Shown: in pieces, positions 1-64,000 of the stretch
Layout: the number at the start of each line of letters is the position of its first letter
How positions within the stretch are numbered: position 1 is the first letter of the stretch
NCBI RefSeq assembly: GCF_040954645.1
Contig: NC_092806.1
Span: 79,642,641-79,706,640, forward strand
DNA length: 64,000 nucleotides
DNA from: Diabrotica undecimpunctata
Taxonomy: Eukaryota > Arthropoda > Insecta > Coleoptera > Chrysomelidae
Direction of reading: 5' to 3'
Notes under the pieces: model-generated
The model's database searches: none
Seen by the model: the letters and a program-made list of their open reading frames with translations, nothing else
What the model was told of the DNA's origin: nothing
Position numbers and translations under genes: made by a program

Positions 1-1040
1 CTGGACACCAGGCAGCTAATTGTCCAAATATTTCACATTCTAACCATCCTCACAATGATAGTGCAATGCAAACAGAAATAAGACAAAATTCACCAATAAA
101 TCATACTCAACAAGATAATCTACAAAATACTCCCGCAATCTCAAATACCACTCCCTCCACACTTACTACGTCTTCTCAAACCACATTACAAAGAGTAGCA
201 ATCCCAAATTTATCAATAAACCAAACCCAACAGTGCTCACTACAAAATACATCCATACATTTGACCACTTCTTCAGTTAACACTACAATCGCAACACCTA
301 CATCGTCTGAGTCATCCTCTAATACCTAAAAACATAAATCAACCTTACCCGAAACAAGTCAACACTGACTTACCTCCAAATAAAAATACAAATTTGAATT
401 CTTACGAACCCCAAGTAACTTCGAACAAAGCAACCGGAAAAGAACCCTAGAAGATGCAATCACGCCACCCTCCGAAGAAAACTTTGAAAAACCTAAGCTT
501 CAATTAAAGAAAAAAACCAAAACTGATGACAAAAACTTAAGAAATGATATACCAAATCTCCAAACATTATTGGAACCAGTTAGAGAATATGTAGAAAGGG
601 AAAAGCAATTGTTAAGCTTCGATCAAGTAATGGATCTATTCGAAAATATACAAGGATCAAAAGACATAATCAGCGTAACAAAATTGTACTAAGAAGACTC
701 TTATGTACTTATAAAGTTTCTAACGGAATTACATGCATACTACATCGACAAAAGAATGAAAACCATAAGCACCAAATTAATACGAAAACTTGGCAAACAC
801 ATAGGTTTACTCTCTACAGTGAAAACTTCATTATCGGAAGAAGATTCCGACTCATCGGTAAATAATTCCTCTAAAGAATAATAATATCACTGTTGACTTC
901 ATGTTAAAAACACAATAAGTTATCTTAAAGACTCAGAACTGTATCAATTATTGTAACTTTTTCTACCTTTACCTGTATTATATTTTTTAGGTCGCTAATA
1001 ACCCTTGTGGTTGCAGCGTAAATAAATAAAAAAAAAAAAA
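1..1040 (+). mobile_element. 3' end of a gag-only LINE (Jockey-like)
   Basis: The window opens inside the first ORF of a non-LTR retrotransposon. It runs from a gag-like zinc knuckle at the left edge, through the rest of that ORF to a double stop near 879, then through about 150 bases of 3' UTR to a poly(A) tract at about 1026-1040. The tail 'gtcgctaataacc...aataaataaaaaa' looks like Jockey-clade 3' ends as I remember them. No endonuclease or reverse-transcriptase segment lies between the gag ORF and the tail, so this copy is gag-only or internally deleted. Confidence 0.65.
3..881 (+). pseudogene. gag-like ORF1, C-terminal part
   Basis: Reading from base 3, the first residues are GHQAANCPN, the second half of a CCHC zinc knuckle as found in LINE Gag (nucleic-acid-binding) proteins. 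A Thr/Ser/Gln-rich low-complexity tail follows, with a stop at 327-329 and more stops at about 366-381. The same frame then resumes with a charged region (PSEENFEKPKLQLKKKTK) and an acidic, serine-rich end closed by TAA TAA at 879-884. A further in-frame stop lies at 690. Holding one frame for about 880 bases with only a few stops indicates recent loss of function. The start and the first zinc knuckle lie left of the window. Confidence 0.65.
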
Positions 1041-1044
1041 AATT

Positions 1045-1990
1045 TCAATAGATATGTCGATTTTTAATTAAAATATTTAATGCATTAAAGTCGCGTAGAG
1101 ATTTTCACTAAACACTTAATTTTAAAACTATTATAATAAAAGTCCAAGAAAAGTATAAAGTCTAGGGAATTCAATATCCCACTATGAATTTGTTTTATAG
1201 ACTATCGTAAAGCGTTCCACAGAGTCAAATGGATACACTTATGACTGATACTAAAAGAATTAGGTGTACAACAACACCTAATTTTGCTTATAACTAAACT
1301 GTACGAACACACTACTAGACCATTTAAACTAACATTAAAAGAAGATTGAAAATCAAAACGAAATATAAGTATCTGGGAAAAATTTCTCAAACGATATTGA
1401 TATTAAAAGGCACTTTAAAGAGCATCTGACAGAGCATGCTAAACCTTAAGGCGACTAAACCACACAAAATGGTTATTTGAGAAAAATTATAGCTCGTTCC
1501 AGAAAAAATTGTAATATAACATTAATGTAGATTAAGAAGAAACGCTGAAGAAAAAAACAGTAGCGGTTAGCCTAAATAAAGAAAGGCAAAAAGAAGATGT
1601 AATTTGATGTTTTGAAAAATCTGATCCGAAAACTGTATGAAAAACATTTCATAGTATAGACATCGAGCGCGGCGATGCCTCTGCCGTCTGGCGGCCTATA
1701 TCGACTTTTACTACCATTTGACTATTTGTGTACGATTTTGTGTATGGTTAAGTGGCACACCACAAAAAGTGTTTTTATTTTCTCTTTTGTTCAACAATTA
1801 AAATGTATTGCTATACTTCTAGATGTTCCAATACAATAAAGGATAATAAACATAATAATATACAAAATTTTATTATTTTCTATGCGCTAGTTATTATAAA
1901 CACATAAGCTATACTACAATTAAAAACTATGACCACTATGAAAAAAATACGGTAGACTATGACTACATTTGTGCTTTAGCACTATAGTAA
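1045..1990 (+). pseudogene. decayed LINE fragment with RT motif A, repeat copy 1
   Basis: This block is a diverged direct repeat of 53425-54230 and of pieces at 54483-54560 and 55575-55660. Around 1190-1235 it translates as FIDYRKAFHRVKW, the motif A region of LINE reverse transcriptase; the other copy has KAFDRVKW. No long frame survives. The repeat runs through 'gagcgcggcgatgc' at about 1668. The pair defines a repeat family in which the RT fragment is embedded. Confidence 0.55.
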
Positions 1991-2286
1991 GAACAAGATA
2001 AAAATCTAAATTTCTACATAATTATATTAACAAAAAATTAATAAAACTTTTGTTCGTTATTAGTAATTTCATTATTTTAGAATATATTATGAAAAATGTT
2101 GTTGATATTACAATATCAGATGATAGGAATACAAAAATAAAAAACAACTTACCTTTTCAAAACAACAATCAATCACTTCATTTTATCACGAAAAATTTAA
2201 AAATTGCAATGTAATTGAACCCATTTTGTGAGCTATAGTTACATTGATACTTATGTGGCAATTAGCTGTAAAGTCATTAGTCTTTC

Positions 2287-2572
2287 TCACCGTATGGTAA
2301 TTTCATGATATTTTTTGTAGGCAAGCGGTTTAGTTTGTGTAATATAATATCCCCAATTCGTCTCATAATATTTAGTGTTCAAAACAGGTGTTACGCTAAT
2401 TCGGTCACATTTTTTAAATAACTGCAGTACATTTGAAAATAAGTCGACAGTTTTCCTTGAAGTCTTTACTTGTATATTAATCCTTGTTAAATTAATCAGT
2501 TTATTAGGTAAGCCTAGTTCTTCCATGGTATTTCATAGTTTTATTCTTATGGTTATATCAGTGCTTGTTTAA
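2287..2572 (-). pseudogene. LINE reverse-transcriptase relic
   Basis: The minus strand carries an open stretch of about 79 codons starting MEELGLPNKLINLTRI, typical of the palm region between motifs A and B in insect LINE RTs. Later it reads CDRISVTPVLN, a degraded form of the QGDxLSxxLFN motif, and then LAY where YADD should follow. The catalytic DD is lost. Bases 2230-2283 also match, inverted, a stretch at about 59594-59640, so this is part of a dispersed family. Confidence 0.5.
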
Positions 2573-3729
2573 AATCTATAAATTACTAGTTTAATGTTTT
2601 TTTTTTGTATTCCCAACATTTCTCATTAACTGCCTAATAGTGAATAATTGATCAACGATTTATTAGTTTTTCTAATTCCACACTAATAGTCTCCTATTTG
2701 ATAGTTCACCTATTCACTCAATCGTTCCAGGTGTATCAGAAAAAATACTGTATATCCTAATAATTAATAGATATATAGCTTATATATATAGCTTATATCG
2801 CTATAGTTTGTGCAGTACATTTTATTACCCCTTTTGTGTATGGTATGCTTTTCAGAAAGTTGGTACTTGCTCTTACTTCTAAATTGACAGATCAGCTGTT
2901 TAACTGCCTGTACTGAACTTTCTTCCTTATTTTGCAAATATATATAAAAATTAATAAAACTCTGACATACCGTTGATTAAAATATTGGATACCCTATACT
3001 ATTCAATCAACGGAAATACTAAGATCACACGGGGAGAATATTATGGGTTATTTCTGGTTTCGTCACAATTTACACTGAAATTACTAACAAGAGAGTGCTC
3101 TTACTTCCACGTTCAAATTGATATATAGAACCAACAGATGCTAGTCATATACCATCAGTACTAATAAAATGGAAACTATCAAATTAATGTCAATTTCATT
3201 TAATCAAACGTACTAACCTTAAAAATGGTCATTTAAGGAAACCCGCCTCAAAAACATTGACAATAAATTAAAAATAGTTTAAGCGTTATAAAAGTAACAG
3301 AGCAGCAAAGCTCACAGCATGAGAATAGTGCCTTGTACTTTTACATAGCAATTTGTTCTCACAATTTTATAGTTTTTCGAAAAATGAACTCCGATTAAAA
3401 GATTAAAACGTCAAATAAAATGTAAAAACCTATTCATATTTTTAAATATAAAATCTTCAATTTAGAAATTGAACATTCTTAATAAATGTATAATCTAATA
3501 TTTAAGCCTGTTTATGTTTTACAGATTTGGAAAACACTGAACAGACAAATGTTTATTCTTTTATATACTAGGTTCTAAAAAAAGTGTACTCAAAACGAAT
3601 AAATATTATCTACCAAGTGTTTTATTCCAGTTTCATATGAAAGCACTAGATCTTATAAATTTCGTCATAGGTGCTAATTTGAAATGAAAACCAAATGATA
3701 GAGCATATAGTGAAATATAAATATCTTAG
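2573..3729. other. AT-rich stretch with no recognised gene
   Basis: About 1.1 kb of AT-rich DNA with no coding region, RNA gene or clear repeat end that I can support. A small tandem 'atatagctt' unit lies near 2772-2800. The motif 'tttcgtcatagg' near 3660 also occurs at about 5447 inside the piggyBac element next door, so the last bases may come from a related element. Confidence 0.4.
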
Positions 3730-5596
3730 CCCTCTATTGCCCGACTTTTTTTGTAAACTTAAGAGAAAATGTTTTAATTTGTATATGTGCTCAAATATCC
3801 ATCCATTTACAACTAGTATTTTGTTTAGATTTTTTAAATTTTGTTTGGGAAGAGTTTTGGGAGTATTGCCCTCAGGCAACTGTGAGCAGCAAAAACTAAC
3901 GAATTAAGTTATATACTTATTTATTATGCCAATCAAAAAAACAAATATTTGTAGTTGTAAAAGATAAAGCAACTTTACATTTATCGCACATTACTTTAGA
4001 AGTATTACAGCATCCTGGTTTTTTGCATCTTCCCTTTTTTTGAAAATACATAAGTGCGCTACATAAGTGGGACTTAAACTGTAACAAAGGCAACTGATTT
4101 TTCTTTCAAAGTAATCGCAATCACGACGATACAACAACCAGCTGTTAACAACAGCTTAATCCAGAAGGTGAAAAAATATTTTTAGATACCCCTTTTTAGA
4201 TTTTATGTCTGTTCGGTAAAGAGCAATTAGTGAATCCATAAGATCGACACCTCTCATAAATTTTTTATAAAATTGCACTGAATTTGGACAGCATACAATA
4301 ATTCTTGATTTTTGTTTCTTATCCCACCTCTTGACTAACGAAGTAGGCTCAGAACCAACAAATGTACTAAGCAAATGAACCTGTTTATTATCGTACCACT
4401 TTAATGCTGTTAGTCTTATGCCATCTGCTGTAGCGTGCTTTTCTTCTACAGTACCTCTACCCTGTTTCTTCATATTCTTGTCATCAGAAAAATGGCAATT
4501 AGGCAGTCTGTTTGGACGAACAGTTCCCAAACTTTGCAGTCCACGTTTTTCCATTTCATTCTGCAACTGAATGCTATTAAACCAGTTGTCAAAATATACT
4601 TTATAGTATTTGTTTGGTTCGACTATCTCACACAATCTTATTACTACATTACCGCTGGTGTCTACATTAGGTAAATGAAGAGAATGTTCAACAGTTCCTG
4701 TATATAATTCCCAGTTATAAACAATACCATTGCTATCACGCAAAACAAATGCCTTGTATCCCCATTTTTTGGGTTTATTCTTCATATATTGTTTTAAAGA
4801 ATGTGCCCCTTTGAATGGTATAATTTTTTCATCAATACACAATTTTTCACTCATTGGAATACTCTGAAAATTTTGAAATGGACCGTTGATGAATGGTCTA
4901 ATTTTGTATAACTTATCATCATTGTTGAGCATATTTTCATTATTATTGAAATGAATTTTAGTTTCTATTTCTTCCCAGCGATTCCTAGATATAGTGTCAA
5001 CTATTTGAGCTGGTCTAAATTTGCTTCGTACAAATCATCTTCATTTTCCATTTTATTTGATCCTGGATCGATTGATATCTGAGTACCTATGGAAAATTCA
5101 TTATCACTCTCTTATTATCACTGTCAAAGTCAGAGTCTTTGGATTCCTCGGATATTTACTGCTTTTCCCGTAGAACGTTTTTGTATCCATCCTAAAAAAA
5201 TAATTAAAATAATATGGTCCAGTGTGGATTCAAAGTAACATACCTGTTTTTTATCACAGTACTGAAACAACACAATAAAATAAACAAATTTCAACGGTAA
5301 TCAATATATAAATGCTGATATAATGCCTCGGTATATATTTTTATATAAATTGTACACAATTTATAACAATAAATCACTATCGAAAATACAAACTAATAAG
5401 GCAGCCATGTCCATTTGACATACTGTTAAACATTTCCATATAGGTTTCGTCATAGGTTCATAGAGTGTATTAAAATGTATAACCAAATGTTGCCTGAAAT
5501 TAACAGAGGGCATCTTAGAGTCGAAAATTGTTTTAAAAAAGTTTTCTGCATCAAAAACTCCTTTGTTGCCTTGAGTACATACGGGGCTATAGAGGG
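3730..5596 (-). mobile_element. piggyBac-family DNA transposon with TIRs
   Basis: Both ends carry the inverted repeat CCCTCTAT(T/A)GCCC. The left copy starts at 3730 and the right copy, inverted, ends at 5596. The right end is followed by TTAA (5597-5600), the standard piggyBac target. The left end is preceded by TTAG, one base from TTAA. A piggyBac transposase pseudogene lies between them on the minus strand. At about 1.87 kb with a shortened coding region, this copy cannot move itself. Confidence 0.85.
3917..5190 (-). pseudogene. piggyBac transposase (PGBD-like), broken
   Basis: The longest open stretch (258 codons, 4156-4932) is the DDD catalytic core of a piggyBac transposase. It contains CIDEKIIPFKG (first Asp), YFDNWFNS (second Asp) and FMRGVDLMD (third Asp). 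An in-frame TAA at 4156-4158 interrupts a frame that continues AVVNSWLLYRRDC. A frameshift then leads to the C-terminal cysteine cluster CKKPGCC..CDKC..FFDWHN, ending at 3917. Upstream, an acidic N-terminus begins at an ATG at 5188-5190, again across frameshifts. Only about 60 codons separate it from NRWEEIETKIHF, so a piece of the N-terminal region seems deleted. Family members usually have 500-600 residues. Confidence 0.88.
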
Positions 5597-5830
5597 TTAA
5601 AATAGCTGTATCGCGCGAGGATAAGGTTATTGATGAGGAAAAAAAGACCTATCACTGAGGAAGTGAGATAGTAATTGGCAAACGCAAAGAGCACTTTAAT
5701 TACATTAAATGAAATATGCATTACAATCTATCATGATACACATATCTTGATACACATGAAACAAGACAATTAATAAACACGTTAAGAGAATCTTAAGAAA
5801 TAATAACCAAAATTTAACTTTTAATACGCA

Positions 5831-6875
5831 GAAGAAATACTAATATACAGAAGATACACAAATTAAAAAACGTTATCCACTTATTGTACGCAAGAGAGAT
5901 ACCTCTAGGAAAAATCAAAACGATCGAGAATATATAACAAAACAACACAATCAAAGTAAAAGTAGAAGAAGAACTAACCTACCCTATTGAAGCTGACAAT
6001 GGGTTAAGACAGGAATATTCCCTGAGTCCCCTATTATTCAACCTGATTATGGATGAAACAATAAAAAAGTAAGAACTAAAAAAGGATACCAAATGGAAGA
6101 AAAACAAATAATATATAATATAATATTAATCTGCTGTGCAGACGACGCAATACTACTCTTTCAAAGTAAAGATGATTTACAACGTACGCTGCTCCAATTT
6201 CATACAACCGCCAGAAAATTTAACATGTTAATTTCCCCAAAAGAGACAAAATGCATGGTTACTACCGCAAATTTACTAAGATGTTAATTGGAGCTAAAAG
6301 GTCAGATAATAGAACAAGCGTTGGAGCTTAAATATCTAGGCATCACATTATCTAGCTAGGGAAAGCTCGAAACTGAAGTGAAAGATCCAGTGAATAGAGC
6401 AAACAGAGCCACAGGCTGCCTAAATGAAACATTATGAAGAAATAAAAATATCGGAAAAGAAACGAAAGGCATAATTTACAAAACAGTCATCAGACCAATA
6501 ATGACATACGCGGCAGAAACAAGACCTGATACAGAGAGGACAAAAAGGATGTGAAACAGCAGAGATGAAAACACTTAGAAAAATTGATGGTAAGACACTA
6601 TGGGACAGAGCTAGAAGTACAGATATACGACGTAGATGCAAGGTGAAAAACATCAAGAACTGGTTAAAAAATAGAAGAGTAGAACGGAACGATCATATAA
6701 GCCGAATGACAACAAATAAAACAATAAAGACGGAAGAGACGGTTAACCCATAGGAAGACGATCAGTAGGAAGACCACGAAAACGATGGAAAGGCAACTTA
6801 CTGGAAGCACAATGAAAAACAGACAGAGTTATGTCTATATAAAAAGAAAAAGAAGAAGAAGAAGAAGATACACAG
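5831..6875 (+). pseudogene. 5'-truncated LINE, RT and C-terminal region
   Basis: A degraded LINE second ORF. In order it has GLRQEYSLSPLLFNLIMDE (RT motif B region), CADDAILLFQS (motif C, with CADD for YADD, near 6137), LELKYLGITLS, YKTVIRPIMTYAAET and, near the end, GRRSVGRPRKRW. These are typical landmarks of insect LINE RT and C-terminal domain. Stops and frameshifts occur throughout. The 3' end is an A-rich (GAA)n tract at about 6840-6875. The 5' half, including the endonuclease, is missing. A related 3' end lies at 51480-51670 on the other strand. Confidence 0.75.
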
Positions 6876-6917
6876 GATAAACATTAAAATTGCTGCAAGA
6901 AAGATAAAATAAATCAG

Positions 6918-7023
6918 TCATATTAATGTAGAACAGCAGAGGACAGAGTGTTTAGAGAAAATAATGAATGTCATATTAATGTAGAATAGCAGAGGACAGA
7001 GTATTTGTCATAGCTTTGGACAA
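6918..7023. repeat. 53-bp tandem duplication
   Basis: The sequence 'tcatattaatgtagaa' starts at 6918 and again at 6971. Each copy continues through 'agcagaggacagagt' with only a couple of substitutions. It sits just downstream of the LINE 3' tail. I see no coding role. Confidence 0.8.
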
Positions 7024-7214
7024 GTGCCCAATTGAAAAAAGAACACAGGTCGTTCAAAAAAGACGGAACTCTAGAAAGAAAACAGAATAGATTTAAAAAA
7101 ATAAAAGCATAAACATGTCTTTTCCTACTTTTTTAATATTGAAGATACGTAAATAGAACATTGAATTAAAATGTAAACTTTGACATCTGTGATAAACCCA
7201 TCATCTGAACAGTG

Positions 7215-9640
7215 GCCCCAAGAAACTTATTTATTTTCCACAAAGAGGCTCTTTAGAACCTAAAATTATTACTATACAAATCTGATTCGACATATCGTCA
7301 AAAAGTAATACACGGCATGTAAAATTTAAATTTTTAATAAAAAGATTACGCATTACTTATGGGGTTTAAAGAACGAGCCTTTAGGAAGATTGGAGTACTA
7401 ATAAGACCACCGCAATCGGTCATACCCCGGGTAATGATTAATTAATTAATCGGCTAATTCTTCAGTCACCCCTTTAATATGATTTTGTCAAATTGGTCCT
7501 TTTTAGGACCAACTATTCTAATAACATATGTCTATAACTGTTAAGGGTATATTTAAAAATCAAGAAACTTTACTTTACTTAAATTTATCAGACATATGAG
7601 TTAACACGAATCTGACTAATTTCTAGTACAGGAAACACATATAGGGACTAACCTAGGGTATTTTTTATATAGCTGATCGCTGAAAACCACATTATAGATA
7701 TAGACATACTATTTCTGTCGGAAAGTAAGAAAGGACAAAACCAGTCAGCTAAGAGAACCTTTTAACGATGTGGAGCTTGGATCCACCATCTACATATTTA
7801 ATAAAAAATAACACAACTACCGACCTTGAGGATCTGAGCACAAAGCTTATTACGCAATCTGGACCAAAAACACTACAATGACTTATCCAGATGATGAACA
7901 ACTGTATTCAAATTAGGAGATACCCAAAAAATAGAGACAAGCCAAAGTTGTTACCTTACTTACGCCTGGCAAATACTCCAACGACCACAAAAACTATCGG
8001 CTAATATCTTTATTTTGTCAGCTATTCAAAATACTTTTGCACAATATCGTTAATATGATATCACCGATATTAGAAGAAAAACTTAAATTAAAAGACAAAA
8101 GTGGCTGTAGACAGGGAAGATCACGTACATCACAAATACTAAATCAAAGACGGGTACGAAAAATATCGGGTATCAGGGGTGGTATTTTTCAATCTAAATG
8201 CCGCTTACGACACCTTAAATTACAGAATATTTCTCCAAAAACTATATGATATCCCTTTAGATAACAAACTCACTTATATTGTCTTCGTATGCCTACACAA
8301 TAGAATATTTTTTGTATCACTCAATGATAAGAATAGCAGATGAAGAACGGTCTCGCTTGGGGTAGCATAAAGGCCCCTACACTGTATAACATTTACACAA
8401 ACGAACTATCCATACCGGTAGATACTAGAACTTCTATTATATAGACGATACACCTATTATTACACAATAAAAATAAACTATGAATCAATTTTCAGCCAAA
8501 ATCCCTGGAAAGCTCGTGTGTGCTCCTTCAATTTCCCTAACATAGACGCTTTCACAAAACTGAACATCCAATAATGTCATGAAATTGTTGAACGTAGACT
8601 TCATATAAATTCCTTGAAAATAATTTGTATTGCACGGGGTCAGTCACAGATCATTGTTTAAAACTAAAAGGTAAATTGAGGACCAGAAATAATATTTTTC
8701 GCATGCTTGTCAGCTAAAAATGAGGTGCGCGTCCTTCCGCCCTTAAAATATGCATCTGCTGCCGAATATACCTTGTTAGACAAATTCTTTCTTTTTGTGC
8801 ACACTACTACCCATTTTAACACAAAAATATCTATTGTAGCTCTTAACCATATTTATTTTGAGATAACCTTTTATCGAGATATCCTATATAGTACACAAAT
8901 AAGACCAGAACTAAAATAATAAAAAAGCTTTATACAAGATATCGCAGAAGATTGGATGAAATAAAAGTAGTTTTTATTAATCGGATGCTTACATAAAACG
9001 TACAAAGACATACTCACGTAAACAAAATATATTACGAAATTTCTGTAATTAAAAAAAAAAACATTGAGTTCGGCATTTAACTAATAAAATTATATTAAAT
9101 AAAAAAACAACATATTTAAAGCGAACATTCCATTAAATAATAAGCCCAAATCCTTTTGTATCTATATACCTGTTTTTAAAGAACCAGTTACCTCTTAGTA
9201 CGTAGTTATACCAGGTAATAAGATATCCTTTGTTACTCAGTGTAATGCGTATGATATTACACTGTCTACGAACAGTAGATAAAAATAAGGACCCCATATG
9301 AACCGCTCGGGATATATGTTGAAAATATACGGTATAATCGCACAGTTGCCAAACTCTCAGAGCTTACTTAAACCGATAAACCTATGGTTCAATTATACAT
9401 TGAAGAAGATTTCAACGACCCCTATAATATATACACGTGAACTAAACGATATACATTTATGATACAGGGGTATTTACGGGCTCCAAAAATTTTTTATAAA
9501 TTATTAAACTCTACATGTTGATGCATCGACAGAACCAATATTATGGAATGGTCAAGTGAGCTCCGTATATCGGTACCCACTTGACCATGGAGCTCGATTG
9601 AACCTGAATTTTAACATGGGCGGAGTCCACTTTATGCCGT

Positions 9641-9642
<2 letters not shown>
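7215..9642 (+). mobile_element. decayed Jockey-like LINE repeat, copy 1
   Basis: This block aligns along most of its length with 59755-63202 in the same orientation. Shared landmarks include 'gaccaccgcaatcgg', 'ggaccaact' and 'atagctgatcgctgaaaa'. Between about 7950 and 8470 it translates in pieces like a Jockey RT: ISPILEEKLKLKDKSGC (finger region) and a remnant of the AAYDTLN motif A region. Relative to the second copy, about 600 bases are missing near 8772, between 'cttgctag' and 'cttgttag' matches. Both copies end at 'gtccactttatgccgtag' followed directly by (TA)n. Confidence 0.65.
9550..9604. repeat. terminal hairpin of the Jockey-like repeat
   Basis: GGTCAAGTG at 9550-9558 is inverted as CACTTGACC at 9578-9586. 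A second inverted match (GAGCTC..TTGAACC) ends at 9604. The same structure is better preserved in copy 2 at 63111-63165. It lies about 40 bases before the (TA)n tract that ends both copies. Confidence 0.7.
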
Positions 9643-9694
<52 letters not shown>

Positions 9695-9701
9695 AGTTTT
9701 G

Positions 9702-9767
<66 letters not shown>

Positions 9768-9770
9768 ATA
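9643..9770. repeat. (TA)n microsatellite, two arrays
   Basis: Two TA arrays separated by 'attgagttttg' near 9692-9701. The second grades into 'gtatgtatata' before the 3' tail of the LINE on the right. Such a tract directly follows the hairpin in both copies of the Jockey-like repeat. Confidence 0.95.
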
Positions 9771-9933
9771 TTACTTTACTTTACTTAATCAGTAGAACCC
9801 ATTTGTACCTTTCGGTGTTGGGCCGTTTACAATACAATTCATTAAATTACAATATTTGACAGTCTTCTGAGGTGTCCTAGCTCTTAACGAACTTTCTCCA
9901 TTCCTTCCTATTGGATGCCATCTGTGTTGCTTC

Positions 9934-12900
9934 CTACCAAGTCTTACCCTTACTCTGCAGTATCTGCGAGATGTCACTGTTCCATTCTTTAATGGGTCTT
10001 CCTCTTCTGTTCTTCCCTATTGGTTTGGCGTCCCACACTCTTTTTACTTGTCTATTATTGTCCATCCGGGTTAGATGTCCGAACCATGCCAATTTTTTCT
10101 CTTTGATTGACTCGAGTATCGGTTTGATTTTGAGTCTTTCTCTTATTTCTTCATTTCTGATTCTATCAGTTCTTTTTACTCCTATCGTTCTTCTGAGGTA
10201 TTTCATCTCTGCTGCCTGAATTCTGCTCTGATGTCTTTTGTTTAATATCCAATTTTCTGCTCCATATGTCACTGTAGGTCTATATATTGTTTTGTATATT
10301 GTCATCTTGGTCTTTGTTGATATTTCTTTGTTATTAAGGAATCCTCTATTTAGTGCTTGGAATAGTTTTCCTGTGTTTTCCATTCTGTTGTTAAGATCAT
10401 CCTCGATGTCTCCTTTGTTGTTGATTACTGTTCTTAAGTATTTGTATGAATTTGTCTGTATTATTTTTTGTTGGTCTATCATTACTTCTATTTGATCTTC
10501 CGTCCCTTGTTTCCTTGATATTTTCATTAATTGAGTCTTCTCTTTGTTTACGTTTAAGTTGTATTTGCTTGCTTCTAGGTTCCATTTCTTTAAGTTGTAT
10601 TTCAGTTTTTCTGCAGTTTCCAGTTCCAACCGATGTAGTATTTCTTGAATGTTTTCTTACATTCTTTCACTATCTCATCTATTACATTTATGAATAGTAC
10701 TGGGCTGAGACTTCCCCGTTGTCTAACTCCTTGGGTTGTTTCAAATGGTTCTGACTGTATATTTAACATTCTTACTGTATTTGTTGTTTTCATGTATATA
10801 CTCTTTGTTGCTTCTATCAGTTCTTCACTTACTTGTTTCTTCTTTAGGCTTTCCCATATATCTTTTCTTTTGACTGAGTCGAATGGTTTTTTCATGTCTA
10901 TAAAGCTCAGATGTATTTCTTTATTTTTCTTTAAGGCTTTTTCTATTACTTGTTTCATGGTGAATATATGGTCTTGTGTGTTGTGTCCTTTCCTGAATCC
11001 ACTTTGTACATCCTCTAATTTATGTTCTATTTCTTTTCTAATTTTCCTTTCTATTATGGTTTCGTATACTTTTGCTGCTACACATAGTAGTGATATACCT
11101 CTATAGTTCCTACAGTCTCTTGTGTTTCCTTTCTTGTATATAGGTATAATTACTGCTTTTGTCCATTCTCTGGGTATTACTTTTCTCTTCCATATTAGGT
11201 TATGTATGTATAAGAATTTTTCTTTTGCTTTTATCATTTCTGGTGCTACTTCATCGCTTCCTGGTGCTTTTCCAATCTTTATCTTTCTTATTGCTTCTTC
11301 CAGTTCTTCTTTTTCTATAGTTTCTGGATTTTCCGTGTTTCTCGTGGATACTCTCCTGTTGTGGCTTTCCTTCTCCATTGTATTCGCTTGATTTCCATTC
11401 AGTATCAGCTGAAAATGTTCCCTCCATCTTTCCATTATTGTCTTATCGTCGTTTATTATTGTTCCTTCCTTGTTCATTATTTGTTTCAGTTTCGTTTCTT
11501 TGTTGCTTCTTAGGTTTTTAAGTGATCTGTAAAATAATTTTACGTTTTCTTTGCTGTTTTCTTCCATTTTTTCCCCGAATTTTTCCCAACTTTTCTTTTT
11601 CTCTTTCTTAACTATCTCTTTAACTTTTGTTCTTTGTCTCTTATAATTTTCGTATTTTTGTTGTGTTTTGTCTTGGACGTATTCTTTCCATAATTTCTTC
11701 TTTTCTTTTATTTCTCTTTTAACTTCATCGTTCCACCAAGATGTTCGTTTCCCTCTGTTGTTATTTCTTGTGGTTCCACATATTGATTTAGCTATTTTTA
11801 TCATCGCATTTTTAAATTTTCCCCATTCTTCTTCTATTGTTTCTGTTATTTCATGTTCATTGTCCATCTCTTTCTCTAGTCCTTCTGAGTATCTTATTCT
11901 CGTTGTTTCTTCCCTTAGTTTATAAATTTTTATTATTTCTTTGTGTTTTCTGTTTATGTTCTCATTTCTTTTTATTTCTTTTCTTTTGCTTTTGAATGTG
12001 GTTTCTAGTAGATAGTGGTCACTACCAATTTCATAACTCCTTTTTACCCTTACGTCTCTTATCCAGTTCTTCTCTGTTTTTTGCACTATAGTATAGTCTA
12101 TAATTGATTGTTCGTCTCTTGATTTGACTTCTCTTGTGATCTTGTGTATCCTTTTATGTTGGAAGTGTGTGTTCATAATCACCAGGTTATTGTCTAGACA
12201 GAATTCGAGTAGTAATTTTCCATTTTTGTTTAGTTTGTCCTCCCCATAAGGTCCGATGACATTGTTCCATTTTTCTGTTTCTTTCCCCACTCTGCTGTCC
12301 ATGTCTCCTGTGATAACAATTTTCTCTGTACAATCATTTATCACTTCTTGTAATTTGTCCCAGAATTCATTCTTTTCGTTTTTTGTTGCGTCTTCATCTG
12401 GTCCATAACCTATGATTAGGTTTGTATTGGTTTCCTCTGTATCCATATCTATGTCTACTCTTAGTATACGTTCGTTGTAATATATCCAATTTTTTATTTT
12501 GTTGATACTCTCCTTCTTTATCATGCACGCTACTCCTGCCTGAGCTCTCTTCGTTTCTTCCACTCCACTGTATATTAGTAACATTCCGTTTTCTAATATT
12601 ATTGATCCTTTTCCTTTTTTCTTTGTCTCTGTTATAGCTACTATTTCAATGTTCTTATCTCTAATTTCTTCCCCCAGTTCTATTTCCTTCCCATTTATAC
12701 CTCTCACATTCCATGATGCAATTTTCCAAGTTGTTTTGTTCTTTTCTGTGTTTAAGTTATACTTCAATTTGTTTTTACTTCCGTTTGTGTTATTATCTTT
12801 AGATCTGCTCATGTCCCTGTTCTGTGCCTGTTTTGTTTCTCGGTCCGTCATTGTGTTTTCTTCAGCTAGTTTTTTGAACCAGTTGGTTCTGTATTGTATG

Positions 12901-12941
12901 TTATTTTTTCTATCCGGTTTGTTTTTTGATTCCATTTCCAC
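9934..12941 (-). pseudogene. LINE ORF2: endonuclease and reverse transcriptase, YADD deleted
   Basis: The first 779 codons (12941 to 10602) are open. An AP-type endonuclease begins near residue 72 (WKIASWNVRG) and includes ITETKKKG, GDMDSRVG (usually GDFN) and IGSDHYLL. The RT follows: IPIYKKGNTRDCRNYRGISL, SGFRKGHNT, FIDMKKPFDS (motif A, normally KAFDS) and GVRQRGSLSPVLFINVIDEI (motif B). After KKYYIGWN the frame jumps directly to ETAEKLKYNLKKWN (10629 to 9934). The segment that should hold the YADD box, roughly 20-25 codons, is therefore gone and the frame is shifted. The C-terminal part keeps KYLRTVIN, TYGAENWIL, GHLTRMDNN and RRGRPIKEW. A TAG then interrupts the final coding stretch. No reverse transcription is possible from this copy. 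Confidence 0.88.
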
Positions 12942-13832
12942 TTAATGCCTTCTATAATTATGAAACCATATCCAATTTTTGTCCTTTTCCCATTAGTCTT
13001 TTCATCTGCTGCTATCTTCCTAAGATTTCTTTGTATCTCTATATCTTTTAATGTTAGGTCACATTCTATATATACTCTATGTTGCTTATAGTTTATTAGT
13101 TTACCCTCGGCTTTCAGTATTTTCATTTTATCTTCGAATTTTTTACATTCGATAACACACATTGTTTCATTTATCTTTTGTACCCTATTTATTTCTGATT
13201 TTACTCCCATTTTTGTTTCTATGAAGTTCTCCAGTTGCTCTACTTCTATTGTGTCTATTGGTAAGCCTCTCATTATTAGGTTATTTTTCTTCTTTTCTTT
13301 CTGACATGCTTCCAAGGCTATTTCTATTTTATCTATTGTTGTGAATTTATTAAAAGGTTCAATATTTATAACACTTACGGATTTAATTTATTTCTTTATT
13401 TATATTAACTTATCTGACAATAATTTATTATATCCGTACGTAACAAATTCGCGAGCGCGGGTCTTGAGAATTCACTGCCCTCCATATAAAAATGTTGTAT
13501 TTATATACGAAATCCTGATATACTAGAACAGCATCGAAAGATCGCATTGTCGTGCATCGAAAAATCGAGAAGCATCTAGTTGGATGATTCACCATAATTT
13601 GAATCTAGATCCTTCGCCAAAATCTCTACAATAAAACAGAATTATTAGTGAATAACAACATGTTTTAAAGGTTAAAACTATGACTCATATTTTTACGTAA
13701 CACTATTTTTTGTTTCATCGTTGTGATTTCTTTCTTTAGATTTTCATTTTCTCTTATTATTTCTTCCATTTGCAATTTGTATTCACTATTTTCCTTCCTA
13801 ATTTCTTTTAGTTCCTCAATCATATTACCCAT
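12866..13832 (-). pseudogene. LINE ORF1, split by a solo LTR
   Basis: ORF1 starts at an ATG at 13830-13832 and opens with a strong charged coiled coil (MGNMIEELKEIRKENSEYK). The 366-bp solo LTR cuts it at 13702. Beyond the LTR the frame continues with KKNNLIMRGLPIDTIEVEQL and an RRM-like region ending in ITYNTEPTGSKN at 12866. If the LTR and one copy of its 4-bp duplication are left out, the two halves join in the same frame. ORF1 proteins of this coiled-coil plus RNA-binding type bind LINE RNA. Only the interruption disables this one. It overlaps ORF2 by 76 bases. Confidence 0.8.
13337..13702 (-). repeat. solo LTR of the element A family
   Basis: In reverse complement this is a diverged copy of the LTRs at 14329-14719 and 22368-22760. 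It starts with TGTTACGTAAAAATATGAG at 13702 and ends with 'aattcacaaca' at 13337. It is flanked by CTAT on both sides (13333-13336 and 13703-13706), a 4-bp target-site duplication. It is slightly shorter than the 391-393-bp LTRs and clearly diverged in the middle. Confidence 0.88.
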
Positions 13833-14129
13833 TGTATTTACGTATACAAAAGGAGTGTAGTGTGATGTACATTTATATGTTTATGACATTTTGTTCTTGT
13901 CGGATAGGCCGCAATTGACGAAGTAAGTCTGTAAACGTTAATCACATAAAAACTCTTTATCAACCATAAACTTCGAGTTTTTATCGAAGTTAATCAATTT
14001 CTTTGGTTATAAAAAAACGTTTCTTGGCTTATTTCAGATGCCCCTGAAGATGATCTAGGGATCAAAAGTACTTGGGCAAGATTAAATTAAACTGTGCTCG
14101 ATATATGCCTTTTATCTGATCAAAGTTAA

Positions 14130-14190
14130 TATCATAATTATTAAAATAACCAAATACATTGCAAATAAAAAACTTTTTAAACTTATTATT
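14130..14190 (-). repeat. left half of the repeat split by element A
   Basis: In reverse complement this matches 28050-28115, including 'aatgtatttggttatttt'. The other half of the same repeat lies on the far side of element A at 22761-22862. Element A is therefore inserted in this repeat, with some 15-20 target bases missing. Confidence 0.75.
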
Positions 14191-14328
14191 GCGAAGAGAA
14201 AACCGTCCCTTGTCATTTTTATACAATTGGAAGTTGTAAAAGAGGGTCCAGTTGCCGATACCAGCATACCGTTCCAGTTCTAGTCCCGACAAGGTTCCAG
14301 GAGGAACCATCTTTTGAGAGGGGGGCAA
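14191..14328 (+). mobile_element. internal 3' remnant preceding the first LTR of element A
   Basis: Nearly identical to 22235-22367, the last internal bases of element A, including 'gagaaaaccgt', 'aggttccaggaggaacc' and the polypurine tract GAGAGGGGGG (14316-14325). A polypurine tract belongs directly before a 3' LTR. Finding it before the first LTR means this LTR was once the 3' LTR of an upstream copy, now almost entirely deleted. Confidence 0.85.
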
Positions 14329-14719
14329 TGTTACGTAAAAATATGAGTCATATTAAAAACCTGTAAACATGTTTATTACTAATATCCTTATTTATTCGAG
14401 TATTTTCTAGGTCATGAATACCTGACACACGATGTTATAAAAACAAAGTTTGAGGCAAGTCGATGGGAAATCCAGTTTGCCCTTACCGTTTTCGCCGCCC
14501 AGTCTAGTCGAGAGGATTGTCGACTTTTCGAGATAACGGCAGTTTTTGTATATAAACGAAACATTTTATATGGAGGAACAGTTAATGAAGAAGATTCGCG
14601 CCCGCGATTTAAATGTTACGTTCGTCTATATAAATTATTGTAAGATAAATTAATATAAATAAAAATAAATTAAATTCGTAAGTGTTATAAATATTGAACC
14701 TTTAAATAAATTCACTACA
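14329..14719 (+). repeat. 5' LTR of element A
   Basis: Begins TGTTACGTAAAAATATGAG and ends 'aattcactaca'. It contains a TATA-like 'tatataaac' at about 14550. It matches the 3' LTR at 22368-22760 apart from a few substitutions and small indels, such as 'aaaacaaagtttgaggc' against 'aaaaaaagagttcgaggc'. It is preceded by a polypurine tract, so it also served as a 3' LTR. Confidence 0.92.
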
Positions 14720-14788
14720 ATGGTGTCAGAATAGTGGAATACATAAGATAAATTGCGAAAATAAATTACAAGTGAATATTTGTAAATT

Positions 14789-16102
14789 GTGAAAATGACG
14801 ACGATTTATGAGCTGACAGTGACTAATTTAAGAAGACATCTCGAAGGCAGAGAATTAGCTTTTACCGGAAAAAAGGCTGAGTTAGTCCAACGACTAAAGA
14901 ACGCTTTGCTAGAAGAAGGACTAGATCCAGAGGCTTATATATTTGAAGATGCTGTCCTCTCGACGATTTCGAAAGTTTCTTCTGATGTAGCCAAAGTTTC
15001 TGGTGACATCGCATCATTAAAGAACAAAGTTTCTGGCGATATTTCGAAAGTTTCTGGTGACATCGCATTATTAGAGAACAAAGTTTCTGACGATATTTCG
15101 AAGGTATCTTCTGATGTAGCCAAAGTTTCTGGTGACATCGCATCATTAGAAGACAAAGTTTCTAACGAGATTTCGTCCCTGGAAAGCAAAGTTTCTGCTA
15201 ACATCTCTTCGGAAATCTCTAAAGTAACTTCTGAGATGTCTGCCCTCGACGATAGAATATCTTCGTTAAAAAACCAAGTTGCTGCCGATATGTTGGCCTT
15301 CGAAGAAAAGATATGGAAAGAGATGGAAAAGAAGCTGGAGGAAACAGGGACAGCAGAGAAAGGAAACAATCCAATTATAGTGGAGACAAAAGAAGACGAG
15401 ACGAAATGTAAGTTGGAAACACGGCCGAAATTTGAAGGAAGTGGAAGTCCTGTGCATGTCAAAGTCCCAACTTTCGACGGAAAACCGTCATGGAACAACT
15501 ACATGAAACAGTTCGAATCAGCTGCAAGAGCGAATGGATGGTCTGAAAAAGAAAAGGCTGTAAACCTGACTATCGCTCTTCGTGGAGATACCTTAGATGT
15601 GCTTCAAACCATAGCCGTAGAGGAGACCGATGATTTCGAACAACTGAAGAAGAGGTTAAATATGCGATATGGCCACGAACATTTGGAGCATGTATACCAG
15701 TCGCAGCTTAAAAATCGTAGACAGAAGAAAGATGAGGCTCTTCAAGAATATGAGGTAGATATTGCCAGATTAGTACGATATGCTTATCCAACAGCTCCCG
15801 AAGACATGATGGAAAAATTGGCCGTCCAAACGTTTATTGATGGTCTTCGTGATCATGAAATGCAGAGAACACTGCGATTAGCTCGTCACAAGACGCTGGT
15901 TGATGTCTTATCAGCCGCCCTCGAATACGAGTCAGCTGCGCAGGCCTCTGGCGGGTACAGTAAAGTTAGGACTGTAAAAGAGGAAGGAGATGAAGATAAA
16001 CTTGACCAGCTCGTTAATATGATGAAAAGCATGTCATGCAAGAAAAAGAAGACCATAAAATCAAGAAACTCACCATCAGGAAAACCAGAACGAGGCAGCT
16101 AG
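14789..16102 (+). CDS. Gag of element A, with SAP domain and coiled-coil repeats
   Basis: 437 codons, uninterrupted. Residues about 5-50 (IYELTVTNLRRHLEGRELAF...KKAELVQRLKNAL) match a SAP domain, a helix-turn-helix fold that binds DNA in chromatin proteins. Residues about 57-175 are a repeated coiled coil built on SKVSSDVAKVSGDIASL-like units. A retroviral-type capsid region follows from about residue 225 (VPTFDGKPSWNNYMKQFE, ALRGDTLDVL, FIDGLRD). The usual CCHC zinc knuckle is missing: the end reads CKKKKTIKSRNSPSG. A related Gag fragment at 40372-40581 keeps a knuckle, so loss by deletion is likely. Gag assembles the particle around the RNA; the SAP domain suggests chromatin or DNA contact, but that is inference. 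Confidence 0.85.
   Translation: MKMTTIYELTVTNLRRHLEGRELAFTGKKAELVQRLKNALLEEGLDPEAYIFEDAVLSTISKVSSDVAKVSGDIASLKNKVSGDISKVSGDIALLENKVSDDISKVSSDVAKVSGDIASLEDKVSNEISSLESKVSANISSEISKVTSEMSALDDRISSLKNQVAADMLAFEEKIWKEMEKKLEETGTAEKGNNPIIVETKEDETKCKLETRPKFEGSGSPVHVKVPTFDGKPSWNNYMKQFESAARANGWSEKEKAVNLTIALRGDTLDVLQTIAVEETDDFEQLKKRLNMRYGHEHLEHVYQSQLKNRRQKKDEALQEYEVDIARLVRYAYPTAPEDMMEKLAVQTFIDGLRDHEMQRTLRLARHKTLVDVLSAALEYESAAQASGGYSKVRTVKEEGDEDKLDQLVNMMKSMSCKKKKTIKSRNSPSGKPERGS
14955..15180 (+). repeat. minisatellite encoding the Gag coiled coil
   Basis: Short units such as 'aaagtttctggtgacatcgc' recur in frame about four times with small changes (ga/ca variants). They encode VSGDIASL and ISKVSS repeats with a hydrophobic residue at regular spacing. 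Expansion by slippage is the simplest explanation. Confidence 0.8.
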
Positions 16103-16106
16103 GGGG

Positions 16107-17028
16107 GCAGCTCCGACCCGGAACTCTTCCAAAGACCCTCTTATACTAATAGCTTCTTTGAAATGTCGTGAAGATAGTGTATATGTAGATGGAGAAATAA
16201 ATGGTAGAAGGCATACGTTGTTGGTGGATACCGGAGCGACCAGAACCATTATACGCCCGACAGTTATAAACAGCCGTAAGAAACTGTTACCAACGAGATT
16301 GCGACTTCGGACCGCTACAGGTAAAATGCCAACATTCATGGAGAAATCCAGGTACAATTGGGAATTGGAGCAGAAAAGTTCGTCCATACTGTTATAGTTG
16401 CTGACATCGAAGAGGATGTTATATTAAGAATGGACGTAATGAATACGCATGGATTCCAATTGGATTTTAAGAATAAGGCAATCAAAGTTGGTAATGAGGA
16501 GGTATTTCTCCATCCACATAATGACAACACTGTGCAAGCAGCCATTAAAGAAGATACAGTCGTGCCTGCGAGAAGTAAAACGATCATAGTAGCGCGGCTA
16601 CAGGGAATTGTGGACGAAGGGAGACCTGTTATGATGGAGCCTTGGAACCACGACGATGAGGTTGGCCGTGGAATCATAATTGGAAAAGAATTGGTGACTT
16701 CGGCTAAGGAAATTCCTCTGAGACTTATCAATGTCAACGACTACCCAGTGACCATAAAGAAAGAGACAAAAGTAGGAACTTGTGTACCTGTGACATCCAT
16801 AATCCGTCAGGCGACAACATCTGATAATTCCAACGACAAATTCGACCAAATGGTTGCAGTTGCAGGACAGTCTCTGAATCAGATTGAGAAAAGGAAATTA
16901 AGGGAATTTCTTCGGCAGTATCGTTTATTTTCGTACCGAAAGGAGGAAAGACGGGAAGAACTACCGTTGTTAAGCATAAAATTGATACTGGTAATGCTAA
17001 GCCAATTCGTCAAACAGCTCGACGATTA
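16107..17028 (+). pseudogene. element A protease and start of pol
   Basis: Pol is in a different frame from gag and opens with GAAPTRNSSKDP right after the gag stop. The aspartic protease active site is LLVDTGATRTIIRP at about 16220-16260. A one-base deletion near 16335 shifts the frame. Reading resumes as GIGAEKFVHTVIVADIEEDV with the ILxMD motif (VILRMDVM) that closes Ty3-type proteases. The linker to the reverse transcriptase (KIDTGNAKPIRQTARR region, with one more shift near 16940) ends where the DNA transposon enters at 17028. Confidence 0.85.
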
Positions 17029-17404
17029 TAGTCGCCTCGTATTTCGGTGAGACTGTGTAAAAATATATTTATCTGTAATAAAAGCAGACAATAAAAAATA
17101 AAATAAAAGTACTCTACCAGGAGTAGTTATTAACTGCAAAATTATCAATGACTGAGATGTATAATAATACAAAGTTTTAATATTCTCATCGATATTTACA
17201 TTTAGATGAGCCTGGTAAAATATGTACAGTCGCTCAGATAAAGTTATCATCGATGCATTCTTTGCGTAAGATAACAATTTTTGCCTGAGCAACCGAAACC
17301 ATAAAGTAGTTTATCCCAATAAATTTCGTTTCGACCGTCCAGTGGTTTACAATTGGGTAGGCAGGTATAATATTTTATATTATTTTAAACTTTATTTTTA
17401 AACG

Positions 17405-18261
<857 letters not shown>

Positions 18262-19093
18262 ACTATAAATATAGAAGATACAACTGATACTAGTGATAAC
18301 AGTGATTATGAGTAGATTATTAAGTTCTTATTTCCAACTAGGTGTTAGTTGAAACCTTTATTTTTATTGTAATTGTACAAATTCTCGTTTTGCTTATATA
18401 TCTTTGAAAATAGAGTACAAATACACTTCATGATAGAACAAAAACATACAACATAATTTAATTTAAAATAATCAAAGTACAGGTTAGGTTATTATAAAAT
18501 ACCTGCTAGATATATAAAAAAGATGTTCATAAAAGTTTTAGACCTATTACCCATTTTTAAATTATTGAGATACTAAGGCTTCTCTCACACGGTGTCAAAC
18601 CAAAGTTGTTAATAGAATACGTTGTATATAATTTAAAAAATTAATTCTTTATTTTTTTTATTACAATAACTAAGTTATCAGGGATAAAATGTGATCATAA
18701 GTTTTAAAACTTATGAGCAGTTGTGTTATTAAAACGTTTGTATACTAAAATACTTGTACATAAAAAATTTATTTAATTGTATGTGATAATTACTTTTATG
18801 AACAATTTTTTATAGGTATTGTTATTTTACAATAAGTTCTATTTAGCCGAGTCGATTAGTGTTATCACTTCCTAGATATATCACAGAAGTTAACAACACC
18901 AATATTTTTTATTTAAACTTTATAGAAAATGAAACTTTTTCTTAAATAAAAATAAAAACTTTTATTTAATTAAAAATTAGATATCTACGCTACTGTTCAA
19001 TAAAGTAGTGGTAACTCTAACAGTGTTGCCATTTTAGTAGTATTTTACTCCTCTGGTTCCTATAAATTTTCTCACGAAATTACGTGTCGACTA
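18262..19093. other. non-coding 3' part of the mariner-related element
   Basis: About 830 AT-rich bases between the transposase relic and the right inverted end of the element. No other gene is visible. Confidence 0.6.
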
Positions 19094-19095
19094 TA

Positions 19096-19965
19096 CCACA
19101 GGCGAAAAGAGAGGAAGCTGAAACGATTGTTCAGGAAATGAAGAAAGACGGGGTGATAGAACCTTCTACGAGCCCATGGGTCTCTCCGGTGGTCCTGGTT
19201 AAGAAGAAAGACGGAACGACGAGGTTCTGTGTGGATTACCGTTTGCTGAACAACGTTACCAAGAAAGATAGTTATCCTCTGCCTCGGATCGATGACACAT
19301 TGGACACATTGGCTGGAAGTAAATTGTTTTCTACTTTGGATTTGAAGTCTGGATACTGGCAGGTAGAAATGGACCCAGTAGATAAAGAAAAGACAGCCTT
19401 CATCACAGGATCTGGATTGTGGCAATTCAACGTTATGCCATTTGGACTCTGTAATGCTCCTGCGACATTTGAGAGGCTTATGGAAAATGTGTTTAAAGGG
19501 TTATCTTGGAAAACATGCCTGTTTTATTTAGATGACATAATCGTCTTGGGGGAGACATTCGAAGAACATTTGAAGAATTTAGAAAACGTTTTTAATCGAC
19601 TTAAAGCTGCCCAATTGATGTTAAACCCCAAGAAGTGCCAGCTATTTCAAGGTAAAGTCAATTATCTGGGTCATATAGTCAGTAAAGAAGGAGTGGCCGT
19701 GGATAAGGGAAAAATCGATTCCATTAAGGAATGGCCAAAACCAACTGACAAACATCAAGTGAGAAGTTTTCTTGGACTATGTACTTACTACCGGAGGTTT
19801 ATTAAGAAGTTTGCAGATATCGCTAAGCCATTAACGCGACTTACAGAGGAAGCAAGAGACTACCGCAGGGATACAGACTGCCAAAATGCTTTTGAGACCT
19901 TAAAAAAGCATTTAATCACTGCACCAATTTTAGGGTATCCACTGCCAGAAGGAGAGTCGTCTTAG
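19096..19965 (+). pseudogene. element A reverse transcriptase
   Basis: Ty3-type RT, open for about 290 codons after the transposon insertion. It shows VIEPSTSPWVSPVVLVKKKD (palm entry), TRFCVDYRLLNN, FSTLDLKSGYWQVEM (motif A, catalytic Asp), GLCNAPATFERLM (motif B), FYLDDIIVLG (motif C) and LNPKKCQLF, then the connection with KVNYLGHIVS and SFLGLCTYYRRFI. The catalytic residues are all present. A frameshift at about 19960 (GESS then stop) separates it from RNase H, and the 17029-19093 insert separates it from the protease. Confidence 0.93.
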
Positions 19966-20624
19966 ATACAGATGCAAGTAATGTGGGAATTGGAGGAGTG
20001 CTGTCTCAGATTCAAGGAGGACAGGAACGAGTCCTCGGATATTTTAGTAAAGCTCTTTCAAAACCTGAGCGGAATTATTGCGTCACGAGAAGAGAACTTC
20101 TAGCAGTAGTAAAATCAGTAGAGCACTTCTATCAATACCTTTATGGTAGGAAGTTTCTAATCCGAACCGACCATGCCGCCCTTAAATGGTTGATGCAGTT
20201 TAAGAATCCAGAGGGTCAGATAGCCAGGTGGATCGAACGACTCCAAGAATACGATTTTAAGATTGAGCACCGGGCCGGAGTTAGCCACAGAAACGCTGAT
20301 TCTCTTTCCACAAGGTCATGCCCAGCAGAGTGTTCCCACTGCTACAAAACGGAATCCAAGGAAGCAGCAGTGCTAAGAACAACGATGGTCAACGACGACT
20401 GGACGCCTACTAAGATCAAAGAAGAACAAGAAAGAGATCCAGTTATACAGAAAATTCGAAAATGGAAAGAGGAAAACCGTCGACCACCTTGGCAAGAAAT
20501 ATCAAACCTATGCTCAGTAGTTAAGACGTATTGGGCCCAGTGGGACTCATTCATCATGGAAGATGGCTTGCTCAAACGAGTCCTGAAAATGATGACGGTT
20601 CAGAGAAGAGAAGACAGTTGGTGA
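19966..20624 (+). pseudogene. element A RNase H and linker
   Basis: RNase H begins just across the frameshift with VVLDTDASNVGIGGVLSQ. It keeps the acidic set: D in TDAS, E in RRELLAVVKS, D in IRTDHAALKW and D in HRNADSLS. It removes the RNA strand during reverse transcription. A linker (TKIKEEQERDPVIQKIRKWK) leads to a second frameshift at about 20590, after which the integrase frame begins. Confidence 0.9.
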
Positions 20625-22270
20625 TCCCAAAGAGCAGAATAGCCGAAGTACTTCGTCAGTTACACGACAGTCCATCAGGAGGGCAGTTTGGTGTAAAGAA
20701 AACCCTTCAGCGAATTCGGGAACGGTTTTATTGGATGAACAGTTCCGACGACGTAAAAGACTGGTGTAAGAAATGTACTATTTGTGCTACGAGTAACGGG
20801 CCTTACCGAAAAAGGAGAGCTCCTATGAGACAATATAATGTTGGAAGCCCGTTTGAAAGAATAGCCTTGGACATTGCTGGGCCATTTCCAGAAAGTGAAA
20901 ATGGAGGCAAGTACATGTTGGTAGTAATGGATTACTTTACTAAGTGGGTCGAGATTTACGCACTTCCAGACCAGAAGGCCGCCACCGTTGCAGATAAGTT
21001 GATCCAAGAATATATCAGCCGATTTGGAGTGCCTTTGGAGATACATAGTGACCAAGGCAGGAACTTCGAAAGCGATCTATTCCAAGGAATATGTGATAGA
21101 CTAGGCATGAAGAAAACAAGAACTACAGCATATCATCCGCAATCTGATGGTATGGTAGAACGGATGAATAGGACAGTCGGCAAGTATTTGACAAAGATGG
21201 TGTCCGATCATCAGCGAGACTGGGACCAATACCTTCCGTTCTTCACAATGGCCTACAGATCTGCTGTTAACGAATCAACAGGCCAGACACCAGCCAGAGT
21301 CCTATTCGGACGCGAAATGCGACTACCTTGTGATCTAGAGTTTGGGTGTCGACCTGGAGAAGATGTAGCAGGGGAAGATTATGTGATCGAATTACGAAGA
21401 AGAATGGACGATGTACATGAGTTGGTCCGTTCCCACCTTCAGATCGCTAGCGACCGAATGAAGAAACGGTACGATACACAAGCCGAAAAGGGTTGCTTTA
21501 AGAAGAACGACAAAGTCTGGCTCTATAATCCCAAGAAGCGTAAAGGTTGTTCTCCTAAATTGCAGCAGTTTTGGGAAGGCCCATACCAAATTATGGAGAA
21601 GATCAACGATGTCATCTACCGATTAAGCAAGATTCCGAAGGGAAAGCCGATGATAGTACACCATAACCGGCTGGCGTCTTTCGAAGGTGACCACGACGTA
21701 GATGAAGAAGTGGAAGTAAACCAAGTCCAAGACGTGTCTGACCTCACGTTTGAGGAATTCATGGGTGCCTATGGAGGTACCGGTAAAGCAAGACATGGTG
21801 TTACCACTGAAGAAAAGCAAGATCTACTCGCGCTCCCCGATGACTACTCGCTGGCCCTTACCATCCCGGCCAGTATCAAAGACGCACCAGGGTTGGCATC
21901 CGTCTGTCGAAGGAAGTTTGGTCGAGTTGCAGAACTTCAATGCCAGGTGCCAGCTCCCGGTAAAACCTTGAAACTCCAAGATGCATCACGTTACCTTTTC
22001 TACCTGGTAACAAAAGACACTGCCCGTGACCAACCTACCTACCGAGATGTATGGGAAGCCTTACTTCAATTGAGAGAGCACGTACTAGAGTCCGACGTGC
22101 AAAGGTTAGCCATGCCAAAGTTGGAGTGCCGTCAATTAGATTGGAGGGTTATCCGAAATATGGTAGAGGAGATCTTTAAAGACACCGAAGTCCAGGTGTT
22201 AGTCTGTTGCAATCCGCATAGTTACTGGTGCGGAGAGAAAACCGTTCCTTGTCATTTTTATACAACTTGA
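20531..22270 (+). CDS. element A integrase fused to a macro domain
   Basis: One open frame of 579 codons; the authentic part starts near 20592, where RNase H shifts frame. The zinc-binding end reads LHDSPSGGQFGV...CKKCTIC, with Gln where the second His is expected. The core has ALDIAGPFPE (Asp), IHSDQGRNF (Asp) and DGMVERMNRT (Glu). After the C-terminal fold (KVWLYNPKKRKG, GPYQIMEKI, HHNRLASF) comes an acidic linker, then residues about 437-560: LPDDYSLALTIP, GLASVCRRKFGRVAEL, ASRYLFYLVTKDTA, QPTYRDVWEALLQLREH, AMPKLECRQLDWRVI, VEEIFKDTEVQVLVC. These match the order and spacing of a TARG1/OARD1-type macro domain, which binds or removes ADP-ribose. The Lys of the YLVTK stretch is kept; the glycine loops are altered. 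A chromodomain, the usual extra module here, is absent. Confidence 0.9.
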   Translation: MGPVGLIHHGRWLAQTSPENDDGSEKRRQLVIPKSRIAEVLRQLHDSPSGGQFGVKKTLQRIRERFYWMNSSDDVKDWCKKCTICATSNGPYRKRRAPMRQYNVGSPFERIALDIAGPFPESENGGKYMLVVMDYFTKWVEIYALPDQKAATVADKLIQEYISRFGVPLEIHSDQGRNFESDLFQGICDRLGMKKTRTTAYHPQSDGMVERMNRTVGKYLTKMVSDHQRDWDQYLPFFTMAYRSAVNESTGQTPARVLFGREMRLPCDLEFGCRPGEDVAGEDYVIELRRRMDDVHELVRSHLQIASDRMKKRYDTQAEKGCFKKNDKVWLYNPKKRKGCSPKLQQFWEGPYQIMEKINDVIYRLSKIPKGKPMIVHHNRLASFEGDHDVDEEVEVNQVQDVSDLTFEEFMGAYGGTGKARHGVTTEEKQDLLALPDDYSLALTIPASIKDAPGLASVCRRKFGRVAELQCQVPAPGKTLKLQDASRYLFYLVTKDTARDQPTYRDVWEALLQLREHVLESDVQRLAMPKLECRQLDWRVIRNMVEEIFKDTEVQVLVCCNPHSYWCGEKTVPCHFYTT

Positions 22271-22367
22271 AGTTGTAAAAGAGGGTCCAGTTGCCGATAC
22301 CAGCATACCGTTCCAGTTCTAGTCCCGACAAGGTTCCAGGAGGAACCATCTTTTGAGAGGGGGGCAA

Positions 22368-22760
22368 TGTTACGTAAAAATATGAGTCATATTAAAAACC
22401 TGTAAACATGTTTATTACTAATATCCTTATTTATTCGAGTATTTTCTAGGTCATGAATACCTGACACACGATGTTATAAAAAAAGAGTTCGAGGCGAGTC
22501 GATGGGAAATCCAGTTTGCCTTTACCTTTTTCGCCGCCCAGTCTAGTCGAGAGGATTGTCGACTTTTCGAGATAACGGCAGTTTTTGTATATAAACGAAA
22601 CATTTTATATGGAGGAACAGTTAATTAATAAAAGATTCGCGCCCGCGATTTAAATGTTACGTTCGTCTATATAAATTATTGTAAGATAAATTAATATAAA
22701 TAAAAATAAATTAAATTCGTAAGTGTTATAAATATTGAACCTTTAAATAAATTCACTACA
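22368..22760 (+). repeat. 3' LTR of element A
   Basis: 393 bp, preceded by the polypurine tract GAGAGGGGGG (22355-22364) and beginning TGTTACG. It ends 'aattcactaca' at 22760, followed by the right half of the target repeat. Confidence 0.93.
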
Positions 22761-22860
22761 ATACACTCATATAAATACTTTCTATAATATTCTCTAGTAT
22801 ATAACTTATAAATTATTTCTTTAAACACTACCTTTGTTTCTCCTATATTTAATATCATCT

Positions 22861-22862
<2 letters not shown>
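22761..22862 (-). repeat. right half of the repeat split by element A
   Basis: In reverse complement this matches 27930-28033, for example 'aatttataagttatatac' and 'gagaatattat'. A (TA)n tract adjoins it here and at the same edge of the other copy (27875-27929), so the microsatellite belongs to this repeat. Confidence 0.8.

Positions 22863-22932
<70 letters not shown>
22863..22932. repeat. (TA)n microsatellite
   Basis: About 35 TA units between the split repeat and the LTR-like block that begins at 22934. Confidence 0.95.
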
Positions 22933-22933
<1 letters not shown>

Positions 22934-22936
<3 letters not shown>

Positions 22937-23936
22937 GATATTTAAAGTCTTGGTGCGCCAAGCAATAATTAGCTAATTAATTTTTTTGATTAATTAAAAT
23001 TATTTAAATGATACGATTATGACTCTATCACAATTTTTAATTCTTTTATCTCAGGGTTAAATTCGTGCTTCAATATCTATGCTATTACATGTGAAAGGTA
23101 AGGTCCAAAGAATACCGGAATAATAAAAAACACATATGATCTAACACTATATATTGAAATAAAAATAATGAAATAATTCACACTCAAAAGTTTTCAATAA
23201 ACAAATCTCATATAATGATTCTCAAAATTTTGTTCTACGTACGTGAACAATCAAAATTAATGGTACAAACAATATTAATTGAAATCTCAAAATCCCAAAC
23301 TATTCTAACTCTCCTAATCAAAATATTTATATCCTTTCTAAATTAAGTGTAAAAATTGTGTTTCAAAATCAATAAAAGAAAAAAAACTGCAGAAAACAAA
23401 AATATCTCTCTCTGATGATGAGTGGTCCAAATCCTTGCTCCTTGTAGACTATATTATCTCCTCTCAACCGCTCCCTATGTAATCAGCAATCTTACAATAG
23501 ATTGTTGCAAGTATATCGTCCTTAATGATCTCCTTCAAAAGCACAAATCATTCAAATTATGATAGCCTTTCTCCTCTCGATAAACTGAATCTCTCGTTGG
23601 CCCGAGTGAAAAATGACTCTTGGAATATCTTCTCTTTACGATAAACTGAATCTCTCGTTGGCCTGAACAGTGACTCTTGGAATATAAGTAGAAAAATATG
23701 ACTTACAATATTTTGCTGCTTCAGCTGCTGTCAGATACACTAACTCCACAAAAACTCACTAACATTCAACACTACTGCTTGCTACTTCTCGGGAACCGCC
23801 AGAGAACAATCACTGTTCGTCTTACAGACTTGGAAAACCAACTGATTATCTTTTCTCTCTCCTCAATCTCGCTAAACTTTCATTCCTACATACCTATCCC
23901 ACCTTTTTCAATCTCCGCCAATCAAAACTCGTCACA
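22934..23936 (-). repeat. probable solo or end LTR of an unidentified retrotransposon
   Basis: About 1.0 kb bounded by TGTGA at 22934 and TCACA at 23936. Read on the minus strand it starts TGTGACGAGTTTTGATTGG directly after a polypurine-like 'aaaaatggggga', as a 3' LTR would. It contains 'ggatataaat' as a possible TATA box and a 61-bp tandem duplication. No partner LTR or internal coding region was identified, so the call rests on termini and polypurine context. Confidence 0.5.
23578..23692. repeat. 61-bp tandem duplication inside the LTR-like block
   Basis: 'cgataaactgaatctctcg' begins at 23578 and again at 23639. Each copy runs on to 'tgactcttggaatat'. Confidence 0.85.
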
Positions 23937-24339
23937 ATTCCCCCATTTTTTCATTTCGATAACAAACAAATTTTTACCTATAATTATAAAATTTCCTAAA
24001 ACTTATTTACAAATAATATTTTTCTATAATTCTTAAAAACTAACAAAAACCTCTTTCTAAAATCTCTTCTATTGTCTCTAATCACTGCATTAATGTATTT
24101 GGAAAACCCGGTTCAATTGTCTTTGGATTTCACTTAAAATTATGCGGGTCACTCAAGTATCACAAAAATAATTTATGCATAGCTTACATTTTGTTTAATA
24201 CAGGTAATCCAAGAATTTAAAAACTTTCCTTCTTCGAAATGTTTGTTGGTTATTATCCTACTTATTTGAATTATTTTAATGTTTTTGAACTTTGAAATAT
24301 TTTAATCAACCCAATATTTTTCTCGATTTTACATATCAT

Positions 24340-24343
<4 letters not shown>
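23937..24343. other. AT-rich stretch, perhaps internal end of the same retrotransposon
   Basis: It directly follows the polypurine-like tract (plus strand 'attcccccattttt'). No coding region can be recognised on either strand. Confidence 0.35.

Positions 24344-24409
<66 letters not shown>
24344..24409. repeat. (TA)n microsatellite
   Basis: About 33 TA units. Between it and the next array at 24598 lie about 190 bases without a gene, including the G-rich 'gatacggggggtgagagggt'. Confidence 0.95.
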
Positions 24410-24411
<2 letters not shown>

Positions 24412-24594
24412 ATGTATATTTAAAGAAGTAATTTAAAAAAAATTAAGGGATGATACGGGGGGTGAGAGGGTGCATTTCCCAGCAACCTTAAATATAAGCT
24501 CTCCACCTTCAAATATTAATTGACGTATTTTGGCGTTTTTCCCAAAAACTAGAAGTTCAAAAGTTATTTAAGGTGAATAATTTTATTTGAAAAG

Positions 24595-24597
<3 letters not shown>

Positions 24598-24672
<75 letters not shown>
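24598..24672. repeat. (TA)n microsatellite at a Penelope 3' end
   Basis: About 37 TA units immediately next to the minus-strand 3' end of the Penelope-like fragment. Confidence 0.95.
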
Positions 24673-24676
<4 letters not shown>

Positions 24677-24682
24677 TCTGAA

Positions 24683-24720
24683 TCCAAGCTTTCGGTGGTT
24701 TTTTGCCACCTTTATCAAGG
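24683..24720 (-). other. degenerate hammerhead-like motif in Penelope 3' end
   Basis: On the minus strand: CCTTGATAAA, then GGTGG-loop-CCACC, then GAAAGC. This follows the CUGANGA / stem II / GAAA plan of hammerhead ribozymes, which are known in Penelope-like elements, but the first core has changed (TTGATAA). Other copies lie at 27715-27752 and, without the first core, at 26781-26806. Confidence 0.4.
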
Positions 24721-25313
24721 TCTACAAAGAAAATTACTATGTTGTAACAATTTGGATGATGGAATAAAAAAGCTATAAGAAACTTAGCCGAATGTAAGAT
24801 TCGTGGCATAAACAACGTTAAATAACATGATAAATATGTACTTCAATTTCAACTAACCTTAAAAATGTTACTGTTTAAAAGACACTTTGACAATTAATAA
24901 ATACGTTAAAAATTTTAAAAACCAAAATGAAAGACGACATGTTAAAACAGTCGTCGTTGCAAACTTGATTTCAGTTACATTTTACGAGCAGAAAGAGAGA
25001 AAGTGGGAGGACAATTATTGTTTAAATAGTTTGAAGAAAATACAAAAAAACAACTTTCAAACTAATCTCCAACAAAATACTGTTTATGAATTTTGAGTAC
25101 TACCAACTGTATTACCAACTTGAAATTGAGCGGGAAATTACAAATATTATTTATAACATAAACAATAAAAAGAAAATAGTATTTAGTAAATAGGTTTAGA
25201 AAAAACAACCAAACAAAACAAAACCGAATTAATAACTGAAGTTTGATCAAAAAAATTCAATTAATAAAGAAATTTTAAAAAAGAGAAAAGAAAACTCTGA
25301 GATGCGAAATAGC

Positions 25314-26033
25314 TCAGTCAAAAGTCAATATAAAATTGTAAATTTTGCTAAGATTCTGGATCTCAGATCCTTTATTCAGATTGTTATTATCACTCTTGCT
25401 GATATGTACCATCTCTAAGAAAGTTCTCTTAAATTTATTTTTCTCTCTGGCTAATATTTTTACATTGTTGAAATCTATCTTATGGTCTAGATCGATAGTA
25501 TGCTCTGCCAAAGCACAAGTAGGTTTGTTTAATCTACAGTCACTCTTATGAGAAATGATACGACTAGACAGATTCCTTCCAGTTTCACCAATGTACGTGG
25601 ATGGACATTCAGTACATTGAATGCAATAAACGACATCTGTAGTCTCTAAAGTAGTTAGGGGTTGTTTTATTTTACGTAGGTTTTTACATAGCTGACGTAT
25701 GGTTTTGATGTTCTTGTTAGCTATTTTGATATTCTTAAATTCTTTGAAAATCTTAGTGAGTTCAATGGTTAGTTTCGGAATATATGGAAGGGCATAAAAA
25801 TACACACTTGTTGGAGCAGAATTAATTTGTGCAGATGGCACTGATTGTGACATAGTAAGAATGTTATTTCTATTAACAAAAGGAACATTAAAAATTAATT
25901 TGTTAATCAGTCTTGGAGGATATGAATTTTCAACAAAAATATTACGTAAGAGGTTGAGATCATGTTGGAGATAATCCTGATGTGATAACCTTTTGACACG
26001 TACTTTCATCGCTAGGACTAAATTAGTTTTCAT
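25314..26033 (-). pseudogene. Penelope-like GIY-YIG endonuclease end, 5' truncated
   Basis: 239 open codons. The region from about residue 135 carries VVYCIQCTECPSTYIGETGR, the GIY-YIG core with the Cys pair typical of Penelope-like elements. It is followed by LSSRIISHKSD, CALAEHTIDLDHKIDFNNVKI and KFKRTFLEMVHI. GIY-YIG cuts the target DNA during insertion. The first 130 residues resemble the stretch between RT and endonuclease. The RT itself is absent, cut off at the palindromic junction near 26040. The apparent start codon is not the real one. Confidence 0.88.
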
Positions 26034-26053
26034 CCTAGGAGGATGGAAATGCT

Positions 26054-26251
26054 TTGGCAGACCATACTGTCGATCTAGACCGTAAGATAGATTTCAACAA
26101 TGTAAAAATATTAGCCAGAGAGAAAAATAAATTTAAGAGAACTTTCTTAGAGATGGTACATATTAGCAAGAGTGATAATAACAATCTGGATAAAGGATCT
26201 GAGATCCAGAATCTTAGCAAAATTTACAATTTTATATTGACTTTTGACTGA
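26054..26251 (+). pseudogene. second Penelope-like endonuclease C-terminus
   Basis: 65 codons nearly identical to the end of the minus-strand copy (DFNNVKILAREKNKFKRTF, LSKIYNFILTFD) but on the plus strand. The GIY-YIG core is missing, so this is a shorter truncation of the same family. Confidence 0.85.
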
Positions 26252-26923
26252 GCTATTTTGCATATCAGAGTTTTCTTTTCTCTTTTTTAAAATTTCTTTA
26301 TTAATTAAATTTTTTTGATCAAACTTCAGTTATTAATTCAGTTTTGTTTTGTTTGGTTGTTTTTTCTAAACCTATTTACTAAATACTATTTTCTTTTTAT
26401 TGTTTATGTTATAAATAGTATTTGTAATTTCCCGCTCAATTTCAAGTTGGTAGTACTCAAAATTCATAAACAGTATTTTGTTGGACATTAGTTGAAAGTT
26501 GTTTTTTTGTATTTTCTTCAAACTATTTAAACAATGATTGTCCTCCCACTTTCTCCCTTTCTGCTCGTCGTCCCAACATGTCTTTCATTTTGGTTTTTAA
26601 AATTTTTAACGTATTTATTAATTGTCAAAGTGTCTTTTAAACAGTAACATTTTTAAGGTTAGTTGCAATTGCAGTACATATCATGTTATTTAACGTTGTT
26701 GTTTATGCCACGAATCTTACATTCGGGTAAGTTTTTTATAGCTTTTTTATTGCATCATTCAAATTATTACAACATAGACAGGTGGCAAAAAACCACCGAA
26801 AGCTTGGATTCAGGAAAAATAGTACGCCTTAGCGAAGCTCTATTTTTTATTGACTACCACACCCAAAAAGAAAAAAGTATTTACATATTTTTTCCAAACT
26901 AGTCAAAAAAAATTTTGAAATTG

Positions 26924-27637
26924 AACATTGAAAAGATATAAATACTCGGTGATTTGGATTCAAGATAGTCAGTCAGTCAGTATGCAGTCTGTATATAGTT
27001 AGTCAGTTGGGGAGATTTTCAAGATAGTAAAGTCAGTATAAAGAGACACACAGTTAGTAAGCAGTCAGTATGAAGTCAGTAAAAAGTCATTAGTCAGTCA
27101 GAATTAGGAAGAAAGTATAAAGTATGCAATAATCAGTGATTTAGTAGTAAAATTTGATAGTATTGGAAAAAATATTAGAAGAATATTGGTTATATATAAA
27201 AGAAGAATAAAAATAAATGCTATTAAGAAGAAAAATATTTTAAATTGGTGGAAGCTGATAATTGGAAAAAGTAATTTCACAAAAATAAGGATAACCGAGG
27301 CTGAGAACGAAGACATTGAGTGGTGATTAAAATCTTTATTTTGGAGAACAGTTTCATTTAGGCATTCAGTGACAGAAAGGTACAAAATTTTGTTTAAAAT
27401 TTACATTGTCTATATAATTTAATTAGTTTCATAAGAATTTCAATTTAAAGATAGTTTATTTTAAATTTTACATTGGTTATGTTAGATATATATGTGTGTT
27501 TCATAATAGATACAATAAAGATAATTTCAAAAAGTGCTTACAAACTAATTCTTTGAGAACCGCGATAAAAGCCCTATGTATATTATTAAAAAACACTCAT
27601 TGCTCATAAAATCATTCACAAATAATACATCATCACA
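26924..27637 (+). repeat. LTR, family B, copy 1 (5' part missing)
   Basis: Matches 28465-29176 over about 710 bases apart from one divergent block of some 60 bases near 27190. It has a TATA-like 'gatataaatactcgg', a stretch rich in 'agtcagtcagta', and ends in 'catcatcaca'. A primer-binding site follows at 27641. The left edge abuts a Penelope 3' end instead of an LTR start, so the first part of the LTR is missing. Confidence 0.75.
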
Positions 27638-27640
27638 AAT

Positions 27641-27658
27641 TGGCGCCCAACGTGGGGC
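27641..27658 (+). other. primer-binding site after LTR B
   Basis: TGGCGCCCAACGTGGGGC lies three bases after the end of the LTR. Its form (TGGCGCC...) is that of a tRNA primer site for reverse transcription; the tRNA was not identified. Confidence 0.8.
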
Positions 27659-27664
27659 TCTCTA

Positions 27665-27872
27665 TTTTTTATTGCATCATTCAAATTATTACAACATAGT
27701 AATTTTCTTTGCAGACCTTGATAAAGGTGGCAAAAAACCACCGAAAGCTTGGATTCAGGATAAATAGTACGCCTTAGCAAAGCTCTATTTTTTATTGACT
27801 ACCACACCCAAAAAGAAAAAAGTATTTACATATTTTTCCCAAACTAGTCAAAACAAATTTGGACTACTTTTT

Positions 27873-27874
<2 letters not shown>
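27665..27874 (+). mobile_element. Penelope 3' end fragment within element B
   Basis: About 210 bases matching 26745-26920 ('aaaaaaccaccgaaagcttgg', 'gactaccacacccaaaaag'), inserted just after the primer site of LTR B and followed by a (TA)n tract. It holds the fullest hammerhead-like motif of this family (27715-27752). Confidence 0.75.

Positions 27875-27929
<55 letters not shown>
27875..27929. repeat. (TA)n microsatellite
   Basis: About 27 TA units between the Penelope end and the repeat at 27930. Confidence 0.95.
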
Positions 27930-27931
<2 letters not shown>

Positions 27932-28115
27932 AGATGATATTAATTAAACATAGGAGAAAGAAAAATAGTGATTAAAAATAATTTATAAGTTATATACTAG
28001 AGAATATTATAAAATATATTTATATGAGGGCATTCTTAAGGAATTAACATAATAATAAGTTTAAAAAGTGTTTAAGTTACAATGTATTTGGTTATTTTAA
28101 TAATTATAATATTGT
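27930..28115 (+). repeat. nearly uninterrupted copy of the element A target repeat
   Basis: Bases 27930-28033 match the reverse of 22761-22862, and bases 28050-28115 match the reverse of 14130-14190. The 16 or so bases between are absent from the split copy. This shows the locus as it was before element A entered. Confidence 0.78.
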
Positions 28116-28464
28116 AAATATATTTAAGTGAGCCATGTGCATAGGCAACCAAATATACTCTGAAAGTGACAGTTGGATAATGGTTGCGAATGTAAAGTGG
28201 GGTTATTTGTTAATTTAAGATGTTTAGTTTACATATAGTTACGGATTTGAAATAGTGTAATTTATTGATTCGGGGTGTTTAATTTACATATAAGTTTATA
28301 TTCTGATTTGAAAAGCCTAAATGTCAATAAAATTCTCGATAGAAAAGTAAAGAATTCTCTAGAACACAAAGTTAACCCTGTTTGCGAGGACAGACTATTC
28401 GAGAACATTCATATATGTACGAAATAGAACAATTCGAATATGATTTCTTGCCAGATGATTCTGG
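28116..28464. other. possible U3 part of LTR B
   Basis: About 350 bases without a gene directly upstream of the shared part of LTR B copy 2. If the full LTR starts near 28134 (TGTGCATAGG), its length would be about 1.04 kb. That is inference, as copy 1 lacks this part. Confidence 0.35.
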
Positions 28465-29173
28465 AACATTGAAAAGATATAAATACTCGGTGATTTGGAT
28501 TCAAGATAGTCGGTCAGTCAGTATGCAGTGAGTATATAGTTAGCCAGTTGGGGAGATTTTCAAGATAGTAAAGTCAGTATAAAGAGACACACAGTTAGTA
28601 AGCAGTCAGTATGAAGTCAGTAAAAAGTCATTAGTCAGTCAGAATTAGGAAGAAAGTATAAAGTATGCAATAATCAGTGATTTAGTAGTAAAATTTGATA
28701 GTATTGGAAAGTATATTAGAAGAATATTGGTTGGAGATCAGAAGAAATTAAAATTATAATAGTTATATGGTGATTGGATATTGGTATATTGGAAGCTGAT
28801 AATTGGAAAAAGTAATTTCACAAAAACAAGGATAACCGAGGCTGAGAACGAAGACATTGAGTGGTGATTAAAATCTTTATTTTGGAGAACAGTTTCATTT
28901 AGGCATTCAGTTACAGAAAGGTACAAAATTTTGTTTAAAATTTACATTGTCTATATAATTTAATTAGTTTCATAAGAATTTCAATTTAAAGATAGTTTAT
29001 TTTAAATTTTACATTGGTTATGTTAGATATATATGTGTTTCATAATAGATACAATAAAGATAATTTCAAAAAGTGCTTACAAACTAATTCTTTGAGAACC
29101 GCGATAAAAACCCTATATATATTATTAAACAACACTCATTGCTCATAAAATCATTCACAAATAATACATCATC

Positions 29174-29176
<3 letters not shown>
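28465..29176 (+). repeat. LTR, family B, copy 2
   Basis: Second copy of the sequence at 26924-27637, in the same orientation and ending 'catcatcaca'. It is followed by (TA)n instead of a primer site, as expected for a 3' LTR or a solo LTR. No coding region lies between the two LTRs, only about 830 bases of other repeats. Confidence 0.75.

Positions 29177-29247
<71 letters not shown>
29177..29247. repeat. (TA)n microsatellite
   Basis: About 35 TA units after LTR B copy 2. Confidence 0.95.
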
Positions 29248-29248
<1 letters not shown>

Positions 29249-29737
29249 GGGATGTTAATGAGAATTTTGGCATATTGGCAAAGGAAAAGAACCATTCAAA
29301 AGGTGTTTTCGTAGAAATGTGTTAATAAAAAGTCTTACATAGATAAACTGAGCAACATTTATTGTTACTTACTGGAAAAACATCCAAAATAGAATTAATA
29401 TCTACCTGTACCTACATAAATTACACTTATATGCATAACATGTTGCATACTATTAAGACAGGTCTAAAAATTAAAATCATATATGTGTCAGATGACAAGC
29501 TAAGTTTTACTATCTGTACCTAAATTTTAAAAATTTTAAAATGTATTTTGTCCATTATTTTATATTTTATATGTGTGTTATTAATGTTGAGTGTCAATGC
29601 TTTTACAAATAATCTCATCGACTAGTAAGTTGCACTGAAGAATTGTGATATTTTTCTTATTACAATGTCTTGAAAAAGGAATAAACCCATTCCGAAAGCT
29701 AGACAAAAAGTCAAAAGAGTGTTTCATTAACATCCCG
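29248..29737 (+). mobile_element. short element with inverted CGGGATGTTAATGA ends
   Basis: CGGGATGTTAATGA at 29248-29261 is inverted as TCATTAACATCCCG at 29724-29737. Near the right end is CTTGAAAAA, GGAAT-loop-ATTCC, GAAAGC, a hammerhead-like layout as in the Penelope ends nearby. No coding region. It may be a non-coding Penelope-derived copy. It ends about 80 bases before the first XPC exon. Confidence 0.5.
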
Positions 29738-29817
29738 GCCAATTTTGTGACTGCAACCTTAATAAACTGTGTTGTTTGTATAGTACTATAATATTCCCTT
29801 AATCTTGATATTTTCAG

Positions 29818-29986
29818 TTGTCCAATTCCGTGATAACAGATCAGTTATTGGAAATCTATGGCCCATGGCAAACAACAGACTACGATCCACCTACTGCTGA
29901 AAACGGAGTTGTTCCAAGAAATGCTTTTGGTAACGTAGAATTATTCAAACCATGTATGTTACCAAAAAAGACAGTACATCTAAAAT
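29818..29986 (+). CDS. XPC: XPC/Rad4 exon (BHD2 end and start of BHD3)
   Basis: A 169-base exon between a splice acceptor (ttttcag, ending 29817) and a donor (gtaagt, from 29987). It reads LSNSVITDQLLEIYGPWQ, TTDYDPPTAENGVVPRNAFG and NVELFKPCMLPKKTVHLK without a stop. This is the conserved beta-hairpin region of XPC (yeast Rad4), the damage sensor that starts global nucleotide-excision repair by flipping out bases opposite a lesion. YGPWQT belongs to the end of BHD2; VPRNAFGNVELF opens BHD3. The exon ends after the first base of a codon. Good codon structure and consensus splice sites mark it as a live host gene among dead repeats. Confidence 0.93.
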
Positions 29987-30071
29987 GTAAGTACTAAAAA
30001 GTAATGGTGATCTTTTCCAATGTTCCAATGTTGCATAGAGTTATTTTAATTGACATATTATATATTTGCAG

Positions 30072-30226
30072 TGCCTGGATTGAATAAAGTTTGTAAAAAA
30101 TTAAATATTGATTGCGCTTCCGCCATAGTTGGATTCGATTTCCATGGAGGATGGAGCCACCCAGTTTATGATGGATTTGTTGTTTGTGAGGAATTTACCG
30201 ATGTTTTGATAGCTGCATGGGAACAA
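30072..30226 (+). CDS. XPC: XPC/Rad4 exon (rest of BHD3)
   Basis: A 155-base exon after an acceptor (tttgcag, ending 30071) and before a donor (gtaagt, from 30227). Its first two bases complete the codon split by the previous intron. It reads LPGLNKVCKKLNIDCASAIV, GFDFHGGWSHPVYDGFVV and CEEFTDVLIAAWEQ. GFDFHGG and PVxDGxVVCEEF are the signature of the BHD3 fold in XPC/Rad4. The intron between the two exons is only 85 bases. The next exon, expected to encode the basic NWKxLIxGLLIRE tail, was not found in the remaining 34 kb, so the following intron may be very long. Confidence 0.93.
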
Positions 30227-30633
30227 GTAAGTATTGTTTTAGTACACAATCAAAAAGACTCAAAAAGGTCCAACCCGATTTTTGACAACAATAATAGGAT
30301 TTAGTGAAAATGCTAAAACAGGTCGATTTTTATTCTAAAAGATATCATCTTTTAACGATATAGATATCTGTCAATTGTCAACCTCCTACCTACCAGCACC
30401 CCAACCCATAAATTTTAAATAGGAAATATACCATGTGTGGTACATTGTTAGACAGATATTTCGCTGAAGAATTCAGATTTTCATCTTTTTTTCGATATTA
30501 ACTATATTCTTGCGAAAAAATATCAGTTTATTGAAAGTGTTACACCTCTTAAAAACTAAACGTAACGTCTATGTTTTGCTGGTGCCAATTTCCGGTCATG
30601 TCAGAAACTACATTAAAACAAAATTTACAACAA
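30227..30633. other. XPC intron without recognised features
   Basis: AT-rich intron sequence directly after the second exon. The open frame that runs on past the donor is read-through of intron. Confidence 0.55.
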
Positions 30634-30635
30634 TA

Positions 30636-31094
30636 ATAGGAAATTTTATTAAATGTAATGTAAACAAAATGAACTAAGTTTTAAATGTTCAAAATAATAT
30701 CTACCAATGTCTATACAATTATAAAGTCACTGTTCGAAATTAAGAACATTTTGGGGGTTACTACACTATATTCATGCACTATTCGTTATTTTGGTTCTTC
30801 CAATGAAGCTAGAATGGTATTATAAATCTTGCTTTTTAAATAACCCCATATGATGATGTCCAGGAGAGGTTTCTTATTGAATGGAGAGCTAGATCACCGA
30901 TTTAACTCTAATGGACTTCGTCATAATGGGGTTATTACTAACAGCGACATTATAATTGTATGGACGTTGGTGGATATCATTTTGAACATTTAAGTAAATA
31001 GTTATAGCTGATGAGTGAACTGTTTGGAATTATAAATTTATTAATTTAAAATTTAGTTCATTTTATTTACGTTACATTCAATTGAGTTTCCTAT
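30636..31094 (-). mobile_element. short mariner-like element with 48-bp TIRs
   Basis: 459 bp. The left end ATAGGAAATTTTATTAAATG and the inverted right end ATAGGAAACTCAATTGAATG run on in parallel for about 48 bases with a few mismatches. TA flanks both sides (30634-30635 and 31095-31096). On the minus strand near 30830-30890 a relic reads SPGH..MGLFKK with IYNT one frame on, like the SPDLxPxDFFLWGYLK motif of mariner-type transposases. It lies in the XPC intron. Confidence 0.75.
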
Positions 31095-31116
31095 TAATAT
31101 AGAAAGGACAGTTAAG

Positions 31117-31203
31117 ATTTGATTTCACGTATAGTACCTCTACTATTCGTATAAAAGACTTATCAGAGCTACTGGTGTAGTAGCTCTAAACGTAAAATCA
31201 AAT
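31117..31203. repeat. foldback sequence
   Basis: ATTTGATTTCACG at 31117 is inverted as CGTAAAATCAAAT ending 31203 (one mismatch). Inside it is a second hairpin, AGAGCTAC...GTAGCTCT, at about 31165-31188. It looks like a small foldback MITE. Confidence 0.65.
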
Positions 31204-31227
31204 ATTTTTCACTATAGGAACTAATAC

Positions 31228-32020
31228 AGTAGACTCCCTCTATAACGAGAACTGAAATGGCAGACTAATTACCTCGTTATAAGCGGATTTCGTTATATCC
31301 AACAACAATAATATTGTGCATACATATGAATATGTAGTTTTCTAAAACATTAACTTTCTATAGTGAAGCCATTCGGAGCAATATAAGATGCTAATAAATA
31401 TTGTTTGAATGGCGTTTTTAAAACAAAGTTGTTTACTTTTATTTTCAATGAAATGCATTAAAACAAAAAAGATTTGTTTACTTTTACTGTCAAGGATATA
31501 CGTTAAAACAAAAAATCTGTATTCTGTAAATATGTATAAAGCGTATAAAGTTATTTTGTCATTTTTGACTGCTTTAAATTGTCCAGTATTCTATCTATCA
31601 TATTTTCTAAAGATGTGAAACAGTTTTATGCTTCATTTGCGTTTTGTCCTTGGATAAAGTTTCTGACAACCTTTAAAACACTTTCCATATCTTGTCTATT
31701 AGGACCCATATTATTAGGTGTGAATGGTCAACCCAATACAATGACACTTGTGAATAATAAATTTTACATTTCCGACTAAGAATCATAAATTGTAAGAAGT
31801 TTATTGCGGGCGGCCCGCAGTTAAAAAGGGTATTTATTTATAGCTACGGCCGGGCCAAAACGTAAAAAATACGTTTTTCAATCTTATTTTCTCTCGTTAT
31901 AAACAAATTTACCTCGCTATAAAGGGTTATAGTTCAATATAAATTTCACGGGACATCTAATGTACCTCGTTATAAGCGAAACCTCGTAATAACCGTGTTC
32001 GTTATAAAGGGAGTATACTG
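31228..32020 (-). mobile_element. pogo/Tigger-like DNA transposon remnant
   Basis: The ends CAGTAGACTCCCTCTATAAC (31228) and, inverted, CAGTATACTCCCTTTATAAC (32020) match at 18 of 20 bases, and TA flanks both sides (31226-31227, 32021-32022). Inside each end 'cctcgttataagcg' recurs. CAGT...ACTCCCT..ATAACGA is typical of pogo-type ends. On the minus strand near 31600-31700 a relic reads VVRNFIQGQNANEA and LENMIDRIL, resembling a pogo transposase C-terminus. Not functional. Confidence 0.75.
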
Positions 32021-32101
32021 TAATAACATACCTTCTTACGAACCTAACGGCGCCACCTGGGAATAAAATCAAAAACTTAGAAAATCAAAGATTGTTAAGT
32101 G

Positions 32102-32355
32102 TATAAGGTGGGATAGGGGTAGGTACACGAAATATACGTTTAACACTTGGTACTGTAGATTATATTTGAGATTAAAACATTGTTACAATAAAATAAAATG
32201 CATAGCGCGAAGGAACCCACGCGTAGTTGTTTCTAGGTTCGCTTCCTTTCTTCAACTGCGTCTCTCGCGGGGCTTCGTGTCGGCTCGGAAAGTCGACGAA
32301 GCTGCTGACTGCATAGTACGGGAGATTAGTGGGTAATAAACAGGTGGCTGTTATA
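32102..32355 (-). repeat. 3' LTR of element C
   Basis: 254 bp, starting (minus strand) TATAACAGCCACCTG after the polypurine tract and ending in CCCACCTTATA. It is intact and shows the sequence of the split 5' LTR before the insertion. Confidence 0.9.
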
Positions 32356-32558
32356 GTCTCCCCCTTTGCACCACATAATCGTCTCGAATGTGGGGCAAGA
32401 ATCTATCTTGAGGTGGTATTCTTCTTAGGGCCTCCTCTTCTACGGATAGGCCCAATGGGCTCTGGAGGGACTTCTCCAAGGTCTGCACGATAGGGCGTCA
32501 GCGCAGATACGTGGTACTTTCCAACAGGTGCATCTGGGTTGCTGACAGAAGCGATTTC

Positions 32559-33370
32559 TTAGGTTGTAGGAGTCACTATGCGAAGAATGCGATACGGTCC
32601 ATCACGACGCGGCACAAATTTAGATGTACGCACCTTGCTTGCATTACTTAGGACGTGAGTGTCCACGAGAACTCGATCACCCACATTAAAAGCGACGTCA
32701 CGATGATGAGAGTCCTGATAAGAGTTTCTACGGTCCTGGGTTAGTCCTGGTAACGTATCACTAAAAGTAAGCAAATACGGAGTGATTTGCGGCACAAAAT
32801 TTTCAGTCTGCACTATCGCACGAAAGTCTCGGTTGGCATCATCCGGGGTGCGCAACTCGCGTCCGAATGTTAGATACGCCGGTGAAAAACCTGTGGATTC
32901 ACACTTGGCAGAGTTCATTGCGAAACGTACGGCGGAAAGTTTATCTGACCAAATCGTATGATCATCTTTAGGTAAGATAACTAATTGGGTTTTCATGTCG
33001 CGATTTTTACGCTCAACAGGGTTCGATGCGGGTTGGTACACAGGAATCAGCGATTGTTTGAAACCGAAACACTCTGCGACCGTTTGCATTACGAATCCGG
33101 CGAATTGTACGCCATTGTCACTTATTACCCGTCGAGGCAATCCGTACCTCAGTATGACCTCGTCGATTAAACACTTGGCACATGCGGCAGCGGTTGCAGT
33201 TTTTAGCGGAATGAGTTCCACCCATCGACTTGCGACATCTTCAACTATGAATACCCAGCAGTAACCACCTGCAGTCTCTGGTAATGGTCCAAACAAATCT
33301 ATGCTAAGTACTTCGAAGCGTTGGGACTGTATAGGCGTCTGTAGTAGGCCTGCAGGTTTAAAGTTGGTAG
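32559..33370 (-). pseudogene. element C integrase
   Basis: Ty3-type integrase core: LSIDLFGPLPETAGGYCWVF (first Asp), VISDNGVQF (second Asp) and NPVERKNRDMK (Glu). It is followed by FGRELRTPDD and the C-terminal fold VGDRVLVDTHVLS, RRDGPYRILRIV. The frame upstream is broken by a 14-bp micro-duplication near 33400 ('gtaacttacgtaac' repeated), which separates the core from the H2C2 part at 33430-33520. It ends in a stop at 32559. No macro domain follows. Confidence 0.9.
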
Positions 33371-33388
33371 GCTTAAATTTCTGGCAGT

Positions 33389-34940
33389 CTACATAGTTAC
33401 GTAAGTTACGTTACGTAAGTCAGCTATTGTCCTGCGCATACCCGGCCTAAAATATCTTTTAGCAATGCGTTGATATGTGCGTTCGACACCACAATGACCT
33501 GCTGTATCAGCATTATGGTATTGTTTTAAAATTTGTGGAATACGAGCACTAGCTACTACAAGTTGTGGTTCGTCTTCATCAATGTCTGGGGTGTAGCGGT
33601 ACAAAAGTCCATATGACATCACATATCCTCTCTCCACCCACTTTTTGTATTCGACAGAAGTCTCGTTAGGGTCTTCACGCCCTTTTATGATTTTCTCGAT
33701 ATCAGAGTCAGAAACCTGCTCTTGTCGAATATCGGCAGCGCTAAGTGTAGGAACATCGGCTACAACATAGGTTACTTCTATTGTTTCTTCAGTTTCATTG
33801 CGTGGTGGCCGCGAAAGTGTATCGGCAACCACATTTTTCTTACCAACAATATATTCTATGCGCAGATCATAAGGCATTAATTCTAGAGCCTATCTGGCGA
33901 GGCGTCCAGTTGGTGATTTAATAGACATCAGCCATTTGAGGGGCTGATGGTCGCTTTGAACAACAGTGGTGGTAGCGTCTTCCAGGTAACCTCTGAATTT
34001 CTTTACAGCCCACACAACAGCAAGAGCTTCACGTTCCGTCGTGCTGTAGTTCTGCTCTGCGGAAGTCAAGAGTCTAGATGCGTATTCCACTGGTCGTTCA
34101 TCGTCGTTCTCCCCCTGGAGTACACATGCACCGATTGCATAACCACTAGCATCTGTGCGTAATATATAGGGAAGTCTGCTGTCCGCTTGTCTTAAAATTG
34201 GAGGCGAACACAGTAGAGTTTTAAGTGCTTCAAAAGCTTCGTGTTGCTTGTGGCTCCAGGTCCATTTAAAGTTCTTCTTCGTCAGAGTGCTTAACGGCTT
34301 TGAGATCTCAGCGAAGTTTTCTAAGAAACGCCTGTACCATGAGCAAGTTTGTAAGAAACTTAAGAGTTGTTTCACGTTATTAGGAGGCGACATGTTGAGT
34401 ATTGCAGCTACTTTTTCGTTATTCGGCGAAATTCCTTCGAGGGTAATAATGTGGCCTAAGTAGTGCACTATTTCACATACAAACGAACATTTCTCCCGAT
34501 TTAGTGTGAGTTTGTATAAGATCAGTCTTTCGAATACCTTCTTCAGGTCTCCTAGGTGTTCTTCAAAACTGGACGAAATATCTGTTAGGTCATCAAGATA
34601 GGCTAGTATAAAGACATCTTGCAGGCCTGATCTGAAGCGGTAGTAGATGGCGCATTACGGAGTCCCAAAAGGCATGCGTGTATACCTAAATGTACCAAAA
34701 GGTGTCACGAAAGCAGTTTTGTCTCTATCACTCTCTTTGACGCTAACCAAATGATATCCACTACGAAGATTAAGAGTTGTCATACCTCCTGTCTTCTTCG
34801 CGGCATGTAAAAGATCATCTATCCTTGGAATGGGATACCGATCTGCCCGTGTGACTGCATTTAAGGCTCTGTAGTCAACGGTGAGACGAACACTATTGTT
34901 TTTCTTCGGAACGAGTACGACTGGAGCAGCGTAAGGAGAC
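33389..34940 (-). pseudogene. element C reverse transcriptase, RNase H and integrase N-terminus
   Basis: From the right: the RT palm with the catalytic box in ILAYLDDLTD (about 34585), then LTLNREKCSF, HYLGHIITLEGI and WYRRFLENFAEISKPLS. RNase H follows with LRTDASGYAIG, TEREALAVVWAVKKF, VQSDHQPLKWL and VVADTLSRP, then the zinc-binding H-H-C-C stretch (YHNADTAGHCGVERTYQRIA). Damage: a frameshift near 34655 in the FG(L)RNAP motif, and a nonsense change at 33887-33889 turning Trp of RLARWAL into TAG. Catalytic residues are otherwise in place. Confidence 0.88.
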
Positions 34941-34942
34941 TC

Positions 34943-35550
34943 TCACTCTTCAATGTAGCCACTCGCTAATAGTTTGTCTAGTTCTTCCTTAAGTTGATTT
35001 TTCTTGGTCTCTGACATCCTGTAGGGAGGAGATGCTATTGGAGATTCATCTAATAGTAATATGGAATGTTCTGCATAAGGTGTAGGTTCATCATTTGGCT
35101 CAAAAACCTTGCTAAACTCATGCAAAAGATCATTAAGCGTACTTTTTTGTTCGTGTTTAAGAACAAGTGCTTCATCATCTCGTAGTTTGATATTTTTAAA
35201 TTTTACATTATTCACAGAACATAAAGGATCTAGATCAGTGTCAAAAATAAAAGTGAGTTGTGGATATTCACCAAAATAGTACTGATTACTAGGTAAGTCT
35301 AAAATTATGTTTGCTTGTTGAATAAAGTCGCACCCGAGCAAGGTTCGACTGTTTTCATGGTCTGGGACAGATATAAAACGTGTAAGAATAGTTTTATGTT
35401 GTAACTTAACATCTACTTCAAAAATATTTACGTTTACACGACGTTGTAGACCATCTGCTAATGTCATTAACATAATATCTTCAGTATAGGGTACGTTATC
35501 CTGCAATAATAGTTTAGCAAGAGAAGATCCGGCAACTAGCCCCGGTGTCT
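34943..35550 (-). pseudogene. element C protease and RT entry
   Basis: The active site IDTGASC lies at about 35535-35550, followed by a frameshift, then LQRRVNVNIFEVDVKLQ and RTLLGCDFIQQANIILDL, the closing part of a Ty3 protease. The frame continues into the RT entry (SPIASPPYRMSETKKNQLKE, LLASGYIEE). The stop at 34943 replaces the next residues of SxSPYAAP. Confidence 0.85.
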
Positions 35551-36216
35551 ATATAAGCGTAACCATTATAATTAAAGGAAGTTTTTGTTCGCTAGAAACT
35601 TTGTTTTCCGGTATATTATCGAATGTTTCTTCGACTAATCGCGCATGAGTGAGAAGTTCACCAAAAGTTTGTATTTTATCGCGAGGAACCTTTTCCCGAA
35701 TTCTGCGATTTAAAAGTCCATACACCATGTCAAGTTGTATAGCCTCTGTCAACGTACCGGCAGGCAGCTGCGCTAAAATTGACCTAGCCTTACATATAAA
35801 AACGTCGGTTTTGACCTTAGTGTCTTGTTCATTACTAAATAATTTACGATATACGCGATGAGGAGGTTTAATAGGACCAAAAGTTGAACGTAATACGTCA
35901 ATAGCTGAGTTCCAGTCAGTTAGGGTAACTCTGACTCCACGGTACCACGTCGCAGCGAACCCGTCAAGCAACATAGGAAGTCCCATGAGAGCGTTCTCAT
36001 CAGAAATACCCGTACAGTTTTTGTATACCACAATAGCATCAATAAAAGCATTGACATCAGTCTCCGAACTACCGTTAAATCGCAAATTGCACTTTGCAAG
36101 TTACCGCTTTGTACATTTACTGGAGGAATAACGTGCTGAACATTAACACCAGCAATGCGAGTTAAAAGTTCTTGAAATTGTTCTTACGAAAGCGTCACTG
36201 GAGCAGTATTATCCAT
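35549..36216 (-). pseudogene. element C Gag, Arc-like capsid
   Basis: A start codon at 36214-36216 opens MDNTAPVTLS, then TAA, then EQFQELLTRIAGVNVQ. A frameshift near 36087 leads to the capsid region: RFNGSSETDVNAFIDAIVVY, LPMLLDGFAATWYRGVRV, YRKLFSNEQDTKVKTDVFI and AIQLDMVYGLLNRRIREKVP. This matches the Ty3 Gag lineage from which the animal Arc proteins were domesticated. The family forms RNA-carrying capsids. No zinc knuckle was seen before the frame ends. Confidence 0.82.
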
Positions 36217-36578
36217 CTTATCTTTCGATCTAAGATTGTACGAATGGTTTACGTCCAGATTGCAGCAGGAAACAAGTAAAAATATTAAAAGAAAAACTTA
36301 CAGTTTGAAACAGTTCAGCTTACTGTTTTTCCTAGCTGGCATAAACAAAGTCCTGTTCTGTCACTGGTAAGCCTGATGTAAAATATTTCCAAAAGTATTT
36401 CATGTAGAATGCACCCAGGAACGTAATTTACGCGCCAATTTTGGAACAGACTGTAGACACAATTAGCCTCTACGCAGGGATAGAATGTCAGAACAGAAAA
36501 AGTCCTATATAACACACGTGGAGAACGAAATCCCGCTAAAACTACAATACACAAAGTTATAACGTTTTTTATTCCGTG

Positions 36579-36596
36579 CCACTCGTTGGGCGACAA
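36579..36596 (-). other. primer-binding site of element C
   Basis: Read on the minus strand: TTGTCGCCCAACGAGTGG, directly after the 5' LTR end. It resembles the site at 27641-27658 (TGGCGCCCAACGTGGGGC), suggesting a similar tRNA primer. Confidence 0.7.
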
Positions 36597-37052
36597 TATA
36601 AGGTGGGATAGGGGTAGGAACACGAAATACACGTTTAACACTTGGTATAATCGTTTTCATCTTTCTTGGCGTGTGCGTGTAAAAACACTTGCAATAAGTT
36701 GTTTCATCTGTCTTTCCTTGTCTAAGCTCGATTCGTTTACCTCCTCCAGTGGCAGAGCAAAATGTAGCATGTCAAACGAAATAATAGTTATAAAAGAAAA
36801 TTATAAATTATTTTTCATTAAATTGCTAATAACGGAATATACGTATAAATTGCGAAGAAGTATTTTTCTAGCTTGCAGTACAATAGGACAGGATATAACG
36901 AAAAGTACATTTTAAAAGGATTTTGAAATATACCCAAAAAAGTGTTATTATTTAACCCACTTTAATTAAAAAATTATACAGATTTTTTAAGTTTTAAGCA
37001 CTGTAGCGAATTCTGAACTGTTAGAACGTACTGACCTTGATTAATTAGCTAA

Positions 37053-38393
37053 TCAGTCAGCGTCTTCACTGGAACTGTCTTCATCATTGGAATCTTCCGC
37101 CAAATCGATGATAATCCTACTTTCATTTTCATCATATGTGACCATTTTTGCCCAGTCGTCCTGAAATAATTTTTCAGTATGGTTAACACAACTCGCCCAC
37201 ACTGCAGGTGTTGCCTCAGCTAATGCATCGCCCCAAACTTTTTTCACTGTTTCATCTCCACGTCCATGTTCTCCAATATGACGATCATAGTATTGTTTAG
37301 AAATACCCCAGACCAACTCAATCGGATTATATTGACAGTGATATGGAGGCAATCTCAAAACCTGATGCCCATGTTCTTGGAGTAGCTCGTGTATAACGTA
37401 CCTGGTATTTTGTGGTTTATTCTGGCGACAAAGACTCAATAGCTCTGTCTTGCCCGAATCGTCGTCAAAAATTATTTTTTTCGCTCGTAACCATTCTTGT
37501 AAGTCCGATTTTTTCCAACTGGTATTCGGTAACTTTTCTATTAAAGAGCTATGGTATGAGGCATTATCCATAATAATTAGAGATGGTTCCTCCAACATTG
37601 GTATCAGCTTTTCGGAGACCCACTTTTTAAAAGACTCTTTATCCATAGAATCATGATAGTCTGCACTCTTCGATTTCGTAGAAAACAGTAATCTAGCATC
37701 TTTAACAAATCCTTGCCTACTTCCGGCATGTAAAACAACAAAGCGTTTACCTGTATTTTCGTGTCCTTTTCTGATGCTTTTCACACAGTCATCTTGCCAA
37801 GTACGTTTATATGCCCCTTTTAGGAATATCCATGTTTCATCTAAAAAAACGAACTGAAGTGGGCTTGGACTTAAAAAATTTCTCATATAATGCCTCAAAA
37901 AATACAGTCGTTTGGAGACAATACATGGTTTCTCACATAGCACTCGTCTACTATTTTCTAGTTTGTATGAAAACCCACAATTTTTCATAAGACGCCACAA
38001 ACTTGTATCAGAACCGTCATAGAGATGTTTGTTTCTTAATTGTGTATTTAGAACTTTAATTGTAACGTGCTCTCCTTTTGCTTTCATGCCATACAGTACA
38101 TTACTAATCTCTCCTTTTATAGTATCGCTGACAACATTAGTCTTTTTTTGTACATTACGTGACTCTCCTGGTGTAGTAAGAGCTGCCCCTGTCTTGTATT
38201 CACTCTTTATTCTTGTCACTGTGCGAAGACTGATTTTCAAAGCGTCCGCTACTCGTTCATGTACCGATGATATCGAAAGCAAAGGTCCGTTGTTTTCTTT
38301 TTCTTTTTTAAAATACTCCAATAAATGAACTACACATTGTCGCATTTCTCCTGTTATGGTTTTTCCCGGCATTTTTTTTATTAAATAGAACAA
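37053..38393 (-). CDS. DD82E transposase, apparently intact
   Basis: 446 codons from ATG to stop; a second Met at residue 8 (MPGKTITGEM) is an equally likely start. N-terminal helix-turn-helix region: VHERVADALKISLRTVTRIK. Catalytic triad: Asp185 in FVFLDETWIF, Asp276 in LIIMDNASYH and Glu359 in PPYHCQYNPIELVW, with 82 residues between the second Asp and the Glu. That spacing is the mark of the DD82E (Sailor) group of the IS630-Tc1-mariner superfamily, named from memory. The C-terminus is strongly acidic (EDSNDEDSSSEDAD). It cuts and pastes the element at TA. With clean TIRs nearby, this is the best candidate for an active element in the window. Confidence 0.93.
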   Translation of the reverse strand: MFYLIKKMPGKTITGEMRQCVVHLLEYFKKEKENNGPLLSISSVHERVADALKISLRTVTRIKSEYKTGAALTTPGESRNVQKKTNVVSDTIKGEISNVLYGMKAKGEHVTIKVLNTQLRNKHLYDGSDTSLWRLMKNCGFSYKLENSRRVLCEKPCIVSKRLYFLRHYMRNFLSPSPLQFVFLDETWIFLKGAYKRTWQDDCVKSIRKGHENTGKRFVVLHAGSRQGFVKDARLLFSTKSKSADYHDSMDKESFKKWVSEKLIPMLEEPSLIIMDNASYHSSLIEKLPNTSWKKSDLQEWLRAKKIIFDDDSGKTELLSLCRQNKPQNTRYVIHELLQEHGHQVLRLPPYHCQYNPIELVWGISKQYYDRHIGEHGRGDETVKKVWGDALAEATPAVWASCVNHTEKLFQDDWAKMVTYDENESRIIIDLAEDSNDEDSSSEDAD

Positions 38394-38676
38394 TTAGTTA
38401 TTCACAACAAAAAATAATAAGTAAAACTGTTCGGAACAAATTCCAACAATGACTGACTAAAATCGACTAAAACAACATAAAATATCAATGGTAATTGCTA
38501 CAATTATAAACCTATTAGCCAGCTCATTCAAGAACAATGCCACAAGTCATTATTGCAATGGGTATCGGAAGAGAGAGAGTTAATTTATAATAAACTGGAA
38601 TTTTTAAGGTGTCGAGAGTATTTTATGTAATGGAATTCCATACAGTAAGAGCTCAAACTATTAATTAATTAAAAAC

Positions 38677-38760
38677 TTTTGAATAAAATCCTTTATAAAA
38701 AGGTGTATAAAAAATATTTTTTTTTTTTATATACCTTTTTATAAAGGATTTTATTCAAAA
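38677..38760. repeat. 38-bp-arm hairpin upstream of the transposase
   Basis: Arms at 38677-38714 and 38723-38760 are inverted copies with one mismatch (gtgt/gtat) and an 8-base loop. It lies within the DD82E element, about 280 bases upstream of the transposase start. It could be a nested MITE or a regulatory structure. Confidence 0.85.
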
Positions 38761-39367
38761 TTTTTTAATATATGGTATACAGCCAAATACAGGAACTTTG
38801 TTTCCTTGTGGATTTTAATTAAAAACTGTGTACTTATAAAAACTATTTCATCAGCTACTTCAAACCTGCACAGATCAGGGTAACATGTTAAAAAAAAATC
38901 ACGTCACTGCCAGCTATCTGTATTCGTAAAGAGGCCGAACTTATCACCGACACCGTATCGGCCAAACGCATCGGTGTTATTGCTACAATACTGGGAGACG
39001 TGAGTGGTCTCTTCATTCCCTTCTCATCGCACTTTACCATGACGAACGTGACTCGCACAATTGAATTACGCATCTGTGTATCAGAGAGAGACGAATATTA
39101 AAAATTCCGTAGTACCTTATTTCAGGCACACGCCAAGAACGATGAAAACGAGTATACTGTAGATTATATTAATTTGAGATTAAAACATTGTTACAATAAA
39201 ATAAAATGCATAGCGCGAAGGAACCCACGCGGAGTTGTTTCTAGGTTCGCTTCCTTTCTTCAACTGCGTCTCTCGCGGGGCTTCGTGTCGGCTCGGGAAG
39301 TCGACGAAGCTGCTGACTGCATAATACGGGAGATTAGTGGGTAATAAACAGGTGGCTGTTATAAGTG

Positions 39368-40840
39368 TCTATTAATATAATTTCATGCTTGTTATCTTTA
39401 AAAACTACTGGTGATGTCCATGGACTGTTTAATGGTTCAATTACTACTTGTTTGTTCATATTTTTGAGCCGATGCCTTCGGCTTCATCGCTTTTCGCAAA
39501 TGGAAGTCGTCTAGGTTGTTGTCTGATTGGCTGAGCGTCTCCGGTATTAATTTTATGCGTTACTATGCTTGTTTTGCTTTTATCTTTCTTATCAATCGCA
39601 AAAATATTTTGAAATTCTATCAGCATAGACTTCACTTTTTTTGTTCGTTTATCATCAATACGTTTTATGTATTGTGTACTTCTTTATACGGCACGTTTTA
39701 ATCACCATATCAACAAGCTCCTTTAGATACTTAGATCTCGATGAGTTTTCATTAGTATTCATAGAACAAATCGAAGCCACGAGAACACACTGTCCGATCA
39801 AATTTCTTTTACTTAACTTTATAGCAGTTCCTTTTAAATTAATAACTCTTACAGGAACGACATATCGAACTCTCACCAAAGCTTTTGTCGTTAGGAACTC
39901 GACATTGTTCACATCTTCGACCATCCTTAAACTTCCCTCTCGGCAGTGACCATCAAGGCTGGTCATTAGAATTTTCTCACTATTACCGGGTATTGTTACG
40001 TCTTTGTCTTCATGAAACGGAAACTCTTCATCACTGATCTCGAGAACTCTGTTTTTGACATTCAATACAGCCCTTTTTTAACCCAACTTTTCTTAGTAAA
40101 TCCATCCCCAATATGAACTCCTCGGAGATCTCTGCAATTAGTACTCTGTGTTTGACTGTAGTCTGGCCAATGGATACTGACCTATTAGCCTCGCCACATG
40201 CATTACTTAGCTCACCAGTTTCTGTTCTAAACCTCACTGTTGCAGGCGATAATTTAAGATGGCCTCGTACTACTTCTGGACGTGGAATAGTTCTTGTTGG
40301 GGGCTGTGTTTCTCGAGGTCGACAGTTGCCCCTTGGTGTCTACCCGTTCTAGTTTTCCGACTGTTGTATCTTTACTTGCAATTACGGCGAATGTTGCCTA
40401 CGTCACCACAATTCCAACATCTGGGCTCGCGTCTCTTCGGCATCGTGTTACGAACTACTTTTCGTACCATTTCTTCCAGATGTTCATCGTTTGGTGCGTC
40501 GCCTTCTTCAATGGTTCTTACTCGATGACTCCGTGAAGTTTGAATAGTTGTTTCATGTTCCAAGGAAATATTTTCCTGCATCTAGAACTTTCAGTCTTGC
40601 TAGTCGTAAAGCATTCTGTAATTCACTTTCTTTCAATCCATTGACGAAGGTATCTACAGCAATTTCTTCCAAAATGTTGTCTGGTACCTCCGGATAAGCC
40701 AACCGCACTATACGAGCAACGTCTGCTTCAAACTCCTTTTTGTAGGTACCATTTCTTCCAGACGTTCATCGTTTCGTTCGTCGCCTTCTTTAATGGTTTG
40801 TACTTGATGGCTCCGTGAAGTTTGACTATTCATTTATGCA
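39368..40840 (-). pseudogene. fragment of a third Ty3 element ('D'): gag end, protease, RT start
   Basis: Right to left on the minus strand: Gag C-terminus (FEADVARIVRLAYPEVPDNI, LRLARLKVLDAG, 40740-40581), zinc knuckle CWNCGDVGNIRRNC with Asn for the usual His (about 40390-40430), protease end (VLIAEISEEFILGMDLL, about 40120-40150), a linker (GNSEKILMTSLDGHCREGS), and the RT entry VIEPLNSPWTSPVVFKDNK at about 39385-39450. It stops where element C begins. Gag resembles that of element A. Frameshifts throughout. About 90 bases (40465-40555) are repeated at 40746-40836, in the same orientation, beyond the Gag segment. Confidence 0.8.
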
Positions 40841-40904
40841 TGTGTTTTTATTGCTTTGTGACAATTAGTCACGGAATTGATCAACAATTAGGACTTTTGT
40901 AAGG

Positions 40905-41216
40905 AAGTGATACCTCTTATTTTTAAAAATACTTTTTGGTTTGATAGGTATGGCTTCGTTAAATGTAGTATTTTATTTTTTAACTGAAGGTGTAATTAAA
41001 CTTAAAACATATTTAACCTGAATCCTATTCATTCTAAAATATATATAATATTTTTCATCATCAATTAATTCTCTGTATAAAGTCCAGTATTCACCTTCCT
41101 TCTTCCTTTCTCTTAGCATTGGATGTACTTCAAACCTTCTTTTTAACACACTTTTTCATTCTCCATCGTTAAGTAGAAGAGCAATTGCACATAATTTTTG
41201 TCGAGATAAGCGACAT
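40905..41216 (-). pseudogene. PIF/Harbinger transposase N-terminal relic
   Basis: On the minus strand near 41170-41100: FEVHPMLRERKKEGEYWTLY then RELIDDE, followed by KYYIYFRMNRIQVKYVLSLI and TPSVKK, a stop, then NTTFNEAIP. This is the conserved beginning of Harbinger nucleases (RxFWVHP..RxxxGEYHTLY..L..D..KFxxYFRM). A stop and loss of similarity follow. No DDE core was found. Confidence 0.72.
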
Positions 41217-41240
41217 CATATCTTCACCGAACCAAACTGA

Positions 41241-41620
41241 AACGTTCTATGTATGAAAATGTAAACGCGCAGTCCGAGAGACTCCGAGAAACATACAAAA
41301 ACATACAAGAAATAAATCAAATAAATTTGAAGAATGGTCAGGCGTATGGTCACGCAAGACTATATTCTTCGACAACAAAATAAGCACAATAAAATGGCAA
41401 TAAATGCGTACGTTTCAAACGCTAAGCCTCGTAGAGGTTTCCGTAAGAAAGCGTACAAAATACAAGAAAAATATATCGAAAAATCAATCAAAAATTTATA
41501 TGCACACAAATATCAATAAACAATAGCAGAAATAAAAGTCAGAATCTAGGTTGATGTAGAACACCGTACCTAGAGTCTTATATTACGAGGGTAAGCTCGA
41601 ACTGGCCGATTACAGTCAGT
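41241..41620. other. stretch without a recognised gene
   Basis: Contains a 61-codon plus-strand frame rich in Lys/Arg (41334-41519) that matches nothing I know and may be chance. Near 41545-41575 'tctaggt...acctaga' forms a short inverted repeat. Confidence 0.4.
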
Positions 41621-42492
41621 CAGTAAATGTTCTTTCTCTAGGGATAGGTTAAGGAGCTTTATTATGTATGGATGAGATAAACATTTTTGTACCTGTTTAG
41701 GGTCGGTTGACCCTCTTCAGGCTTGAGTTGGATGTTTCTAGTTGGAGTACAATGGCAAACAGACCCAAAAACCACCGGTGTGTGTAGCATTCTTCTTCTT
41801 TCTTCTCCTGGGGGTTGTGTGGAGTCACTATCGAGCCAGGGAGTCAGGGGCGAAAGTTTGACTGGATTGGTGTTCTTTCCAGTTTGAATGTGTTTGTTTG
41901 TGTTTTTAGAGCTAGATACGACAAGGCCGGGTCTCTAGTGACCATTGGTCCTGTGCAGTCCCGAGCTTAACTCGGCCCCAAGACCAGTGTATTGCACTGT
42001 GATTTTGTGATCGAGTGTGCTCGTGAGTGGAGGCGCCTCGGCTTTCGAGAGTCGACCTGTCGCATTTCGCTCACGATTGCCCCCCGCTAACGGCCAGGCC
42101 TCGTCGGAGTTCGATAGACGGTTCAGGTGGCTGTCGATTCGGGTGAGAAAATAGTTGCGGCTATTTTCTCGGGGACGGACAGGTATCGTTGAGTAGTGAG
42201 ATTGGGAAACTGCAAAAAACCAATCTCCCCCTATCCGGTGTAGGGAAAAGGATTAGATAGGGTTAGGTATGGGAGCGATAGGCCAGTGGAGTGGCCTCAA
42301 GACTGTCAGCGTATTCTTCCGGAAGTTCGTCAATGCAAGCCTGCATTAGAATTGACGGGGGATGAAGATGTTTGTTTTGGGGCTTCCGGGTGGATACGTG
42401 ACCGAGGAAAGAACAGGAACTTTTTAGGGTGTTTTGCGTGATGGATGGGGGGCCGTTGATAGTTTTAAGGGTAAAGTTCCTGTTGAGAGTTT

Positions 42493-44995
42493 TTATTCTC
42501 TCGATAATGGGGGTGATGTTAGCTGTTTGGTAAATTTCACGGGAGAGAAAGTACCAGCGTTTTCTGCACGTTGTACGCAGAATTCTGCGCTCCGCAGCGA
42601 CCAGTCTTCTCTTTTGATAACCTTTAAGAAAGCAATATAAGTTTGCCTTATACTCAATAACGGGTCGAAAACACCCAAGTAGGAAGCTGTTGGGCTAGTA
42701 ACGAGTCTTTCTCCCATCAAGTACAGAGGCGTTTGGTCGTGGCGATTACGAATAATGCCTTGCGTGGATTTTGGGCTGCGAAACACAATAGTTTGTATTT
42801 TCGCAGCGTTGAGCGTGACTCTCCACTTGTTACACCATTCTTCGACGCCGTTTAAAAGAGTTTGTGCTCTTCTAAAGGTTCTCTCAGGGGAATAACTGTT
42901 CGCTGTTGTGAGGAGGGCAGTGTCATCTGCGTATAGGTACATTTGAGTGTGTGGTACGTTTTGAATGGGAATGGAGCTGTTGTATGTGATGTACAACAGG
43001 GGTGCTAGCACTGAGCCTTGAGATACTCCCTCTCGGGGAGTGAATGGGGTTGAAACTTGATCGCTTACTCTCACTCTAACCGTTCTATTCGTAAGGTGTA
43101 TTCGTAAAGAATGTAGGATTTTTGTGAATTGGAGAGGTAGCCTGATGTCCATCAACCTTCGAATTAGTCCTTCATGCCAGACTTGATCGAAGGCCTTTTT
43201 GTACATCGAGAAAAGTGGCTATGGCGATGCCGTTGCAATTTATTGTTTGTGTGACTTTAGTGGTGAAATCTATTAATGCATTTTTTGTTGATCTATTAGG
43301 TTGGAATCCATACTGAAATTTGGGGATGATATTGTGTGTGTCGAGATAGTCGCTGAGCCTCTCTTTTAAGATCAACTCAAGGACTTTCCCTAGTGAATTA
43401 ATTAAGGAGATAGGTCTGTATGATTCCACACTTGTGCGAGGCTTACCCTTTTTGGGTATCATGGTGGTGTTTGCTATTTTCCAAGGAGTAGGAAAATAGC
43501 AGTTTTTGAGACATGCATTAATAGTTTTTGTGAGATGAGGGATTATACTCTCAGGAAGTTGCTTTAGACACCTTCTACTGATATTTTCAGGTCCGGGAGA
43601 GTTATTTTTGCCTATTCGGCAATAACTCTCCGTTTCTCTGTCAGTAATAGGGTCCATGATTGGGACGTGGTTTGGAGTTTGATGCATGAGAGTATTTCTT
43701 ACTGCGAATTCGGTTTCGAGTTTGAATAAGCGATCGAAGTTAGGGTTATCTGGGGTTTGAAAATTTTCTTGGTGAGTTTTTGAAGGCTTCTGCTTTTAGT
43801 TCGGGGGAACTAATCATTTGATTGTCGATCAACAGATGAGACGGTTGAGATAGTTTTTGTTTGGTTAGGACTTTAAATTTGTTCCAGAATTTAGCCCTAT
43901 CTCTGTAATCCAATTTCGAGGTAGTATCCTCCCACTGGCGGGCCTGTAGGATGGATATTTCCCTCTTAATTCGAGCAGAGATGCGGTTATACTCTGTTTT
44001 GACAAGGGGATCTCTGTTGATCTTGTATTGACGTAAGAGCCGTCTTTTTTTATGTATTTTGGCAATGATGTATTGTGGAAGTGCCGGAGAAAAAGGTTGA
44101 ATTGTTTTTATTGGAATTGAGTGATTGATTGCCTCTATTATTAGGTTTTTAATTTGGATAACACTCTGGTCAATACTTTCATTAGTATTGAGTTCGCCTA
44201 ACTCGGGAATATTATTGGTTATGAAATCTTGGAATTGTGGCCAGTTTGCGCGACGATAATCTTTTATTTGTCTTGGGGGAGGTGGGATTTGAGGTGACAT
44301 GATATCAGAATTAACTAATATCGGAAGGTGGTCGGACGTTATTGTATCGCCTATGTGGTACTGATCATCGAACCTATGCATCACGCTACCAGTAACGATG
44401 ATGTGGTCCACGATAGATGCCCCATTTGCGTTCAAAAACGTATAATCTGTGTTTGTGATTCTTATGATAGGAAGGTCTAGAAGTATATCAGTTAGTCTGA
44501 TGCCTTCGGGATTACTTGAATGATCACCGAATTGTGTGTGTCTACAGTTCAGGTCGCCCATGAGGATTGCTTTATTTAGAGTAGAGAAATACTCTAAAAG
44601 TTCTAGAGAAAGTGGGCTCGCTGGATGCCTGTAGTAAGAGATTATCGTGAGGGTTTGGTTGTTTGGGAGATGCAGATCGATTGCCAGGAAGTCCACGTTG
44701 GGCGGAGGGATGTTTTGTGGAAATATGTGGGGGGAGTGTGGTAATCCGTGTTTAATAAGGATTCCATTCCCACGGGAAACCTGACAGCGGTTTCGATAGA
44801 TTGTTGTATATCCTGCAAAGGTCGGAGTGTTTCGACAAAGTGTGTCTGTAATGGCTAGGATTTGGATATTGTGACTTTGCAGGATATGTTTGATTTGGGC
44901 TCTCTTTTAGAGATCCCTTGGCAATTTACTGCACCGATTGTGAAATCCATAAACAGTTAATTTAGAAATTGGGGTGGAAACTCATTTCGACCTTA
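42493..44995 (-). pseudogene. LINE G ORF2: endonuclease and reverse transcriptase
   Basis: The endonuclease begins near 44990 (NCQGISK..., with a frameshift near 44910), then ILAITDTLCRN, MDFLAIDLHLPN, AILMGDLNCRHTQFGDH, FLNANGASIVDHIIV and TITSDHLPILVN. RT: NNSPGPENISRRCLKQLPES, TTMIPKKGKPRTSVESYRPI, FQYGFQPNRST and FLDVQK, then a frameshift at about 43190, KAFDQVWHEGLI, GVSQGSVLAPLLYITYN and the catalytic box LYADDTALL at about 42910. ASYLGV follows. All key RT residues are kept. Two or three frameshifts, another near 43740, are what disable it. Confidence 0.88.
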
Positions 44996-45128
44996 TTGTT
45001 TTGGCCAGACAAGACAATTGTATGGCCAAAGATTTTTTCGATCACGGTGCTTGTGATTGAGGTGATCAAGTCCCGTCTTTCGGGTAGGATGTTGAGTAAC
45101 ACTAAGGTGTTACGTTTTATGATGTTTT

Positions 45129-46457
45129 TTAGATCCTAGTGAGATCGAACGGGGGGGTTGATCTTTCGATCGATAGGGGTTGGGTTTGATAGGAGTTTTG
45201 AGGCTGCTCTTGTCTTTTTGGGCAACGATTGGAATAGGCAGGGTGTTCGCCGCCACAATTGGGACATTTGGGAGAGGTGGAATTCGGACATTCACTGGAT
45301 TTATGGTTTTTTCCACAATTTGGACAGATAAATGAACGCTTTTTGAATTCTCGGATGGAATGGCCGTGTGTGCAGCATTTGCTACAATATTTCGGGGTTG
45401 GTATGATTGGATTTGCTCCATGAGGGAGTTCAGTAAGATGGATAAGTCCATCGATTTGGATTCCATAGTTCAGGACTTGAGTATATTTTTCGGCTGAAGT
45501 TGTCAGAACTTTAATGAACTTGGTATCTTTGCCAGAGCGTAGAGATTTTACTCTCCACAGTCTAGCGATAGGGATGTCCTGTTCTGTGAGTATTTGCTGG
45601 AGCTCTTCCTCAGTGTATTCGTGCGACACGTTCACTATGAGGAAGAGGTGAGCATTAGGTCTAGGGGCTTGGTTAGTGGAAGAATGATTTCGACTAGTGT
45701 CTTTTATTTGTGTCTGTCAGGTGGTTTTATGTATTTTGGTCTGAATTTCTTCAGGATTTAAAGAATGCAGTGTTCTGAGGTGGGCGATGCCGTGGCTTAA
45801 TACTTTGAGGGAGTGGATTTTTTGATACATCATCGGGATGCAATTAAGTATCCTGAAGAAAATTCGTTGGTTCGAAAGGTCTTGTGGAATATCGTTAATA
45901 AGATATTCGAAGGTTTTAGGATTATTTATGGCGTTGGTAATATTGGGATTTGTGCGGGGACGGGAAATTGCGGGAGCGGCTGTCGCTTTAGCGAACGATT
46001 GGACTGGAGCGGGTTGTGTTTTGGATGTAGACGGTTGCGGTTGTGATAGTTTAGGTGCGGAGGTTTGTGGTTTGGATGGTGTTTTTTGGGATTTAATTTG
46101 AGAGGTGGATGGTTGGTTAACAGGTTTTTTAGAGATTGAAAGTTTTCGATGCGATGAAGGAAGTGGTGGAAATTCGATGTCAATATCAGAAAGGATTTTG
46201 TGATTCGGGTCATTCCGCTCGATATCATTCCGTTTTATATTGAATTTGGTCTGTAAAGTGAGGATTTGATTCTGAAGATCCATAAGTTCTGTAGCAGATG
46301 AATAGGGATTATATGAATTATCGGATATCTCTGGGATATCAAATGGCTGATGTTCTTCATCGTGGATGAGGGGGGCGTAGGGATTTGATACAAGCGCCGC
46401 GGTTTGTGACTTAGTCACAGACCGGGTGGAACGGGCGGACCTGGTTGAACCAGGCAT
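45129..46457 (-). pseudogene. LINE G ORF1 (Gag-like, zinc knuckles)
   Basis: Starts MPGSTRSARSTRSVTKSQ at 46457. A long Pro/Ser/Gln-rich low-complexity region, then INDIPQDLSNQRIFFRILN and IAHLRTLHSLNPEEIQTKIH before a stop at 45717. After a frameshift it continues with IPIARLWRVKSLRSGKDTKF and three zinc knuckles: CSKCCTHGHSIREFK (last Cys lost), CPNCGKNHKSSEC and CPNCGGEHPAYSNRC. It ends at 45129. Such Gag proteins coat LINE RNA in Jockey and I elements. Confidence 0.85.
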
Positions 46458-47091
46458 TACAAGGGGACTTAATTTACAGCGTGTAGACCGCTAGCAGACT
46501 CCGCAGCCTCACGGAGCCAGGGGCGGTAAAAACCCCCCGAAAAAAAGGCTTGTTCTACTAACGTACACTCTGTATAGCTTTAAATTTGACTTTACTTACC
46601 GCGCGTTTACCACGCTGCTAGATGGTCCCACGATGGACGCCTGTCACGGAGTAATAAGCTCGTCGTACTCGCACTTGTCACCTGTATGAGTTTTCCAAGC
46701 AAAGAAAAATTTCTGGGGCCAGTATATTCTACTGAAACCCCGTACTACTAGTCTCTACTGACTACCACCAGGTCCGTTGGTTTTTCGGACGGCTTCTCCT
46801 TAGACGATCTGTGTACTGCAAGTTCAGATCTAATGCTCTCTCAAACTTCCCGCCTACGTTGCTATGGAGATGGTATGTTGCCAGGGACCTTCTCGCTCAA
46901 TGTCTCGTACAGGAATGCCGATTACAGAAAATCCACCTTCTTTTATATCCGAAAATCCTTTGTTCGGAGGGATTATGACGTAGGAAAGTGGACTTCCCGT
47001 GGAATAACCCTTATTCCAACCAATGAACAATGTTTCCCATGTTAGGAGATGTTTCCCGTTCGCTTATTGGTGCGTTAATGAACGCTCCGCT
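46458..47091 (-). other. probable 5' UTR of LINE G
   Basis: About 630 GC-richer bases upstream of ORF1, with no supported coding region (the 70-codon plus-strand frame at 46833 is probably chance). It ends sharply at the LINE H fragment. Confidence 0.55.
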
Positions 47092-47196
47092 CTTCCCAGA
47101 AGACTGGCTTAGATCGACATTTATACCTATACCCAAGAAAAATAAAGCAAATAGTTGCTCACAGTTTAGATTAATTAGCCTGATGAGCCATTTTCT
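47092..47196 (+). repeat. 105-bp RT segment duplicated at the 5' end of LINE H
   Basis: Identical by eye to 47975-48079, from 'ttcccagaagactggctta' to 'gatgagccattttct'. It encodes FPEDWLRSTFIPIPKKNKAN, part of the RT. After it the sequence jumps back to the endonuclease ('aacattttaatgccaaag'). Confidence 0.92.
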
Positions 47197-47204
47197 AACA
47201 TTTT

Positions 47205-49310
47205 AATGCCAAAGTAGGTGAAGGGCGGACCGAAGACGTAGTAGGAAACTTTGGTTTGGGCCAAAGAAATGATAGATGAGAATTACTGGTCCAATTTTGT
47301 CAAGAAGAAAATCTAATGATCGCAAACATCTGTTTTAAACAACCAAAAAGAAGATTATATACATGGAAAGCACCTGGCGATAATCAAAACCGCAGAATAA
47401 GAAACCAGATTGATTATATATTAATTGACAAACGTTATAGAAATGGAATCAGGGGAGTGAAAACATATCCCGGGGCAGACATCGGTTCCGACCACAATCC
47501 TGTTGGTAAAATTTCAATTAAACTAAAGAAAATCAAATATCCGAAACAAAATCAGGAAGCCAAAGAAGAATGGATGGGCAGCAACTGTGAGGAACTCGGA
47601 GATTTACTAAAAAAGCATGACTACTTTAATGCATACAAAAAGATTAAGGAAGTCACAAATATGAAGAAAAAATCGCTACAACAACTTTGGTAGATGATAA
47701 CAACCAAATAGTATCTAGTCCAGAAAATGTAAAAGATATCTGGGAAAAATACATCAAAAATCTGTTTGATGACTAGAGAACAGAACCACAAATGAATATA
47801 GTACAAGAAACAATACTTGATATGTTAACATCGAAAGTTACAAAAACAATCAATACGGCAAAACCACGAAAAGCCTCGGGCCAGATAAAATATACGTAGA
47901 GATGATAAAGCTTATCAATGAAGAAAATCTTCAGACGTTAACACTATTATTTAACAAAATATATACCACTGGAATCTTCCCAGAAGACTGGCTTAGATCG
48001 ACATTTATACCTATACCCAAGAAAAATAAAGCAAATAGTTGCTCACAGTTTAGATTAATTAGCCTGATGAGCCATTTTCTGAAAATTTTACTCAAAATTA
48101 TACATCAATGAATATAGAGAGAATGCGAAAGAAACCTGAGCGACAATCAATTTGGATTTCGTATGGGGCTTGGTACAAGGGAGGCATTATTTGTTCTCCA
48201 GATATTACTACAAAAATGCCGAGATCAGCGAAAAGACGTGTTTCTCTGTTTTATCGACTACGAAAAAGCGTTTGATCGAGTAAAACACACAGAACTTATA
48301 GAAACCCTAACACAACATGGTATAGACCATTACACTGTAGCACTTATTAAAAAACTATATTGGGATCAAACGGCGTCGATCAAAATAGACAATCGTCTGA
48401 CAGCAGAATTGCCAATAAAAAGAGGAGTTCGATAGGGCTGTGTACTTTCCCAATTGTTATTCAATATATACTCCGAAAAGATCTCTCAAAATGCCCTCGA
48501 AAATATTGAAGAAGGAATAAAAATCAACGGAGAATACGTAAACAACTTAAGATACGCAGACGACACCGTCATTATTGCGGACAGTGCTGAGGGTTTACAA
48601 CGACTTTTGAATGTCATAACCAAAGAGGGAGATGGCTTGGGACTAAATATAAACATAAATAAAAGTAATGGCTGTTACACGTGCACCAAATGTCGACATT
48701 AATATTTGTATCTATAACAAACATATAGAACCAGTAGAAAGCTTCCAGTATCTTGGTTGCTGGATAACAAACGATCTTGACCACGAGGTCGAAATACATG
48801 CTCGTATAGAATATGCTAGGTCCGCCATTTCAACGAATGAAAAAATTCCTAATAAACTATACGTTATCGTTGGATATCCGATACCAATTTGTAAAAACGT
48901 TTATTTATTCCATATTGGTATACGGAGTGGAAACATGGACTCTCGGAATTATAAGTATGAGGCGTATAGAAGCCTTTCAGATGTGGGTTTTTCGAAGGAT
49001 GCTGAAGATCTCTTGGACAGAGCACGTGACCCACAACGAGGTGCTAAGCATAATGGGTATCGAGAGAGAACTTCTAAATATTGTAAAAATCAGAAAAACG
49101 AGTTATCTAGGACATATTTACAGAGGAGAAAAATACAACTTCCTACGACTTATAGTGGAAGGGAAAGTGGAAGGAAGAAGATGTCCAGGAAGAAGAAAAT
49201 GCTCCTGGTTGAAGAATGTAAGAGACTGGACAGGCTTGGAAACACATTCGATACTAAGAACAGCTCAAGATAGAGAGCAATTTACTGTAGTTATAGCCAA
49301 CCTTCAGTAA
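47205..49310 (+). pseudogene. LINE H endonuclease (partial) and reverse transcriptase
   Basis: Starts within the endonuclease at FNAKVGEGRTEDVVGNFGLG, then RIRNQIDYILIDKRYRN and ADIGSDHNPVGKISI. RT: EDWLRSTFIPIPKKNKANSC, FLCFIDYEKAFDRVKHTELI (motif A), a stop within GVRxGCVLSQLLFNIYSE (TAG for Gln at 48433), LRYADDTVIIADSAEG (motif C), FQYLGCWI, VYGVETWTL, LGHIYRGEKY, GRRCPGRRKCSWLKNVRDW and VVIANLQ at the stop near 49310. Frameshifts at about 47695, 48690 and 48860. The first part of the endonuclease is missing. Confidence 0.87.
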
Positions 49311-49345
49311 TGGAGAAGGCACCTTAAGAAGAAGAATTCACTGAC

Positions 49346-49745
49346 TTTTTACCCATCGACGAAGATATCTACAGCAATTTTTTCCAAAATGTTGTCTGGT
49401 GCATCTGGATAAGCTAACCGTACTATGCGAGCAACATCTGCTTCAAAGTCTTGCAAATTTTCACTTGCTCGTTGAATTCTACTTCTTAGTTGTGCTTTGT
49501 AGACTTGTTGTACATGGGCATCTCCGTAACGTTTGTCTAGTCGAGTGAACAAGATCTGGTAACATTTTACTTGATCTTTAGAAATCGATCTTAGGATATC
49601 CGCAGCATCGCCTCGTAAAGCAGCAGTCAAGGAAACAGTCTTTTCTTGTTCTGCCCAATGATTGGCTGTAGCAATAGCTTCAAATTGTCTAAGGCAAGGT
49701 ATCTGGACCAAGACGACTTCCTATCAAATGGTGGCAATTTGAATC
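49346..49745 (-). pseudogene. Ty3 Gag fragment related to elements A and D
   Basis: Minus strand: FDRKSSW, YLRQFEAIATANHWAEQE, LTAALRGDAADILRSI, RLDKRYGDAHVQQVYKAQL and FEADVARIVRLAYPDAPDNI, ending at FVDG where LINE H begins. It parallels the element A capsid region and overlaps the Gag piece of element D by about 30 residues with differences, so it is another copy. Downstream (49790-49990) an AT-rich block with an 'aaataaa' signal on the minus strand could be its LTR. Confidence 0.8.
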
Positions 49746-50086
49746 TCATATGATGCGTCGTTTCGTCTCACGGTGATTATTCTTTCTCTACAGGATCTAA
49801 AAGTACTGCATTAACTATTCTAATTTATATAAATATATTTATTTCTAAGCTTACAGTACAATATCTTACCAACTCAACTAAAATGTACTAGAATAATCTG
49901 CAATAGTTCACCTCTATTCTCGGTTGTATGAGCGCTTCGATCGTGTCAGCCGGTCGATAAATCAGGAACATTCTCGAACACATATCGTCTCGAGATGCAA
50001 CCGTTATATGGGGTACGTCGAAATAATCTTGTTATTATTTATGTATATATACATTACAAGTTACCATGCCTAACAGCTGCACAGTA

Positions 50087-50116
50087 CTGAAGACGACCAA
50101 GAGTCGGAAATACGTA
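50087..50116 (+). other. hammerhead-ribozyme-like core
   Basis: CTGAAGA (50087-50093), a 4-bp stem CGAC/GTCG (50094-50097 with 50103-50106), GAAA (50107-50110), then TACGTA, which can form a 3-bp stem III ending in GTA before a cleavage site. Both conserved cores are intact. Stem I pairing is weak by eye. Such motifs occur in Penelope-like elements; a Penelope fragment lies 400 bases to the right, on the other strand. Confidence 0.4.
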
Positions 50117-50510
50117 TATGGGGTTGCCTTCTATCTTATACACATATTTTTTTTTCTTTAATACGAGCTATGCCGATACCTACTAACTTTATATGTACGT
50201 TTCAATACTTACAACTATAAGAGTAAAAATTTAAATTTTGTTAACATATCTAGGTAAATGACATTTTTGTTTGATTTACTTAGGAGTTATGGTAACCGCA
50301 ATACATTATATTTTATAGAGTGAATTCTAATTGTACAATTTTTTGTGAATAAGTTATATTAAACAATTATTATGAAAGTTTTATCCATATTATAAGGTGG
50401 AAAGATAGAATTAATAGTAGAAGAATGAGAAAGAATCAGGAACAGATACGTAGTCAGTTATTGTAATACTGATATTTAGAAATGGAATACATTTTTATAG
50501 GTAGAGTTAC

Positions 50511-50930
50511 TAGAAGAATACTGAGTTTGCTTTTAAAGGTTAAGATATATCGTATCATCTATTGTTTAGTATGTTGCAGTAGATATTACTTAAATGGTTG
50601 GTGTCTGTCTTATAATTGATAGATTCAGGAGTTTTATTAATGTGTACCATTTTAAGGAAAAGTGGACTTTTATAATTATCAACGTGTTCCAAGATTTTTA
50701 CATTATTAAAGTCAAAGTTATGTCCTGTCTTTAAGTGGTGGTCCACTAAGGCACAAGAGTTTTTTTCGTATGTTACACTCACCTTTGTGTTGTGTTAATA
50801 ATGTAAAAATATTGAAACAAGTTGATAATTGACAGACACCAACCATTTAAGTAATATCTACTGCAACATAGTAAACAATATATGATATAATAGATCTTAA
50901 CCTTTAAAAACAAACTCAGTAATCTTCTAT
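50511..50930. mobile_element. second inverted Penelope-like pair
   Basis: Arms at 50511-50609 and 50831-50930 are inverted copies of about 99 bases ('gacagacaccaaccattta', 'aacctttaaaa'), tail-outward as in the pair at 24673-26923. The left arm belongs to a minus-strand endonuclease end; the right arm holds the same last residues (TDTNHLSNIYCNI) on the plus strand. Confidence 0.8.
50555..50782 (-). pseudogene. Penelope-like endonuclease C-terminus
   Basis: 75 codons: CALVDHHLKTGHNFDFNNVK, PLFLKMVHINKTPESIN, TNHLSNIYCNILNNR. Compare CALAEHTIDLDHKIDFNNVK and FLEMVHI in the copy at 25314-26033: same fold, a different subfamily. The GIY-YIG core and RT are missing. Confidence 0.8.
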
Positions 50931-51430
50931 AGAGCGTTCCACGTTAAGAAAATAACATTGTGCTTATGGAGATCAGTGTTGCCAAAACTCTCAGGCAAGT
51001 GTTGCTATTAGATTGTCCATATATGATTCATTCTAATCAGAGCCGTATTCAGCACTGTTTAGTTGTAGTTAATTAATTTCACTAATAAAAGGATAATTAT
51101 AGTTGAATACAAAATAATCCATTATAAATACTTTAATTGAAGGATATAGGTATGTAATTATTATAGGACTAATAAAAATAGTTAAATTTTACTATTGTTT
51201 AACATTACATATTTATAAACGCCATAGATAAGATGTAACTAAAAAAACAAGTGCAGCTTCAATTTTATTTTCATATAAGTAATAACAACAATTACATACA
51301 TAAAAAATTTTCCTTGTATACAAGGTGAATCACCACTAACGGAACGGAAGATTACAGCGAAAGAGTAAAAAAATTTTAAATTATTACTTTATAAATTGAT
51401 AAAAGCTATATTTTAAAATTATTTTAAAAA
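50931..51430. other. AT-rich stretch without a recognised gene
   Basis: No coding region or RNA gene seen. 'gttgccaaaactctcagg' near 50971 resembles 'gttgccaaactctcagagc' in the two Jockey-like copies (9351 and 62929). Confidence 0.4.
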
Positions 51431-51479
51431 TATACAGGGTGTCACAATAAATTTCGGTGAATCAAACTTATATGTTCTT

Positions 51480-51670
51480 ATCTTCTTATTCTTGTTCCTC
51501 TTTATAAGCAATCATGCTTGTTCATTGGCGGATTGATACCTCTATGGAAGGTTGTCACTCCATCTTTTTGCGCGGTCGGCCGATACTTCTTCTACCGATT
51601 AATGATTTATCTCTTGCTATTTTGACCACACGTGTCTCCCCCATTCTGCTTATGTGGTTATTTCATTATT
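51480..51670 (-). pseudogene. LINE 3' end, same family as 5831-6875
   Basis: Minus strand: KSLIGRRSIGRPRK then a shift to KRWSDNLP, matching IGRRSVGRPRKRWKGNLLEA of the copy ending at 6875. It ends in an 'aagaataagaagataagaa' tail. Only the last 50 codons or so remain. Confidence 0.65.
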
Positions 51671-51691
51671 TTTTCTATTTAGTGTCAATTC

Positions 51692-51694
<3 letters not shown>

Positions 51695-51763
<69 letters not shown>
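51695..51763. repeat. (TA)n microsatellite
   Basis: About 34 TA units. Confidence 0.95.
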
Positions 51764-51769
<6 letters not shown>

Positions 51770-51889
51770 ACTTTTGAATGTCCATAAGCAATAAAAAACC
51801 GATATACAAATTTTATTACTTAAATAAAAATTAAAATTATTGATGTTTCATAAAGACACGGGCATATAAATTTTCAAACATCCTGTATA

Positions 51890-52748
51890 AGACAAAATAT
51901 GTATTTTAAGTTGTTCGAAGAATTGTTCATTAGGCCTCAGAGACAAGACTTTCAAATATTATCAATAAGAAATTTAAATAAGTCGGTTATTGTGGAATGG
52001 ATTTACCCGGAATAAAAGTGTATATAGAAAGTGTAAACAATAGACCGGGATTTGCGGTGGTTTTTTCTCCCCGAAAGATTATATCGGTAAAAGTTTATTA
52101 ACAAAAGACATTGAATTGAGAAACAGGTATCGTTTGTAGCTATTAGTAAGAAATATTTGTAAAGCAGATAGATTTAGTTAGAATAATTAAAGCAACAATT
52201 TTTTTGTTGTGGCGTGGCCATAGAATTGCAACGGCAGAGAAGGAAAGGTCAGTCAATTTTCATTAGAGCCGGAGTGTGATTTTCATTTATTAATTAAATA
52301 AATTGAATAAATAATAGAGACAGTTAATTTTGCGATCACTTAAAAAAAAGAATTATAAAAAGAGCTTAGTTATAACACATATTAAAAATCAATGTAAAAT
52401 AACATTTGGGTCCATGATAGAAAACAACTTCTCATATATTTAAAGTTAGTATATTGCAAATATTACAGGATTGATTGTTATATAAAATTTCATTAAAATA
52501 AAGGACATCTCACATATAGTTCAGTTGAAATTCTATGTATTTTATTCAGGTCATATTACCTATCCCGATTAGGAAGCCAATTGGAAAATATTTTGAATCC
52601 ACGATCAAAGGTAAATAGTACAATTTAAATAGCCTGAGATTGTAATTAATTAATGCTGATTTATTGTGATTAATTGGAGATTAGATCATTTAATAAATAT
52701 AGACAGGATTTTTCCTAAGTAAGCAATATAATACAATTTAAATAGCAT

Positions 52749-52752
<4 letters not shown>
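51890..52752. other. stretch without a recognised gene
   Basis: About 860 AT-rich bases, no coding region or known repeat end. It ends at a (TA)n tract. Confidence 0.4.

Positions 52753-52822
<70 letters not shown>
52753..52822. repeat. (TA)n microsatellite
   Basis: About 35 TA units running straight into a perfect hairpin. Confidence 0.95.
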
Positions 52823-52825
<3 letters not shown>

Positions 52826-52854
52826 GTTTTAGTAGCTCCGTACTAAAACGGTAT
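52821..52854. repeat. perfect 14-bp-arm hairpin beside (TA)n
   Basis: ATACCGTTTTAGTA (52821-52834), loop GCTCCG, TACTAAAACGGTAT (52841-52854). The loop GCTCCG also occurs in the hairpins near the ends of the Jockey-like repeats (GAGCTCCGTATAT), which likewise adjoin (TA)n. Confidence 0.9.
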
Positions 52855-53424
52855 TATACTAACTCCAAGAGAATATATGCTGTGTATATAATTATCTGAG
52901 TAGCGCTTTATGTAGACTCCGATCAACACGTCGGATCAAGTGGACTTCGTAATAGGATAAAACATTTTTGGGAACCGTATATAACTTTTCGCGTACACTT
53001 TTACACTCCTGCGATGTTGCCAATAATTGTATTAGTAGTAGATTTTTAAATTTTATAGTTGGTACATTTTGGAACTTGTTATTTGCTTTCTTTTCAAACT
53101 TAAAAAACTACCTATTATAAACTTAGAAAAAGCTAGTTTCCATTTTATATATTATTATTTTTTGTTAAAATGCATTGGCACTTAAACATTTAGTCTCTAA
53201 ATGTATGAACATCGAGTAGAGTAATCGTCTAACAGTTTAAGAAAGTAGAAGCCCTTCGGTAACTACATTAAATTAAAGAAAACTATGTAAACATGAGATA
53301 TTTGTAATTTTTCAATTACTGCAGTTTATGACGTGCAATATTTGTTTCACAAAGTAGTTAAAATTAGACTATAATAATTTATAAATAAATCTTTAATATT
53401 ATAATTTTTTGCTGTCTAATTTCA
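52855..53424. other. stretch without a recognised gene
   Basis: About 570 bases, AT-rich, nothing recognised on either strand. Confidence 0.4.
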
Positions 53425-54230
53425 ATATGTCGATTTTTAATTAACAAAATATTTGATGCATTAAAGTCGCGTAGAGATTTTCATCAAACATTTAATTTTA
53501 AAGCTATTAGTATAAAAGTCTAAAAAAACTATAAAAGTCTAGGGAACATAATATCTCACTGTAGGTTTATTTTATAGTTTATCGTAAAGCGTTCGACAGA
53601 GTCAAATGGATATACTTATGGCTGATGCCAAAAGAAATATGCGTACAACACCTATTTTCGCTTATAACTGAACTGTACGAACACACTACTTGACCAATTA
53701 AAGTAACATTAAAAGTAGATTGAAAATCAAATGTATGTAAGTATCTGAGAAAAAATTTCTCAAACGATATTAATATTCAAGTAGATGTTAAACAGCATCT
53801 GACAAAGCATGCCGAACCGTAGGGTTGATAAATATATACTGTTAAATATATAAAATATGGATATTTAAAAAAAATTACAGCTCCTTCCAAAAAGAATTGT
53901 AAATATAACCTCAATCTAAAATAAGAAGGAACGTGGAAGAAAACAATAGTGGTTAACCTAAACACAGAAAGTCAAAGAGAAGATGTGATTTGATGTTTTA
54001 AAAAAATCTGACACTGAAAACCCTATGAAAAACATTTCATAGTATATAGATATTGAGCGCGGCGATGCTTGTACCATCTGCTGGTCTTTATCGGAAACTT
54101 TTACCACTATTTGTGTAAGATTTTGTGCAAGGTTAGGTGACAAGTATCATATCACGAAAAGTATTTTTATTTTCTAATTTGTTCAACAATCAAAATGTGT
54201 TGCTGTATGTCTAGATGTGCCAATACAACT
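53425..54230 (+). repeat. decayed LINE fragment, repeat copy 2
   Basis: Direct repeat of 1045-1860, including 'gcattaaagtcgcgtagag' and YRKAFDRVKW (RT motif A). It ends at 'gccaatacaac', where a 252-bp insertion begins that copy 1 lacks. Confidence 0.7.
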
Positions 54231-54482
54231 GTAATGTATACCTCTTTAGGACTGTTGGACATAACATAAAGCTACTTACGATAGGTTTTATTAATTTATT
54301 AAGCTTTATAAGTATTGTATAAATTAACATTATTTCAGTTCACATGTGGTCCATAACCTAAATCTATTGTCATGTGTGGTTGTCATGTGTGGTTGTCATG
54401 TCACCGCTGTCACTTGAGGTTCCGTTTGCCAAGTACAACGTTGCCAAGTATATCCGTACATGAAAACCATACATAACAACAA
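54231..54482. mobile_element. 252-bp insertion seen by comparison with copy 1
   Basis: Copy 1 reads 'tccaatacaataaaggataat' without a break. Here 252 bases, starting TGTAATGTATACC, lie between 'ccaatacaac' and 'aaaggataat', with 'acaac'-like bases on both sides. It contains a 13-bp tandem repeat (TGTCATGTGTGGT, about 54371-54400). No TIRs or poly(A) were seen; the type is unknown. Confidence 0.6.
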
Positions 54483-54689
54483 CAAAGGATAATAAAAATA
54501 AAGCACAGGGCAGGGTATCAAATTTTAATATTTTCCATGCGACAATCATTATATACCATGGTTAAAATATACGTAAGTATGAATTTAAGTATTTAAAAAC
54601 AAATATTAATATTATTTATATGAAACTGCTGTGTCACAGAATGGAACTATTTAAAACAGTTTAATTTTCCTTGAATTTGTAAAATTAAC

Positions 54690-55560
54690 CACAAACCATT
54701 TACTTTTTTAAATGTCCGAGTACATCTGGCCCCTATCGAAAAACCAAGTAAACCAATAGAACTCAGAGTTCAGTATTATGAAGATCTTGAAAAGATGGTG
54801 GCAATAAAAACAGCATGTGCATGAATCATTATGAAAGATATAAATAAAAGATTTGGCAACGGCATAGGCACGAAGTAAATCTGTGAAAGTACTAAAAATA
54901 AAAATGGAGAACCCTTAAAAATGTGTGCGCATAAAATGAATACACAATTAATAACATATTTTAGTAACCAATATCAATGAAAGTATACTTTTATCAAGCG
55001 GACACAAATCAATTATATACTACATTTTGTCAAACAAAAATTTTCATTACAAACAAGTATTAAACAGGAAAAATTAACTGTGGACAAAAATTAATTCAAT
55101 TATAAAGAAATATAAACAAACCATGAAAATTTGATGATTTGAAGGAAAAAATCTATCAAATTAGGCTACAGCAATAACCGAAACAAAAGAATCAAGTGAA
55201 ACAATGTCATATTAATTCGAAAAATTATAATACCAACATAAAAACAGAAATAAAAGAGGCTCTATAAGAAAGAAAAATAAACACACTTTATTGAAAGAGG
55301 TAAAAGTAAAATGATAAGAAAAACAAAATGCTTTTATAAAATGTAGACCGCCGGAGGGTTTGAAACAGATGTGAAAAAGAGCAAAAGCCAAATCAAAGAA
55401 TGGACAGAGATTAAGTACATCCGTCGAGAAGAATGAATAACATATCACAGATAAATAAACGGAACAACAGAAATTGAAAATAAACTTTTAACTCCAGAAA
55501 TATCATTAAATTAATCAACACAAATCCTACGAACTGAAATATGAGATACAATCACACAGT
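54690..55560 (+). pseudogene. LINE endonuclease and RT entry, heavily decayed
   Basis: Fragments read MKDINKRFGNGIGTKSI, KNKNGEPLKMC (compare GDMNARVG..G.YG..TKNENGxRL of LINE endonucleases), INYILHFVKQK and, at about 55525, LRTEI.DTITQLINRI, typical of the RT entry. Many stops. It lies inside repeat copy 2, between pieces that are contiguous in copy 1. Confidence 0.5.
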
Positions 55561-55574
55561 TAATAAATAGAATC

Positions 55575-55660
55575 CCCATGGAAAAATACAGTAGAGTATG
55601 ACTACTTTTGTGTTCTAACACTATGGTAAGACGAAGTTAAAATCTAATCGTTTTCCCTCT
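55575..55660 (+). repeat. continuation of repeat copy 2
   Basis: 'gactacttttgtgttctaac' matches 1960-2000 of copy 1. The segment 54560-55575 is therefore extra in copy 2, or deleted in copy 1. Confidence 0.55.
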
Positions 55661-55929
55661 ACAGTAAAATGCTGAGGTGAGCGTCACGGAACTAGCGCCA
55701 CAAGATGGCGTCGTGAATGGTAGCTTCATAGAATAGCGGCTCTTGACATCGATTCACTACTCTTGATCAATTCGTTTTTAGTCATCATATATTTACTCTA
55801 AAAATAACTAAGAAAATATAGACATTAAACGAGAAGTAAAAATTAAAAGAATAAATGTCACTAGAAGATTTGATTCGTAACGATTATCAAAATTTAATAA
55901 AAGTCATAAATGTCATTTGATTATTAACA

Positions 55930-56270
55930 ACATTAAATCAATGTATGTTGTCTGTTGACAACATACATCTGACATTGGAGGGTAAACCGTTAGAGAGGGT
56001 CGACATAAAAGAGGAAATAATGGTCAAAATTGAAATACCTCGAAATGAAACGATAAATACTCTCTTCTACGAGTCATCATGCAAGGAATAGTAGAAAGAA
56101 GAAAAGTTTTGGAAAGAAAGAAAAAATCTGGCTGAGAAATATTAGAGATTGGACCAAACTCAGGACCTCAATGTTGAACAAATATTTCACGTTGCAAAAT
56201 ATAGGTAAGAGCTTAAAAAAGTAATCGCCAACCTTCAATATTGCCTTCATTATATTGTGCCGTATTCATA
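55930..56270 (+). pseudogene. second 3' end of the LINE H family
   Basis: At about 56115-56240 it reads KIWLRNIRDWTKLRTSML and KKVIANLQY, matching SWLKNVRDWTGLETHSIL and FTVVIANLQ of LINE H near 49200-49310. Decayed and 5' truncated. Confidence 0.65.
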
Positions 56271-56810
56271 AAATACGGCTCAATAAGAAAATAAAGCTTA
56301 CTATATTTTTTTACTTATTATATTCATGAAAAAAATATCTAAAGTCAAATTTAACACGTTTCCATGGTCTTGTAGTGAAATTTTACTTCTTATTACGATA
56401 CCGGATCCTGTAAAATTTTAAATACATTAAATCTACCGTAAATTATAAAACATATTCTTAGATTAAAATGAAAACTTCTTAGTATTTAGGTAATATACTG
56501 TTCACAATTATGTGATAATGTGTAGGTGTCAATATTCTTTTAAAAGAGATTTATAAAGTTGTGAAGACACCGCGACATTGCACGATCATGTCTCATGCGG
56601 TTTCATCTTTCATATAAACATCGATAGTTTTTAGCTTTGGGTGTATCAGTTTGGGATTTATTTAGTTTGGGATTTGTATGTCCGTATTATATAAGTTGTC
56701 TAGTTATTATAGCGTATATAATGTCGTATGTTAATTCCATTTTATTTAACAATAAAACACTGAAAACTTTGTTTTCAAAATTTCCACAAAATTAATTATA
56801 TCTTATCACT

Positions 56811-56843
56811 ACAGATGTTTCGGCAGAGTGCCTTTCTCAAGTC
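56811..56843 (-). other. degenerate hammerhead-like motif
   Basis: Minus strand: CTTGAGAAA, GGCA-loop-TGCC, GAAACATCTG. Same layout as the Penelope-associated motifs but with the first core changed. No Penelope coding part was found nearby. Confidence 0.3.
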
Positions 56844-56984
56844 TCAAGTTTCTAGAATCCATCAATCATCCATTGTATTTCTTATACTTTCATTTTAATC
56901 CTTTCCAATCAAGATTTTGAAGCAGCTTTGCTCCATTAGTCCATTTTTGTTGCTTTTTGTCACTGTTTCTCCTTTCTCTTTATC

Positions 56985-57720
56985 ATCATCGTTACGTAGC
57001 GCTACAACATTGGGTGAGTCTTCGCTAACTTTTCTCCAAGTTGATCGATTTTCCACGAATCTGTAATCAAACGAAATGTTAATTTTTTGAGATATGATTA
57101 GATGTTTTCTCTACGTTGCATACTGAGACGCCCAAGTGGCATTCTTTTGTGCTAACTTCCTTCCATACCAGTTTTATAAGTTTGACGTCTATGCATGTGT
57201 CCGATCTATTTTAAGCGATTTATGTTTCTGAACAATATCCTTATAAGAGCTTCTTTATTCAGTATATGTTCTTATTTTATACGGATTGGTAAGCGATATG
57301 ATAATGAGGTTAAAACATTTTTTTTATTATTTTCCTTCCATATATTCGTAGTTCTTCCCTATTTTGTCCATGATTCGCATCCATGTATTAAAATAGGTCT
57401 TAAGTTTGAATTATGCTCTATGATTCTTTAGTGGCATTATTATTAACCATGATTATTTATCTAAGCTATTTAAAGTGTTCCATATTTTCGAAATTGTAGT
57501 TGTTAACTTTAATATTTTATCTAGATTTATTGAATTGGTCTCTTCTGTTGATTCGCTTGTATTTGGTTTTCATTTCGTTGATTTTAAGTGAAACATTTTT
57601 CGAGCTCTCTTCACTTTATTGAAGTTTGTGGACGGGAGAGTTTCTTATGAGAGTTATGAGATCTATATCATTAGCATATGCTAGGAGTGCTTTGTCCCTT
57701 GGGCCGTTAATGAACTACAT
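56985..57720 (-). pseudogene. LINE RT C-terminal relic
   Basis: Minus strand: LLAYANDIDLI (YADD changed to YAND, about 57680), then VSLKINEMKTKY, YNFENMEHFKQLR (in place of F..V..F.YLG) and, near 57050, RSTWRKVSEDSPNVVALR, the usual end of one insect LINE type. Many stops. Confidence 0.6.
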
Positions 57721-58389
57721 CTTAAATAGGCGTTATTTATATTTTAGTAAGCTGTTCAATAATTTTTTGACTATTTGAATCGAGAATCTGTATTTTATTC
57801 GACTGTTTTACAACACAGAGTTTCTTGGCGCATATTTTCATCTTTGGTTTCCCGTATCATTATTACAAGGATTTTGCTGGATATCGACATAGTGAACCCG
57901 GTGGTATGTACATGATGTTTTCATAACCAACGTTCAAAAATTTGTCTTACTGTAAATTCATGATTATTTTACTAGAAAATATAGTGTTGTTTAATAATAA
58001 TAAAGTTCAAGCAACAATTCCTATATGCATTAACTCGGTAATGATAATTCTGCTCCCCGATACCTGGTAGTAGTCCCGAAAACATTAAAACTGCTATACT
58101 CATGCTTCTCATTATTAAACTACGCCATATTATGGTACTGATATTGCTGCTGCTCCTCATAAGTGAATAGAATATGCAAGGAAGGTTTTGACAATTTAAT
58201 AGGATTTTGTGTGTTACAATATTATTTCTCCGAGAAAGTGGAGAATATCTATTTGCTATCCGGATTTAATCCATAAATTAAATAATAGAATGCTATAAAA
58301 TAATGCTAGTGGCAGCAAAAAAAGCTCTCTAATAGTCACTAATGAGAAAATCAAATAAATGTTCTTTAACATACAAAAGAGAGGATCTA
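57721..58389. other. stretch without a recognised gene
   Basis: AT-rich; possibly more of the neighbouring LINE relic, but no motif could be supported. Confidence 0.35.
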
Positions 58390-58990
58390 GAGTAGGGCAT
58401 AACGGAACAATAAAGCCATATAATTTTGAAAGATTGAAGCGTCTTAGATATCGTAGATAATGTCACATAAAAAATAAAAGTGAATATTCAGGTAGCTAAC
58501 TGATGTATATATAACACTTATAACACTTTTAAATCCAGAAGTCTAATTCGAGTCTCTAAAATTATGATATATAAAATAGTGATTAAACCAGTGCTAATGT
58601 GTGGATACGTGACTTAGAATTAGATCAGGATTGCTAGAAAAGCCATCAAAGGTATTTTCCGACTTACAGAGGTCCGAGTACTAACCAATACCGAACAGGA
58701 CTAATTCCAAGGTCAAACACATATATAAAGATAGCAACGTCGTACAATAAACTAAATCTCAATGCTAAAGTTGCGCTGGCTTTATCCAAAGACTCTATAA
58801 TAACTGTATTGCCAAGTTAAATTGGGAGGATGCCCCAAGATAAAAAATGCCCTTAGGACTTCCACAAATGAAGGCTGAGGTAACATATGGTCAGATTTAG
58901 GAATAATGAGACTATCTACCGACCCATCATATTTATCAACACCTGCTATCCTACCTACAATCAATACTTATCTGTTGTGGACTATCAAAT
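58390..58990 (+). pseudogene. LINE RT C-terminal relic
   Basis: In pieces: FERLKRLRYRR, VIKPVLMCGYVT (compare VIRPVLTYGCET), RYFPTYRGPSTNQYRTGLIP, YIKIATSYNKLN and LRWAGFIQ-like remnants, then GRMPQDKKCP. It follows the usual order of the C-terminal part of LINE ORF2 proteins with many stops. Confidence 0.5.
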
Positions 58991-58996
58991 CAATTA

Positions 58997-59145
58997 CATG
59001 TAATCAAATAAACTAGGCTTAAAAAAATTATCCTAGAAAAGGCACTTCAGAAATATTGACATAATCAAACGAACATGTAATCAAACGAACTAGGCTTAAA
59101 AAAAATTATCCTAGGAAAGGCACTTCAGAAATATTGACATAAATT
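58997..59145. repeat. 77-bp tandem duplication
   Basis: 'catgtaatcaaa' starts at 58997 and again at 59074. Each copy continues 'aactaggcttaaaaaa' and 'ggcacttcagaaatattgac'. Confidence 0.9.
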
Positions 59146-59754
59146 TTAAAAACGTCATTTACGTGGCTGTATTTTTAATAGGAATGAGGAGACAAAAAGA
59201 AGAAAAAACAATAAAATCTTGTTGTGTTCTGACTATACGATGACGATGATCTTTATATAACATATAGGAAGAAAGCTAGAATAATGTTTATGTTCAATTT
59301 AGAACTCGCTGGTTTCCTCCCTTTTGAATTGGGTATGTATATGTATTACCATAGAAAATAAAAGCAAGAGAACTATAATTATGAAACTCTATCTAAAAAG
59401 TAAAATCAATAAACAAATTATATATCCAAAAAGATTATATAAATCCCTTATATTTACACAGACTGCTTTACAAAAGGTGAACGAATGAGCATAAAAATAC
59501 AGCTGTTCTAAAAACTTAATATTATTAGACGAATTTAGGATCAATTTCACTCAAAGTATGATATGCTAAAATATGATACGACAGGAAAAAATGCAATGAC
59601 TTTAGCTGATTGCCACATAAATATCAATGTAACCCAAATATGATGATTTTGCCATAGCATATGAATATTGTCTCGTACTGTTATATATCAATTTGTTGTC
59701 ACATTTTAACCTGTTTATTTTCTTATTATCCATATATGAGTTGTAAACCGATAT
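59146..59754. other. AT-rich stretch, no recognised gene
   Basis: Only 59594-59640 stands out: it matches the reverse of 2230-2283 ('attgccacataa', 'tatcaatgtaac'), part of a dispersed repeat. Confidence 0.4.
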
Positions 59755-62144
59755 TACAAGCTCATTTACTTTTCACAAAGAGACTATATATTAAGTACAG
59801 TTATTACTATACAAATCTGACTCGAAATATCGTCTAAAAGTAACAGTATGTAAAATTTAAATTTTTATTGAAAAGTAAAACATTAGTCATTTTATGGAGT
59901 TCAAAGTAGAAGCCTTCACGAAAATTGAAGTAACAATAAGACCACCGCAATCGGGTGTACTCTGGGTAATGAATAATTAATTAATCGGTTAATTCTTCAA
60001 TCACCCGTTCAATATGATTTTTGTGAAATCAGTCCTTTTTAGGACCAACTGTTCTAATTATGTCTATAAATATTAAGGACATATCTACAAATAAAGACAC
60101 TCTACTTTACTTAAGCTTATCAGACATATGCGCTTAACACAAATGTGACGTATTTCTACTGTAGGAAGCAAATAGAGGACCAAACCTAGGGTGTTTGGTA
60201 TTAAGCTGATCGCTGAAAATAACGAAATAAACATAATAAATGCCGGCAAAGAAGCAAAGAAAAACTTAAAATGAGAGAGGACAAAACCAGTCAGCTGAGG
60301 AAACCTTTCAACGATGTTGAGTTTGGATCCACTATCCACGTATATTATGAACAATATTACGGCTCCTGACTGAGGATCTGAACAAAAAACTAATTATAAA
60401 ATTTGGACAAAAAAATACAACAATGGCTAATATCCAAAGTCTGTAGACAAGCAAAGCAAAGACAATGTTGTTGCCTTGCTTAAACCTGACAAAAACTCCA
60501 ACGATCACAAAAGCTATCGGCCAATATATCTATTTATTTTTTCAGCTATACAAAATACTTCTACACATGATCCTTAATATAAACCTACTAATAATAGAAG
60601 AAAAACTTAAATTTAAAGACAACAGTGGCTATATATGACAGGGTAGATCATGTTCGTCACATATATTAAATCTTGCCCAACACAGCGTAGACGGATATGA
60701 AAAATGTCAGACATGAGGAGTGGTATTTGCTAATCTAAATGCTGCTTACGACACCTTAAATTAAAGGACATTTCTCCAAAATCTATGTGATATCCCCTTA
60801 GGTAATAAACTCACTTGTATTATCCGCGTATGCCTACACAACAGAAGATTTTTCGTATCACTCAATGGTAAGAATAGAAGATGAAGATGGAGAACGTAGA
60901 AGAACGGTCTCCTTTGGGGTACCGTAATGGCACCTACACTGTATAACATTTACACAACCCATACCAGTAAATACTAATACTTTTATTATGAAGACGATAC
61001 ATCTGTTGTTGCACAACCAAAAACTTTTGTTGCTGAACTGGAGAAAAATCTAAATCATATCTTAAACACAATAAAAATAGATTATAAATCAATTTTAAGC
61101 CAAAGCCTGGAAAAAGTCAGGTGTGCTCCTTCAATGTCCCTAACAGAGATGCTTTCACAAATCTGAACATATACCTGAACCAATAGTGTCATGAAATCCT
61201 TAAACACACTTTGTAATTCACAGAACTTTGTTTGAAACTAAATGGCAAACAAGAACCAGAAAAATAATATTCTCCGCGAACTTGTCAGCTAAAAATGGGA
61301 AGCACATACTTCCATCCTTAAAACGTAGACGCTTGAACTCTATGCTTCTGCTGCCGAATATACCTTGCTAGTATGGGTGACATCAATACATACTTAACAC
61401 GTAGATTTAGCTATAAATTAGTCAGCCAAATTCAGCGGATATTAAGACTCACATCCATACATACGCTCTACAATATCGTAGTTATCAATCCACCTAATAT
61501 CCGAAGATAAGTAGCTAGAGAACAAAAGAAACAAAGCCTAGATTCGTAACATCTACTCCACGAATAACAAACCATTTTATGACTAGAATCGAGGAAAAAC
61601 TGGCTAGATCAACACATCTGCAAGATATACAAAAAAAAAGCTGCTTCTCGCCATCTGAAGCCTCGAAAGGAACTTCCTTATGGTAGTTATCTTCCTTAAA
61701 TCTGCCAGGAGGACTCTTGTCTGCAAACACCGGTTAACCTGTGTGAATCTGGGGTGATACAAGATTCATTACACTTTCTTAGTTAACTTTACCATTTAAA
61801 TCGCTCTTTTCTGAAGGGACAAGGTTTATTTTATTGAACTGAACATGTAAAGTACAGTCAGTAAGCTTTTACTTATAAAGATCATTGCAAATTTGACACT
61901 AACTACACTTATATTGACTACATATTACCCCTAAATAGGAGTTAAAACATTCAGAAGTATGTAATATGGGTGAAGTGGTATAATTCTTGTTAGATAAATT
62001 AAGCATTCTTCCCTTTTTTGGGCACTACTATCAATTTTTACATAAAAATATCTATTTTAGCGCTTAAATATTTATTTTGAGATAACCTTCTATCCAGAAT
62101 TATATGTAGTACACAGATAAAACCAGAAATAAAATAATAAAACA

Positions 62145-62690
62145 ATGTGAGTATTAATTGTAGGAAATATGAAAACGAATTGTAAGTAAAGTAAAGTGGT
62201 AAATTTAAGATTGAATTTCAAATAATATGGTTCTACAAGTTATGCACAAAATCGCTTCCCTTAAATTGGTGTCCTTTAGGATTTGGTTAACTATGCAGAC
62301 CCAAATGTGACTACTCAATTCGTCACTGATCAATCCCTTCAATGGATTTCTTCCCTGAAATTCTTGTTGGACGCGACACGGTACCGCCTGATATTTCACG
62401 TTCCGAATTCTTGACCTTTTTCGTTGAAGGTTGGAAGTGAAGTCGTACCTTGTCGGTTGAAATCTACTCACTGGGGCATGCCCATTTTTATATATGAGCG
62501 ATTTGTGTGCGTCGAAGTAAAATCATATTATATCGCGCTTTGAATGAAATGCGACCAATAAGCACATAAGTTTATTCTGCATCATTTCAAGGAAATATAA
62601 TTATTAAACTCTAAAACTTACTGTACCCGAAATAAATTAAATATTATAATAATATTCAATATAAAATAAAGAAATAAGGATTCCCGAACA
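62145..62690 (-). mobile_element. 545-bp insertion with an unrecognised open frame
   Basis: Copy 1 runs from 'aaaataataaaaaagctt' to 'ggatgaaataaaa' with only about 35 bases between. Here about 545 bases intervene. On the minus strand 62471-62205 stays open for 88 codons with mixed, non-low-complexity composition (SRFQPTRYDFTSNLQRKRSR, PLKGLISDELSSHIWVCIV). There is no ATG at its start; the frame opens with GTG. I do not recognise the product. It may be an exon-like or retroelement fragment, or chance. Confidence 0.45.
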
Positions 62691-63110
62691 CAATGGATGA
62701 AATAAAAGACGTTCTGATTTATCGAATTCTTAAATAAAACGTATAAAGACATACTCACATTAACAAAATACATTAGGAAATTTCCGCATATGAAAAAAAT
62801 CCAATTTGGTAATGAAATCCTTTTGTATCTATAAAGCTATTTTTAGAAAAGCACTAGATTTGCACGCATAGTCTGAAGCGTATTCAGACTATACGCGAGA
62901 AGTATACAGCTTAATGGCAGAGTTGCCAAACTATCAGAGCTTACTTAAACCGATATACTTATGGTTCCAATATACAGTGAAAAAGATCTGAACGACTCCT
63001 ATAAGATATACACGTGAACTAAGCAATATACATTCATGATACAGGGGTACTTAAGGGCTCCACAAAATTTTTAAAAATTATGAAACTATACATGTTGACG
63101 AATCGACAGT

Positions 63111-63165
63111 GGTCAAGTGAGCTCCGTATATCGGTGTTCACTTGACCACGGAGCTCACTTGAACC
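63111..63165. repeat. terminal hairpin of the Jockey-like repeat, copy 2
   Basis: GGTCAAGTGAGCTCCGT (63111-63127) is inverted as ACGGAGCTCACTTGAACC (63148-63165) with one extra base. An inner TCACTTGACC (63138-63147) also pairs with the first arm, so two alternative hairpins are possible. Confidence 0.85.
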
Positions 63166-63201
63166 TGAATTTTAACATGGGCGGAGTCCACTTTATGCCG
63201 T

Positions 63202-64000
<799 letters not shown>

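What the first reader, a model, noticed from the sequence alone, without database searches (positions are those of the whole stretch)
21829..22235. A macro domain fused to the integrase of a Ty3-type retrotransposon
Seen: the integrase frame of element A runs on without a break through an acidic linker into about 125 residues whose landmarks (SLA..., KFGRVAEL, RYLFYLVTK, PTYRDVWEAL, MP+L, LDWRVI, VEEIFKDTEVQV) match, in order and spacing, a TARG1/OARD1-like macro domain. Known: macro domains bind ADP-ribose, and the TARG1 type removes it from proteins; many plus-strand RNA viruses use macro domains against host ADP-ribosylation. Inference: the element captured a host gene piece, perhaps to counter PARP-based defence or to guide integration to ADP-ribosylated chromatin. 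The place of this module is where chromoviruses carry a chromodomain. The catalytic-type Lys of VTK is kept but the glycine loops are altered, so binding or loss of activity is possible.
Basis: partly seen in the sequence, partly recalled or inferred. Interest (0 to 1): 0.88.

Follow-up and report, generated by a model that had tools for sequence, protein, structure and literature searches.

The report
Retrotransposon integrase carrying an ADP-ribose domain
A beetle jumping gene carries, at the end of the enzyme that inserts it into chromosomes, a domain apparently taken from a host protein that recognises and removes ADP-ribose, so it may read or erase this host damage and defence mark.

Summary

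It is a family trait. In the window's 1.74-Gb genome 150 of 150 scored copies (of 5444 candidates, ranked by this domain) are full length and stop-free; 20 of 20 copies picked by integrase DNA carry it. Diabrotica virgifera and 120 of 120 listed Aromia moschata proteins have it too. A CCCH zinc finger follows; the window copy stops inside it. Element domains form one clade beside beetle host TARG1-like proteins.

TARG1's Lys84/Asp125 pair survives in Aromia; the window lineage lost the Asp loop; a second lineage in the same genome has Arg for Lys.

Best reading: a captured ADP-ribose eraser that in the window lineage is probably an ADP-ribose reader on the intasome, at the chromodomain position. 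Anatomy is shown; function is inferred. My paper searches listed no such fusion.

The parts
14329..14719 (+). 5' LTR (TG...CA, 391 bp)
   Evidence: 97.5% identical to the 3' LTR; ends read directly
14795..16102 (+). gag ORF, 435 aa, with N-terminal SAP domain (about 14813-14908) and Retrotrans_gag (about 15569-15853)
   Evidence: Pfam SAP E 1.3e-5, Retrotrans_gag E 4.7e-7; SAP is also in many Aromia relatives
16220..17050 (+). protease region (bounds approximate)
   Evidence: DTGA motif read directly at about 16227; tblastn homology to an Aromia polyprotein; Pfam gave 0 families for 16358-17047
17051..19083 (.). insertion that interrupts pol, with a (TA)n tract and a DDE_3 (Tc1/mariner-type) remnant (bounds approximate)
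   Evidence: Pfam DDE_3 E 2.9e-4, below cutoff; no element homology there
19084..19965 (+). reverse transcriptase (RVT_1)
   Evidence: Pfam E 1.3e-38
19983..20624 (+). RNase H, in a different frame from RT
   Evidence: Pfam RT_RNaseH E 2.5e-29
20624..21676 (+). integrase: H2C2 zinc domain, catalytic core, p58-type C-terminal domain
   Evidence: Pfam
21677..21784 (+). acidic linker with a conserved F[EN]EFM motif
   Evidence: motif in 116 of 120 Aromia rows, in P0001 and in the second own lineage (L044, L045)
21785..22225 (+). TARG1/OARD1-type macrodomain; Lys84 equivalent kept, Asp125 loop shortened by two residues
22250..22306 (+). CCCH zinc finger coding sequence, interrupted by the in-frame stop at 22268-22270
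   Evidence: intact CCCH in P0001 (Pfam E 7.1e-7), in the second own lineage (E 8.3e-6) and in Aromia
22368..22760 (+). 3' LTR (393 bp), preceded by a purine-rich tract
14190..14328 (+). 3' tail of a further copy (zinc finger and purine tract) directly upstream of the 5' LTR
   Evidence: 97% identical to 22229-22367

Best explanation
Shown: a lineage of beetle Ty3/gypsy retrotransposons carries a TARG1-type macrodomain in frame at the C terminus of integrase, followed by a CCCH zinc finger; the element domains form one clade next to beetle host TARG1-like proteins, which fits one capture, and the domain has persisted through amplification to thousands of candidate copies. Inferred: it travels with integrase into the pre-integration complex and acts on ADP-ribose there. 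I take the ancestor to have been an eraser (both catalytic residues survive in Aromia), while in the window lineage the domain most likely works as a reader: a pocket that holds ADP-ribose on chromatin, DNA ends or host proteins without turning it over, tethering the intasome the way chromodomains do, with the CCCH finger (and the SAP domain of Gag) adding nucleic-acid contacts.
For: Homology and fold. In-frame fusion in other species. 150 of 150 scored own copies full length and stop-free (ranked by this domain); domain DNA present in 20 of 20 copies chosen by integrase DNA, open through domain and finger in 12 of 20. One clade. Between the two own lineages third codon positions differ more (93 of 146) than first and second (67 and 47 of 146), p 1.8e-6, dN about 0.5 with dS saturated: selection kept the protein. 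Erosion of the catalytic pair by different routes (Asp loop shortened in the window lineage and in D. virgifera; Lys to Arg in the second lineage) while the fold stays constrained fits a binder better than an enzyme. TARG1's Lys84/Asp125 dyad: PMC9411070 and PMC7050489 (passages). Ty3 integrase's C-terminal chromodomain contacts Brf1 and target DNA (PMC8632968, passages).
Against: No binding or activity data. The loop MGxGIA is changed at its first glycine in 9 of 9 element rows, so ADP-ribose may not bind; but 2 of 15 non-element rows (Aphis P0129, P0134) lack that glycine too. Loss of the Asp does not prove loss of activity: DarG keeps only the Lys and SCO6735 has neither residue, and both are hydrolases (PMC9411070). 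The macrodomain diverges faster (38-49% identity between lineages) than the p58 domain (56-66%) and about like the linker (28-45%). Variants among 12 young copies (21 N, 10 S, pN/pS about 0.6) do not themselves show selection. No targeting bias was tested beyond a TA preference in the 3' flank.
Confidence: 0.45

Rival explanations
1. Active eraser: the integrase-borne domain removes ADP-ribose from integrase, cDNA ends or nearby chromatin and so counters PARP-dependent silencing or repair.
For: Aromia copies keep both dyad residues (YLVTK in 118 and SGLDG in 115 of 119 rows with a readable start, of 120). TARG1 removes ADP-ribose from Asp/Glu and from phosphorylated nucleic-acid ends, and DarT-type thymidine marks (PMC7050489, PMC9411070, passages). 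Weak: in parp-1 mutant Drosophila 5 of 8 significantly changed mobile elements were up and 3 down; ten more, nine of them gypsy-type, were up without passing significance, and the authors name an indirect route (PMC7712786, passages).
Against: Asp125 is absent in the window lineage and D. virgifera; Lys84 is Arg in 11 of 11 second-lineage copies read; the first glycine of the MGxGIA loop is replaced in 9 of 9 element rows, Aromia included.
Confidence: 0.3
2. Repurposed fold: the domain no longer handles ADP-ribose and serves as a structural, nucleic-acid-binding or protein-docking module of the integrase.
For: Both active-site loops are altered while a confident macro fold is predicted; the neighbouring CCCH and SAP modules bind nucleic acid in other proteins (recalled).
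Against: Aromia keeps the dyad; VTK is kept in 30 of 30 window-lineage copies ranked by the domain and in 15 of 18 readable copies picked by integrase DNA.
Confidence: 0.2
3. Passenger: a host exon fused by chance at the 3' end of pol and carried along without function.
For: A low-cost C-terminal addition; pN/pS among young copies about 0.6; faster divergence than the p58 domain.
Against: Kept in frame in three lineages only 38-49% identical in the domain, with a third-position excess between the two own lineages and 150 of 150 scored copies full length.
Confidence: 0.05

Closest known systems
TARG1/OARD1/C6orf130 (ALC1-like macrodomain hydrolase)
   Different: Fused to a retrotransposon integrase; Asp125 loop shortened and glycine loop altered in the window lineage
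Chromovirus / Ty3 integrases with a C-terminal chromodomain
   Same: Accessory domain added after the integrase C-terminal domain, in the same frame (PMC8632968, passages)
   Different: Macrodomain plus CCCH finger instead of a chromodomain; no Chromo hit in Pfam
Macrodomains of plus-strand RNA viruses (alphavirus nsP3 and others)
   Same: Macro fold carried by a viral genome
   Different: More distant fold (Foldseek TM about 0.7, 12-14% identity) and no integrase link
DarG antitoxin macrodomain
   Different: Bacterial DNA-mark eraser, 19-24% identity
Beetle host TARG1-like proteins (L043, P0122, P0124)
   Same: Closest cellular relatives in the tree (86/89)
   Different: No integrase domain in the sequences seen; dyad and MGSGIA loop intact

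Membership tests
TARG1/OARD1 macrodomain family | Significant sequence homology to TARG1 | tested here: met
   E 6.4e-20 over 128 residues; second lineage E 1e-28
TARG1/OARD1 macrodomain family | Match to the Pfam Macro model PF01661 | tested here: not met
   No hit for the window; the host TARG1-like gene of this genome is below the cutoff as well
TARG1/OARD1 macrodomain family | TARG1-type macro fold | tested here: met
TARG1/OARD1 macrodomain family | Catalytic Lys84 | tested here: met
   VTK in the window and 30 of 30 lineage copies; 118 of 119 Aromia rows; Arg in 11 of 11 readable second-lineage copies
TARG1/OARD1 macrodomain family | Catalytic Asp125 in the GCGLD loop | tested here: not met
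   Two-residue deletion in the window and D. virgifera; Asp kept in Aromia (SGLDG 115 of 119) and in the second lineage (11 of 11)
TARG1/OARD1 macrodomain family | ADP-ribose hydrolase activity | not testable with these tools
   Needs purified protein
Ty3/gypsy (Metaviridae) LTR retrotransposon | LTRs flanking gag and pol in the order PR-RT-RH-IN | tested here: met
   PR by motif and homology only
Ty3/gypsy (Metaviridae) LTR retrotransposon | Placement in a named clade by an RT tree | not tested
   No reference RT set at hand
Chromovirus | Chromodomain at the integrase C terminus | tested here: not met
   No Chromo family among Pfam hits; macrodomain there instead
Insect endogenous retrovirus (errantivirus) | env ORF between pol and the 3' LTR | tested here: not met
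   Only 97 bp lie between the ORF end (22270) and the 3' LTR (22368)

The most novel reading that the evidence does not exclude
A mobile element that aims or protects its own integration through ADP-ribose: the integrase-borne TARG1 domain docks the intasome on PARP-marked chromatin or on ADP-ribosylated DNA ends at nicks, and beetle lineages hold eraser (Aromia) and reader (window and D. virgifera) versions of one captured enzyme. I know of no earlier case and my searches listed none.
Probability: 0.3. Interest if true: 0.92.

Novelty: new variant of a known kind. Interest (0 to 1): 0.78.

Why it matters
Integrase accessory domains help decide where retrotransposons land; chromodomains are the textbook case. 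A macrodomain there would tie integration to ADP-ribosylation, a mark of DNA damage, chromatin opening and antiviral defence, and the natural series of dyad-intact, Asp-less and Lys-less versions gives ready variants for testing reader against eraser.

Tried and rejected
Chance resemblance: rejected (E 6e-20, and the same domain in three lineages). One-off fusion, assembly join or gene-model artefact: rejected (20 of 20 copies by integrase DNA; two other species). Viral origin of the domain: the closest viral fold is Kadipiro virus VP8, but the tree groups the elements with beetle hosts; no named viral sequence was in that tree, so this is not excluded. First AlphaFold run with 7 element sequences gave pLDDT 47 and was not used. 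dN/dS between the window and D. virgifera: no DNA for the latter. pN/pS among young copies was uninformative. Other insect genomes: none held for search. The Pfam Macro search of the whole genome never ran. Paper searches (macro domain, macrodomain or OARD1 with retrotransposon, Ty3, gypsy, integrase and the like) listed no paper on such a fusion, judged from titles and abstract starts only; the library lacks most subscription papers, and no supplements were open to me.

Full report
What is there. Window 14329-22760 (+) is an LTR retrotransposon: LTRs of 391 and 393 bp at 97.5% identity, gag with an N-terminal SAP domain, RT, RNase H and integrase in Ty3/gypsy order. This copy is damaged: a roughly 2-kb insertion with a DDE-transposase remnant splits protease from RT, and RT, RNase H and integrase lie in different frames. 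The integrase ORF is open from 20531 to 22270.

It is a family trait. The window's genome is held as G000 (1.743 Gb, 2867 contigs). A search with the domain had 5444 first-look candidates; the 150 that were scored, the window among them, all cover the full 145 residues at 99-100% identity with no stop, many in open frames of 1400-1850 aa (ranked by that very score, so biased). To lessen the bias I took 20 of the 39 other places listed by integrase DNA (40 scored of 1285 candidates; still young copies) and read where the domain should be: 20 of 20 carry it by blastn, one in two pieces. In 12 of 20 it is open through the domain and the zinc finger, 1 more is open through the domain only, 5 are interrupted, and 2 were not read by the script. 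In other species: Diabrotica virgifera LOC126893360, 89% identical, and Aromia moschata, where a search found 187 proteins with E up to 0.001; the 120 listed are all named Aromia, and 117 of them show the integrase p58 domain in the table (not P0092, P0101, P0104; counted by eye). The other 67 were not shown, so other hosts are possible.

In D. virgifera, Aromia and both own lineages a CCCH zinc finger follows the macrodomain (strict C-x7-C-x5-C-x3-H in 106 of 120 Aromia rows). The window copy has a stop inside the finger. The finger of the second lineage resembles those of CPSF4 (best E 2.8e-6), a lead only.

Catalytic residues. TARG1 uses Lys84 and Asp125 (PMC9411070, passages; PMC7050489 writes Glu125, passages). 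Aromia: YLVTK in 118 and SGLDG in 115 of 119 rows with a readable domain start (of 120). Window lineage: Lys in 30 of 30 copies ranked by the domain and 15 of 18 readable copies picked by integrase DNA; the Asp loop is two residues short, also in D. virgifera. Second lineage in the same genome (150 scored of 5424, 148 stop-free, about 46-49% identical to the Aromia query; 12 loci fetched, 11 read): Lys to Arg and Asp kept, 11 of 11. The first glycine of the host loop MGxGIA is replaced in 9 of 9 element rows; it is also missing in 2 of 15 non-element rows. A lost Asp is not proof of a dead enzyme: DarG lacks it and SCO6735 lacks both residues.

Origin. In a tree of 24 domains the nine element domains form one clade (97/96; in 96% of bootstrap trees), grouped (86/89, below the strict mark) with TARG1-like proteins of beetles, L043 of this genome, Aromia P0122 and Photinus P0124, and metagenome P0123 (midpoint root). 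The second own lineage groups with Aromia (91/84) rather than with the window lineage, so one capture before the split of these element lineages is the simplest account. Vertical descent and horizontal transfer between beetles were not separated.

Selection. Between the two own lineages third positions differ in 93 of 146 codons, first and second in 67 and 47 (p 1.8e-6); dN is about 0.5 and dS is saturated. Across lineages the macrodomain (38-49% identity) is less conserved than the p58 domain (56-66%) and about like the linker (28-45%); some rows come from gene models with gaps. Differences among 12 young copies (21 N, 10 S; pN/pS about 0.6) say little.

How it may work. The position equals that of the chromodomain in Ty3, where it contacts Brf1 and target DNA (PMC8632968, passages). 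TARG1 acts on Asp/Glu-linked ADP-ribose and on nucleic-acid ends (PMC7050489, passages). PARP-1 and retroelements are linked in Drosophila only loosely: in parp-1 mutants 5 of 8 significantly changed mobile elements were up, and nine gypsy-type elements rose without passing significance (PMC7712786, passages). From this I infer an integrase-tethered ADP-ribose module: eraser in the ancestor and perhaps in Aromia, more likely reader in the window lineage. None of these functions was tested.

Host identity.

Noticed in passing
13335-13702 (-): Two pieces of a related LTR, about 82-84% identical, in the opposite orientation: solo LTR or remnant of another subfamily.
   Followed up: no
14190-14328: The 3' tail of another copy abuts the 5' LTR, so LTR-internal-LTR tandems or a shared-LTR array may exist here.
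   Followed up: partly
40738-40076 (-), 49693-49352 (-), 33649-32481 (-): Fragments homologous to gag and protease parts of the Aromia elements, and a distinct Ty3-type integrase (26% identity to P0001).
   Followed up: no
25314-26033 (-): GIY-YIG domain ORF (Pfam E 9.2e-5), as in Penelope-like elements (recalled), overlapping an inverted repeat (407-nt arms, 97%).
   Followed up: no
L001-L030, after the 3' LTR: Flanking bases favour TA at positions 2-3 (T in 21 and A in 21 of 25 loci that my pattern could read, of 30), so integration seems to have a local DNA preference.
   Followed up: partly
L001-L030, 3' ends: Domains are 99% identical while the stretch from the finger through the 3' LTR differs widely (about 81-98% in the aligned pieces): LTR turnover or recombination among subfamilies.
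   Followed up: no
L043 (C3:100934209-100934595): Host TARG1-like domain inside a 760-aa open frame with a long, highly charged N-terminal part and a further C-terminal region.
   Followed up: partly
P0131 and P0132 (longest contig 10,581 bases each); BFVD A0A8E0KJF2: TARG1-like proteins on short metagenome contigs that could be viral, and a TARG1-like fold in Kadipiro virus VP8 (E 5.6e-14).
   Followed up: no
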